DNA of 48,374 nt from Hyphomicrobiaceae bacterium. GTDB taxonomy: Bacteria > Pseudomonadota > Alphaproteobacteria > Rhizobiales > Aestuariivirgaceae. The notes under the pieces were generated by a model. The model was not told where the DNA came from and ran no database searches. It worked only from the letters and a program-made list of their open reading frames with translations. The number at the start of each line of letters is the position of its first letter. Position 1 is the first letter of the stretch. The translations under genes and the position numbers were made by a program. The DNA lies in assembly GCA_900298995.1 (NCBI GenBank), contig OMIC01000018.1, positions 1 to 48,374 of the forward strand. Reading direction: 5' to 3'. This document shows positions 1-48,374 of this stretch, one piece after another.

Positions 1-75
1 AGCCCTTTTCGTTTTTGTATCTGGGCGACATGCCGCCAGAGAAGCTGCCTGCCGGAGTTGGGCCTAGGCTTGGGC

Positions 76-516
76 CTATTGCTTAACCAGGATTCGGCAC
101 GCGGCAATGATGGCGTTTCCGGTTTCCTGCGAGCAGAGTTCCATCCGGGTTTCAGAGATCAGCTTCGCCTGATGCAGCGTGTCGTCATCGGAAAACAGGA
201 TGGTCTGGTTGTCGGCGCGGATAACCCCAAGCATCGTTTCCACTTTCGACGACCCCGACATCGTCCAGGTTCCTGCAAGTCCTGATCCATCCTGTTTCTT
301 GATCGTCAGGATCCACTGCCGCGCGATGTTCGTGACTGACTGAGGTTCGGTGCGATCGGGAGAATAGGTCAAGTCACCGACACGAAAGCCGCCGGTATAG
401 CTGCCCTTCCAAACGCCTTTTAGCTGCGGGATGTGGCTGTCGGCACTCGCAATCCCGCTCGCGATAAACAGATTTGCTGTTGCCAGGACGGCTGTTTTCA
501 AGACCGAAGACACCAT
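76..516 (-). CDS. Exported protein of unknown function
   Basis: The 146-residue product starts with a hydrophobic signal-peptide-like segment (residues 1-25, ending ASA before DSHIPQ), so it is probably secreted to the periplasm. The mature part is rich in beta-type residues, contains a GVWKGSYTGG stretch near its start and has two Cys near the C-terminus that could form a disulfide. I do not recognise a family; the WKG..G and TW.M pattern recalls small lipocalin-like or secreted stress proteins, but that is only an impression. A GGAG-type ribosome binding site lies about 8 bases before the ATG. Base composition is lower in GC than in the housekeeping genes to the right, so it may be accessory. 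Confident that it is a gene, not confident of function. Confidence 0.65.
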   Translation of the reverse strand: MVSSVLKTAVLATANLFIASGIASADSHIPQLKGVWKGSYTGGFRVGDLTYSPDRTEPQSVTNIARQWILTIKKQDGSGLAGTWTMSGSSKVETMLGVIRADNQTILFSDDDTLHQAKLISETRMELCSQETGNAIIAACRILVKQ

Positions 517-730
517 TGTCTTTCGCTCCTTTCATGAGTTGACTGAACCGAGGAAAAACCAAACAGTGATCCTCGTTTTGTTACGCTATTGAGGGTGATC
601 GGGAATGTCAAAAGCTATCCGCGAGTTAGGGTGTAAATCAGATCCGCGATTTGCTTTGCAGTGTCGCGCCTACCACGTCTGTGCGTGTGCGGGAGTCGAG
701 GCTACTCGTCAATTGAGGGCCTTCCGATGA

Positions 731-886
731 TCAACCTGGCACGAAGAAGCCAAGGAATCCGAGCGCGGGTTCGGCCGCAAGGGCAAGGGTCGCCAGCAAT
801 ATGACGCCCAGGACTCCGGCAATCACGGCATAGCCGGACGCATAGCAGCCCCGCGTACTCCGTTCGATTGCCCAAGCCCTTTTCAT
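731..886 (-). CDS. Possible small single-pass membrane protein
   Basis: A 51-codon frame starting with MKRAWAIERS has one strongly hydrophobic helix (about residues 18-40) followed by a short hydrophobic tail. The layout of a charged N-terminus then one helix resembles small membrane peptides and, loosely, Flp-type pilins, but the pilin cleavage motif is not evident. A longer in-frame start exists upstream, and a second frame overlaps it (82 codons), so the gene is uncertain. No clear ribosome binding site was seen. It lies between two unrelated genes with no operon context. Confidence 0.3.
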   Translation of the reverse strand: MKRAWAIERSTRGCYASGYAVIAGVLGVILLATLALAAEPALGFLGFFVPG

Positions 887-1120
887 GATCGTCCCGAAGA
901 TGTAATAAGAAAACGTTTGTAGCGTCTGAATATGTGCAAGACGCAAACATGGTCTCGGCAATGCCATGTTTTGATGAAACCTTTGGTTTACGGAAATTGC
1001 CTGCGAAATCTGCTTATGGTGTGTGGCGCGTTAAGTCTTTCGCGGGCTTTTTCGTGAAACAGCGGGCCTTTCGGCAATTACGTAAGTAGAAGTGGCGAAC
1101 AGATAGGAAGTAAGGTTGAG

Positions 1121-1465
1121 ATGTTGAAGGATGTTGACCCTCATCTCGCCGGCATGCTGCGGGCAGCGATGGCGCTTGCGGATGCGTTGAAGGATCTTGG
1201 AACCTCGGAGCTGGCAACGGTTCGGCTGACCCGCGAGGATGGCCTGCGCCTCCTGGAGCTTGTGGCCGGTGCGCGACACCGGGACGCGGAGGCGTGGTCT
1301 CAGCTTGGAAGGCCTGCGCGGCCAGGGTTCAGCAATCTCAGGATCGCCGGCCTGATCTTCGAATGGCCCGCAGAGGGCCTGGCGGGGCAAGTTGTGGCCA
1401 ATGACAATCTCCGAACAGTGGGGCGCGGGCTGGATTTCGGCGAAGACGCGCCGGCCCGTCGCTGA
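1121..1465 (+). CDS. Conserved hypothetical protein, 114 aa
   Basis: A soluble protein of 114 residues without signal peptide or membrane segment. The N-terminal half is helical and acidic. The C-terminal half contains the stretch RIAGLIFEWP, a pattern I associate with small uncharacterised alphaproteobacterial proteins. An AAGG-type ribosome binding site lies just upstream of the ATG. The start follows a 230-base AT-richer intergenic region. Its end faces the DUF2842 gene on the other strand, 11 bases away. No function can be assigned. Confidence 0.6.
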   Translation: MLKDVDPHLAGMLRAAMALADALKDLGTSELATVRLTREDGLRLLELVAGARHRDAEAWSQLGRPARPGFSNLRIAGLIFEWPAEGLAGQVVANDNLRTVGRGLDFGEDAPARR

Positions 1466-1476
1466 GTGGCGTGCGG

Positions 1477-1686
1477 TCAGCCGGAGCCTGGCCGTGCCAT
1501 CCAGCGGATGATCGCCATGACGACCGGCAGCCAGAGCGCGCCGGCCACGGCATAAAAGCCCAGTTCCAGGGCCAGTCCTCGACCGACGACGAGTTCGCCG
1601 CCCAGAGTCATCATCGTCAGGGCGTAGGCGATCACGAAGATCACGATCGCTGCGGTGCCCATGGCTTTTCGGGTGCGCTGGTTCAT
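1477..1686 (-). CDS. DUF2842 family small membrane protein
   Basis: The 69-residue protein begins MNQRTRK and has two transmembrane helices (about residues 10-30 and 40-60) ending in an IIRWM motif. Length, the QRTRK start and the xIRWM end match the DUF2842 family, which is largely restricted to alphaproteobacteria and has no known role. It lies between a hypothetical gene and ctaA, on the opposite strand to both. DUF2842 genes often sit near cytochrome oxidase or heme genes, but proximity here does not prove a functional link. Family call is by recalled pattern. Confidence 0.7.
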   Translation of the reverse strand: MNQRTRKAMGTAAIVIFVIAYALTMMTLGGELVVGRGLALELGFYAVAGALWLPVVMAIIRWMARPGSG

Positions 1687-1788
1687 GGGGGGCCGGTCTA
1701 GCCGCCACCTGGCCCCCGCGCAAGCTGTGCGGGCTGCGGCGCTTCATCACTTGAACCATGGCGCCCCGCCCAAGTATTGGGCTCCGGC

Positions 1789-2817
1789 ATGGATTATCTC
1801 GCTTTCAATACCCGGCAAAAGGCGGCCCTTCCCTATGTGCGGGGCTGGTTGATCGGCGTCGCCTGTCTGATCTTCGTGATGGTGATTGTCGGCGGCGCAA
1901 CCCGTCTGACCGACAGCGGATTGTCGATTACTGAATGGCAGCCGCTGCTTGGGGCCATTCCTCCCTTTACGGAACAGCACTGGCTCGAGGCCTTCGAAAA
2001 GTACCGTCAGATCCCTGAGTACCAACTGGTCAACAAGGGCATGTCCCTTGAGGATTTCAAATTCATCTACTGGTGGGAGTGGGCTCATCGGTTTCTGGGG
2101 CGTGTCATAGGCCTCGCCTTCTTCCTGCCCTTCGTCTACTTCCTGGTCACCGGCGCGCTGTCGATCAGGCTCGCATTGCGCTGCGGCGCGCTCTTCGTGT
2201 TGGGCGGGCTCCAGGGCGCCCTGGGCTGGTACATGGTGACCTCTGGTCTCGTGGACCGGGTGGATGTCAGTCAGTATCGGCTGGCTGCGCATCTGAGCCT
2301 TGCGACGATCATCTTTGGCGCCCTGCTGTGGGTTGCCCTCGGCCTTGAAGCCCGCCGCCACGTGCCGCGCGATGGCCGCGAATGGACGTCACTTCTGATC
2401 GCCGGACTGGTTCTGGTTCAAGTGGCGGCAGGCGGCTTCGTGGCCGGGCTCGACGCCGGCTTCGGCTACAATACCTGGCCCTTGATGGACGGAGCCCTCG
2501 TTCCGCAGGGGCTCTTTGCCGCCCAGCCCTGGTGGCGGAACCTTTTTGAAAATGCACTGACGGTGCAATTCAACCATCGGGTTCTCGCCTACGTCATCGC
2601 CGTTCTGGCGCTATCCTATGCCTATGTGGTCCAGTCGCGTCCGGGCGCCCTGCTGGCTGGCGCCGTGCTTCTGCAGATTGCAATTGGCATCTGGACCCTG
2701 GTCTGGTCCGTGCCGCTGTGGCTGGGGCTCGCACATCAGGGCGGCGCTTTGGTGGTTTTTGCCGCGGCGATCTGGAACTTGCACAGGTCACTGTCTCGAC
2801 ACTTCCCCACAAAATGA
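1789..2817 (+). CDS. ctaA: Heme A synthase (COX15/CtaA)
   Basis: Converts heme O to heme A for aa3-type cytochrome oxidase, in the inner membrane. The 342-residue product has eight predicted transmembrane helices and the alphaproteobacterial CtaA signature: GGATRLTDSGLSITEW (about residues 35-50), WEWAHR (H100), AAHLS (H168), FNHR (H263) and AHQGG (H316), which are the four heme-site histidines in two pseudo-repeated halves. Length is normal for the family. I chose the ATG giving MDYLAFNTRQ; an in-frame TTG four codons upstream is possible. No strong ribosome binding site is visible before either. The gene ends just before a hairpin that it shares with the convergent metY. Confidence 0.95.
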   Translation: MDYLAFNTRQKAALPYVRGWLIGVACLIFVMVIVGGATRLTDSGLSITEWQPLLGAIPPFTEQHWLEAFEKYRQIPEYQLVNKGMSLEDFKFIYWWEWAHRFLGRVIGLAFFLPFVYFLVTGALSIRLALRCGALFVLGGLQGALGWYMVTSGLVDRVDVSQYRLAAHLSLATIIFGALLWVALGLEARRHVPRDGREWTSLLIAGLVLVQVAAGGFVAGLDAGFGYNTWPLMDGALVPQGLFAAQPWWRNLFENALTVQFNHRVLAYVIAVLALSYAYVVQSRPGALLAGAVLLQIAIGIWTLVWSVPLWLGLAHQGGALVVFAAAIWNLHRSLSRHFPTK

Positions 2818-2821
2818 AAAT

Positions 2822-2840
2822 GGCCGGGCTGTGCCCGGCC
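2822..2840. terminator. Convergent hairpin between ctaA and metY
   Basis: GGCCGGGC and GCCCGGCC form a perfect 8-bp stem around a TGT loop, immediately after the ctaA stop and before the metY stop on the other strand. It is AT-flanked and can work as a bidirectional terminator, although the T-run on the plus side is short. Confidence 0.7.
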
Positions 2841-2864
2841 ATGATCTTTGCCGAACAGTCCGTC

Positions 2865-4142
2865 TCAGCCCATTGCCTGGTCGAGATCGGCGATGATGTC
2901 ATCGGCGTCCTCGAGACCTACAGACAGACGGACGACGTCGGGCGTGGCGCCCGCGAGCTTCAGCTGGTCCGCGCTCAGCTGGCTGTGGGTTGTCGATGCA
3001 GGGTGGATGATGAGCGACCGCGTGTCGCCGACATTGGCGAGATGCGAGAGCAGCTTGACCGACGACACGGTCTTGACGCCCGCATCATGGCCACCCTTGA
3101 GGCCGAAAGTGAACACGGCACCCGCACCCTTCGGGCAATACTTCTTCGCGAGTGCGTGATGCTTGTCATCGGCAAGGCCCGCGTAATGGACCCACGCGAC
3201 ACGCGGATCCTTCTTGAGCCACTGCGCCACCTTTAGGGCATTGTCGCAATGCCGCTGCATGCGCAGCCCAAGTGTTTCCATGCCGGTCAGGATCAGGAAG
3301 GCGTTGAGCGGCGCGATTGCGGGTCCGAGGTCGCGCAAGCCGAGCACCCGTGCCGCAATTGCAAATGCGATATTGCCGAAGGTCTCGTGCAGCTTCATCC
3401 CATGGTAGGAGTCGTTTGGTTCTGACAGCAGGGGATAGCGGCCTGATTTCGACCAGTCGAAATTGCCGCCATCGACGATGATGCCACCCATGGAGTTGCC
3501 ATGCCCGCCCATGAATTTGGTGAGCGAATGCAGAACGATGTTGGCGCCATGCTCGATGGGCCGGCAGAGATAGGGCGTCGCCAGCGTGTTATCGACGATG
3601 AGGGGGACGCCCGCCTTGCGCGCCACTGCCGCAACAGCAGCGATATCGGTGATGCGCCCGCCCGGATTGGCAATCGATTCGATAAAGATCGCCTTGGTCT
3701 TGGGCGACAGCGCCTTCTCGATGGAGCTGATGTCTTCGGCGTCAGCCCAGACGACATGCCAGCCGAAGGATTTGAAGGAGTGGCTGAACTGATTGATCGA
3801 GCCGCCATAGAGCTGGCGGACCGCCACGAATTCATCGCCCGGCTGCATGATGGTGTGGAAGGCGAGGAGTTGCGCAGAATGGCCGGAGGCCACGGCGAGC
3901 GCCGCCGTACCGCCTTCGAGTGCAGTCACCTTTCCCTCGAGCGCCCCCTGGGTAGGGTTCATGATACGGGTATAGATGTTTCCGAAAGCCCGCAGCGCAA
4001 ACAGATCGGCGGCGTGCTGCGCATCATTGAAGACAAAGGATGTCGTCTGGTAGATCGGCGTGATGCGCGCGCCCGTGGCGGGGTCGGGTGCGGTGCCTGC
4101 ATGCAGCGCCAGCGTGTCAAAACCCGGTTTTCTCTCAGCCAT
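2865..4142 (-). CDS. metY: O-acetylhomoserine sulfhydrylase (aminocarboxypropyltransferase)
   Basis: PLP enzyme that makes homocysteine directly from O-acetylhomoserine and sulfide, in methionine synthesis. The 425-residue length fits MetY rather than the shorter (about 390 aa) cystathionine enzymes. Visible marks are the LHAG start, YTRIMNPT (cofactor phosphate region, residues 57-64), ESIANP, the VDNT Asp (D184) and the SLTK Schiff-base lysine (K209). The ATG giving MAERKPGFDT follows a GGGGAGA ribosome binding site; the frame is open further upstream but that extension is not protein-like. It has its own promoter-like sequence and lies downstream of the cytochrome b561 gene on the same strand. 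With hom and metC in this window it covers part of the homoserine-to-homocysteine route, though these genes are not linked in one operon. Confidence 0.93.
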   Translation of the reverse strand: MAERKPGFDTLALHAGTAPDPATGARITPIYQTTSFVFNDAQHAADLFALRAFGNIYTRIMNPTQGALEGKVTALEGGTAALAVASGHSAQLLAFHTIMQPGDEFVAVRQLYGGSINQFSHSFKSFGWHVVWADAEDISSIEKALSPKTKAIFIESIANPGGRITDIAAVAAVARKAGVPLIVDNTLATPYLCRPIEHGANIVLHSLTKFMGGHGNSMGGIIVDGGNFDWSKSGRYPLLSEPNDSYHGMKLHETFGNIAFAIAARVLGLRDLGPAIAPLNAFLILTGMETLGLRMQRHCDNALKVAQWLKKDPRVAWVHYAGLADDKHHALAKKYCPKGAGAVFTFGLKGGHDAGVKTVSSVKLLSHLANVGDTRSLIIHPASTTHSQLSADQLKLAGATPDVVRLSVGLEDADDIIADLDQAMG

Positions 4143-4172
4143 TGTCGTCTCCCCAATTGAACAAGAACCGCG

Positions 4173-4201
4173 AGAATACCGCGCTCCCCGGAAAATCACA
4201 A
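4173..4201 (-). promoter_or_regulatory. Putative sigma-70 type promoter of metY
   Basis: On the minus strand TTGTGA (-35) and TATTCT (-10) are separated by 17 bases, with the -10 box about 31 bases before the metY start. I looked for a SAM-II riboswitch in this leader and did not find its conserved core. Confidence 0.5.
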
Positions 4202-4254
4202 TTGAACGTTTCTCAGGATTCCACCGGTTGCAGTGCCGGCTCGGGGTGCGGTCC

Positions 4255-4839
4255 CTACAGCGGGCGCATCCGGGCCAGGATGGCGTCGCGATCGATGAAC
4301 TGGTGTTTCAGCGCCGCCAGCACATGCAGCAAGGTGAGCGCGATGGCCAGATTGGACCCGATTTCGTGGAGTTCCTTGGCGTCGCCGAGATTGACGGGCG
4401 CCGGCGGTACTGGAATGGCCCCGAACACTCGTACCGCTGCCATCGCCGGCTCTTCCGCGGCAAGATGCCCGAAGGCAAGCCAGCCCGTGAGTGGAATGGC
4501 GATGAGCAAAACGTAGAAAAGTCCCTGAACCGTGCGCGACAGCATGCGCTCGTAGGACTTTATGCTAACTGGGTAGGGCGGGGCCGGGTTGGCAAGCCGC
4601 CAGACCACCCGCAGCAGGGTCAAACCGAGAATTGCTGCTCCGAGACTGACATGCAGGGAAGGTCCAAATGTGCTGGCCAGGGCTTCGCCTGCCTCTCCGG
4701 CCTCACCAACACCCTCGACCCCCTCGCCAGTCTCCATCAGCTCCTCGCCAAAGATCAGCATGAAGATCAAGAGCGCAGCTGTGATCCAGTGAATCCAGAC
4801 CGAGACAAGATCGTAACGGGAATTTGCAGCCGTGTTCAT
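4255..4839 (-). CDS. Cytochrome b561 family protein
   Basis: Inner-membrane di-heme b-type cytochrome, likely passing electrons from quinol. The 194-residue protein has four transmembrane helices, starting with the family-typical RYDLVSVWIHWITA. Candidate heme ligands are H17, H63, H158 and H172, with H125 and H179 as extra histidines. Between helices 1 and 2 there is an unusual acidic insert (about residues 37-52) made of repeated Gly-Glu units. The C-terminal LLHVLAALKHQFIDRD is a strong family mark. It is a separate gene 112 bases upstream of metY on the same strand; a functional link to methionine synthesis is not implied. Confidence 0.88.
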   Translation of the reverse strand: MNTAANSRYDLVSVWIHWITAALLIFMLIFGEELMETGEGVEGVGEAGEAGEALASTFGPSLHVSLGAAILGLTLLRVVWRLANPAPPYPVSIKSYERMLSRTVQGLFYVLLIAIPLTGWLAFGHLAAEEPAMAAVRVFGAIPVPPAPVNLGDAKELHEIGSNLAIALTLLHVLAALKHQFIDRDAILARMRPL

Positions 4840-4901
4840 CGCAACCTCCTTCGGTCAGCCATTGCATAGTGCAGGCATGGGCTAACTAGCCTTGCGACAG
4901 G

Positions 4902-5438
4902 TCAATTCTCCCGCCGCAGCCCGAGGCCCAGGCTTTGCATCCGGCCGCTCTCGTGCAGGCTCTGGCGCCGCGAGGAAACGAGGCCCGAGTCGCCACCCAC
5001 CCAGGCCCATTCGCCGGAGAGCTTGCCATACTCCATTTTCGGGCAGCGGTTCATGACCACCTGCACCCCCGCCGCCTCGGCGCGCGCGGCAGCCGCATCG
5101 TCGCGTACGGAGAGCTGCATCCAGATGACACCGGGTTTTGGTTTGAGCTCGAGCGCTTCATCAGTGATCGGGCCCGCGGCGTCCGAATTCCGGAAAATGT
5201 CCACCATATCGATTTTGACCGGAATGTCCTTCAGTGCCGCGTAGACTGTCTGTCCCAGTATCTGCTGCCCTGCGAGACCGGGGTTCACGGGTATGACGGC
5301 ATAGCCCTTGTCGAGCAGATACTTCATCACGAGAAAGGATGGGCGCACGGCATTGTTGGAAGCGCCCACGAGTGCCACCGTCCTTACTTGCTGCAGTATG
5401 CCGCGGATGTAGTCCGCTGGATAGGCATCGTGATTCAA
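4902..5438 (-). CDS. CoA-binding domain protein (YccU-like)
   Basis: A 178-residue single Rossmann-type CoA-binding domain, as in the E. coli YccU family. Marks are VALVGASNNAVRPSF (nucleotide-binding loop, residues 17-31), GYAVIPVNPG and a C-terminal VVMNRCPKMEY motif. Family members bind CoA but their reaction is unknown. The start codon overlaps the stop of the crotonase gene by 4 bases (ATGA), which means translational coupling. A shared role of the two in acyl-CoA handling is a reasonable inference but not shown. The C-terminal tail beyond about residue 145 is polar and poorly conserved. Confidence 0.85.
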   Translation of the reverse strand: MNHDAYPADYIRGILQQVRTVALVGASNNAVRPSFLVMKYLLDKGYAVIPVNPGLAGQQILGQTVYAALKDIPVKIDMVDIFRNSDAAGPITDEALELKPKPGVIWMQLSVRDDAAAARAEAAGVQVVMNRCPKMEYGKLSGEWAWVGGDSGLVSSRRQSLHESGRMQSLGLGLRREN

Positions 5439-6229
5439 GTGGTGTTGCTCCAGTCGGGTGGACGTTTGGCGATGAAGGCGGCTATTCCTTCCTCGGCGTC
5501 GCGCTGGAGGAGATTCTCGGTCATCACGCGGGCTGCAAAGGCATAGGCCTCGGCAGGCGGCAGCTCCTGTTGGCGGTAGAAGGCCTGCTTGCCGGTGCGC
5601 AGGGTCACCATGGACTTGGCCGCGATCCGTGCGGCCAGAGCAGACACCGTCCCCTGAAGTTCCTCCGGCTGCGTCACGCGATTGACGAGACCCATCCGCA
5701 CCGCGTCCGACGCATCGAAGATATCGCCGGTGAGCAGCATTTCCATGGCATGCTTAGCACCAAGATTGCGCGACAGCGCGACCAGGGGCGTCGAACAGAA
5801 CAAGCCGATGTTGACGCCCGGCGTACAAAAGCGAGCCGTATCGGATGCTATGGCCAGGTCGCAGCTGGCAACAAGCTGGCAGCCTGCGGCGCTCGCCAGT
5901 CCTGACACTTCTGCGATCACAGGTTTGGGGTGCCGAACGATTCCCAGCATCAGTTGAGCGCAGCGATCGAACAGGGAGGCGAAATAGGCGGCACCCTTGT
6001 CCGCGTCTGTGCGATGCGCGGTGATGTCCTTGAGATTGTGGCCCGACGAAAAGACGGGGCCGGTTGCGGCGAGAACGATGACACGCACCGACCTGTCGTC
6101 TGCCGCGGCCTCGAGCCGCTGGCCGAGTGCGGCCATCATGGCATCCGAAAGGCTGTTGCGCGTTGCCGGATCGTTGAGTGTGAGCCGAAGGACACCGTCG
6201 GCGCAGGCGGCCGTCAGAAGTCCGCTCAT
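5435..6229 (-). CDS. ECHDC3-like enoyl-CoA hydratase/isomerase family protein
   Basis: A 264-residue crotonase-fold protein. The oxyanion-hole segment FSSGHNLKD (residues 60-68) and the GLASAAGCQLVASCDLAIAS block (residues 110-129) match the ECHDC3 subfamily closely. In true hydratases two glutamates do the chemistry; here the first aligns with Q118 and the second with G138, so classical hydratase activity is unlikely. The gene overlaps both neighbours by 4 bases: the exported protein gene before it and the CoA-binding protein gene after it, giving a three-gene coupled operon. Substrate and reaction are unknown. Naming it simply enoyl-CoA hydratase would overstate what the residues support. 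Confidence 0.85.
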   Translation of the reverse strand: MSGLLTAACADGVLRLTLNDPATRNSLSDAMMAALGQRLEAAADDRSVRVIVLAATGPVFSSGHNLKDITAHRTDADKGAAYFASLFDRCAQLMLGIVRHPKPVIAEVSGLASAAGCQLVASCDLAIASDTARFCTPGVNIGLFCSTPLVALSRNLGAKHAMEMLLTGDIFDASDAVRMGLVNRVTQPEELQGTVSALAARIAAKSMVTLRTGKQAFYRQQELPPAEAYAFAARVMTENLLQRDAEEGIAAFIAKRPPDWSNTT

Positions 6230-6948
6230 TCTTCCTCGATATCGAGCTTCTTGAGCTTCTCGTCATAGGCCGGATCGGCCATCAGTTCCTCGATGACCTT
6301 GCGGTTGTTGTCGGATGGGATGAGTGCCTGCAGCGCCTTGACCATCTTGTCCTTCATGTCCTGCGCGAGCTGGTCGTCGTTTTCGACTTCCTCGATCTGT
6401 TGTTTCAGATCCGCGGTCTGGTCATCGGTGACGCTGGTATAGGTCAGCCCAAGCGTGGTGATGGCCAGGTTCCAGTCGGAGACATTGGCAAAACCTGCAG
6501 CCTTCACGTCCGCCTCGAATCTCTTGCCGTCCTCGGTCTGGTCCACGAAGTCCTGGAGATTTTCGTATTGATCGAGATCGGTCTCGGCATACTTGCTCTT
6601 TGCTGCGATGTAGCTGTCGAGCGCACGCTTGGCGATATCGGGAGTCAGTTCCATCGTTTCGATGGTCGGAATCTCGCCAAGGCTCATGTCTTCGCCATCG
6701 GGCGTGTCGCCGTCGTCATGGGAGCTGTCGGGCGTCTGTTCACCTGCTGCCGGGCTGGCTGGCTGAGCTGAGTCATCTGGTGCGGTCTGTGCCGCAGGAG
6801 CGGCGGCTGGCGGGGTCTCCGGGATCTCCAGAGGCGTACCCGTTTCGGCAAGACGAACCATCTGTCCGGCCTGGATGTCTGCCGCCGGCACAACCGCTCC
6901 GAGGAGAAGGGCTGCCGCCGCGAGGGTTGAGGAAAATGGCGCTGTCAT
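6226..6948 (-). CDS. Exported protein with Pro/Ala/Asp-rich linker
   Basis: The 240-residue product begins with a signal peptide (about residues 1-27). A low-complexity, acidic, Pro/Ala/Ser/Asp-rich stretch follows (about 35-88), then a helical domain from about 95 to the end, rich in Lys, Asp and Glu and including DIAKRALDSYIAAKSKYAET. I do not recognise the family; the layout of secreted, flexible linker then helical domain suggests a periplasmic protein. It is the first gene of the coupled operon with the crotonase and CoA-binding genes. The 237-base region upstream, shared with rplM on the other strand, must contain its promoter. Confidence 0.7.
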   Translation of the reverse strand: MTAPFSSTLAAAALLLGAVVPAADIQAGQMVRLAETGTPLEIPETPPAAAPAAQTAPDDSAQPASPAAGEQTPDSSHDDGDTPDGEDMSLGEIPTIETMELTPDIAKRALDSYIAAKSKYAETDLDQYENLQDFVDQTEDGKRFEADVKAAGFANVSDWNLAITTLGLTYTSVTDDQTADLKQQIEEVENDDQLAQDMKDKMVKALQALIPSDNNRKVIEELMADPAYDEKLKKLDIEEE

Positions 6949-7078
6949 CTTCGTTTCCGTGGTTAGGCAAGTCTAGGGCATGGCGCGGAACCGGGGAAGA
7001 GCCAAGTAGATGGTAGAGGCTCGAAATGAGGTAACATAGTACCGCACCTCAATTTCTCCGGCTTGACAGGGGTTTTTC

Positions 7079-7107
7079 TTGACAGGCCAGCCCCGCACCC
7101 CTAATCA
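7079..7107 (+). promoter_or_regulatory. Putative promoter of rplM-rpsI
   Basis: TTGACA is followed after 17 bases by TAATCA, about 79 bases before the rplM start. The 9-base string CTTGACAGG occurs twice in this leader, 16 bases apart (7062 and 7078). The right-hand copy is the better -35 box. Confidence 0.4.
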
Positions 7108-7185
7108 GCCCCGTATTGAGCGGGGTGCAGGGCCGTCCGGTTTGGCACCCTTTATCTTTGATCATTCAATGCCAGAGACACTCAC

Positions 7186-7650
7186 ATGACAACCTATTCG
7201 GCGAAAGCCAAGGACATCGTGAAGGATTGGGTGCTGATCGACGCCGATGGCCTCGTTGTGGGCCGCGTGGCGTCCATCATCGCCAACCGGTTGCGCGGCA
7301 AGCACAAGCCGACCTTCACGCCTCACATGGACTGCGGCGATCATGTCGTCGTCATCAATGCCGAGAAGATCCACTTCACCGGCAAGAAGCGCCAGCAGAA
7401 GAGCTACTTCCACCACACCGGTTATCCGGGTGGCATCAAGGAGCGCAACGCTGGCAAGATTCTGGACAGCAAGCATCCCGAGCGCGTGCTCGAACTGGCC
7501 GTGAAGCGCATGCTCCCGGGCGGCCCGCTCAAGCGTCAGCAGATGACGCATCTGCGGATCTATCCCGGCACTGCGCATCCGCACGAGGCGCAGAACCCGA
7601 AGCAGCTGGACATCAAGTCCATGAATCCCAAGAATGCGGTGAGAGGCTGA
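7186..7650 (+). CDS. rplM: 50S ribosomal protein L13
   Basis: A 154-residue L13, part of the large ribosomal subunit and an early assembly protein. Visible marks are [16 protein letters not shown] near the N-terminus, GDHVVVINA, a central HTGYPGG and the [19 protein letters not shown] region with the C-terminal His-Pro segment. Length and sequence are typical. It is followed after 2 bases by rpsI, the usual bacterial L13-S9 pair. Confidence 0.98.
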
Positions 7651-7652
7651 TC

Positions 7653-8147
7653 ATGGCTGAACGCAAATCCCTCGCAGATCTCGGCCAGGCCATGGGCGTG
7701 GCCTCGGTTGCTTCCGGTGCCGCCACGGCGTCCGCACCCGTAAAGCCCAAGTTGGATGCCCAGGGCCGTGCCTATGCCACCGGCCGCCGCAAGGACGCAA
7801 CTTCGCGCGTCTGGGTCAAGCGCGGCAAGGGCAAGATCACGGTAAACGGTAAGCCGATCGAGACCTACTTCGCTCGGCCGGTGCTGCGCATGCTGGTGCA
7901 GCAGCCGCTGATCACGGCTAACCGCGCAACCGAACTCGACATCGAGTGCACGGTTGCGGGCGGTGGTCTTTCGGGTCAGGCCGGTGCGGTGCGCCATGGT
8001 CTTGCCCGCGCGCTCACATATTTCGAACCTGAACTGCGCTCGGCCCTCAAGAAGGCCGGCTTCCTGACGCGCGACCCCCGTATGGTCGAGCGCAAGAAGT
8101 ACGGCCATCCGAAGGCGCGCCGCAGCTTCCAGTTCTCGAAGCGTTAA
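7653..8147 (+). CDS. rpsI: 30S ribosomal protein S9
   Basis: A 164-residue S9, a small-subunit protein whose C-terminal tail contacts P-site tRNA. The first 35 or so residues are an Ala/Ser-rich extension seen in alphaproteobacterial S9. The core begins at [14 protein letters not shown] and ends with the canonical [17 protein letters not shown] tail. I chose the ATG giving [10 protein letters not shown], 2 bases after the rplM stop; the frame is open well upstream inside rplM, but that part is an artefact of overlap. A good terminator follows. Confidence 0.98.
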
Positions 8148-8176
8148 GCGGACTGCACAGCTCGCTGTGTTTTCTG

Positions 8177-8204
8177 AAGGGGTTGCCGGCAGGCAGCCCC
8201 TTTT
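8177..8204 (+). terminator. Rho-independent terminator after rpsI
   Basis: AAGGGGTTGCC pairs with GGCAGCCCCTT (one G-T wobble) around a GGCA-type loop and is followed by a TTTT run. It lies 30 bases after the rpsI stop. Confidence 0.85.
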
Positions 8205-8358
8205 GCTTTTCAGGCTTTGGCTGCTTCATCTGCAGGCTGGCCTGGGGCGCTTTTCGAAATCCGCCTGTCCAGTTGGCCAGCCCAGTGCGTGGGATGCTCG
8301 CAGCTCTTAGCGTGTCGGGAGAGCGGGGTTCGCCGATCGGGCGACCGGCGCGACGATG

Positions 8359-9684
8359 TTATTTTTCGACTTCGGCCGTGGCTGCAAGTGCTGCGAACGG
8401 GTCGATGCCCTTCAACCTCCACAACACGCCCGCATAGATGATGCCGATGGCGAGCCAGGTGATACCGCCGATCAACGACATCGCCTGCAGGTGGCTCCAG
8501 AGAATGGCTACCGAGATGAGCCCCAGAAACGGGATGACCCCGTAGGAAACGATTGCACCCAGACCACGTTCTTTCTTGATGAACAGGAAGTGGATGATCG
8601 TCGCCAGATTGACGAAAGAGAACGCGATGAGCGCGCCGAAGCTGATCAGCGAGACCGCAACGGTCAGCGGGGTGACGACTGCGATCAGGGATATCATGCC
8701 CAGGATCAGGATATTGAAGGTGGGTGTCTGAGATTTGGGCGACAGATATCCGAAGATCCGCTTCGGCAGCAGGTTGTCTCGGCCCATCACATAAAGCAGT
8801 CGGGAGGCACTGATCTGGGACGCCATTCCTGAGGCGAGCGAAGCGAAGGCAGCGGCAAAGGCGAAGGCCAGCTGGAAGCCCGGCCCGCCAAGTTCGAGCG
8901 CGATCTGCGGCGACACGCCGTCGAGATTGTCGAATTTGGTGACATCCGGATACTGCAACTGTACGAAATAGGAGACAGCCACGAACAGGCCGCCACCAAC
9001 AAGGGCCGTGTAGAGAACGGCTTTTGGGATATTGACCGTCGGATTGTGCGAGTCTTCAGAGAGCGTCGTGATCGCATCGAAACCCAGGAAGGAGTAGACG
9101 AGCACGGCTGCGCCTGCCAGAACGGTTGTGACGTCGAGTGGCACGAGTGGCTGGACCGTGAAGGACTCGGCGGGTGTTGCCCACATCGCGAAGACGATCA
9201 TCGCGCCGCAGATGGCAAACTGGATCGCCACCAGAAGCGCCGTGACGCGAACCGACAGCTTCAGGCCGAAGATGTTGAGTGCTGTGATCGCCACGGCGAA
9301 GGAAAAGGCCCAGAGCCAGTCCGGTACGCTCGGAAACACCGGACCTAGATAGATCCGCGGCAGCAGGACATTGATCATCGGAAGCAACATGTAGTCAGCC
9401 AGTGCGGCCCAGCCGACGAGGAAGCCGATTTTTGGCCCGACGGTCTTCTGTGCGAAGGTATAGGCTGACCCGGCATTTGGGTAGACCTTCACCATCTGTA
9501 TGTAGCTCCATGCTGTCAGCAGAATGACCAGCGTGGTGATGATGTAGGCCCCCGCGACGCGCCCGCCGGTGACATCGGTGATGATACCGAAGGTGTCGAA
9601 GATCGCCATTGGAGTCATGTAGGCAACGCCGACGATGATCAGCGGTACCAGCGTCAGCTTTCTCTCCAGACGAACTTCCGACAT
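8359..9684 (-). CDS. APC superfamily amino acid/polyamine permease
   Basis: A 441-residue inner-membrane transporter with about 12 transmembrane helices. The first helix carries LTLVPLIIVGVAYMTPMAIFD, and the later FLGFDAITTLSEDSHNPTVNIPKA is the APC-family helix 6 region with the loop that follows it. The internal GMASQISASRLLYVMGRDNLLP also matches APC permeases of the putrescine/amino acid group. The ATG giving MSEVRLERKL follows a GGGAG ribosome binding site; the open frame upstream is not protein-like. Substrate cannot be read from the sequence. It lies downstream of the protease gene on the same strand with a gap of 106 bases. Confidence 0.9.
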   Translation of the reverse strand: MSEVRLERKLTLVPLIIVGVAYMTPMAIFDTFGIITDVTGGRVAGAYIITTLVILLTAWSYIQMVKVYPNAGSAYTFAQKTVGPKIGFLVGWAALADYMLLPMINVLLPRIYLGPVFPSVPDWLWAFSFAVAITALNIFGLKLSVRVTALLVAIQFAICGAMIVFAMWATPAESFTVQPLVPLDVTTVLAGAAVLVYSFLGFDAITTLSEDSHNPTVNIPKAVLYTALVGGGLFVAVSYFVQLQYPDVTKFDNLDGVSPQIALELGGPGFQLAFAFAAAFASLASGMASQISASRLLYVMGRDNLLPKRIFGYLSPKSQTPTFNILILGMISLIAVVTPLTVAVSLISFGALIAFSFVNLATIIHFLFIKKERGLGAIVSYGVIPFLGLISVAILWSHLQAMSLIGGITWLAIGIIYAGVLWRLKGIDPFAALAATAEVEK

Positions 9685-9790
9685 GCCCCGGCTCCCTTGA
9701 ATCAGGAGCGCAGTCTGGCAGGTGTGGAAATCCGAATTCAATCTGTAGGAATACGGAGCCGAAGGTAAGTCCCTGGACGACGTTCGTTGG

Positions 9791-10684
9791 CTATTTTGTA
9801 TTGTCCTTGATGAAGCCCGATATGCCGCTGGCGCTGATCCGCGCATAGACACCGGGATAGTTGGGCTTTGCGCAGCCATTCCCCCAGCTCACGATGCCGG
9901 TAAGCACATTCTTGCCAGAGCCCGATGTCAGTGGGCCGCCGGAGTCGCCCTGACAACTGTCCACTCCGCCCGCCGTGTAGCCCGCGCAGAGCATGCGGCC
10001 GGTGATTGATCCCTGATAGGAAGTTGGGCTGTTGCACTCGTTCCGATTGTACAGTGGCACGCTCGCTTGCCTCAGCTGGGTTGGGTAGATCGTTCCTGCC
10101 TTGTTGGTGGCGCCCCAGCCCGTCACCGTCATGGCAGTGCCGACGGCCGGATCACTCGCGGCAAGGCTCGGCGAGGGATAGCCCGACTGAGCCGCCTTCA
10201 ACTCCCAGATTGCAACATCATAATCGAAAGTGTCCGGGTTCCAATTTGGGCTGATGGTGATCTTTTTGACATTGATCCTGGTGCCGCCACTGGAAAGCGA
10301 CTGGGTGCCGACGAGCACCTGAACCTCGGCGGCTGTGACAAAATCGCTGCAATGCGCTGCCGTGATGACGTAGCGGCTCTTGTAGAGTGTTCCACCGCAG
10401 AATTGGGCGTCGTAGTTCGAGGCAATACTCTTGTTCAGAAGCCCGACCTGGAACGGATGTATCGACGCCGAAGCCGTTGTCCCGCCCACGATCCGTGGCT
10501 GGATGCTGCCTCCAGAGAGAGTCTGCTGGGCGTCACTTGCCGGCAACGCCTCTGCGGTGCGCACCATGACGCGCTTGTGTACATAATCCCGCATCCAGTT
10601 GAAGGATGCTTCGTTGGCGAAGGCGGGTGTTGTGAGCAATCCGGCGAAACAGACTGTTGTGATGGTGCGGAAGAGTGAGGCCAT
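9791..10684 (-). CDS. Secreted trypsin-like serine protease (S1A)
   Basis: A 297-residue preproprotease. It has a signal peptide (1-23), a propeptide of about 40 residues ending in R64, then the activation site R|IVGG, so it is made as a zymogen. The triad is H111 (TAAHC), D156 (YDVAIW) and S248 (GDSGGP). D242, six residues before the Ser, is the trypsin S1-pocket Asp, predicting cleavage after Arg/Lys. Cysteine pairs typical of the fold are present (for example 96-112). Such complete chymotrypsin-fold proteases are uncommon in alphaproteobacteria, so a secreted digestive or predatory function, or old transfer, is possible. The ATG giving MASLFRTI was chosen because it starts the signal peptide. 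Confidence 0.93.
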   Translation of the reverse strand: MASLFRTITTVCFAGLLTTPAFANEASFNWMRDYVHKRVMVRTAEALPASDAQQTLSGGSIQPRIVGGTTASASIHPFQVGLLNKSIASNYDAQFCGGTLYKSRYVITAAHCSDFVTAAEVQVLVGTQSLSSGGTRINVKKITISPNWNPDTFDYDVAIWELKAAQSGYPSPSLAASDPAVGTAMTVTGWGATNKAGTIYPTQLRQASVPLYNRNECNSPTSYQGSITGRMLCAGYTAGGVDSCQGDSGGPLTSGSGKNVLTGIVSWGNGCAKPNYPGVYARISASGISGFIKDNTK

Positions 10685-10795
10685 GGAACGCGTCCTTCTG
10701 AATGAACTCCGAGGATATGCTAGATGCGCGTCGAAGTGGAGCAAATTGATTGCAAAACTTGATGCGTACCAAAAGTTGTGCGCATACCCTTGTCC

Positions 10796-11380
10796 CTATT
10801 TAAGCGTGTCAAGATAGGCAATGATTGCAGTGATCTCCTGAGGCTCGAAGGCGAATTCCGGCATTTTCTCGTGTCCGGTCACGATGCCTTCCGCCAGCGC
10901 TTCCTCGAGCGCATCGGGATCATACTTCTTAACTACGTCGCGGAAGGCCGGCGCCTTGGGTTCCGGCGACTGGCTCGCTGCGTCGATGGCGTGGCAGCGG
11001 GCGCAATTGGTGCGGAGCAAATCGAAACCCTGAAGGGCTGGATCGTCCGCCGTCTTGCTGCCCGAGCCAAGGCTCATGACAAAGGCAGTCAGGGCCTCGG
11101 ACTGTGGTTCGGTGACGTCCCAGTCCGGCATCAACGGATGACGAACCGCGAGCCCTTCCATGAAGCCGTCGATCAATTCCTCGCGGTCATAGTTCCGGGA
11201 GATATCGCGGAAAGGCGGAGCATCAGTCAGCGGGCTCTCTCCCTCGGAGGCAACGTTATGGCAGCGAGCGCAGTTGATTTCGGCAAGCCGCTTGCCCTCG
11301 GCGATCTGGGCGGCATTATCCTGCGCCAGCACCGGGCTTGCGGCGAGAACGAGTGTAACAAGGACGAGAATCAGTCTCAT
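10796..11380 (-). CDS. Diheme c-type cytochrome
   Basis: A 194-residue exported cytochrome with a signal peptide (1-19, ending VLA) and two CARCH heme motifs (C37-H41 and C126-H130). The two halves are internally similar: each CARCH is followed by an AP-x-FRD motif, then a segment carrying the likely Met ligand (HPLMPDW and HEKMPEF). So it arose by domain duplication and should carry two His/Met hemes in the periplasm. Its ATG overlaps the stop of phaC by 4 bases, so the two are translationally coupled. Its redox partner is not visible. Confidence 0.92.
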   Translation of the reverse strand: MRLILVLVTLVLAASPVLAQDNAAQIAEGKRLAEINCARCHNVASEGESPLTDAPPFRDISRNYDREELIDGFMEGLAVRHPLMPDWDVTEPQSEALTAFVMSLGSGSKTADDPALQGFDLLRTNCARCHAIDAASQSPEPKAPAFRDVVKKYDPDALEEALAEGIVTGHEKMPEFAFEPQEITAIIAYLDTLK

Positions 11381-13188
11381 GTTTCAGACTTTACCCGCAC
11401 ATAGCTGCCTGGCGCATCTTCGATCGGCTTAAGTTTGCCGCTTCCTGGGACGGGCGCCTTGACCTTTGGTCCGGACTTGTCCGCGATCCAGATGACCCAG
11501 TCCGGCCACCAGGACCCCGGCGTCTCGGTGGCGCCCTTCAGCCAGTCCTCAAGGGTTGCGGCACCCTTGTCGTTCGTCCAGTACTGATACTTCTTGGCCG
11601 CCGGCGGGTTGACCACGCCGGCAATGTGACCCGACCCGGACACGACAAGCCGCGTTTGCCCGCCGAAATAGCGCCCGAGGCGGAATACAGAAGCAAGCGG
11701 CGCGATGTGGTCCTCGCGGGCGGCGAGATTGTAGACCGGCAGCTTCACTTTCTTTAGGTCGATGCGAACATTGTCGAGCACCATCTTGCCTTGCGAGAGC
11801 TTGTTGTTCATGTAGCATTCGCGCAGGTAGAACGAGTGGACGCCTGCAGGCATGCGCGTTGAATCGGCATTCCAGTAGAGCAGGTCGAAGGGCATGGGGT
11901 CCTTGCCCAGCATGTAGTTGTTGACCACATAGGACCAGATCAGGTCATTGGAGCGCAGCAGGTTGAAGGCGTCGGCCATGCGGGTGCCGGGCAGATAGCC
12001 CTTGTCCTTCATGCGCTCCTCGATCCACTTCACCTGCTCTTCATCGACATAGACCAGCAGGTCTCCTGCCTTTTCGAAGTCCACCTGGGTGGTGAAGAAG
12101 GTCGCGGAATTCACGCGGTTGTCGTTCTGCGCCACCATCCAGCCGAGCGAGGCTGCGGTCAGCGTCCCGCCGATGCAGTAGCCGATCACGTTCACTTTCT
12201 TCGCACCGGTGGCGTCGAGTGCAGCCTGGACGGCCTCAAGAAAGCCCTCGCGCATGTAATCCGAGAAGCTCTTGCGAGCCTGGCGCTCATCGGCGTTGAT
12301 CCATGACACGATGAATACGGTCAGGCCCTGGTCCACCGCCCACTTCACGAACGACTTCTGCGCGTTGAGGTCGAGAATGTAGAACTTGTTGATCCACGGC
12401 GGGATGATGACCAGCGGATACTCGTAGGTCTCTGCCTGCGTTGGGGCATACTGGATGAGTTCGAAGGTCTCGTTGCGGAACACGACCTTGCCCGGTGTGG
12501 TGGCGATGTTGCGGCCGATCTCGAAGGCGGTCATGTCCGTCTGCTTGATCCGCAGGCGTCCGCCCGAGGCTTCCATGTCCTCCTGGAGATGCTTCAGGCC
12601 CTCGATCAGGTTGGCGCCGCTGGTGGCGAGAGTCGTGCGCAGGACTTCCGGATTCGTGACGGCGAAATTGCTGGGCGAGAGGGCATTGGCGATCTGCTCG
12701 ACGTAGAACTTTGCCTTGTGGCGCGTGTGCTCGTCGACGCCTTCCGCCTTCTGCACCATCTCCTGCGCCCAGTTGGCCGAGATCAGATAGAATTGCTTGA
12801 GAAAGTCGAAGACGGCGTTTTCCTGCCAGTCCTTATCCTTGAAGCGCTTGTCGGCGCGGCCGGGTTCGGCCACCTGTTGGGCCTCCTGGCCCAGCGCGCG
12901 CGACCAGGCGCTCTGCCAGAGCTGGCCATAGGCGTTCCACAGCTGCATCTGGGCGTCCATGAGCTTCTGCGGGTCACTCATGTAGGATTGCGCCACCGCT
13001 CCGAGGGTCTTGGTCACCTGTTCCATCGGAGTGACCTGGGTTTCGGCGTGTTCAAGAACCGGCTGCGGCCGCTCGGCCACCATCCGGGCAATCGCGGCGG
13101 CCTGCTCGAACACCTTGGCCATGTTCTGGGCGAACTGAACCGGATCGGCGAGGGTGTAGGGGGAGGGCGTCTGCGGCGTATCGGGCAT
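11377..13188 (-). CDS. phaC: Class I poly(3-hydroxyalkanoate) synthase
   Basis: Polymerises hydroxyacyl-CoA into storage polyester on the granule surface. The 603-residue length fits class I (about 590-620), not the 350-residue class III. The N-terminal helical region (1-200) is followed by the alpha/beta-hydrolase catalytic domain. The lipase-like box GYCIGG holds the nucleophile C338, with the later AAREDHIAP (Asp) and SGSGHIAGVVNPP (His) completing the triad. PPWINKFYILDL is another strong family mark. No phaA, phaB, phasin or phaR lies next to it. Downstream it is coupled to a diheme cytochrome. A PHB-depolymerase-family esterase occurs elsewhere in this window at 25.6 kb. Confidence 0.96.
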   Translation of the reverse strand: MPDTPQTPSPYTLADPVQFAQNMAKVFEQAAAIARMVAERPQPVLEHAETQVTPMEQVTKTLGAVAQSYMSDPQKLMDAQMQLWNAYGQLWQSAWSRALGQEAQQVAEPGRADKRFKDKDWQENAVFDFLKQFYLISANWAQEMVQKAEGVDEHTRHKAKFYVEQIANALSPSNFAVTNPEVLRTTLATSGANLIEGLKHLQEDMEASGGRLRIKQTDMTAFEIGRNIATTPGKVVFRNETFELIQYAPTQAETYEYPLVIIPPWINKFYILDLNAQKSFVKWAVDQGLTVFIVSWINADERQARKSFSDYMREGFLEAVQAALDATGAKKVNVIGYCIGGTLTAASLGWMVAQNDNRVNSATFFTTQVDFEKAGDLLVYVDEEQVKWIEERMKDKGYLPGTRMADAFNLLRSNDLIWSYVVNNYMLGKDPMPFDLLYWNADSTRMPAGVHSFYLRECYMNNKLSQGKMVLDNVRIDLKKVKLPVYNLAAREDHIAPLASVFRLGRYFGGQTRLVVSGSGHIAGVVNPPAAKKYQYWTNDKGAATLEDWLKGATETPGSWWPDWVIWIADKSGPKVKAPVPGSGKLKPIEDAPGSYVRVKSET

Positions 13189-13405
13189 GGCCTGCTCTTG
13201 AAGGGCGATTATGGCGGAACTGTAAAGAGATTGGCCGGAAAGGCAAATTGGTCATGAGGAGGGGGGAGGGAGGGTTTGTAGGTGAGCGGCGGTGTCCAGA
13301 CCTAGGGTTCTTTTGGGAACTCCCAGCCGTGAAAACCATTGCGTCCATTGTCAGGTCTTTGCTCCCAATCTAGCAATATGCAACCGCAATCATTGGGGCC
13401 TAGGC

Positions 13406-14257
13406 ATGGCTGACAAATCTGACCTGCCGTCGTTTCAGAGCTACTTTTGGCCTGCGATCGAGTCACTTCGCGCCCGCGGCGGATCGGCAACCATCGAGGA
13501 ACTCGAAGATGACGTTGCTGCCAATCTGCACATGACCGATGAACTCCGGGCCGTGCCTCATGGCAATGGATATCGGACGCAGTTCGAGTACGAGTTGGGA
13601 TGGGTTCGAACCTATCTGAAGAAAGCTGGACTTGCCGCCAACAGTGAGCGTGGCGTTTGGTCCCTGACCGACAGCGGCGAGTCCGTCTCGGAGGCAGAGG
13701 TTCAACTGGTTCCGAATCGCGTCCGCGAGCTGGACAGGGCTGAGAGAGGCAAACGGGCCGACAGGTTGGCAGCTGAAAGTGGAGAAGATCAGGAACCGCT
13801 GTCTTGGGGAGATCACCTGCTCGAAAAGCTGCTGTCGATCAGGCCTGATGCCTTTGAAAGACTCTGCCAGCGATTGCTCCGCGAAAGCGGTTTTACGCGC
13901 GTGGAAGTGACCGGACGCACCGGGGATGGCGGAATCGATGGTATCGGCACGCTGCGTGTGAACCTAGTCTCGTTCCATGTCCTGTTCCAGTGCAAGAAAT
14001 GGCGGGGTGGTGTCGGAGCAAAGGAAGTGCGCGATTTCCGTGGCGCCATGATTGGGCGCGCGGACAAGGGTCTGATTGTCACCACGGGACACTTCACTGC
14101 GGATGCCCGAAGGGAGGCCTCGCGTGATGGAGCCCCGGCTATCGATCTTGTCGATGGAGAAGCCGTTTGCGGGCTCCTGAAGGATCTCCGACTGGGCGTG
14201 CATGTTGCTCAGGTGGAGCAGGTCTCGATTGTCGACTCCTTCTTCGAGTCGATCTGA
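13406..14257 (+). CDS. Mrr-family restriction endonuclease
   Basis: A 283-residue protein with the type IV Mrr layout: an N-terminal winged-helix Mrr_N region (about 8-90, including FWPAIESL and the SLTDSG turn) and a C-terminal PD-(D/E)xK-type nuclease domain (about 145-265). The catalytic strand motifs GDGGIDG (173-179) and QCKKW (195-199) are intact, so it should cut DNA, classically modified DNA. No methyltransferase gene is next to it, as expected for Mrr. It is divergent from phaC and sits between housekeeping genes, with lower GC than its neighbours, which hints at acquisition. I used the ATG giving MADKSDLPSF; about 38 codons of open frame upstream are not protein-like. Confidence 0.88.
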   Translation: MADKSDLPSFQSYFWPAIESLRARGGSATIEELEDDVAANLHMTDELRAVPHGNGYRTQFEYELGWVRTYLKKAGLAANSERGVWSLTDSGESVSEAEVQLVPNRVRELDRAERGKRADRLAAESGEDQEPLSWGDHLLEKLLSIRPDAFERLCQRLLRESGFTRVEVTGRTGDGGIDGIGTLRVNLVSFHVLFQCKKWRGGVGAKEVRDFRGAMIGRADKGLIVTTGHFTADARREASRDGAPAIDLVDGEAVCGLLKDLRLGVHVAQVEQVSIVDSFFESI

Positions 14258-14423
14258 CGCTCCGTTTCATCATGCAGTCTGGAGGGACGTCGGCGCGTTG
14301 GTAGCTGGTCAATCAAGCGCCCGACGATGAAAGTTCGGCATCTGAACATCTTGGCAAACGCATCAGTCTCAAAGCGTAGGCGTATATTTAGCCTCTGGGC
14401 CGCGCCTTGGTCTCACCCCTTCC

Positions 14424-14452
14424 TTGCCATCCTGCCCATCTCCCGCCATAAG
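14424..14452 (+). promoter_or_regulatory. Putative promoter of hom-recJ
   Basis: TTGCCA and CATAAG are separated by 17 bases, with the -10 box about 47 bases before the hom start. No riboswitch or leader peptide was recognised between them. Confidence 0.45.
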
Positions 14453-14498
14453 ACCCGCCAGTTGAGGAAAAATCACCGTTCGGACGGGGTTGCGTGAG

Positions 14499-15803
14499 AT
14501 GACACAGGCATTGCGGCTGGGGATTGCGGGTCTTGGAACCGTGGGTGGCGGGGTGCTCGACATCCTTGCCCGTCATGGTGCGCTGGTGGCCGCGCGGGCC
14601 GGTCGCCCGGTCGAGGTGGTCGCCGTCTCGGCGCGGTCCCGGGGCAAGGACCGGGGGCACGACCTCTCGAAGCTCGTCTGGCACGACGATCCGGTGAAAC
14701 TGGCCGCCGATCCCGGCATCGACGTCTTCGTCGAACTGATGGGCGGCGAGGGCGATCCGGCGAGATCCGCCGTCGAGACCGCGCTCCGGGGCGGCAAGCA
14801 TGTGATCACCGCCAACAAGGCGCTTCTCGCCCATCACGGTGCGGGTCTGGCGCGGCTCGCGGAGGATCGTGGCGTGGCGCTCAATTTCGAGGCGGCCGTC
14901 GCGGGCGGCATCCCCATCGTCAAGACCATCCGTGAGGGGCTTGCCGGAAACCGGCTGGGAAAGGTTTTCGGAATCCTCAACGGCACCTGCAACTACATCC
15001 TGACCAAGATGGCCAATGAAGGCCGGAGTTTTGCTGATGTGCTGAAGGAGGCGCAGGCGCTGGGCTATGCCGAGGCCGACCCCACCTTCGACGTCGGCGG
15101 CTTCGACACGGCCCACAAGCTTGCGGTGCTCACCGCGCTGGCCTTCGGGGCGGAGGTCAATCTCAAGGCCATCGATATCGAGGGCATCGAGCGGATCACG
15201 CTGGAGGACATCCGCAACGCCTCCGAGATGGGTTACAAGATAAAGTTGCTCGGTGTCGCGGTTGCCAGCGGGCAGGGCATCGAGCAGCGTGTCCATCCCA
15301 CACTGATCCCGAAGGGCTCGCCCGTCGCCGACACGGACGGCGTGTTCAACGCCGTCGTGGTGAAGGGCGATTTCGCTGGCGACCTGATGCTGGAGGGACG
15401 CGGCGCGGGCGCCCATCCCACGGCCTCAGCCGTGCTCTCCGACGTCGTCGATATCGCGCGTGGCAACCGCAGGCCGGTGTTCGGCGTACCCGCTGGTGAG
15501 TTGCGGCCCTACCAGGCCGCACCTCCCCGCGCCCATGAGGGCGGCTTCTATGTCGCCCTCACCCTGCAGGACAAGCCGGGCGCCGTGGCTGCCGTCGCCA
15601 GCATCCTGGCCGACGAGAAGATCTCGATTGAAAGCATCGTGCAGCGTGGCAAGACCGAGAAGGATACGCCGCGCGCCACCGCGCCCTTCATTCTCATCAC
15701 CCACGACACGGTGGAAAGCCGGATGCGCGCCGCGCTTGAGCGTATCGAACGCGATGGCCATGTGGCGGGCCAGCCGCGCATGATCCGGATCGAGAGGCTT
15801 TGA
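14499..15803 (+). CDS. hom: Homoserine dehydrogenase
   Basis: Reduces aspartate semialdehyde to homoserine, the branch point to threonine and methionine. The 434-residue protein has an NAD(P)-binding Rossmann start (GIAGLGTVGGG), the catalytic core with KHVITANKALLAHHG, NGTCNYILTKM and EADPTFDVGGFDTAHKL, and a C-terminal ACT domain (about residue 350 onward, GFYVALTLQDKPGAVA), the usual feedback site for threonine. I chose the ATG after a GGGG-type ribosome binding site; a TTG three codons upstream is possible. Its TGA overlaps the recJ start by 4 bases. Confidence 0.96.
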   Translation: MTQALRLGIAGLGTVGGGVLDILARHGALVAARAGRPVEVVAVSARSRGKDRGHDLSKLVWHDDPVKLAADPGIDVFVELMGGEGDPARSAVETALRGGKHVITANKALLAHHGAGLARLAEDRGVALNFEAAVAGGIPIVKTIREGLAGNRLGKVFGILNGTCNYILTKMANEGRSFADVLKEAQALGYAEADPTFDVGGFDTAHKLAVLTALAFGAEVNLKAIDIEGIERITLEDIRNASEMGYKIKLLGVAVASGQGIEQRVHPTLIPKGSPVADTDGVFNAVVVKGDFAGDLMLEGRGAGAHPTASAVLSDVVDIARGNRRPVFGVPAGELRPYQAAPPRAHEGGFYVALTLQDKPGAVAAVASILADEKISIESIVQRGKTEKDTPRATAPFILITHDTVESRMRAALERIERDGHVAGQPRMIRIERL

Positions 15804-17596
15804 GCGGCGAGGTCCTGCCACGCGCCTTTCTGGGCGTCGAGCGCTCGGCTTCGGCGCGGCGCTGGACGGCCCGTCTCGAAGATCAACGAGTCGCCGCCGC
15901 GATTTCCGAGCGTCATGATCTGCCCGAGATCGTGGGCCGCGTGCTCGCGGCGCGCGGCGTGGGCGTCAACGAGGCCGAGGCCTTCCTCAATCCGACCATC
16001 CGCAGCCTCATGCCCCAGCCATCAGCACTGCGCGACATGGAGAAGGGGGCGGACCGGCTGGCCGCCGCCATCATGGCGGGCGAGAAGATCGGTATCATCT
16101 CCGACTATGACGTGGACGGCGTCTCCTCGGCTGCCATGCTCAGCCTGTTTCTGCAGGCGGTGGGCGGCGTCTGCCAGGTCCATATTCCGGACCGGCTCAC
16201 CGAGGGCTACGGCCCGTCGCAGCGTGCGGTCGAGGCGCTGCAGGCGGCGGGAGCCTCGCTGCTGGTGACACTCGACTGCGGGGTCATGGCTCATGACCCG
16301 CTGGCGCGTGCCGCCGAACTGGGGCTCGTCACCATCATCGTCGATCACCATCAGGCGGGCGAGCATCTGCCGGAAGCCTATGCGGTGATCAATCCCAACC
16401 GCCAGGACGACGTCTCGGGGCTTGGCTATCTCTGCGCGGCAGGCGTCACCATGATCTTCCTCGCGGCGGCCAGCAAGGCGTTGCGCAAGGCGGGCTGGTA
16501 TGGACCCGCGCGACCCGAGCCCAACCTTCTGCAATGGCTCGAACTGGTAAGCCTCGCCACGGTGTGCGACGTCGTGCCGCTCAAGGGCCTCAACCGTGCC
16601 TATGTCACCCAGGGGCTCAAGGTCATGGCGCGAAGGGAGAACCTCGGGCTCTCCTGTCTTGTCGACGTCGCCCGGCTGAAGCGCCGCCCCGACAGCTATG
16701 CCCTGGGCTTCCTTCTGGGGCCTCGCATCAACGCCGCGGGCCGGATCGGCAATGCCGCGCTGGCGCTCACCCTGCTGACCACCCGGGAGAAGGGGGAAGC
16801 CGCCAGCATCGCCCAGGAACTGGAACGGCTCAACCGCGAGCGCCAGGAGATCGAACTCGCTGTCGTCGATCAGGCCATGCGGCAGGCCGATGCGATGCTG
16901 GGCGCGGAGCGCCGTGCCGCCGTGCTGGTGGTCTCGGGACGCGGCTGGCACCCGGGCGTCGTCGGTCTCGCAGCAGCCCGGCTGAAGGAGCGTTTCAACC
17001 GGCCCAGCCTCGTGCTGGCCGAAGATCGTGAGGGCAGGCTGGCCGCCGGGTCCGGCCGCTCGATACCGGGGGTCGATCTCGGGCGATCGGTGCGTGAGGC
17101 TTTCGAGGCGGGCATCATCACCAAGGGGGGCGGCCATGCCATGGCGGCAGGCCTCACGGTCGAGACTGCCCGCCTGGCCGACCTCCGCGGCTTTCTCGAG
17201 GACCGGCTCGCCGCGCAGGTCATGGCGGCCCAGGATCATGCCCTGCAGATTGATGCCGCGCTGACCGCCGGTGCGGCCACGCTGGAACTGATCGAACTGC
17301 TGGAACAGGCTGGCCCTTATGGCACCGCCCATGCGGCGCCTGTCTTTGCCTTTCCCGCCCACCGCGTTCTCTATGCGGCTGCGGCTGGCGGAAGCCATGT
17401 TCGCTGCACCATCGCGGCGGCGGACGGCAAGCGCCTCAAGGCGATCGCCTTCCGCGCCCTGGGCACGGAACTGGGTGAACTCCTGCTCTCGGAACGCCAG
17501 TTGCCGCTGCATATCGCCGGACGGCTCACCATCGACGACTGGTCCGGCGCCCGTGCGCCCTCCCTCCACATCGAGGACGTGGCACGGGTGGTCTGA
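15800..17596 (+). CDS. recJ: Single-stranded-DNA-specific exonuclease RecJ
   Basis: 5'-to-3' exonuclease on single-stranded DNA in recombination and mismatch repair. The 598-residue protein has the DHH phosphoesterase motifs SDYDVDGVSSA, LDCG and VDHHQAGEHLP, and the C-terminal DHHA1 GGHAMAAGLTV motif, then an OB-like region. Length is typical. It uses a TTG start overlapping the hom stop (TTGA), with GAGAGG as a ribosome binding site inside the end of hom, so the two are translationally coupled. This hom-recJ order is common in alphaproteobacteria. The gene is followed by tRNA-Glu. Confidence 0.96.
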   Translation: MSGEVLPRAFLGVERSASARRWTARLEDQRVAAAISERHDLPEIVGRVLAARGVGVNEAEAFLNPTIRSLMPQPSALRDMEKGADRLAAAIMAGEKIGIISDYDVDGVSSAAMLSLFLQAVGGVCQVHIPDRLTEGYGPSQRAVEALQAAGASLLVTLDCGVMAHDPLARAAELGLVTIIVDHHQAGEHLPEAYAVINPNRQDDVSGLGYLCAAGVTMIFLAAASKALRKAGWYGPARPEPNLLQWLELVSLATVCDVVPLKGLNRAYVTQGLKVMARRENLGLSCLVDVARLKRRPDSYALGFLLGPRINAAGRIGNAALALTLLTTREKGEAASIAQELERLNRERQEIELAVVDQAMRQADAMLGAERRAAVLVVSGRGWHPGVVGLAAARLKERFNRPSLVLAEDREGRLAAGSGRSIPGVDLGRSVREAFEAGIITKGGGHAMAAGLTVETARLADLRGFLEDRLAAQVMAAQDHALQIDAALTAGAATLELIELLEQAGPYGTAHAAPVFAFPAHRVLYAAAAGGSHVRCTIAAADGKRLKAIAFRALGTELGELLLSERQLPLHIAGRLTIDDWSGARAPSLHIEDVARVV

Positions 17597-17649
17597 GCCT
17601 TGCCAAGCGTGCCGAACCCCCCTATAGAGCGGCGGCTTCACGAGCGCGG

Positions 17650-17724
17650 GCGCCCTTCGTCTATCGGTTAGGACGGCAGCCTTTCACGTTGCAAAGACGG
17701 GTTCGACTCCCGTAGGGCGCGCCA
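17650..17724 (+). tRNA. tRNA-Glu (TTC)
   Basis: A 75-base cloverleaf including an encoded CCA. The acceptor stem GCGCCCT pairs with AGGGCGC, the anticodon loop CTTTCAC shows anticodon TTC, and the T-arm GTTCGACTC is normal. It lies 53 bases after recJ. Confidence 0.96.
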
Positions 17725-17763
17725 CCCCATCTCCCCCGGCTTTCCAATCACCGGCCAGTCCGT

Positions 17764-18819
17764 TCAGGCGGCGTCGAGGCCGCTATCATCGAGATCGGGC
17801 ATGGCCAGCAGGATGGCGGCAATCTCCTCCTGGCCGGTCTCGAAGGCTGCGACACAGGCGGGGTCGAACTGCTCGCCCGCATTCTCCTGCAGATAGCGCA
17901 GTGCGTTGTCCCGGCTCCAGGCTGTCTTGTAGGGTTTGATGCTGGTCAGCGCGTCGAAGACATCGGCGACCGCCGCGATGCGGCCGGCGAGCGGGATCTT
18001 CTCGCCCTTGAGCCGGCGCGGATATCCCGTTCCGTCCCAGCGCTCGTGGTGGTTCAGGGCAATATCGGCTGCAAGCCGTAACAGCGGAGACTGGGCGCTG
18101 CACAGCATGTCATGGCCAATGCGCGTATGGTCTTCCATCAGCCTGCGCTCCTCGTGGGTGAGCGTGCCGCGCTTGCTGAGCAGGCTGTCCGGCAAGCCCG
18201 CCTTGCCGATGTCATGCAGCCCTGCCGCGAGCCGCAGGGCGCGGCAGGTGTCGCGTGGCAGCCCGAGCTGATGTGCGATGACCGCGCAGTAGCGGCCCAT
18301 GCGCAGGTTGTGAAGGCCGGTCTCGCGGTCCCTGAATCCGGCAATGCGCGACAGGATCGTGAAGTACTCTTCTTCGTGCTGCGCCATCTCGGCAGACGGG
18401 CCGGCAAAGGCCCGCTCGAGGCCGCCCTCCGCACGCTGGCCGACCGACTGCGCCAGCCTGCTGATGCGGGCGCGGAACTCGACGGGGTCGATTGGTCTGT
18501 GAAGCACATCCGCCACGCCGGCCTCGCGGGCGGCATGCTCGGCCCAGTCTGCTGATTCGCCCGCTGCCAGCACGATGGGCTTTGCGGCAAGCCTGGGCAC
18601 CGCGCGCATCCTCCGGGCCAGTTCGACGCCATCGATCTGCGGCATCGCCTCGGCGAAGATGGCGAGGTCATAATCAACCTCGCCAATGCCCGAGAGCAGC
18701 ATCATGGGGTCGCTGTGAAGCCGGGTGGAGAAGTTCGGCAGCTTGCGCACCATCATGTCGAGCAGCGCGAGGCTGGTGCGGTTGGCGTCCACGATCAGTA
18801 CATTGTAGTTGGGGGTCAT
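17764..18819 (-). CDS. HD-GYP phosphodiesterase with degenerate receiver domain
   Basis: A 351-residue RpfG-like layout: an N-terminal receiver-like domain (about 5-120) and a C-terminal HD-GYP domain (about 155-345) that would hydrolyse cyclic di-GMP. The HD-GYP motifs are intact: LHDIGK (H202-D203), HHERWDGTGYP (257-267) and ADVFDALTS. The receiver is unusual. The phospho-acceptor Asp aligns with A56 (FAEAMP in place of LxDxxMP), the acidic pair at the start is DA, the Thr/Ser is Ala and the Lys of the KP motif is Arg (HRPID). It therefore cannot be phosphorylated in the normal way. I chose the ATG that overlaps the TGA of the HPt gene by 4 bases; a start 4 codons earlier exists. Confidence 0.9.
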   Translation of the reverse strand: MTPNYNVLIVDANRTSLALLDMMVRKLPNFSTRLHSDPMMLLSGIGEVDYDLAIFAEAMPQIDGVELARRMRAVPRLAAKPIVLAAGESADWAEHAAREAGVADVLHRPIDPVEFRARISRLAQSVGQRAEGGLERAFAGPSAEMAQHEEEYFTILSRIAGFRDRETGLHNLRMGRYCAVIAHQLGLPRDTCRALRLAAGLHDIGKAGLPDSLLSKRGTLTHEERRLMEDHTRIGHDMLCSAQSPLLRLAADIALNHHERWDGTGYPRRLKGEKIPLAGRIAAVADVFDALTSIKPYKTAWSRDNALRYLQENAGEQFDPACVAAFETGQEEIAAILLAMPDLDDSGLDAA

Positions 18820-19208
18820 TGCTGGGGCCATGCTTGCGGCGTGTCGAGTGGCGGGATGTCGCGGGCGCGCGCCAACTCGGCGATGAGCCGGTCATGGATC
18901 GAGAGATCCAGCGCCGTCCCGCGCAGTTGCACGGTGAGCGCGGCGAGCGATTTGAGGCCCAGATGGGAGGCGGCGCCGCGCAGCGCTGTTAGCGCCCGGT
19001 CGACCGTCTCGGCGTCGCGCGCGGCAATGGCGGCGTTCAGGCGCGCCATCAGGAAGGGCATGTCGGCATGAAACAGGCGGATCAGATCCTCGAGACCGTC
19101 GTCTCCGACATCGGCACGCAGGCTGTTGAGCCGGGCCTCGTCCCACACGGCGGCACATTCCGGGGAGGTGCGTGATGAGGCGTCGATTGCGGGGGCTTGG
19201 AATTTCAT
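18816..19208 (-). CDS. Degenerate HPt (histidine phosphotransfer) domain protein
   Basis: A 130-residue helical protein. The region DRALTALRGAASHLGLKSLAAL has the length and pattern of an HPt four-helix bundle (consensus A-H-x-L-K-G-x-x-x-x-L-G), but T74 occupies the phospho-histidine position. A His at 82 is on a different helix turn and is not the usual site. The stop overlaps the start of the receiver-HD-GYP gene (ATGA), so the two are made together. A fixed protein-protein contact with the receiver-like partner is more likely than phosphotransfer. Sure that it is a gene, moderately sure of the family. Confidence 0.75.
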   Translation of the reverse strand: MKFQAPAIDASSRTSPECAAVWDEARLNSLRADVGDDGLEDLIRLFHADMPFLMARLNAAIAARDAETVDRALTALRGAASHLGLKSLAALTVQLRGTALDLSIHDRLIAELARARDIPPLDTPQAWPQQ

Positions 19209-19347
19209 GTTCCCAAAGGCTCTCGAGGAGGACTACACTCGGCACCTCGCAACATCTCTGCCGGTTCGGGCGGAGCGGTTTGCGGCAAGTCAAGGCTTGG
19301 CATCCGGGCCTTGTGCCAGGATTGCCCCTCAACATGATGGAGGTTCG

Positions 19348-19605
19348 ATGATGGCAAGCAGGACATGGCAGGCAGAGCTTGAAGCGATACGCGCCGAGAT
19401 CGCACGTCTGCGCGAGGGGCGTCATGCGTCGTCCGAAGCCGCCGCCGAGAGCGGCGGTGTGTTCAGCGACCAGTTCGCGGACCTCAATCGCATGGTGCAG
19501 CAACTGCTGGCTGACGCCGAGGAGACGGTCGCCGAACATCCCGTGGCCACCGTGGCCGGGGCTTTGGCGCTTGGCATTGTCATCGGCCGTCTGACGGCCC
19601 GCTAG
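19348..19605 (+). CDS. ElaB/YqjD/DUF883-like membrane-anchored protein
   Basis: An 85-residue protein with an N-terminal amphipathic helix (WQAELEAIRAEIARLREG), a central linker and a C-terminal membrane-anchor segment, VATVAGALALGIVIGRLTAR. This is the ElaB/YqjD layout of stationary-phase inner-membrane proteins that can bind ribosomes in E. coli. Two adjacent ATG codons follow a GGAGG ribosome binding site, and either could be used. The gene immediately downstream is a YqjE-like membrane protein, so the pair mirrors the enteric yqjD-yqjE arrangement. Confidence 0.75.
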   Translation: MMASRTWQAELEAIRAEIARLREGRHASSEAAAESGGVFSDQFADLNRMVQQLLADAEETVAEHPVATVAGALALGIVIGRLTAR

Positions 19606-19617
19606 AAGGAGATCCCC

Positions 19618-20100
19618 ATGAACATGACAGGTCTGTCACGCCATCTCCGCCTCATGATGCGCGGCGAGATGCTGGTGATCCAGGCGAAGCTTGGCTTCGC
19701 CATGCGCCGCATCTCGATACTCACCCTCGCGCTGCTTTTTGCCGGTCTGGCGCTGGTGTTTGTCAACATGGCTCTGTTCGCCTGGCTCTCGCCGATGTGG
19801 GGCCCAGTCTGGACACCGGCCGGTCTCGGCCTTCTCAACCTCTTTCTGGCCGCAGCGGCGCTGGTTCTGGCAGCCGTGCTGAGGCCTGGCCCCGAGCTGG
19901 CGCTTGCCGAGGAGATCCGCTCCATGGCGGGTGAGGCTCTCGAGGCCGACATCCGCGCCACGCCCCTGCTGGGGGCGTTGAGTGGCGGTGGCGGCATGGA
20001 CCGGTCGGCGCTGGTGGGGCTTCTGGTGCCGGCCATGGGTTCCATCATCGGGGCGCTCGGCAAGCGGCGCAAACAGCCAGCCAAGGGTGATGCAGGCTAA
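19618..20100 (+). CDS. YqjE-like (phage holin superfamily) membrane protein
   Basis: A 160-residue protein with two central transmembrane helices (about 32-55 and 67-90) and a Gly-rich polar C-terminus. The pattern matches the YqjE/Holin-X superfamily; the holin name is historical and there is no prophage here. An AAGGAG ribosome binding site is well placed. It follows the ElaB-like gene by 12 bases and shares its stop region with the convergent DUF2878 gene (4-base overlap). Function is unknown; the pair is stress-induced in enterics. Confidence 0.75.
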   Translation: MNMTGLSRHLRLMMRGEMLVIQAKLGFAMRRISILTLALLFAGLALVFVNMALFAWLSPMWGPVWTPAGLGLLNLFLAAAALVLAAVLRPGPELALAEEIRSMAGEALEADIRATPLLGALSGGGGMDRSALVGLLVPAMGSIIGALGKRRKQPAKGDAG

Positions 20101-20630
20101 GCCTCACGCCGCGGCGTGATGGTCTGGGACAGCAACATGATGACGGGGAAAGCCATGGCCCAGGCCAGCGCAATCGCGGCCAGTGCCGGGCCGGACGGAT
20201 CTGGCAACTGGGCCGCGCCCATCTTGGAACCGGTCCAGTAGGCGAGAGGCCCGAACACTGCGCCGAGAAGTGCCTGGGTCAGCCATCGTCCGTCGAGCCA
20301 TCCGAGACTGGCGTTCGGCAGTGTCGCGAAGCCTAGCCACAGAGCCCAGATCCAGACTGGGGGCAGGATCTGGCCGGGCACGGTCCCGGCATAGGAAATG
20401 ACGCCCCCCGCCATCAGACCGGCTTCGAGGAGGACGCCGAAGATCAGGATCGCGAGCATCAGTTTCGCTTCTGGCCAGACCTGCCGCCGATTCAACCAAA
20501 GATGGATGCCGGTGATGGCTGTGGCCGGTATCGAGCCAACCCACGGCCAGCCGGCCGCTCCGCCGGTGGCGGCGGCGAACCAGGCGGCGTCGAAGGCGAG
20601 GAACTGCGCAAGTGCGCGGAGCAGGTTCAT
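20097..20630 (-). CDS. DUF2878 family membrane protein
   Basis: A 177-residue inner-membrane protein with five or six hydrophobic helices and conserved Trp/Gly-rich turns (FDAAWFAA, PVWIWALWLGFA, NASLGWLDG). The WIWALWLGFATLPNASLGWL block matches what I recall of DUF2878, whose role is unknown. It converges on the YqjE-like gene and overlaps its stop by 4 bases. Confidence 0.7.
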   Translation of the reverse strand: MNLLRALAQFLAFDAAWFAAATGGAAGWPWVGSIPATAITGIHLWLNRRQVWPEAKLMLAILIFGVLLEAGLMAGGVISYAGTVPGQILPPVWIWALWLGFATLPNASLGWLDGRWLTQALLGAVFGPLAYWTGSKMGAAQLPDPSGPALAAIALAWAMAFPVIMLLSQTITPRREA

Positions 20631-20686
20631 GCGGTCTGGACCCTACGGTCTTGCGTAGATACAGGCTTTCCCGCGGAGGTCCCCAG

Positions 20687-21112
20687 ATGAAACATGCTTC
20701 TCTTACGCAATCAGCCGCTGGGCGGTTTGGGCTGCTGCTTCTTGCCTTTGCCGTGCTGTCCTCCGCAGGCCCGGCGGAGGCCTCAAGTCAGGGCACGCCG
20801 CTGGCTGGCGCGGCTCTCAAATCCTTCATCAGCGGGCGGCGCATCTATCTCGCCGTTCCACTGGGCGGGGAGATCCCGCTCACCTACCGGAAGAACGGTG
20901 TGGTTGACGGCTCCGGGGAATCCGCAGGGCTGGGAAAATACATGACGCCGAAGGATCAGGGCCGCTGGTGGGTCGATGGCAACCGCGTCTGCCAGAAGTG
21001 GCGCGAGTGGTACGACGGCCGTACCTTCTGCTTCACCGTTGCACAACTCCCTGGGAACAAGATCTTCTGGGTTCGCGATGATGGCAAGAGTGGCGTGGCG
21101 CGCGTGCGCTGA
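20687..21112 (+). CDS. Exported protein, DUF995-like
   Basis: A 141-residue protein with a signal peptide (about 1-32, ending AEAS) and a compact domain: LTYRKNGVVDGSG, GRWWVDGNRVCQKW and CFTV. The pattern (polar start, GRWWV.G..C..W, then a second Cys) recalls DUF995 and similar periplasmic beta-sandwich domains with one disulfide. Its start has a GGAGG ribosome binding site. No function assigned. Confidence 0.65.
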   Translation: MKHASLTQSAAGRFGLLLLAFAVLSSAGPAEASSQGTPLAGAALKSFISGRRIYLAVPLGGEIPLTYRKNGVVDGSGESAGLGKYMTPKDQGRWWVDGNRVCQKWREWYDGRTFCFTVAQLPGNKIFWVRDDGKSGVARVR

Positions 21113-21151
21113 TTATCCGTAACGCCGCCTGACCTGGTCTCCCGCCATCTG

Positions 21152-21180
21152 TTGCCACTGCATGGCAAGCCTACTGTAAG
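21152..21180 (+). promoter_or_regulatory. Putative promoter with operator-like inverted repeat before SDR-cupin operon
   Basis: TTGCCA and TGTAAG are 17 bases apart. The -35 box is itself the left arm of a perfect inverted repeat, TTGCCA-N5-TGGCAA (21152-21168), which is a reasonable repressor site. No regulator gene lies next to it. Confidence 0.4.
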
Positions 21181-21310
21181 GACCGCCACCGAGCGACATC
21201 GGTCAGACTCCATCGCTGACCGCGTGGCGTGTTCCCGAGCCGGTTCAAGAAGCAGTTGATTCCCCGGGCCGACGTGCCGCAAAGTCCGCAAGGAACAGAC
21301 GGGGAGCTTC

Positions 21311-22057
21311 ATGTTCGACGACCTCAGTGGAAAGAGCGTGGTGGTGACGGGCGGCGTGACCGGAATCGGCGGGGCCGCTTCCCTCGCCTTTGCAGCGGCA
21401 GGCGCGCGCGTCTTCGCGCAATATCATGGCGGCGGGCCGGAGCTGGAGGCGATCAGTGCGGCGGGAATTGCCAGCCTGAAGCTCGACCTCACCGAAAGCG
21501 GCGCGCCGCAATGGCTGATGGACGCTGTCCTTGCCCGTCATGGCCGCATCGACGTCCTGGTCAACAATGCCGGCAGCCTCGTTGCCCGCGTTCCTGTCAC
21601 CGATGTGGAGGACGACTTCATCGACCGGGTATTCGACGTCAATTGCCGCCAGATGATCCATTGCTGCCGCATCGCGGCACGGATCATGAAGGAACAGCGC
21701 GCGGGCGTGATCATCAATGTCTCGTCGATCGCAGCGCGCAACGGCTCGAGTCCGGGCGGCGCAGTCTATGCCGGATCCAAGGCCTTTGTCTCGGCCTTTT
21801 CCAAGACTCTGGCGAGGGAGGTGGTGGGCCATGGCATCCGCGTCAACTGCGTGTCGCCCGGTACAATTCATACCGCCTTTCATGACCGCTTCTCCGACGA
21901 GGCCAAGCGCGAGGCCACCCGCAAGACCATTCCCATGCAACGTCTGGGGATTGCCGAGGATTGCGCCGGCGCCTTTCTCTTCCTCGCCAGCGACAGCGCG
22001 TCCGGCTATGTCACGGGCCAGGTTCTGGAGGTCAATGGCGGGCAGTTGATGGCATGA
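21311..22057 (+). CDS. SDR family NAD(P)-dependent oxidoreductase
   Basis: A 248-residue classical short-chain dehydrogenase. It has the TGGVTGIG cofactor loop (residues 13-20), NNAG (structural), the NVSS serine, the YAGSK catalytic Tyr/Lys pair, and the ending VTGQVLEVNGGQLMA typical of the FabG/KduD group. It has a well-placed GGGGAG ribosome binding site. Its stop overlaps the ATG of the cupin gene (ATGA), so the products are coupled; such pairs act on small hydroxy-acids, sugars or alcohols. The substrate is not visible. Confidence 0.9.
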   Translation: MFDDLSGKSVVVTGGVTGIGGAASLAFAAAGARVFAQYHGGGPELEAISAAGIASLKLDLTESGAPQWLMDAVLARHGRIDVLVNNAGSLVARVPVTDVEDDFIDRVFDVNCRQMIHCCRIAARIMKEQRAGVIINVSSIAARNGSSPGGAVYAGSKAFVSAFSKTLAREVVGHGIRVNCVSPGTIHTAFHDRFSDEAKREATRKTIPMQRLGIAEDCAGAFLFLASDSASGYVTGQVLEVNGGQLMA

Positions 22058-22431
22058 GGCCTCTCACAGTCATTCGCGCCGAAGCGCCAGACGCCATTGC
22101 ACCCGACGGCTCGGAGGTGCGCATTCTCGCGGTGGGCGACCGTGGGTCGATGGCTGAATTCACGCTGCCGCCCGGTGCCATATCGAAGGCGGTGGCGCAT
22201 CACGGCGTCGAGGAACTGTGGTGCATCACCCACGGGGAAGGCCGCATGTGGCGGCGGATCGGGGAGACGGAGGACATCGTGACGCTGCGGCCAGGCGTGT
22301 CTGTCGCCATTCCGGCAGGGGCACGATTCCAGTTCCGCAACGACGGGTCCGCGCCGCTTCGCTGCATCGGCGTCACCATGCCGCCGTGGCCGGGCATGGA
22401 CGAAGCCTACGAGACCACCGGCCTCTGGTAA
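22054..22431 (+). CDS. Small cupin domain protein
   Basis: A 125-residue single cupin. Motif 1 is present as AHHGVEELWCITHGEG, supplying two His and a Glu for the metal. Motif 2 is VSVAIPAGARFQFRN, where the usual last His is Phe, so the metal site is a reduced 2-His-1-Glu type. It is coupled to the upstream SDR gene by a 4-base overlap, so they probably act on the same small molecule. Binding, isomerase and dioxygenase roles are all possible. Confidence 0.82.
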   Translation: MRPLTVIRAEAPDAIAPDGSEVRILAVGDRGSMAEFTLPPGAISKAVAHHGVEELWCITHGEGRMWRRIGETEDIVTLRPGVSVAIPAGARFQFRNDGSAPLRCIGVTMPPWPGMDEAYETTGLW

Positions 22432-22443
22432 GCCCTCCTGAGA

Positions 22444-22863
22444 CTACCAGTTGCCTGTGTTGGCCATGCTTGCCCAAGGCTCTGCGACGGGCAGCGCTTC
22501 GCCCTTCTGCAGGAGTTCAATGGAAATGCCGTCCGGCGTCCTGATGAACGCCATGCGTCCGTCGCGGGGCGGACGGTTGATGACAATCCCGTGTTTCTGG
22601 AGGCTGGCGCAGTAGTCATAGATGTTGTCGACCCCCAACGCCAGATGGCCGAAGTTCCGTCCGCCAGTATAGACCTCCGGGTCCCAGTTGTAGGTGAGTT
22701 CAACAGGCGCATCCGGGCTTTCGGGTGCGGCCACGAAGACCAGCGTGTAGCGTCCCTTTTCATTGACATGGCGCCGCTGCTCGACGAAGCCCAGCTTGTT
22801 GACGAAGAAGTCCAGCGACTGCTCCAGGTTGGAGACGCGGATCATGGTGTGGAGATACTTCAT
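22444..22863 (-). CDS. gloA: Lactoylglutathione lyase (glyoxalase I)
   Basis: Converts the methylglyoxal-glutathione hemithioacetal to lactoylglutathione. The 139-residue protein has the four metal ligands H5, E55, H73 and E116, the [14 protein letters not shown] block and the [15 protein letters not shown] end of GloA. Length is standard (135-140). Its start codon lies only 11 bases from the start codon of the divergent sirtuin gene, leaving no space for ordinary separate promoters, so each must start transcription within or beyond the other's 5' end. Confidence 0.93.
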
Positions 22864-22874
22864 GGGGTCACCTC

Positions 22875-23636
22875 TTGTCTGATGGCGGCATAGAGGAACT
22901 GGCGGGTCTGGTCCAGCGCGCCAGGCGTGCAGTGGTGTTCACGGGCGCGGGGATATCCACCGAATCCGGCATTCCCGATTTCAGGTCGCCGGGCGGTTTC
23001 TGGACTCGCCACAAGCCCATCGCCTATGCCGACTTTCTCGCCTCGGCGGAGACCCGCCTCGAAGCCTGGCGGCGGTTTCTCACCATTCACGATACGATCC
23101 GTGCGGCGAACCCCGGCCCGGGGCATCGGGCGATTGCCGGGCTTGTTGCACGTGGGCATGTCGCCTGCGTCATCACCCAGAACATCGACGGGCTCGATGT
23201 TGCAGCAGGTGTTCCGCGCGATCGCATCATCGAAATCCACGGCAGCGGCACTCATGCGCGCTGTCTGGCCTGTGGCGAGCGCCACGAGATCGCCTGGGTG
23301 CGCGACGTCATCTCCAGTACAGCCGCAGCACCGGCCTGCACAGCCTGCGGCGGCATCGTGAAGTCGGCCACCGTTTCATTCGGCCAACCCATGCCGGAGG
23401 CTGAAATGGCGGCCGCGCGCGCTGCGACGCTCAACGCCGATCTCTTTCTTGCCATCGGGTCTTCCCTGCAGGTGTTTCCGGCAGCGGGCTTTCCAGTGCT
23501 TGCCAGTCACAACCGGACCCCGCTTGTCATCATCAACCGGGAGGAGACAGGTCTTGATGGTCTTGCGGTGCTTGTTCTGCGTGGCGAGATCGGCCCCCTG
23601 ATGGAAGAACTCATGGCGCGCCTTGATGAACCATGA
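22875..23636 (+). CDS. cobB: NAD-dependent protein deacylase, Sir2 family
   Basis: A 253-residue sirtuin. It has [15 protein letters not shown] (residues 24-38, NAD loop), TQNIDGLD (101-108), the catalytic H122 (IEIHGS), and four zinc cysteines in two CxxC pairs (130/133 and 155/158). These support a lysine deacylase (for example of acetyl-CoA synthetase). The start is TTG; no ATG is compatible with the full Rossmann start, and GTG codons further in would cut into the NAD loop. It diverges from gloA across 11 bases. Confidence 0.92.
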
Positions 23637-23964
23637 GCGCGAATCAGTTCTGCTTCGAGACAAGCGTGGATGGGCCTGCGGGCGTGTGTTCAGCAGCCAT
23701 TGCGACTGCTGGGGAATGTGCCGCTGCATGAGGCTTCGCCATGGTGCGTTCCGGGTCATCTCCGAATAATGTCGTGTTTCCGGCGCGTTGGCGTGATGAC
23801 ATGCGTTGGCGGCCTGAGCACGCCCGCGGCGTTCTGAAATGCGACTTGAGGTTTTCCACACGCAGCTTGTGCTTGCCCTGTACAAATGCGGCGGATTTGC
23901 GCAGAGTGATTGAGGGAGACGGGCTGGCAGTTGTCAGGTCCGGACTGGGGATAGAGTTGGTAAC
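23637..23964 (+). other. 328-base intergenic region, no confident gene
   Basis: It lies between the sirtuin and the cold-shock gene and should hold the cold-shock promoter and a leader. A 71-codon GTG-start frame on the minus strand (23644-23859) and a 75-codon frame on the plus strand exist, but neither has recognisable protein features. No terminator hairpin was identified after the sirtuin stop. Confidence 0.5.
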
Positions 23965-24546
23965 ATGACAGTGAGCGGCGGATTAAAGGGCGAAGCGGTT
24001 TCCACGCAGCAGGATGCGCCCGAGAACAATATTCGCATCGTGCAGGTGAGTGGGCTGGTCAAGTGGTTCGATGTCGGACGCGGCTATGGCTTCATCATCC
24101 CCGACAATGGCATGCAGGACGTATTGTTGCATCTGAGTTGCCTGAAGCGGGATGGTTTCGATGCTCCCCTCGAGGGCACCCGCGTGGTGTGTGAGGCGGT
24201 GGCGCGGCAGAAGGGCTATCAATGCCTCCGCGTTCTTGCCGTTGACACGTCGACGGCCATCAATCCTGTCGAGCGCCGGCCGCGCACTCACTCGGCCGTG
24301 ACTGCCTCGAGCGGCTGGGTTCGCGCCCGCGTGAAGTGGTTCAACCGCGCGCGTGGCTTTGGCTTCGCCTCGGAGGGCGAGGGCAGCCCGGATATCTTCA
24401 TCCACATGGAAACGCTGCGCAGGACGGCAATCCCCGAACTTCAGCCTGACAGCTGGATCTACGTTCGCTTTGGTGATGGGCCGAAGGGCAAGATGGCCGC
24501 CGAGGTGCGCCTTTCGCTCGAGGGCGGTCCGGCCCACACGCAGTAA
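23965..24546 (+). CDS. Protein with two cold-shock domains
   Basis: A 193-residue nucleic-acid-binding protein with two tandem cold-shock domains instead of one. The first (about 28-95) has KWFDVGRGYGFI (RNP1) and VLLHLS (RNP2). The second (about 118-188) has KWFNRARGFGFA and IFIHM. An Arg/Thr-rich linker joins them. This two-domain form is typical of alphaproteobacteria and is thought to act as an RNA chaperone. DUF192 follows 8 bases after its stop, so they may be co-transcribed. Confidence 0.92.
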   Translation: MTVSGGLKGEAVSTQQDAPENNIRIVQVSGLVKWFDVGRGYGFIIPDNGMQDVLLHLSCLKRDGFDAPLEGTRVVCEAVARQKGYQCLRVLAVDTSTAINPVERRPRTHSAVTASSGWVRARVKWFNRARGFGFASEGEGSPDIFIHMETLRRTAIPELQPDSWIYVRFGDGPKGKMAAEVRLSLEGGPAHTQ

Positions 24547-24554
24547 CTCTGGCC

Positions 24555-25040
24555 GTGACGAGCGTGACGCTGGTCTCCCGCCGCAGCCTTGGGTGTCTGG
24601 CGGGCGCATGGCTTGCTCTGGCCCCCGCGGTGCTCCGTGCGCAAGAGGATCTGTCCAAGATCGAACCTCTGACCATCGCCACCGAGGACGATGCCTGGAT
24701 GTTCACGGTCGAGATCGCTGACACGGATGCGTTGCGCTCACGCGGCCTGATGTTCCGGCAGAAGCTGCCCGAGGATCACGGCATGCTATTTTACTTCGGC
24801 CAGCCCCGACCGGCGTCGATGTGGATGAAAAACACGCGCATCCCGCTCGACATGCTGTTCATCCGGAAGGATGGCACCATTGCCTACATTGCCGAGAGCA
24901 CCACGCCGGGTTCACTGGAGATCGTCGGGATATCCGAGCCGGTTCTGGCCGTTCTCGAAGTGGCGGGCGGCATCACCCGCAAGCGGGGCATTCGGGCGGG
25001 TGACAAGGTCTACCACCGGCTGTTCAAGGATGAGCAATAG
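24555..25040 (+). CDS. DUF192 family exported protein
   Basis: A 161-residue protein with a signal peptide (about 1-29, ending LRAQ) and a DUF192 domain. Its marks are FTVEIADTDALRSRGLMFRQKLPEDHGMLF, MWMKNTRIPLDMLFI and the closing VLEVAGGITRKRGIRAGD. It is periplasmic and its function is unknown. The start is GTG; a second GTG three codons later is possible. It follows the cold-shock gene directly, an arrangement I recall in many alphaproteobacteria. Confidence 0.88.
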   Translation: MTSVTLVSRRSLGCLAGAWLALAPAVLRAQEDLSKIEPLTIATEDDAWMFTVEIADTDALRSRGLMFRQKLPEDHGMLFYFGQPRPASMWMKNTRIPLDMLFIRKDGTIAYIAESTTPGSLEIVGISEPVLAVLEVAGGITRKRGIRAGDKVYHRLFKDEQ

Positions 25041-25113
25041 CCTCCGCCGAGGCCGGCCTTGCTCCCCTTGCGTATTTTCGGATAAGAGGCTGTTCGCGGG
25101 CGAGAGCCGTCAT

Positions 25114-25190
25114 CGGGGTGTAGCGCAGTCTGGTAGCGCACCTGCCTTGGGCGCAGGGGGTCGTCAGTTCGAATCTGGCCACCCCGACCA
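25114..25190 (+). tRNA. tRNA-Pro (TGG)
   Basis: A 77-base cloverleaf with CCA encoded. The acceptor stem CGGGGTG/CACCCCG is intact, the anticodon stem CCTGC/GCAGG surrounds loop CTTGGGC with anticodon TGG, and the T-loop is GTTCGAATC. Confidence 0.95.
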
Positions 25191-25228
25191 CGGTTCGCCG
25201 GAACGAGACAGAGACGAGAGCAGAGACC

Positions 25229-25537
25229 ATGCCTGTGCGCATCTACAAGCCTTCCCGCAATGCCATGCAGTCGGGCAAAGGGTCATCTGACCATTGGGTG
25301 GTCGAGTTTGAGGCGGCGACGCCGCGTACCTCCGAACCGCTCATGGGCTGGACTTCGTCCGCCGATACCCGCCAGCAGGTGAAACTCAGCTTCCCCACGC
25401 GGGAGGAGGCCATCGCCTATTGCGAACGCGAGGGCTTGCCGCACATCGTGCTCCCCGAAGCGCCGGTGGCCAGGGCGATCAAGAAATCCTATTCTGACAA
25501 TTTCAAGTTCGGCCGGACTGACAACTGGACGCACTGA
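25229..25537 (+). CDS. NDUFS4-type accessory subunit of respiratory complex I
   Basis: A 102-residue protein homologous to the mitochondrial 18-kDa complex I subunit. Visible marks are ARIY/VRIYKPSRNAMQSGK at the start, WVVEFE, PLMGWTSSADTRQQVKLSFPTREEAIAYCE and the final DNFKFGRTDNWTH. It sits on the hydrophilic arm of NADH:quinone oxidoreductase. Its position between tRNA-Pro and tRNA-Arg, away from the nuo operon, is usual in alphaproteobacteria. Confidence 0.95.
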   Translation: MPVRIYKPSRNAMQSGKGSSDHWVVEFEAATPRTSEPLMGWTSSADTRQQVKLSFPTREEAIAYCEREGLPHIVLPEAPVARAIKKSYSDNFKFGRTDNWTH

Positions 25538-25548
25538 AGCGTCCTCAG

Positions 25549-25626
25549 GACCCCGTAGCTCAGCTGGACTAGAGCAAGTGCCTTCTAAGCACTAGGTCGC
25601 AGGTTCGAATCCTGCCGGGGTCGCCA
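25549..25626 (+). tRNA. tRNA-Arg (TCT)
   Basis: A 78-base cloverleaf with CCA encoded. The acceptor stem GACCCCG/CGGGGTC is intact, the anticodon stem AGTGC/GCACT surrounds loop CTTCTAA with anticodon TCT, and the T-arm is normal. It lies 11 bases after the NDUFS4-like gene. Confidence 0.96.
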
Positions 25627-25640
25627 TTTGCCACCAGGCG

Positions 25641-26543
25641 TCACGACTTTCGCTTCTGCGTCTTGAAGAACGACCACACTTTTTCCGCGCCGTCGAAGGA
25701 TTGGATCGGCGTGTTGTCGGCGCGGCGGTCCTCGGTTCCTGGCCAGCCATGCCCGCCGACCGAGTCGACGATCGAGATCGTGACGGCACCCCCGGCTTCG
25801 GCGGCGTAGGTCTTGGTGGTGACGGTTCCGTCCGTCACGGTCATGGGTTTCGCAGTGGAGCGGTTTGCCTTGACCCAGAACGACACGGTCTCGGAGAGGG
25901 GCTTGAAGGGCTCTGCCTGTGTCCGGCGGACCATCGGGTTGTTGCTCATGCCGCCCGCGATGGGGACCTCGTTGTCTGCCCCGCCATTGATCATCATGAT
26001 GGGAAGCGGCACGGCCGGCTTCCTGGAGAAGCTGAACATCGCGCCCACCACCGGAGCCACAGCGGCGAGTTTTTCAGGCCGCTTCACCGCATAGACGAAT
26101 GTCATCATGCCGCCATTGGACCCACCGGTCATGTAGACGCGCTTGGCGTCTCCGCCATGCTTGCGGATCATCATGTCGATCAGCTTGTCGAAATAGGCGA
26201 TGTCATCGGCATCGCTGACCTGGTTGCGCAACAGGTAGCCGGTGTTCCATGCGTGGAAGCCGTGCAGCCCATAGGCTGTGCCCTCGGCATAGACCACGGT
26301 GAAGCCCTCGCGCCTGGCAATGGCGTCAAAGCCCGTACGGCGCTGCTGATCCTCGGCGCTGCCACTCCCGCCATGCAGTACGATCACCACGGGTCGGGTC
26401 TTTCCCTTGGGCGCCTCGTTCACGACAATCGCCCGCCGTTCGGCATCGCCAACCATGAAGGTCAGTTCCAGCGCCTGGGCGCTGGGTGCCAGGGTCAGCA
26501 GGAGCCCCAGTGTGACAGTCAAAGCGTAAATCAACCGCATCAT
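25641..26543 (-). CDS. Secreted alpha/beta-hydrolase, PHB depolymerase/LpqC family
   Basis: A 300-residue exported esterase. It has a signal peptide (about 1-24), VIVLHGGSGSAED (oxyanion region, about 54-65), the nucleophile in GGSNGG (S142), a long insertion-free core and a C-terminal GGHGWPG His. The family also includes feruloyl and acetyl-xylan type esterases, so true PHB depolymerase activity is not assured; no substrate-binding domain is present. The start has a GGAGGG ribosome binding site before two adjacent ATGs. It is the third gene of a minus-strand group after metC and creA. Confidence 0.85.
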   Translation of the reverse strand: MMRLIYALTVTLGLLLTLAPSAQALELTFMVGDAERRAIVVNEAPKGKTRPVVIVLHGGSGSAEDQQRRTGFDAIARREGFTVVYAEGTAYGLHGFHAWNTGYLLRNQVSDADDIAYFDKLIDMMIRKHGGDAKRVYMTGGSNGGMMTFVYAVKRPEKLAAVAPVVGAMFSFSRKPAVPLPIMMINGGADNEVPIAGGMSNNPMVRRTQAEPFKPLSETVSFWVKANRSTAKPMTVTDGTVTTKTYAAEAGGAVTISIVDSVGGHGWPGTEDRRADNTPIQSFDGAEKVWSFFKTQKRKS

Positions 26544-26641
26544 GGCGAAGCCCTCCGGTTTTTCAAATCTCATTATACAACCGAAAGTGCGGCAAAGATG
26601 TGGTCTTGTCCCCGCGCGCGTCGGCTGCGGGGTCGGGCTGC

Positions 26642-27160
26642 CTATTGGTTCAGAAAATCCCCGCAGTTCGGCGCGGCCTCGCCGCCCCAAGGCATGATCG
26701 GCACCGTCGATGTCGAGTTCTGCGGCGAGCCCTCGATCAGTTTGTCGGAGTAGGAGAGATAGACCAGCACGTTGCGCACCGGGTCGCAGCCGCGCACGAT
26801 CTGCATCTTCTTCCAGAACAGCGAGCGGCGCTGACGGTAGATCTCCTCGCCCTGGTCAAATTTCGAGGTGATCTGGATGGGTCCCACCTGGCGGCAGGCT
26901 ATGGAGGTTTCCGACCGCTCTTCGGCAAAGCCCGCCCAACCCGACCAGCCGCCCACTTCTGGAATGGTGAAATAGCAGGCAACGCCCTTCACTGACGGAT
27001 CGTCGATCACATAGGTAGCAAGAGTTGCGTCAGGAGACAGCATTCTCCAAACGGTTGTCTTCTTGAAGATGAGTTGCGGGTCATCGGACTGTGCCAGCGC
27101 AGGCACGGCGGCAATCAACAGCAGCACCAGGGCGGCAAGTATTCGCAACAGCGTCATCAT
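26642..27160 (-). CDS. creA: CreA family exported protein
   Basis: A 172-residue protein with a signal peptide (1-23) and the CreA domain. The segments VKGVACYFTIPEVGGWSGW, ERSETSIACRQVGPI, FWKKMQIVRGCDPVRNVLVYLSYSDKLIEGSPQNS and the final PW are diagnostic. The role is unknown despite long study in E. coli. Two adjacent ATGs follow a GGAGGA ribosome binding site. It lies 49 bases after metC on the same strand. Confidence 0.92.
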   Translation of the reverse strand: MMTLLRILAALVLLLIAAVPALAQSDDPQLIFKKTTVWRMLSPDATLATYVIDDPSVKGVACYFTIPEVGGWSGWAGFAEERSETSIACRQVGPIQITSKFDQGEEIYRQRRSLFWKKMQIVRGCDPVRNVLVYLSYSDKLIEGSPQNSTSTVPIMPWGGEAAPNCGDFLNQ

Positions 27161-27209
27161 CCGGTCCTCCAAAACCTGAAGTATCGAGATAGGAAGGAAA
27201 TCCGATTTT

Positions 27210-28385
27210 TCAAGAGGCCGCCTGCAGCGCCCGGAACCCGTCCTCCAGATCGGATTTGAGGTCATCCGGGCTTTCGAGGCCGATATGGAAGCGGATGCAA
27301 TGGCCCTGCGCCGTCCATTGTGTCGCGCTGCGGTGTGGCTTGAATGGCACGGCGAGGCTTTCATATCCGCCCCAGCTGTAGCCCATGCCGAACAGCGAGA
27401 GATTGTCGAGAAAGGCCGCCGCCGCCCGATCGGAGCAGGGCTTGAGCACGACCGAGAACAGCCCGGAGGCGCCGGTGAAGTCACGCCTCCACAGGGCGTG
27501 GCCCGGGGCGTTGGACAGCGCGGGATAGAGCACGGTCTCAACCTCGGGTCGCCCGCGCATCCATTCTGCCACGGCCGTCGCGTTCTTCATGTGGCGCTCG
27601 AGGCGTACGTCCAGCGTGTGGATGCCGCGCAGCGTGAGATACATGTCGTCGGGCCCGGCGAACTGGCCCATCTGCTCGTAGGCTCCGCGGAACTGCGGCC
27701 AGGTCTCGCGGTTGCAGGTCACGGTGCCCATCATCGCATCGGAATGGCCAACCAGGTACTTGGTCGCAGCCTGTACCGAGACGTCCGCGCCATGCGCGAA
27801 GGCCTTGAAGAAATGACCAGCACCCCAGGTGTTGTCGATCATAACGATAGCGCCCGCCTTGTGGGCGGCTTCGGCGATGGCGGGAATGTCCTGCACTTCC
27901 ATCGTCTGCGAGCCCGGTGACTCGGTGTAGACGACGCGGGTGTTGGACCGCATCAGCTGGGCGATACCCCGGCCGATCAGTGGATCATAATAGCTTGTTT
28001 CGATCCCGAGACCTTTCAGCAACCCGTCACTGAGCTGGCGGACGGGCTGATAGACTGAGTCCACCATGAGCAGGTGATCCCCGGCCTTGAGGAAAGCCAG
28101 CAGTGCGGTGGATACCGCTGCAAGACCCGAGGGCGCCATCTTCGCATCATGGCCGCCTTCCAGCAGCGCGACCGCCTGCTCGACTGCGCGCGAGGTGGGC
28201 GTGCCGCGCCGCCCATAGACATAGGGCTGGCTGCGGCCGTTGAGGGCCTCGACGCTCGGAAACAGCACCGTCGAGCCGTGGTAGACCGCCGGGTTGACGA
28301 AGCCGTGCTCGGCATAGTCCCGCCCGGCCGCGACCAGCCGGGTTTCGGGCGCGAGGGTGGAAAGATCGGGTTTGGTCCTGGACAT
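27210..28385 (-). CDS. metC: Cystathionine beta-lyase
   Basis: PLP enzyme cleaving cystathionine to homocysteine, pyruvate and ammonia. The 391-residue length and the [13 protein letters not shown] start fit the alphaproteobacterial MetC group. It has the [12 protein letters not shown] substrate loop, the VMIDNTW Asp and the [11 protein letters not shown] Schiff-base lysine. It is divergent from gatB. The ribosome binding site is weak. A second PLP sulfur enzyme, MetY, is at the left of the window, so the cell appears to keep both routes to homocysteine. Confidence 0.93.
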
Positions 28386-28496
28386 AACCGCAGAGCTAGC
28401 ATGCCGCCAGGGCTCCGGGGAAGCCGGCCGGATGCGCCGGGTCTTGAACCGCGCCGCCCGAGTGGCTACCAAGGCCACCATTCACAGGTGGACAAC

Positions 28497-29975
28497 ATGA
28501 TGGAATCCGCGAAGCGCGTGGCCGAGAAGAAGGACTGGATCAAGGGTGCCTCTGGCGATTGGGAGATCGTCATCGGCATGGAGGTCCATGCCCAGGTGCT
28601 GGCCAGGTCCAAGCTGTTCTCGGGCGCGTCGGCGGAATTCGGCGGCGAGCCCAATGATCACGTGTCGCTCGTCGATGCTGCCATGCCGGGCATGCTGCCG
28701 GTCATCAATTCCTTCTGCGTGGAGCAGGCGGTGCGCACCGGACTTGGCCTCAAGGCGCAGATCAACCGCCGCTCGGTGTTCGACCGCAAGAACTACTTCT
28801 ACCCTGACCTTCCGCAGGGCTATCAGATCTCGCAGTACAAGCAGCCGGTTGTGGGCGAGGGGCAGGTGCATGTCGATGTTGAGGGCCGCGCCGTCGAGGT
28901 TGGCATCGAGCGCCTGCATCTCGAGCAGGATGCCGGCAAATCGTTGCACGACCAGCATCCCAACATGAGCTTCGTTGACCTCAACCGCTCTGGTTGCGCG
29001 CTGATGGAGATCGTTTCGAAGCCCGACATGCGCTCCGCCGAGGAGGCCAAGGCCTATGTCACCAAGCTCCGCCAGATCATGCGTTATCTCGGCACCTGCG
29101 ACGGCAACATGGAGCAGGGGTCGCTGCGCGCCGACATCAATGTCTCGGTGCGCAGGCCGGGCGCTGAGTTTGGAACGCGCTGTGAGATCAAGAACGTGAA
29201 CTCGATCCGCTTCATGGGCCAGGCCATTGACTATGAGGCGCGCCGCCAGATCGGCATTCTCGAGGATGGTGGATCGATCGCCCAGGAGACCCGCCTGTTC
29301 GATGCGCGGAAGGGCGAGACGCGGTCCATGCGGTCCAAGGAAGAGGCGCATGACTATCGCTATTTCCCCGATCCGGACCTTCTGCCCCTTGAACTGGAGG
29401 AGAACTGGATCGCGGGCATCAAGGCTGCCCTTCCGGAACTCCCCGATGAGAAGATCGCTCGCTTCATGAAGGACTATGGGCTGACCGCCTATGACGCGCA
29501 GGTGCTTTCCGCCGAGCGCGCCTCTGCCGACTTCTTCGAGCAGGTGGCAAGGGGGCGCGACGGCAAGACCGCTGCCAACTGGGTGATCAACGAGCTGTTC
29601 GGCCGCCTGAACAAGGAGGGCAAGGGTGTCGACACCACGCCTGTCTCCGCCGCCCAGCTCGGTGAAATCGTTGATCTGATTGCCGGCGGCACCATTTCCG
29701 GCAAGATTGCCAAGGACCTGTTCGAGATCGTCTGGACCGAAGGGGGCTCGCCCGCCGCCATCGTCGAGGCCCGCGGCCTGAAGCAGGTGACCGACACCGG
29801 GGCCATCGAGAAGGCAGTCATGGAGATCATCGCCGCCAACCCGGACAAGGTGGAACAGGTCAAGGTCAAGCCCACCATGCTGGGCTGGTTCGTCGGCCAG
29901 GTGATGAAATCGACGGGTGGCAAGGCCAATCCACAGGCCGTGAGCGACCTGCTCAAGGTCAAGCTGGGATTCTAG
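28497..29975 (+). CDS. gatB: Aspartyl/glutamyl-tRNA amidotransferase subunit B
   Basis: Subunit of GatCAB, which amidates Glu-tRNA(Gln) or Asp-tRNA(Asn). The 492-residue protein has [13 protein letters not shown], the MPGMLP segment, [47 protein letters not shown], the KNVNS motif, and the tail domain with a [16 protein letters not shown] end. The frame is open far upstream, but the ATG following AGGTGG gives the family-typical start; two ATGs are adjacent. gatC and gatA are not next to it. Confidence 0.97.
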
Positions 29976-30034
29976 AAAATCCATTCATAACAGAGGGTTG
30001 TGAAAACCTTCTCAGAGCGGCGGGGCCCGCGCCG

Positions 30035-30120
30035 GGCAAACTGCCTGTCATGCTGGCAAATTGCCTGTCCCGTCAGAGTCTTGGATTCAGTTGTCCTGCC
30101 TGCCATTTCTCCGCTATAGT
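30035..30120 (+). promoter_or_regulatory. Repeated operator-like sites and promoter before the GST gene
   Basis: GGCAAACTGCCTGTC (30035) and GGCAAATTGCCTGTC (30055) are repeated exactly 20 bases apart; each core is a small inverted repeat, GGCA-N3-TGCC. A promoter-like pair TTGTCC (30091) and TATAGT (30115) follows with 18 bases between. The helical-turn spacing suggests a cooperative regulator. Confidence 0.45.
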
Positions 30121-30165
30121 CCGTACCCTGATTTATAAAATCGTGAGGGTGGGAGGGTTTAGACC

Positions 30166-30930
30166 ATGGCGAAGACAGCCAGCAAGGCTGCGAAGAAGCC
30201 CGTTGCAAAAAAGGCGGCAAAGCCATCCCCCAAGGCCCAGAGCAAGTCACGGGCGCCGGCCAGGTCCACCGGGTCTGCATCCGGCGGAACGTCGGGCAAC
30301 AAGGCGCGCTTCACGCTTTACGGCATGCTGGGATCGGGTCCCACCTACACGGTGGGCCTGATGCTCTCGCTCGCCCGCCATCCCTTCTCCTACATCCATG
30401 TCAATCTGCGGGAAGGTCAGCACAAGCAGCCGGACTATCTGGTGAAAAACCGGTACGGACAGGTACCGGCGTTGCGCGACGGCCAGACCTATTACGTTCA
30501 GTCCTCTGCGATCCTGCAGCACCTTGCCGATGCGCTGGGCAAGTTTGACGGCAAGACGGATCTCGAGAGATCCCGTATCCGCGAATGGCTGTTCTGGCAG
30601 TGGGACAAGCTCGCCGTTCCGGTGTTCCGCCTTCGCGCCCGCGCACGCGGACTGCGCCAGTTCGGCGATGAGGTGCGGATCATGTACGACACCGAAGCCA
30701 AGGCGGCGCTGGCGGCCCTCGAGCATGAGTTGGGCCGCGCGGAATGGATTGCCGCAAAGCGCCCGACGGTTGCTGACATAGGCATCTATGGTGTGCTGCG
30801 CTATGCCGCCGAAGCCAACATCGATCTCACGCCCTATCCCAATGTGACGGCGTGGAAGAAGCGCTTTGAGGCGCTGCCGGGCTTTGGTACACCCGAGCAG
30901 GTTCTCCCCATGGAGAGCCGCCTCCTCTGA
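30166..30930 (+). CDS. Glutathione S-transferase fused to histone-H1-like tail
   Basis: A 254-residue protein. Residues 1-46 are a Lys/Ala/Pro/Ser-rich basic tail (AKKPVAKKAAKPSPKAQSK) resembling the eukaryotic-type histone H1 C-terminus and bacterial AlgP/H1-like proteins. From about 47 on it is an ordinary GST: thioredoxin-like N-domain (FTLYGMLGSGPTYTVGLML, QVPALRDG, VQSSAILQHLADALG) and an all-helical C-domain with ADIGIYGVLRYAAEANIDL. The active-site residue region is S/T-type rather than Cys. The tail could bind nucleic acid or polyphosphate. The EEP gene starts 17 bases downstream. Confidence 0.88.
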   Translation: MAKTASKAAKKPVAKKAAKPSPKAQSKSRAPARSTGSASGGTSGNKARFTLYGMLGSGPTYTVGLMLSLARHPFSYIHVNLREGQHKQPDYLVKNRYGQVPALRDGQTYYVQSSAILQHLADALGKFDGKTDLERSRIREWLFWQWDKLAVPVFRLRARARGLRQFGDEVRIMYDTEAKAALAALEHELGRAEWIAAKRPTVADIGIYGVLRYAAEANIDLTPYPNVTAWKKRFEALPGFGTPEQVLPMESRLL

Positions 30931-30947
30931 ACTGATCCGGGGTTCAC

Positions 30948-31955
30948 GTGCCGCGCCCGGCCGACAGCGACGACATCGCATACCCGCAGTCCGACGACAG
31001 CCGTGTCCGCAGGCGGCGGCGCCCTTCCGGCGTGACCGGTTGCATGGCCGGTCTCGTTCTTGGCCTTGCCGGTCTCGCCGCAACGCGACTGGGACAGCTC
31101 TGGATCGCGTTTGACGTGTTCTCCAATTTTACCCTGCAGTTTGCGGTGGTTGCGGTTGCCTTCTTCATCGGCCTGCTGATGCCGCGCGGGCGGCTCATGA
31201 CCGCAAGCGTGTTGCTGGTGGCGGGGCTGACGGCTCTCGGTGTCTGGCCGCATCTCGCCAGCCAGTCGGCCACGGCCTCGGTTGCGGCGCCCGGCCCGGG
31301 TGAACGGGCCCTGCAGGTCGCGAGCTTCAACACGCTGTGGGTCAATGATGATGCCGAAGCCGTGCGGGCGGAGGTCGCGCGCATTGATGCGGATGTCATC
31401 GTGCTCATCGAGATGGGACCGTCCAAACGGAGCATCCCCGGCGCACTGCGCGAGCGCTACCCCCATCAGGCCGATTGCTATGAACTCGCCTATTGCAACT
31501 TCGTGGTGCTGTCCAAGCTCCCGATCGTGGAGAGCGAGGCGATGGGACAATGGGAGGGCCCCCCGTTCATCCGGGTGAAGCTTGGCGAGGAGGCGGGCGG
31601 GCTCACGGTGTTTGGTGTCCACACCACAAGGTTTCCGCATTCCCAGGCCCAGTTCCGGCAGGTTGCGGCGATTGCAGCGCGGATCGAGGCAACGCCGGGG
31701 CGCAAGCTGGTGATGGGCGATTTCAATGCAACGCCGTTTTCGCGTCTTCTCTCGGGGCTCGAGAGCCGGGCCACGCTGACAAGGCTGACGCATCTTCCGA
31801 GCTGGCCTTCTTATCTCGGACTTCCACAGCTTGCGATTGATCACATCTTCGTATCACCGGGCATACGTGCGCTCGGTCAGTCGCGCATTGGCGAGCCATC
31901 AGGCTCGGACCACTATCCTGTCATGATGCCGATTGCAGTGCCGCTCACGCCCTAG
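30948..31955 (+). CDS. Membrane-anchored endonuclease/exonuclease/phosphatase family protein
   Basis: A 335-residue protein. The N-terminus (about 25-115) has three transmembrane helices and the C-terminal part is an EEP domain facing the periplasm. Catalytic motifs are visible: SFNTLW (Asn), VLIEMGP (Glu), HTTR (His), GDFNATPFS (Asp/Asn) and SDHYPV (His), so it should be active on a phosphodiester or phosphate substrate. It is the VanJ/YafD-like type. The start is GTG, with a 17-base gap from the GST gene, so they are probably one transcript ending at the hairpin downstream. Confidence 0.9.
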   Translation: MPRPADSDDIAYPQSDDSRVRRRRRPSGVTGCMAGLVLGLAGLAATRLGQLWIAFDVFSNFTLQFAVVAVAFFIGLLMPRGRLMTASVLLVAGLTALGVWPHLASQSATASVAAPGPGERALQVASFNTLWVNDDAEAVRAEVARIDADVIVLIEMGPSKRSIPGALRERYPHQADCYELAYCNFVVLSKLPIVESEAMGQWEGPPFIRVKLGEEAGGLTVFGVHTTRFPHSQAQFRQVAAIAARIEATPGRKLVMGDFNATPFSRLLSGLESRATLTRLTHLPSWPSYLGLPQLAIDHIFVSPGIRALGQSRIGEPSGSDHYPVMMPIAVPLTP

Positions 31956-31965
31956 GCCAAAAAGC

Positions 31966-31990
31966 AAAGGGCCGGATACTCCGGCCCTTT
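31966..31990. terminator. Bidirectional terminator
   Basis: AAAGGGCCGGA and TCCGGCCCTTT form a perfect 11-bp stem around TAC. A-runs on the left and T-runs on the right let it work for both the EEP gene and the convergent small exported protein gene. Confidence 0.9.
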
Positions 31991-32016
31991 ACTGATCAGA
32001 ACCTTGGGGCTCTGGC

Positions 32017-32298
32017 TCAGTAGTCGAGCTGATTGTTGTTGAGGTCGCCCGGCTCCTGATCGTTGATCAGATTGAAGATGCGACTGTCGAACTGCTTCTG
32101 GCTGAGCTGCCGGTTGTACACTTCCGACTGATAGATATCTGCCTGGGCGTTGAACTCGTCCTTGGCGCTGTTGAGCGGGGGAAGTCCATCATTGCCGATG
32201 CCGTAATCCTGGCCAAGCGGAATGAAGTTCTGGTCGGCCAGGGCCGCTGCCGGGGACAGGGCGACGAGAGCGAGGGTGGCAAGAATCCTGATACGCAT
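32017..32298 (-). CDS. Small exported protein, 93 aa
   Basis: A 93-residue protein with a signal peptide (MRIRILATLALVALSPAAALA) and a short polar mature part rich in Asn, Gln and Asp. The C-terminus ends in the acidic, Asn-rich LNNNQLDY. No Cys. I do not recognise a family. The ATG used follows a GGAG site and starts the signal peptide; a start four codons earlier exists. It ends at the shared terminator. Confidence 0.7.
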   Translation of the reverse strand: MRIRILATLALVALSPAAALADQNFIPLGQDYGIGNDGLPPLNSAKDEFNAQADIYQSEVYNRQLSQKQFDSRIFNLINDQEPGDLNNNQLDY

Positions 32299-32369
32299 GA
32301 TTTGCTCCATTTGCCGACCTTATAAGGCATTTTTCCCGGAAAGGCATCAAGAATTCGAGCGTCCGGCGA

Positions 32370-33401
32370 TCAGTCGTTGAACTGGACCTCGTCGACCAGC
32401 TTCGACGCCGCCGGCTCCAGTCGGGCGATTTCCGCAACATTGAGGGTGTCGGGGGTGAAGCTTCCCCAGGCGCGGACGATCTCGCTGGCGGGTACGGCCG
32501 GATTGACCGGATACTCGAAATTGGCATTGGCGTAGAGCTGCTGGGCTTCATCGCTGGCCAGGAACTCCATCAGCTTCAGGGCATTGTCGCGGTTGGGCGC
32601 ATTGGCCGTCATCAGCATGCCGGAGATGTTGACGTGAGTGCCGAAGGCGGGAGAGGCCGGAAACACGATCTTCACCGCCTTGGCCCATTCCTTCTGCTCG
32701 GGCTCCTTCTCCTCGGTCAGCATCTTGCCCATGTAATAGGTGTTTGCGATTGCGAGGTCGCATTCGCCGGCATAGACGCTCTTGGCCTGGCTGCGGTCAT
32801 TGCCCGACGGCTTCCCCGCGAGATTGGCCTTCAGGCCCTCGAGCCACTGGCGGGTCGATTCCTCGCCCGTATGCGCTATCATCGCCGCGATCAGACCCAG
32901 ATTGTAGGGGTGGTTGCCCGGACGCATGCAGATCTTGCCGCGCCACTTCGGATCGGCCAGCTCCTCATAGGTGATGCTGGCGATGGGCGCACGCTCGCGC
33001 GAGGCATAGACGACGCGGGCGCGCATGGTGAGGCCGAACCAGAGGTTCCCCGGATCGCGGAGATTGGCCGGCACCTTCTCGCTTATGGCGGGCGAGTCCA
33101 CCGGCTGGGCGAGGCCGCGCTGCGCGGCCTCGACGAGGCGGCCGACATCGGCGCTGAGCAGCACGTCGGCCGGGCTGTTGCGCCCCTCCTGCGCCAGCCG
33201 CTCCACAAGGCCATTGTCGGCGAAGACGGCCCGCACCTTGATCCCGGTCTTCGCGGTGAAGGCCTCGAGAAGCGGATTGATGAGCGCCGGTTGGCGGTAG
33301 GAATAGACATTGACCTCGCCATCCGCCTGCGCCGGTGCTGCGATGAGGCCTGACAGTGCCAGTCCAAGGCTGGCGATGATGAAACGGCGGGTCGTGACCA
33401 T
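32370..33401 (-). CDS. Fe(3+) ABC transporter substrate-binding protein (FbpA/FutA-like)
   Basis: A 343-residue periplasmic ferric-ion binding protein. It has an N-terminal signal with a Tat-like TTRRF (1-27), the VNVYSYRQPALINPLLEAF start of the FutA/FbpA family, and the adjacent tyrosines Y222-Y223 (ANTYYMGKML), which ligate iron. The mature fold has two lobes. Permease and ATPase genes are not adjacent, so it must use transporter parts encoded elsewhere. The upstream region has a promoter and an Irr-type ICE-like box, consistent with iron control. Confidence 0.93.
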   Translation of the reverse strand: MVTTRRFIIASLGLALSGLIAAPAQADGEVNVYSYRQPALINPLLEAFTAKTGIKVRAVFADNGLVERLAQEGRNSPADVLLSADVGRLVEAAQRGLAQPVDSPAISEKVPANLRDPGNLWFGLTMRARVVYASRERAPIASITYEELADPKWRGKICMRPGNHPYNLGLIAAMIAHTGEESTRQWLEGLKANLAGKPSGNDRSQAKSVYAGECDLAIANTYYMGKMLTEEKEPEQKEWAKAVKIVFPASPAFGTHVNISGMLMTANAPNRDNALKLMEFLASDEAQQLYANANFEYPVNPAVPASEIVRAWGSFTPDTLNVAEIARLEPAASKLVDEVQFND

Positions 33402-33434
33402 GGCGATGCTCCGGCAGATGGATCCTGGAGCCTT

Positions 33435-33463
33435 CCTATGTTCACGAAGGCCACGGCTGTCAA
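33435..33463 (-). promoter_or_regulatory. Putative promoter of the iron-binding protein gene
   Basis: On the minus strand TTGACA and CATAGG are 17 bases apart. Just upstream is a perfect inverted repeat, CCGAGT-N5-ACTCGG (33470-33486), which on this strand is followed by a T-run. It may be an operator or a small terminator. Confidence 0.5.
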
Positions 33464-33487
33464 GAAAAACCGAGTAAAACACTCGGA

Positions 33488-33504
33488 ATTAGAATGGCTC
33501 TAAA
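33488..33504 (-). promoter_or_regulatory. ICE-like (Irr) iron control box
   Basis: Read on the minus strand the site is TTTAGAGCCATTCTAAT, matching 12 of the 14 fixed positions of the ICE consensus as I recall it (TTTAGAA-N3-TTCTAAA). It is about 25 bases upstream of the -35 box of an iron-uptake gene, the expected place for Irr control. Confidence 0.55.
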
Positions 33505-33566
33505 CTGGCCCCTTGGCGCGCCATGCGCTATCCTGACCTAAACCACACCCAGAGGAGTAGCCGGTC

Positions 33567-33773
33567 ATGGCATTCGAGCAGCTCAAGGCGCAGATCGGCA
33601 TGTTGCTGGGCGAGATGACGCGCCCGCCGGAAGACCTTCACGAGCTCTACGAGCAGATCCACCAGGAACTGAACCAGCTGCGCGCCACCGGCATGGCGCT
33701 TCCGGCCGACCTTGTTGAACTGGAGCAGCGTCTGCTGAAGGAATTCCCCGTGCCGCCCAAACGGCGCGGCTGA
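33567..33773 (+). CDS. Small conserved helical protein, 68 aa
   Basis: A 68-residue soluble protein that is almost wholly helical (FEQLKAQIGMLLGEM, DLHELYEQIHQELNQLRA, LVELEQRLLKEF). An AGAGGAG-type ribosome binding site is well placed. It resembles short conserved Hyphomicrobiales proteins of unknown role. It is followed by a CGCGGC-AAAA-GCCGCG hairpin without a T-run (33815-33830), then tRNA-Ser. Confidence 0.6.
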   Translation: MAFEQLKAQIGMLLGEMTRPPEDLHELYEQIHQELNQLRATGMALPADLVELEQRLLKEFPVPPKRRG

Positions 33774-33836
33774 CCGCCGGACGCGCCACGGCAGACTTGC
33801 ATCGCCGGGTAAATCGCGGCAAAAGCCGCGGAAGCA

Positions 33837-33929
33837 GGAGACGTGGCCGAGTGGCTGAAGGCAACGGTTTGCTAAATCGTCATACGCTGTCAAGGCGTAT
33901 CGAGGGTTCGAATCCCTCCGTCTCCGCCA
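33837..33929 (+). tRNA. tRNA-Ser (GCT)
   Basis: A 93-base class II cloverleaf with a long variable arm (ATACGC...GCGTAT) and encoded CCA. The acceptor stem GGAGACG/CGTCTCC is intact and the anticodon loop reads TTGCTAA with anticodon GCT. Confidence 0.96.
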
Positions 33930-34000
33930 CCAAGAGACCTTTCTCCACCTGAACACGTCCTGCCGCGATGCAAGGCAGTGCCGCTGGGGTCATTGCGTCC

Positions 34001-34774
34001 ATGCTCATCACGCTTCCGATGTATGACTACCCCGAACTGGCGCATGCGACGGAGGCCTGGGCTGAGGCCATTGCCCGCCACGCCGGGGTCGGGGCGAGGC
34101 TGTCACGGCCGGAGGATTATGCCGGCGCGTGGGCCCGCGACGACCTGCTCTTCAGCCAGACCTGTGGCTATCCGTTCACGCATGCGTTTCGCGGAGAGCT
34201 GACGCTCGTCGGCACGCCGCATTATGATGCGCCGGGATGTCGGGGCATGTTCTATTCGAGCGCGGTGATCGCCCGCGAGCGGCGGGAGAAGGACGCGTTT
34301 CGCAACACCGTGGCGGCAGTCAACACGCAGGATTCCATGTCCGGCATGCTGGCGCTGAAGCTGTTCTTCATCGCGTGTGCGGAGAATGGGCAGTTCTTCG
34401 GGAGGACGCTGCTCACCGGCGGACACGTACGGTCACTCGACGCGCTGCAGCGCGGTGCGGCGGATGTCTGTGCGATCGACGCCGTCTGCCTTGCCTATGT
34501 GCGGCGTCACCGGCCTGAGTTGCTGGAGGGGCTGCATGTCATTGGCGTCACGCCGGAGGTGCCGGGCCTGCCCTATGTGACACGCGACCGGGATGGGGCG
34601 CGCTGGCAGAGGGCCGTTGCGGCAGCCGTCGCGGACCCGGGACTGTCGGATGTTCGCGCGCAGTTGATGATCTGCGGCTTTTCGCAGACCACCCCCGCCG
34701 ACTACGAGATCATTCCCGCGCTGGAGCAGTCGCTTCAAGTGCGTGGCGGCCTGCGCTTCGACTGGGAGAGCTGA
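34001..34774 (+). CDS. PhnD/SsuA-like substrate-binding protein without signal peptide
   Basis: A 257-residue protein of the phosphonate/transferrin-like periplasmic binding fold: LPMYDYPELAHATEAWAEAI at the start, LLFSQTCGYPFTHAF, the GVNTQDSMSGMLAL-type hinge (NTQDSMSG), and DVCAIDAVCLAYV. It has no signal peptide in either possible start (a second ATG lies 11 codons upstream), so it may be cytoplasmic or use another export route. No transporter genes adjoin it. The ligand is unknown. It lies after tRNA-Ser, facing the dioxygenase gene. Confidence 0.8.
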   Translation: MLITLPMYDYPELAHATEAWAEAIARHAGVGARLSRPEDYAGAWARDDLLFSQTCGYPFTHAFRGELTLVGTPHYDAPGCRGMFYSSAVIARERREKDAFRNTVAAVNTQDSMSGMLALKLFFIACAENGQFFGRTLLTGGHVRSLDALQRGAADVCAIDAVCLAYVRRHRPELLEGLHVIGVTPEVPGLPYVTRDRDGARWQRAVAAAVADPGLSDVRAQLMICGFSQTTPADYEIIPALEQSLQVRGGLRFDWES

Positions 34775-34812
34775 GGGAGAAGCCTGCGGATGGAGGGCGG
34801 GCCTCCTGCGCG

Positions 34813-36003
34813 TCAGTGGCTGGTCCGCCGGTTCTCATAGGCATCGATGGCGGCGTCGAGCCGCGCAGGATCCCAGCGTTCCTGCAGAGCCTGACGCAGG
34901 ATGTCCTGCTGGCTGGGCGGCGCCATGCCGCTCAGAGGCGAGTCGAGATCGAGATTGCAGGGGAAGGGATAGCCTTCGGCGGTCGCTGCGATGAGCGTTT
35001 CCACGGCGCGGCCGGAGAGGTGGCCCGCTGCCGTCATGGCCAGCATGGTGGGATAGATGTGCTTCGTCATGCGGGCGCGGTCGACGATTTCAATCGAGCG
35101 GCCATAGCCCGAACCGATCTGCATCAGATTGGCGAGACGTTCGACATCCGTGGTGACGTTTGACCCCGCCGCGTGGAACAGCGCCGGATTGAAGAACAGC
35201 GCATCGCCCTTGCGCAGGGGAAGCTGAACGAAGTGTTCCTCGAAATAGGCGCGGAACTCGGGCAGCAAGGTTGCGAAGTATCCCGGCACATAGGCCTGAG
35301 AATAGGGCAGGAACTTGGTGGCGCCGCTCTCGACCGTCATGTCGCAGTGGGAGATGCCGCCCTGCAGCGTGAGAGCCGGCGAGAGCCGGTGCACGGTGAC
35401 GGGATAGTCTTGCAGCTGCGCCTCCTGCTGGAAGCCCATGTGATAGTCGCGGTGCGGCACCTGCGCCTTGCCGCCGGGATAGACCAGATTGACCTGGCAG
35501 GTGATCTGATAAAGCGGGCCGAGCCAGGCGCGGCTGACGAGGTCAACGACGTCATTGGCGGCATAGCGTGCAAAGAGATCGGGCGCGCGCATGCACAGCT
35601 TTTCGTGTGAATTCCAGACGCGGGCGTTGGTGCCGGCCTTGGCAAAATGGTCGCCCTTGCCGCCCGTGGCGGCGCGTTCCTCGTCAATGATCTGCCGGAG
35701 CACGCCGCTGACGGCATCGATCAGCGCGGCATCGCGGATGGCGCCGCGAAATACAACGATGCCCGGCCCGTCGAGCAGGATCCTGTGCCACTCCGCCATG
35801 TAGCGCATGGCATCGTCGCGATGCGCCGCGGCCTGCTCGATTTTCAAGGCATCATAGATGGGCACGTTGCGCTCGATGGCCTCGGCCAGAGGATAGTCGG
35901 CCGATGTCGTCTTGCGTTCCACGAGGGCGCGGAAGTCATCCATGGAACAGCTCGCGGTGGTGAGCCAGACGGCGTTGCGGGCGGCGGGAGCTGGTCGATC
36001 CAT
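34813..36003 (-). CDS. Phytanoyl-CoA dioxygenase (PhyH) family protein
   Basis: A 396-residue Fe(II)/2-oxoglutarate oxygenase. The iron triad is H184 and D186 (VPHRDYHMG) plus H277 (NPALFHAAGSN), and R289 is placed to hold 2-oxoglutarate. It belongs to the broad PhyH family that hydroxylates small molecules and fatty acyl substrates; the actual substrate is not visible. A GGAGA ribosome binding site supports the start. A region of about 290 bases upstream separates it from the DUF3592-like gene. The moc-like locus begins about 0.7 kb to the right, so involvement is possible but not shown. Confidence 0.88.
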   Translation of the reverse strand: MDRPAPAARNAVWLTTASCSMDDFRALVERKTTSADYPLAEAIERNVPIYDALKIEQAAAHRDDAMRYMAEWHRILLDGPGIVVFRGAIRDAALIDAVSGVLRQIIDEERAATGGKGDHFAKAGTNARVWNSHEKLCMRAPDLFARYAANDVVDLVSRAWLGPLYQITCQVNLVYPGGKAQVPHRDYHMGFQQEAQLQDYPVTVHRLSPALTLQGGISHCDMTVESGATKFLPYSQAYVPGYFATLLPEFRAYFEEHFVQLPLRKGDALFFNPALFHAAGSNVTTDVERLANLMQIGSGYGRSIEIVDRARMTKHIYPTMLAMTAAGHLSGRAVETLIAATAEGYPFPCNLDLDSPLSGMAPPSQQDILRQALQERWDPARLDAAIDAYENRRTSH

Positions 36004-36294
36004 GAGCTGATTTCTCCGGGATAGCGGTGGCGGCGCAGGTTCAGTGCGATATGGTTTCCGATCGGTGAATCAAGGTTCATCCCATTGGCGGGCCTGGTCA
36101 AGACCAATGCGGTCGGAGCGCGGTCGCAACCGTTGCCCTTTACGGAAGCTTGATGTTATACGGCCTCAATACACAACTGAAGCGGTTAAATGCGACGGAA
36201 TGCACCTGCAGGGTCGTGTTCAGCGGGCGTCGGCGCGAGTGCCGATCAAGGTCCTGGAACGAGCCCATTGCGGAGCGTCTGATTGGAGTTGCGA

Positions 36295-36723
36295 ATGGGT
36301 GAGGAGGCGGCCTTCGATGTGTCCCGGCTGGTGTTCTGGGTCATGATCCTCGGGATCGTGATTGCAGCAGCCGGAACCGCCATCCAGTTCGGCAGGACGC
36401 GCAGGTTCATGCGCGAGGCACTGACCGCCATGGCGCGGATCGAGGACGTGCAGCCGCTCAGCAAGGGCCTGTCGACCGCCTTCATCTCGTTTCCCGATGC
36501 CCTTGGGCGGACTGTCGATGCGGCAGTGGCGGTGCCGGCGCTCGATCATCATGCGGGCGAGATGATCGACATCGTGTTTCGCCGCGACGAGCCGCGGGAC
36601 GTGCAGCTCAACAGCTTCATGTCGTTGTGGATCATGCCGCTGCTGTGGGCCGAAGCCACCCTGCTGCTTGCGCTGATCCTCGGCGCTTTTCTCTATTCGG
36701 GACTCGCGCGGCTGCCGATCTGA
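36295..36723 (+). CDS. Two-helix membrane protein, DUF3592-like
   Basis: A 142-residue protein with an N-terminal helix (about 12-31) and a C-terminal helix (about 113-135). The cytoplasmic or periplasmic loop between them contains DHHAGEMIDIVFRRDEPRDVQLNSFMSLW. This pattern (a conserved GE.V.I.Y...DP..... after the first helix and a Trp before the second) recalls DUF3592, a membrane family of unknown function. The ATG used has GGAG six bases before it. It converges on mocE with 12 bases between. Confidence 0.6.
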   Translation: MGEEAAFDVSRLVFWVMILGIVIAAAGTAIQFGRTRRFMREALTAMARIEDVQPLSKGLSTAFISFPDALGRTVDAAVAVPALDHHAGEMIDIVFRRDEPRDVQLNSFMSLWIMPLLWAEATLLLALILGAFLYSGLARLPI

Positions 36724-36735
36724 TTCCGCCGGTGC

Positions 36736-37050
36736 TCAGTCCGCAGCGATGAACACCTTGCCGCCCTCGATCTTGACGCCGTAGGTCCTGAGATTGATGC
36801 AGACGGGCGCGCCCTTGGCCTCTCCGGTGCGATAGTCGAAGCGGCCATTGTGCTTCGGGCATTCGATGATGTTGTCCATGACAAGCCCGTCCGCGAGATG
36901 GATCTTCTCGTGGGTGCAGAGGCCGTCTGTCGCATAATACTTGTCATCGGGCGAGCGGTAGACGGCGAAGGTGCGGCCGCCGTGGTCGAACCGCATCACA
37001 TCCTCTTCGGCAATGTCGCCAACGGCACAGGCTTCAATCCAGTTTGTCAT
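36736..37050 (-). CDS. mocE: MocE-type Rieske [2Fe-2S] ferredoxin
   Basis: A 104-residue ferredoxin feeding electrons to an oxygenase. The Rieske ligands are C45/H47 (CTHEKIH) and C64/H67 (CPKHNGRFD), with the usual CxH and CxxH spacing. The start VGDIAEEDVMRFDHGGRTFAVYR and the end LRTYGVKIEGGKVFIAAD match the MocE group from rhizopine catabolism. It starts 14 bases after the mocD-like gene on the same strand with its own GGAGAG ribosome binding site, so the two are co-transcribed. A dedicated reductase (MocF) was not found in the window. Confidence 0.88.
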   Translation of the reverse strand: MTNWIEACAVGDIAEEDVMRFDHGGRTFAVYRSPDDKYYATDGLCTHEKIHLADGLVMDNIIECPKHNGRFDYRTGEAKGAPVCINLRTYGVKIEGGKVFIAAD

Positions 37051-37064
37051 GGCGGTCTCTCCGT

Positions 37065-38123
37065 TCACTCTGCGGGTGCGGGCTGTGCAGGAAAGGCCTG
37101 CGGAATGGGCCGTTCCACCGACCAGCCCGGCTCGCGCACCTGGCGCAGGATTGCCGGAATGATCTCGCGGTAGGCGGCAAGCACGCTGGGGTAGGCCGGC
37201 GGGCAATAGGGTTTCATCTCTTCGTGAAGCTCGGCCAGACGGTGATAGGGAACCATCGGAAACATGTGATGTTCCACATGATAATTCATGTTCCAGTAGA
37301 TGAAGCGGAGCACCGGATTCATGTAGACGGTGCGGCAGTTGAGGCGGTGGTCGAGCACGTTCTCGGGAAGACCCGCGTGCTGGGTCAGCCCCGTGACGAT
37401 GTGCAGCCACGCGCCATACATCGTGGGCAGGGGGCCGACGAGCAGCATGGGGAGGATGGTGCCCCAGTAGACGGACAGGGCGATGACGGCCAGGTGAATG
37501 ACGAGCCACAGACGCGCCGTGCGGTAGACCCGGGCGCGTTCCATCTCCGGAATAAAGTCCGCCTAATCGGGGGTTAGACGTCCGGCGGCATGGCGCAGCA
37601 TGCTCTGGATCGCACCCCACACCTGCGGCACGGCGAAGAACATGAGGATGACTTTGAGGATCACCGTGGGACGCATGACCGCGACCTCGGGATCGCGGCC
37701 GACGATGATGGTGTCGGTGTGGTGGCGCGTGTGGCTCCAGCGCCAGACCGTTGGCTCGCGCATGATCATGAAACACGCGACGTTGTAGACGGCGTCATTC
37801 ATCCACGCCGTCTTGAAGGCGGTGCCGTGTCCGCATTCATGCCAGCGCGAGTCGCTCGAGGATCCGTAGAGCACGCCATAGGCGATGAAGAAGGGGAGGG
37901 ACCACAGTCCGGGCCAGAAATACGAGGCAAGTCCGCCGGTTACCAGGAAGGCGGCGATCCAGATCAGCGTGTCGCGGATGGCCGGGCCATCGGAGCGCTT
38001 CATCAGTTCCTTCATGCGGGCACGGGGAATGGGCGCGCGATACCATTCGGCATTGGCAAGACCGTGCTCGATGGCGTAGCGGCTGCTGGGACCCGTAAGG
38101 CTGTAGTCGTGTGGCGTGGCCAT
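37065..38123 (-). pseudogene. MocD-like desaturase-fold oxygenase interrupted by an in-frame amber codon
   Basis: A membrane di-iron oxygenase of the fatty acid desaturase superfamily, best matched to MocD. One continuous frame of 353 codons is broken by a single TAG at codon 187. The first part (186 aa) has HECGH (H95, H99) and HTRHH (H131, H134, H135). The second, in the same frame, continues ADFIPEMERARVYRTARLW and carries the third box HVEHH (H282, H285, H286). The family usually has a Glu-like residue before ADF, so GAG to TAG is a likely origin. Without read-through neither half has all iron ligands. No length change or frameshift is present, so this is recent, or a sequencing error, or programmed read-through. 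The start ATG gives MATPHDYSLT. Confidence 0.85.
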
Positions 38124-38181
38124 GGGAAACCGTCTCGGTTGGGAGGCTGGGATGGACCAAAAACTAATCCGCCCTGGTCGG

Positions 38182-38236
38182 TGGAACAAGTATTCCATCA
38201 CACAAGCCATCATATTGCATCATTCCATCTGATGGC
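38182..38236. promoter_or_regulatory. Operator-like repeats between the mocDE-like pair and the LacI-type gene
   Basis: This 127-base divergent region holds TGGAA-N6-TTCCA (38182-38197), a CCATC-T-GATGG palindrome (38225-38235) and a wider GCCATCA/TGATGGC repeat. ATTCCATC occurs twice exactly 30 bases apart (38192 and 38222), three helical turns. They are candidate sites for the adjacent LacI-type regulator and could control both directions. Confidence 0.5.
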
Positions 38237-38250
38237 CTATTGCGGTTTGC

Positions 38251-39270
38251 ATGGTAAAACGCCCTACAATTCAGGACCTTGCCAGAGCGGCGGGGGGGAG
38301 CGTCGCGACGGTGGACCGCGTGCTCAATCGAAGATTGCCAGTGCGGGAAGATACCGCATTGAGAGTTGTGGAGGCCGCCGAGCGCATCGGTTTTCACGCA
38401 ACCGGACTGCTGCGGCAGCGGGTCAGTGAAAAACCGCGGCGCACATTCGGCTTCCTGCTGCAGAAGAAGGATCATGAATTCTACCGCAACTTCGCAGCCG
38501 CGCTGACAGCGGCGCCCCGCCAGGCCGATGCGGTTCAATGCCGGTGCATCATTGATTTCATTGATGAAATCATCCCGGCCGTGATTGCCCAGCGCATCGT
38601 CGAGGCCGCCCAGAAATGCGACGGGCTGGCGGTGGTGGCGGTCGACCACCCGCTGGTCAACGAGGCCATCGCCAAGGCTGGCAAGCCCGTCGTGACCCTC
38701 CTGAGCGATGTCGCTGCGCCAGAAAGAAAAGCATATATCTCAGCAGATTCAATACGTTGTGGGCGAACAGCCGGCTGGGCCATCACCCGCCTCGCGCGGC
38801 GGACGGGCAAGATCGGCATCATGCTCGGCAGCCACCGCTACCTCAGCCAGGAACTGGCCGAGTCGAGTTTCCGCAGCTACGTGCGTGAGCATGCCGCCGA
38901 CTTCCAGCTTCTAGAACCCATTGTAAATCTGGAAGATTCCAGGATTTCTTATGAAGCGGCCGTCAACATGATCGCGAGCAACCCGGATCTCGTCGGCATC
39001 TATGTAGCGGGCGGTGGTCCCGAAGGGGTGATGGCGGCACTGCGCGACGAACGGGCCGGAGACCGCATCGTGACCGTCTGCAACGAGTTGACGAGCTTCA
39101 CCCGCGCAGGCTTGATCGATGGCACGCTGGATGTTGTCCTGAACACGCCGATTGTTGACATTTCGCATGCCGCCGTAGACATCCTGTCGCGCGCCACGCT
39201 GGGCGAGAGCTGGGACATGGTGCGAAGCCTGCAGTTCCCGGCGGAGCTGATCATCAGTGAAAGTCTCTGA
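38251..39270 (+). CDS. LacI family transcriptional regulator
   Basis: A 339-residue repressor. It has an N-terminal LacI helix-turn-helix (residues 5-30, IQDLARAAGGSVATVDRVLN, then the LRVVEAAERIGF hinge) and a periplasmic-binding-protein-like sensor domain (about 65-335) with GLAVVAVDHPLVNEAI and GIYVAGGGPEGVMAAL. Its place between the mocDE-like pair and the ABC importer makes it the likely regulator of both. The ligand is probably the transported sugar or cyclitol, or a product of it. The gene has no strong ribosome binding site. Confidence 0.92.
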   Translation: MVKRPTIQDLARAAGGSVATVDRVLNRRLPVREDTALRVVEAAERIGFHATGLLRQRVSEKPRRTFGFLLQKKDHEFYRNFAAALTAAPRQADAVQCRCIIDFIDEIIPAVIAQRIVEAAQKCDGLAVVAVDHPLVNEAIAKAGKPVVTLLSDVAAPERKAYISADSIRCGRTAGWAITRLARRTGKIGIMLGSHRYLSQELAESSFRSYVREHAADFQLLEPIVNLEDSRISYEAAVNMIASNPDLVGIYVAGGGPEGVMAALRDERAGDRIVTVCNELTSFTRAGLIDGTLDVVLNTPIVDISHAAVDILSRATLGESWDMVRSLQFPAELIISESL

Positions 39271-39342
39271 TAGTCTATCGCCCGTGGCTGGCATCGGTTC
39301 TGATGGAAAATGATAGTATCCGGACCCGGCGGGTCATTCACC

Positions 39343-39422
39343 TTGACTCGAGGGAGGGGGCGGGGGAATTTTTGTTCACCGTTTGAAACGAATGCTTCAA
39401 ATGTTCCATCTGGACGAGATGG
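39343..39422 (+). promoter_or_regulatory. Promoter and operator candidates before the ABC importer
   Basis: The 341 bases before the binding-protein gene contain no gene. TTGACT (39343) and GAATTT (39366) are 17 bases apart. Near the predicted +1 are TTTGAA-N8-TTCAAA (39382-39401) and CCATCT-N5-AGATGG (39406-39422). The string TTCCATCTG also occurs in the mocD/lacI intergenic region, supporting one shared regulator. Confidence 0.5.
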
Positions 39423-39611
39423 CAAGGCGCCACCCAAGAGCGCTGCGAACATGGAGATGGGAGGATGGCGAGGACGGGGTGTCCGCCGGCTGCAAGGCGC
39501 CGGGCAACCGCGGTGTCCTTCCCTGATCCCGGCAGCACAGACTTTCCCAGAGCTTGATGGGATTTCCGGCAACACTGGGGCGCCACCGGACGCCCGCAAC
39601 GGAGGAACATG

Positions 39612-40559
39612 ATGAAGAAGACATTTCTGGCAGTCGCCATGGCCGCGCTCATGTCGAGCTCGGCGATGGCCGGAACCAAGATCGGCGTGTCGATGGCGCT
39701 GTTCGACGACAACTTCCTGACCGTGCTCAGGAACGGCATGATCGAGCAGGCCAAGGGCATGGAAGGCGTCGAGCTGCAGGTCGAGGACGCGCAGAACGAC
39801 GTGGCCAAGCAGCTTGACCAGATCAAGAACTTCGCCGCGTCGGGCGTTCAGGCGATCATCGTCAACCCGGTCGACACCTCGGCCACCCAGGCGATGACCG
39901 ATGCGGCCGCCGCCGCCAACATTCCGCTGGTCTATGTCAACCGCCAGCCGATCAACGTCGACACGCTTCCCGACAACCAGGCCTTCGTCGCCTCGAACGA
40001 GGAAGAGTCCGGCACGCTCGAGACCATCGAGGTCTGCCGCCTGTTCAAGGAAGCCGGCAAGACCGAAGCCAACGTCTACGTGATGATGGGCGAGCTTTCG
40101 AACCAGGCTGCCGTGCAGCGCACCAAGGACATCCACGACGTGATGGCCAACGGCAAGTGCGCGGTGAAGCTCAACATCATCGACGAGCAGACCGCCAACT
40201 GGTCGCGTGACCAGGCCCAGGGCCTGATGACCAACTGGCTCTCGGCCGGCAAGCCGTTCGATGGCGTCATCGCCAACAACGACGAAATGGCCATCGGCGC
40301 CATCCAGGCCATGAAGGCTGCCAACATCGACATGAAGTCGGTCGTCGTGGGCGGTGTGGACGCCACGCAGGACGCTCTTGCGGCCATGCAGGCGGGCGAC
40401 CTCGACGCCACCGTGTTCCAGGACGCGGCGGGTCAGGGCAAGGGCGCGCTCGAGGCGGCTGTGAAGCTGTCGAAGGGCGAGGCGGTGGACCAGAAGGTCT
40501 ACATCCCCTTCCAGCTTGTCACCCCGGCCAACATCGACCAGTTCCTCAAGAAGAACTGA
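39612..40559 (+). CDS. Sugar/cyclitol ABC transporter substrate-binding protein (MocB/IbpA-like)
   Basis: A 315-residue periplasmic binding protein with a signal peptide (1-19, ending SAMA) and the type I fold. It shows KIGVSMALFDDNFLTVLRN, QVEDAQNDVAKQLDQI, IVNPVDT, VYVNRQPIN, VIANNDEMAIGAIQAM, GGVDATQDALAAM and ATVFQDAAGQGKG. This series is what I recall for rhizopine (MocB) and inositol (IbpA) binding proteins rather than ribose or galactose ones. A GGAGG ribosome binding site precedes two ATGs; the second gives better spacing. Its transcript ends partly at a hairpin, so it is likely made in excess of the membrane subunits. Confidence 0.93.
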   Translation: MKKTFLAVAMAALMSSSAMAGTKIGVSMALFDDNFLTVLRNGMIEQAKGMEGVELQVEDAQNDVAKQLDQIKNFAASGVQAIIVNPVDTSATQAMTDAAAAANIPLVYVNRQPINVDTLPDNQAFVASNEEESGTLETIEVCRLFKEAGKTEANVYVMMGELSNQAAVQRTKDIHDVMANGKCAVKLNIIDEQTANWSRDQAQGLMTNWLSAGKPFDGVIANNDEMAIGAIQAMKAANIDMKSVVVGGVDATQDALAAMQAGDLDATVFQDAAGQGKGALEAAVKLSKGEAVDQKVYIPFQLVTPANIDQFLKKN

Positions 40560-40574
40560 ACTGACTGATCGGAT

Positions 40575-40604
40575 GGGGTGGCGCGTGACCCGCGCCACCC
40601 CTTT
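40575..40604 (+). terminator. Hairpin between binding-protein and permease genes
   Basis: GGGGTGGCGCG pairs with CGCGCCACCCC (11 bp) around TGACC and is followed by TTT. Such a hairpin within a transport operon usually lets more binding protein than permease be made, by partial termination or RNA stability. Confidence 0.75.
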
Positions 40605-40700
40605 CTATTTCCGGACCTGACGAACGAGACGCTTGACCTGCCTCCTCTCCGGGGCTGACATGCCGGTCTTGGGAAACGGCGCAACTGGGTGGGAGGACGA

Positions 40701-41777
40701 ATGGCTGGTTCCGAGCATGGCGTGGGTGGTTTGAAATATGACACCTCCCGCAAGTCCTGGCCCCCTGAGCTGAACGTCCTGCTGGCGCTGGTGCTGATCG
40801 TGGCAGCCTTCGAGATTCTCGGACGCCTGATCATGGGCGACAGCTTCCTTCTCAATACCCGAGCCGATCTCGACAGCCTGTTCAACGAGCAGCGGCTCCA
40901 GATCATCATCCTGCAGGTATCGATCGTCGGAATCATCGCCATCGGCGTGACGCAGGTGATCATCTCCGGCGGAATCGATCTGTCATCTGGCTCCGTGGTG
41001 GGCGCCACCGCCATGATCGCCATGTCCTTTGCGCAGGTCGCCATGGTGAACGGCAACCCCAACCCCAAGGCCATCTTCCTTGAGCAGGGATGGGTCGACT
41101 TGCCGGTCATCGTCCCGGTTCTGGTGGGGCTTGGCTGCGGACTGGCGGCTGGGCTCATCAACGGGCTGCTCATCGCCTACACGCGGATCCCGCCCTTCAT
41201 CGCCACCCTGGGCATGATGGTGGCGGCGCGTGGCATGTCGCGCTGGTGGTCGAAGGGAAACCCGATCTCCTTCCCCACCGAGAGCTATGCCGAGATCGGC
41301 AAGGGCATGATGCCGGTCGTCATCTTCGTGGCGCTTGCGATCCTGTTCCAGCTCATCCTGACCTATACGAAATACGGCAAGCATTGTTATGCCATCGGCT
41401 CCAACGAGGAGGCCTCGCGCACCACCGGCATCAAGGTCGAGCATCACAAGGTGCTGGTCTATGTGATCGCCGGCATGCTGGCCTCCGTTGCAGCCATCGT
41501 GCTGAGTTCAAAGAACCTCACGGCGCAGGCCGGCATGGGCATGATGTATGAGCTCGATGCCATTGCCATGGCGGTGATCGGCGGGGTCTCGCTCTCGGGC
41601 GGGCGCGGCTCGATCATCGGAACCGTGCTCGGCGCGCTGATTTTCGGCGTCATCATCTCGGGCTTCACCTTTCTGCAGCTCGATGCCTATTATCAGGAGA
41701 TGGTGAAGGGCGTGATTATCGTCGGCGCGGTTGTGCTCGACCAATGGCGGCAGCGCCGCCGCAGCCTGAAGGGGTAA
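40701..41777 (+). CDS. Sugar ABC transporter permease (RbsC/branched-chain-type)
   Basis: A 358-residue inner-membrane permease with eight to ten hydrophobic helices. It has VTQVIISGGIDLSSGSVVG (the family-typical loop with GxDLSxGSxxG), FIATLGMMVAARGMSRW, YAIGSNEEASRTTGIKV (the ATPase-contact EAA-like loop) and ISGGVSL-type GGVSLSGGRGS. It has no sequence-specific ligand motif. GGGAGG just upstream is a good ribosome binding site. It begins about 140 bases after the binding-protein gene, and the ATPase gene follows after 3 bases. Confidence 0.95.
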   Translation: MAGSEHGVGGLKYDTSRKSWPPELNVLLALVLIVAAFEILGRLIMGDSFLLNTRADLDSLFNEQRLQIIILQVSIVGIIAIGVTQVIISGGIDLSSGSVVGATAMIAMSFAQVAMVNGNPNPKAIFLEQGWVDLPVIVPVLVGLGCGLAAGLINGLLIAYTRIPPFIATLGMMVAARGMSRWWSKGNPISFPTESYAEIGKGMMPVVIFVALAILFQLILTYTKYGKHCYAIGSNEEASRTTGIKVEHHKVLVYVIAGMLASVAAIVLSSKNLTAQAGMGMMYELDAIAMAVIGGVSLSGGRGSIIGTVLGALIFGVIISGFTFLQLDAYYQEMVKGVIIVGAVVLDQWRQRRRSLKG

Positions 41778-41780
41778 GCC

Positions 41781-42551
41781 ATGTCCGACATCATTCTCAA
41801 GACCGAGGGGCTGACCAAGCATTACGGCGGCGTGCATGCGCTCGAAGACGCGAATTTCGAGCTCCGCATGGGCGAGCACGTCGCCATCATGGGCGACAAT
41901 GGCGCGGGCAAATCGACCTTCGTGCGCCAGATTACCGGTGTTGAAATTCCCACGCGCGGCAAGATCGTCTTCGGCGGGCGCGAGGTGAGCTTCACGAGCC
42001 CGCTCGACGCGCGCGAGGCCGGGATCGAGGCGGTGTTCCAGAACCTCGCTCTGGCAGATGATCTCGATGTGCCCTCGAACCTGTTTCTGGGGCGCGAGAA
42101 GATCAGGTTCAATCTCGGGCCGTTCTCCATCCTGGACCGCAGGGCGATGCGAGATGCAACCCGCAAGGCGCTTGAGAAGACGGCGGTGAAGATCCCGAAC
42201 CTGTCGAGCACCATCCGCAACATGTCCGGCGGACAGCGGCAATGCGTGGCGATCGCCCGCACGGCGACCTTTCCCTCCAAGCTCGTCATCATGGACGAGC
42301 CGACAGCCGCTCTGGGCGTTCAGGAAACGGCGCAGGTCGAGAACATCATCCGCAACATGAAAGCGGCCGGAGAGCCGCTGATCCTGATCTCGCACAACAT
42401 GCGGCAGGTGTTCGACCTCGCCGACCGGATCGTGGTGTTCCGGCGCGGCCGCATTGCCGCCAATCTGCGCAAGAGCGAGACCAGCGGCGAGGAAGTGGTG
42501 GCCTATATCACCGGCGCCAAGACCGACGCGTCGATGAGCGATGCTGCGTGA
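41781..42551 (+). CDS. Sugar ABC transporter ATP-binding protein (single domain)
   Basis: A 256-residue ATPase with Walker A GDNGAGKST (about 37-45), the signature MSGGQRQ (about 147-153), Walker B LVIMDEPTAALG and the switch His (ISHNM). Unlike RbsA or AraG (about 500 aa, two fused domains) this is one domain, so it should work as a homodimer, as in FrcA-like systems. It follows the permease gene directly and is followed after 28 bases by the PanB-like gene. Confidence 0.95.
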   Translation: MSDIILKTEGLTKHYGGVHALEDANFELRMGEHVAIMGDNGAGKSTFVRQITGVEIPTRGKIVFGGREVSFTSPLDAREAGIEAVFQNLALADDLDVPSNLFLGREKIRFNLGPFSILDRRAMRDATRKALEKTAVKIPNLSSTIRNMSGGQRQCVAIARTATFPSKLVIMDEPTAALGVQETAQVENIIRNMKAAGEPLILISHNMRQVFDLADRIVVFRRGRIAANLRKSETSGEEVVAYITGAKTDASMSDAA

Positions 42552-42579
42552 GAGCGGCTGACAGGGAAGGAATCAACAG

Positions 42580-43380
42580 ATGGCGAAGAAGCGGCCCACC
42601 GTTCAGGATGTGCGCGCCAACAAGGGCAAGTACCAGTACACGATGATGCGGGTGGAGAGCTGGGACGAGCTGGCTGCCGCCGAGGCCGCGGGAATCGACA
42701 TGGTCTCGGTGTCACCCGACATGATGGCCGACAAGCAGTTCCGCCAGGTGGCGCCGACGCTGTTCGCCATTCCCGGCATGGCGCTCTATTCCGCGCCCGC
42801 CATCACGGATGACTATCTGCGCTGGGCCTTCCGGATGATGGAGGCGGGCGCCGACGCCGTCTATTGCGCAGCCTCGTTCCAGACGGTGGAGCGCATGGCC
42901 GCCGAGAGCATTCCGGTGATCGGGCATGTGGGGCTGATCCCGCATTTCTGCACCTGGACCGGTGGTTTCAAGGCGGTCGGCAAGACTGCCGAGAGCGCCA
43001 TGCAGGTCCATGAGCGCTGCAAGCGCTATGAGCAGGCGGGCGCGTTCGGCGTCGAGATCGAGGTGGTGCCGCCGGAAGTGACGGCGGAGATCTCGCGGCA
43101 CACGTCTTTGTTTCTCGTCTCGATGGGCGGTGGGGCAGGGGGTGACTGCCAGTATCTCTTTGCCTGCGATGTCCTGGGTTCGAACACCGGTCATGTGCCG
43201 CGTCATTCCAAGAAATATGCCGACCTCGCGGCGGAATATGCGCGTCTCCAGCAGATCCGCGTGAATGCGTTCAAGGCCTTCGTGAGCGATGTGCAGACGG
43301 GCGCCTATCCCTCCGAGGACTATCTGGTGAAGGCACCGGCGGCGGAGATGGCGGCGTTCCGCGCGAAGCTGAAGGGCTGA
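42580..43380 (+). CDS. Divergent PanB-family protein
   Basis: A 266-residue TIM-barrel protein of the ketopantoate hydroxymethyltransferase family, by the VIGHVGLIPHF...GGFKAVGKTAESA segment (114-140), AGAFGVEIEVVPPEV (153-167) and the YADLA...FVSDVQTGAYPSEDY end. The general acid/base Glu is kept (E161, PanB E181). The metal ligands and ketopantoate-site residues are not: D45 aligns with P46, D84 with I64, K112 with Y95 and E114 with A97. A reaction other than pantothenate synthesis is therefore likely. It is the last gene of the importer operon. The start has an AAGGAA ribosome binding site. Databases probably call it a 3-methyl-2-oxobutanoate hydroxymethyltransferase. Confidence 0.85.
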   Translation: MAKKRPTVQDVRANKGKYQYTMMRVESWDELAAAEAAGIDMVSVSPDMMADKQFRQVAPTLFAIPGMALYSAPAITDDYLRWAFRMMEAGADAVYCAASFQTVERMAAESIPVIGHVGLIPHFCTWTGGFKAVGKTAESAMQVHERCKRYEQAGAFGVEIEVVPPEVTAEISRHTSLFLVSMGGGAGGDCQYLFACDVLGSNTGHVPRHSKKYADLAAEYARLQQIRVNAFKAFVSDVQTGAYPSEDYLVKAPAAEMAAFRAKLKG

Positions 43381-43507
43381 GGGCGTCTTGACGACCTTTG
43401 GGTCTAGCCCCGGGGGAGACGAGACGTACGGAGTGCCGAGAACCTGACAAGCCCGGGTGTGACCAGGCACGCGATTATAACCGCACGCAGCTTCGCAGCG
43501 GCAGCCC

Positions 43508-44584
43508 TCAGCGCGTGGCGGTGGGGATATAGGTGTAGGGAACCTGCAGATACTCAAGCGCCCGGCTGGCGGCGAGGCCTGGCAGCGTGTCGCGCACTTC
43601 GGGTGCTTCGCCCAGCAGTTCGTTGAGGTTGACACCGACGGCCAGATAGGGCTCGCGGCGGCGTTCCACGCCTGCTTCCCGCTCGGCATCCGTATAGCCC
43701 TGCGTGAAATAGCCCGCCTGCAGCTCGACGAAGCGGAGCGGCGTTTCCTTCAGTTCGTCGAAGCCGGCGAGCTTCAGCGCCAGCACATATTTCTGGCCGG
43801 CATAATCGGTCGCGGGCGCGAAATTCGCATAGTCGGACTGAATGTATTCCAGCCGGAAATCGAGCTTGTCCGCCATCCCTGGAACGGTGTTGCGCAGGAA
43901 GGAGAAACCGACGCCGACGCCATCGGCGATCAGGTCCTCATAGGAAAAGCCATGCCCGCCCGAAAAGCCGTCGAAGAACTCGATATAAGTCTGAACGCCC
44001 ATGCCCAGAATGGCGCCGGTGATGATGGCGCCGTTGGGGTCATCCACCTCGTGGGCGACGCGCTGCGAGAAATATTCCGTGAGAAGATAACCGGTATAGG
44101 CATGGCCCAGCTTGTCCATGCCGCCATATTTGGTGTCGGTACCGAACCAGCCCTCATTCTTGAAATGGAACCCCGAGGAGCCCCAGTCCCAGTTGTTGAT
44201 GCCGAATATCGTCGTCAGGCCGTAGATACCGATGATGTCCCATTTCACTGCCGATGCCTGGTCGATGAAAACGCCGCGGTTGAAGTCCGAGTAGTCCGAG
44301 ACGTCGATCTTCTCGAGATTGTATTCGAGCCAGTTGACGAAGGAGGCGGCCGGCGAGGTAGGGGCTGACGCCGAGGCCGGCTCGATGCGCAGCCGGTCGG
44401 TCTTGGTAAGCGCCTTCAGCTCTTCCGGCGCCAGAATGGCCTCGTCATCGAGCGGGATGAAGGGCTGCAGCGCGGCGAGATCGAAGGCGGCGGGAACACT
44501 GCCCAGAACGTCGGACGCCTGCGCAGGGGCCACAAGCCCCATGCCAAGCATCAACGCCAACGCTGCCACACCCTGCCTCACCAT
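43508..44584 (-). CDS. DUF2279 family exported protein
   Basis: A 358-residue protein with a signal peptide (1-23, ending AQAS) and a DUF2279 core (about 115-260): GGMDKLGHAYTGYLLTEYFSQR, then a Gly-rich membrane-like segment (GAIITGAILGMGVQTYIEFFDGFS) and FSYEDLIADGVGVGFSFLR. The KLGHA His and the Asp/Glu around it are the family constant. The C-terminal part has repeated aromatic beta-type stretches, consistent with an outer-membrane or periplasmic location. Role unknown. Confidence 0.78.
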   Translation of the reverse strand: MVRQGVAALALMLGMGLVAPAQASDVLGSVPAAFDLAALQPFIPLDDEAILAPEELKALTKTDRLRIEPASASAPTSPAASFVNWLEYNLEKIDVSDYSDFNRGVFIDQASAVKWDIIGIYGLTTIFGINNWDWGSSGFHFKNEGWFGTDTKYGGMDKLGHAYTGYLLTEYFSQRVAHEVDDPNGAIITGAILGMGVQTYIEFFDGFSGGHGFSYEDLIADGVGVGFSFLRNTVPGMADKLDFRLEYIQSDYANFAPATDYAGQKYVLALKLAGFDELKETPLRFVELQAGYFTQGYTDAEREAGVERRREPYLAVGVNLNELLGEAPEVRDTLPGLAASRALEYLQVPYTYIPTATR

Positions 44585-44725
44585 GAAGGGGTTCTACAAC
44601 AAAGCCGGGGGGCGTCCAAGTCCGTTTCGGGGCGTGTCCCCGGCCCATAACAGCCTGTCTGCTGACAAGCTTGACACAATCTTGCCCGCCTAGCGTCCGG
44701 CCGGAGCATCAGGCAGGAGCACGCC

Positions 44726-47025
<2,300 letters not shown>

Positions 47026-47032
47026 TTTCCGG

Positions 47033-47055
47033 AGGCCGGGGTCAGTCCCCGGCCT
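47033..47055. terminator. Convergent hairpin after the chemoreceptor gene
   Basis: AGGCCGGGG pairs with CCCCGGCCT around a five-base loop. The loop contains the stop codon of the DUF3108 gene on the minus strand, so the two genes share the structure very tightly. Confidence 0.65.
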
Positions 47056-47815
47056 TCACGCGGTCCGCATAGGCGCGGAAGGGCAGGCCCTTGAGCGAGC
47101 CCGACATCAGCACCGGCAGCCACAGATCGCGCCCGGACGGCAGCTTGCCGACGGGCGCGAATGCCACATCATAGCTGTCGCCCGGTATGTTGCGGTCCTT
47201 GGCGCGGCCGGCGACCGGGGTCCAGCGCACCGAGCAGCGCTGCACCGGCCCGCGATAGCCGGTGTCATCGTCCAGCTCGCCCTTGCCGAGATCGGTCAGG
47301 GCCAGCTGGAACACGTCGCGCCCGTCGAACACATCGTGCACCGACGGGCACGGGTCCACGCCCGCAGCGCCGATGCGCAGTACGGTGGTGATCGGATCGC
47401 TGACGCCCTGGCCCAGGGCATTCTCGATGCGCGCGCGCCGGTCAGGCTTGGGAATGGGCGGATCATAGGTGAGATCGCCCGCAGGGCTCCAGCTGAGCGA
47501 GGTCTCGCGCCGGTCATCGTCGCGCTGCCGGACCAGCCGGAAGCTCACGGGCCGCGGCGCCTCGGCGCTGATCGCGCTCTCGCTTTCGGCGACGGCGGTG
47601 TATTCGGCAAAGACGCGGCTCAGGCCGCTGGTCTCGATCTTCGCCCGGCCAAGCACGGCCTCCGCGCCCAGATCGAGCGTGAACTTGACCGTGCTGAGGG
47701 TCATCGGCCCGACATCAACCTTGTAGGTGACGCTGACGCCGCCGGCGCTGGCCGGCAGGGCCGCCGCGGCCCACAGGCCCAGCGCCATGCCGCTCACCTT
47801 GATCCTGTTCATCAT
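47042..47815 (-). CDS. DUF3108 family exported protein
   Basis: A 257-residue protein with a signal peptide (about 1-23, ending PASA) and a beta-rich DUF3108 domain: VTYKVDVGPMTLSTVKFTLD, SGLSRVFAEYTA, YDPPIPKPDR, GVSDPITTVLRI, VFDGRDVFQLAL and LWLPVLMSGSLKGLPFRAYA. The family is periplasmic and unassigned. Two Cys (near 160 and 197) could pair. I used the ATG before MNRIKVSGMA because it starts the signal peptide; an upstream ATG eight codons before adds MKARIVSG. The gene ends within the shared hairpin. Confidence 0.82.
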   Translation of the reverse strand: MMNRIKVSGMALGLWAAAALPASAGGVSVTYKVDVGPMTLSTVKFTLDLGAEAVLGRAKIETSGLSRVFAEYTAVAESESAISAEAPRPVSFRLVRQRDDDRRETSLSWSPAGDLTYDPPIPKPDRRARIENALGQGVSDPITTVLRIGAAGVDPCPSVHDVFDGRDVFQLALTDLGKGELDDDTGYRGPVQRCSVRWTPVAGRAKDRNIPGDSYDVAFAPVGKLPSGRDLWLPVLMSGSLKGLPFRAYADRVKAGD

Positions 47816-47945
47816 GCCAGAGACGATCCTTGCTTTCATTACAGAAGGATAGTCATTCCCGGCTTGTTTGGCGAGAGTGTGTCCGGAAGGCCGCAGGGAT
47901 GAGGCGGGGTCCCGGCGCAAGCCAGAAACCTGTCCAACCCCGTCA

Positions 47946-47967
47946 CCCCCGGGCTTCGATCCGGGGG
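47946..47967. repeat. Short palindromic intergenic repeat
   Basis: CCCCCGG and CCGGGGG flank an eight-base loop in the non-coding space between the DUF3108 gene and the S74-domain gene. It looks like the dispersed CCCGGG-type palindromes common in alphaproteobacterial intergenic regions. Only one copy was noticed in this window. Confidence 0.45.
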
Positions 47968-47982
47968 GCAGGGTCATCCGGG

Positions 47983-48374
47983 TCAGTTGCCGCTGGCGAG
48001 CTGCGTCGCTGATGGCGCGGCGGCGAGGCGGCTGACAGCGAGTTTCAGAGCAGCCATCTCGGCCTCCATGACCTCGAACTTGGCCTTCGTCCCGGCAAGC
48101 TCATCCTGTGTGGCTTCCAGCCTTGCTTCCGTTGCCTCCAGCTTGCGGTTCTGCTTCTGGTATTCGTTCAGCAGGAGGCTTGGCAGGACCTGATAGGCCA
48201 CGGACTCCGGCGTGCCGTCTTCATTGTAGACGGCGAGTTCCGGCATGACTGCCGCGACGTCCTCGGCGATGAGACCGTATTGCAGCGGGTGACTGCCGTC
48301 CTCTTCGGCCTGCTTGTACTCGAAGGTGACGGGGCGAAGCTCCAGCAAACGATTGCTGGCATCGCCCATCGGCT
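47983..48374 (-). CDS. C-terminus of a protein with a peptidase S74-type chaperone domain (partial)
   Basis: The visible 130 codons run off the right edge; the gene's 5' part is outside the window. NRLLELRPVTFEYK, YGLIAEDVAAVMPELAVYNEDG and ESVAYQVLPSLLLNEYQKQ match the peptidase S74 intramolecular chaperone domain found at the C-terminus of tail spikes, endosialidases and some bacterial surface proteins. The usual self-cleavage Ser-Asp motif lies upstream of what is shown. A coiled coil (about KLEATEARLEATQDEL) follows to the end. A trimeric surface or secreted fibre is likely for the whole protein. Confidence 0.8.
   Translation of the reverse strand, partial: PMGDASNRLLELRPVTFEYKQAEEDGSHPLQYGLIAEDVAAVMPELAVYNEDGTPESVAYQVLPSLLLNEYQKQNRKLEATEARLEATQDELAGTKAKFEVMEAEMAALKLAVSRLAAAPSATQLASGN

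Follow-up and report, generated by a model that had tools for sequence, protein, structure and literature searches.

Why does the gene of a MocD-like oxygenase, well preserved along the rest of its length, harbour a stop codon in the middle of its reading frame? The gene is found in the draft genome of an environmental bacterium, probably of the genus Aestuariivirga (2.99 Mb, 58 contigs, 99.4% complete), and the window, i.e., the whole stretch of DNA that was analysed, corresponds to the entire contig C18 (48,374 b). The original prediction offered three readings of this stop: very recent loss, an assembly or sequencing error, or amber read-through. We find the first of these to be the best supported, as the codon is a sense codon in all relative loci aligned and its flanks are preserved. 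With a probability of roughly 0.7, mocD has undergone a very recent nonsense inactivation, an ordinary loss of function.

A single in-frame TAG in a mocD-type gene

The mocD-type gene forms a single frame of 352 codons followed by its terminator, on the minus strand of the window (38123 to 37065), and the TAG at 37565-37563, codon 187, is its sole interruption. The relevant features of the window are as follows.

37563..37565, minus strand: the in-frame TAG that forms codon 187 of mocD; sense codon in 109/109 aligned relative loci
37566..38123, minus strand: upstream part of mocD, 186 codons, with HECGH (histidine box 1, residue 95) and HTRHH (box 2, residue 131); PF00487 positions 3-100
37065..37562, minus strand: downstream part of mocD, made up of 165 codons and the terminator TGA, with histidine box 3 (HVEHH at residue 282); PF00487 positions 127-248
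36736..37050, minus strand: mocE, Rieske-type ferredoxin, intact; TIGR02377 over cut-off, PF00355; start codon read from the sequence
38251..39270, plus strand: divergent LacI-family regulator, open frame; PF00356 and PF13407; adjoins mocD in many of the 80 named-genome loci (see below)
39609..40559, plus strand: binding protein of a sugar-type ABC importer, open frame; PF13407; close to mocD in several relatives
40689..41777, plus strand: ABC importer permease, open frame; PF02653
41781..42551, plus strand: ABC importer ATPase, open frame; PF00005
42580..43380, plus strand: PanB-like enzyme; PF02548, 128.2 bits; TIGR00222, 92.9 bits, under the panB cut-off of 207.55

As originally proposed, one TAG splits the gene without any change of frame. 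The two pieces match consecutive stretches of one Pfam profile, FA_desaturase (PF00487), and when an X is placed at the stop, tblastn alignments cross that column in 109/109 relative loci, indicating that the split is beyond chance. All three histidine boxes of the FA_desaturase domain, HECGH, HTRHH and HVEHH, are found in one frame, and the stop interrupts the domain before box 3, which does lie past the stop as the original prediction stated. There is no second copy of mocD, as the downstream half yields a single match in the genome (E <= 0.001).

The immediate surroundings of mocD are well preserved. Directly behind it, mocE scores 181.6 bits against the TIGR02377 profile (cut-off 136.15), and the frames encoding the LacI-family regulator, binding protein, permease, ATPase and PanB-like enzyme are open, their products matching Pfam profiles above the cut-offs; the match of the PanB-like protein begins at profile position 71 of 259. 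The description of mocE and of the importer as intact was thus accurate. The window also harbours a gene for an Mrr-type restriction endonuclease (13292-14257, Mrr_cat and Mrr_N domains).

Comparison with relatives

We aligned the gene with 109 relative loci, comprising 29 congener or same-order loci, which are the best matches of the downstream-half search besides the own one where loci are given, and 80 loci of named genomes, taken as the best among 574 confirmed. Some contigs are included twice, so that the set represents 99 distinct aligned proteins; one locus (L028) spans only part of the gene, and in another (L013) a run of 100 N interrupts the sequence. The original prediction had suggested comparing the codon in close relatives: a sense codon is present at this column in all 109 loci, the residue is identical in 103 of them, and none has a stop within its aligned part. 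This argues that a programmed stop at codon 187 is common to no relative examined, as judged from these alignments. Six close relatives align across residues 1 or 4 to 352, with gene length unchanged. The downstream half was matched in 28 of 36 congeners (E <= 0.001), including a distant match in G035 (38% identity), and a mocD match is absent in the other 8, some of which are incomplete drafts (G012, 79%; G033, 82%).

The same alignments bear on the idea of a split enzyme, whose halves would be made separately, with a restart at the ATG at 37542-37544, seven codons past the stop, before assembling. We consider it extremely improbable. A 159-aa ORF begins at this in-frame ATG just past the stop, but many relatives have the corresponding Met as an ordinary residue inside the protein, and the start scan revealed no Shine-Dalgarno-like start close to the stop. 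Besides, with no stop in the aligned part of any relative locus, the only one to break within the gene is L013, at its run of N.

Selection and age of the change

For a test of conserved columns, we retained the 104 of 109 relative loci whose aligned stretch is about 300 residues or more, which together with the own sequence gives 105 rows, 95 of them distinct. At the 104 columns conserved at >= 95% (56 before the stop and 48 after), the own MocD never deviates. It does so at 3 of the 122 columns conserved at 90% (1/64 before the stop and 2/58 after), the other sequences deviating at 2.7 on average. Relative to the six close relatives, dN/dS ranges from 0.05 to 0.12 before the stop and from 0.07 to 0.12 after it, similar to the values for pairs of relatives with L006 (0.08-0.15), with several of the dS values near saturation. 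The lack of deviation at the 104 conserved columns and dN/dS values of about 0.1 in both halves suggest that the TAG change is young. More precisely, on sequence grounds, either the stop would postdate the species split by far, or mocD would still be in use, or the base would be wrong; the undecayed state of the mocD remainder and of the cluster is compatible with a base error or a translated TAG as well.

Predicted effect on the enzyme

In an AlphaFold2 model of an intact relative (L006; mean pLDDT 83.6, pTM 0.81), residue 187 belongs to a short helix spanning 185-190, which is preceded by helix 165-179 and followed by the long helix 193-220. According to this model, the truncated protein would lack helices 193-220 and 231-249 together with the third histidine box. 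The di-iron enzymes of this family are built on three histidine boxes, and loss of activity follows for a product missing one, so the truncated MocD is predicted to be inactive. Searching PDB sequences with the half past the stop gave no match, and Foldseek returned two matches at E <= 0.001, both of them chains of FtsHi motor complexes.

We propose the following scenario for the nonsense inactivation. A single, very recent base substitution would have created the TAG from a sense codon of mocD that is highly conserved, the base call at 37563-37565 being presumably correct. Translation would halt after 186 residues, and the product would retain histidine boxes 1 and 2 but be deprived of the third one, of two predicted long helices and of numerous invariant residues. 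It should neither bind the di-iron centre nor work as an oxygenase. In this scenario mocE and the importer would persist for want of time to decay.

Other disrupted genes in the genome

Besides mocD, four genes of the genome harbour in-frame stops. A sugar ABC transporter ATPase gene on contig C27 has a TAG (L145:10215-10217, minus strand) where 14/14 aligned relatives have the same sense residue; this stop closely follows the Walker A motif. One of these 14 relatives, L197, shows a TGA at the extreme end of its alignment. TAG codons also interrupt the genes for a short-chain dehydrogenase on C21 (L205:4512-4514) and a Ppx/GppA phosphatase on C3 (L156:7486-7488). A gene for a GLIC-like ligand-gated channel on C31 has two stops, TAG then TAA (L154:18395-18397 and 18788-18790), and the piece between them matches proton-gated channels weakly (E 0.012). 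The five broken genes thus hold six stops, five of which are TAG.

A strict six-frame census was performed with 1.14 Mb of the own genome against 1.2 Mb of the sister genome G018 plus other loci, and the reverse census was run for G018. It yielded six candidates in the own sample (five TAG, one TGA) and four in G018 (two TAG, one TAA, one TGA). Upon inspection by eye, four of the six own candidates, all TAG, and none of the four from G018 were judged genuine, in a sample biased by the fact that the C27 and C21 stretches were chosen after family searches had shown TAG there and that mocD was the starting finding. The two own candidates dropped by eye were L149 (TAG) and L176 (TGA), and the strongest G018 candidate, L252, reads against the start of an apparent cold-shock gene and lacks a Pfam match. 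Censuses based on codon statistics, or on homology with weak or no frame control, mostly collected antisense shadow frames and tandem genes and were discarded. A frameshift census gave one pair with G018 queries against the own sample and one with own queries against G018. In whole-genome family searches, which are less subject to this sampling bias, in-frame stops were found in 1/96 PF00005, 1/41 PF13561 and 0/76 PF00528 domain matches of the own genome, compared with 0/123 PF00005 matches in G018 and 0/112 PF13561 matches in three congeners; the excess over congeners is small.

These disruptions are relevant to the main rival of a recent nonsense change, a sequence error. The TAG might stem from an error in base calling, consensus or assembly, or represent a minority-strain allele of a mixed sample, in which case mocD would be intact in the living cell. 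We regard this as possible but rather unlikely. The good preservation of mocD on either side of the TAG is in keeping with an error, as are the draft state of the assembly and the presence in it of several genes each broken by one small change, with no genuine case among the G018 candidates. Nevertheless, four in-frame stops per ~95,000 residues aligned with G018 would imply about one wrong base in 2,000-3,400 (using a nonsense fraction of 0.028-0.048), a high rate for a 99%-complete assembly, although this is a weak point given that three of the four stops were known before sampling and the true rate is maybe several-fold lower. The two stops of the GLIC-like gene also argue against an error.

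Is UAG translated?

The presence of TAG in the first three broken genes prompted us to consider amber suppression. In this hypothesis, the Aestuariivirga lineage would tolerate UAG, by way of a suppressor tRNA encoded outside the draft or of leaky termination, so that in-frame TAGs would accumulate, TAG terminators would dwindle and full-length MocD would be made. We find this very unlikely. It would account for the prevalence of TAG among the in-frame stops and for the unrelaxed selection on mocD; TAG terminators are also fewer in the own genome (33 of 224 genes) than among the G018 orthologues (59 of 224), a difference seen in an unpolarised comparison of two species. However, from codon usage, TAG is expected to represent 59.5-61.8% of single-step nonsense changes, which makes five TAG out of six stops unremarkable. 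One of the six stops is TAA, and yet another gene, for a reductase on C39 (see below), is broken by a frameshift. TAG also serves as the terminator of 135 of 688 long ORFs, and it occurs at codon 187 in none of the 109 relative loci.

Nor does the translation machinery point to read-through. The original prediction suggested searching the genome for an amber suppressor tRNA; none of the 44 Rfam tRNA matches has a CUA anticodon (read by ARAGORN or, for two short ones, from the folded loop), in a set that is incomplete as it lacks the Asp-GTC, Ile-GAT, Ala-TGC and Arg-ACG genes. RF1 is intact, with a TIGR00019 score of 487.3 bits (cut-off 423.25) and without stops. PylS has no match in the genome at E <= 0.001, in a search that detected it in 13 of 14 control genomes, including Methanosarcina acetivorans, one of the matches being over the cut-off. 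The read-through proposed in the original prediction thus finds little support.

The likely partner reductase

The mocDE cluster is devoid of a mocF-type reductase gene. The sole close homologue of such a reductase in the genome, a MocF-like ferredoxin reductase, is encoded on C39 (L163:13139-14343, minus strand), the next match having an E value of 5.5e-15, and its gene harbours a frameshift near 13450. This frameshift, found with queries from other loci rather than through the frameshift census, falls between two blocks that share 77% and 78% identity with the L069 protein, and the pieces match Pyr_redox_2 and Reductase_C. Homologous reductase genes are present behind mocE in L069, L072, L082, L092 and L142, and the congeners G011, G019, G001 and G018 have the C39 reductase gene with an open frame of at least 417 aa, on contigs other than that of mocD. 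We infer that the C39 reductase is the likely partner of MocD. As its gene adjoins that of an NMT1-type transporter rather than mocDE, it may instead serve a different oxygenase.

The original prediction deemed simple decay of mocD odd in view of the intact neighbouring genes. This argument is weakened by the frameshift in the likely partner reductase gene, by the other genes with in-frame stops and by the 8 of 36 congeners that have no mocD match.

Relation to known systems and significance

Nonsense pseudogenes of recent origin are a general kind in bacteria. Like them, the mocD gene has one inactivating change, intact orthologues, and flanks of the stop under purifying selection. It differs from them in general in that its likely partner reductase is disrupted too, by an independent frameshift, and in that the allele is known from the assembly alone.

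The gene arrangement is also reminiscent of mocDEF of rhizopine catabolism in Rhizobium and Sinorhizobium, with an FA_desaturase-fold MocD followed by the MocE ferredoxin, and with a reductase homologue in the genome. Unlike in rhizobia, mocD is broken, the reductase gene is frameshifted and on a separate contig, and a LacI-family regulator gene adjoins. The importer does not appear to have a rhizopine-type binding protein, as the latter scores 33 bits against NF052284 (cut-off 420). In PMC10107442, the rhizobial mocDEF genes are described as one transcriptional unit with a mocD promoter induced by rhizopine, and its reference list names a model of the ferredoxin oxygenase complex.

Single polypeptides that combine a MocD-like oxygenase, a Rieske domain and an NAD_binding_1 reductase domain are encoded at L139:7353-9695 and L096:1182-3479, in Acidobacteriaceae and Verrucomicrobiales records. 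These fusions share the oxygenase and Rieske domains with the system described here but differ from it by being one polypeptide and by their NAD_binding_1 type of reductase.

By itself, the mocD case looks ordinary and does not look like a novel mode of genetic decoding; intact neighbours, in particular, should not be taken as evidence for read-through. If the change is real, it would provide a snapshot of the loss of an accessory oxygenase pathway, with a nonsense change in the oxygenase gene and a frameshift in that of the likely reductase, during which the importer and the ferredoxin, judging from their genes, still appear functional.
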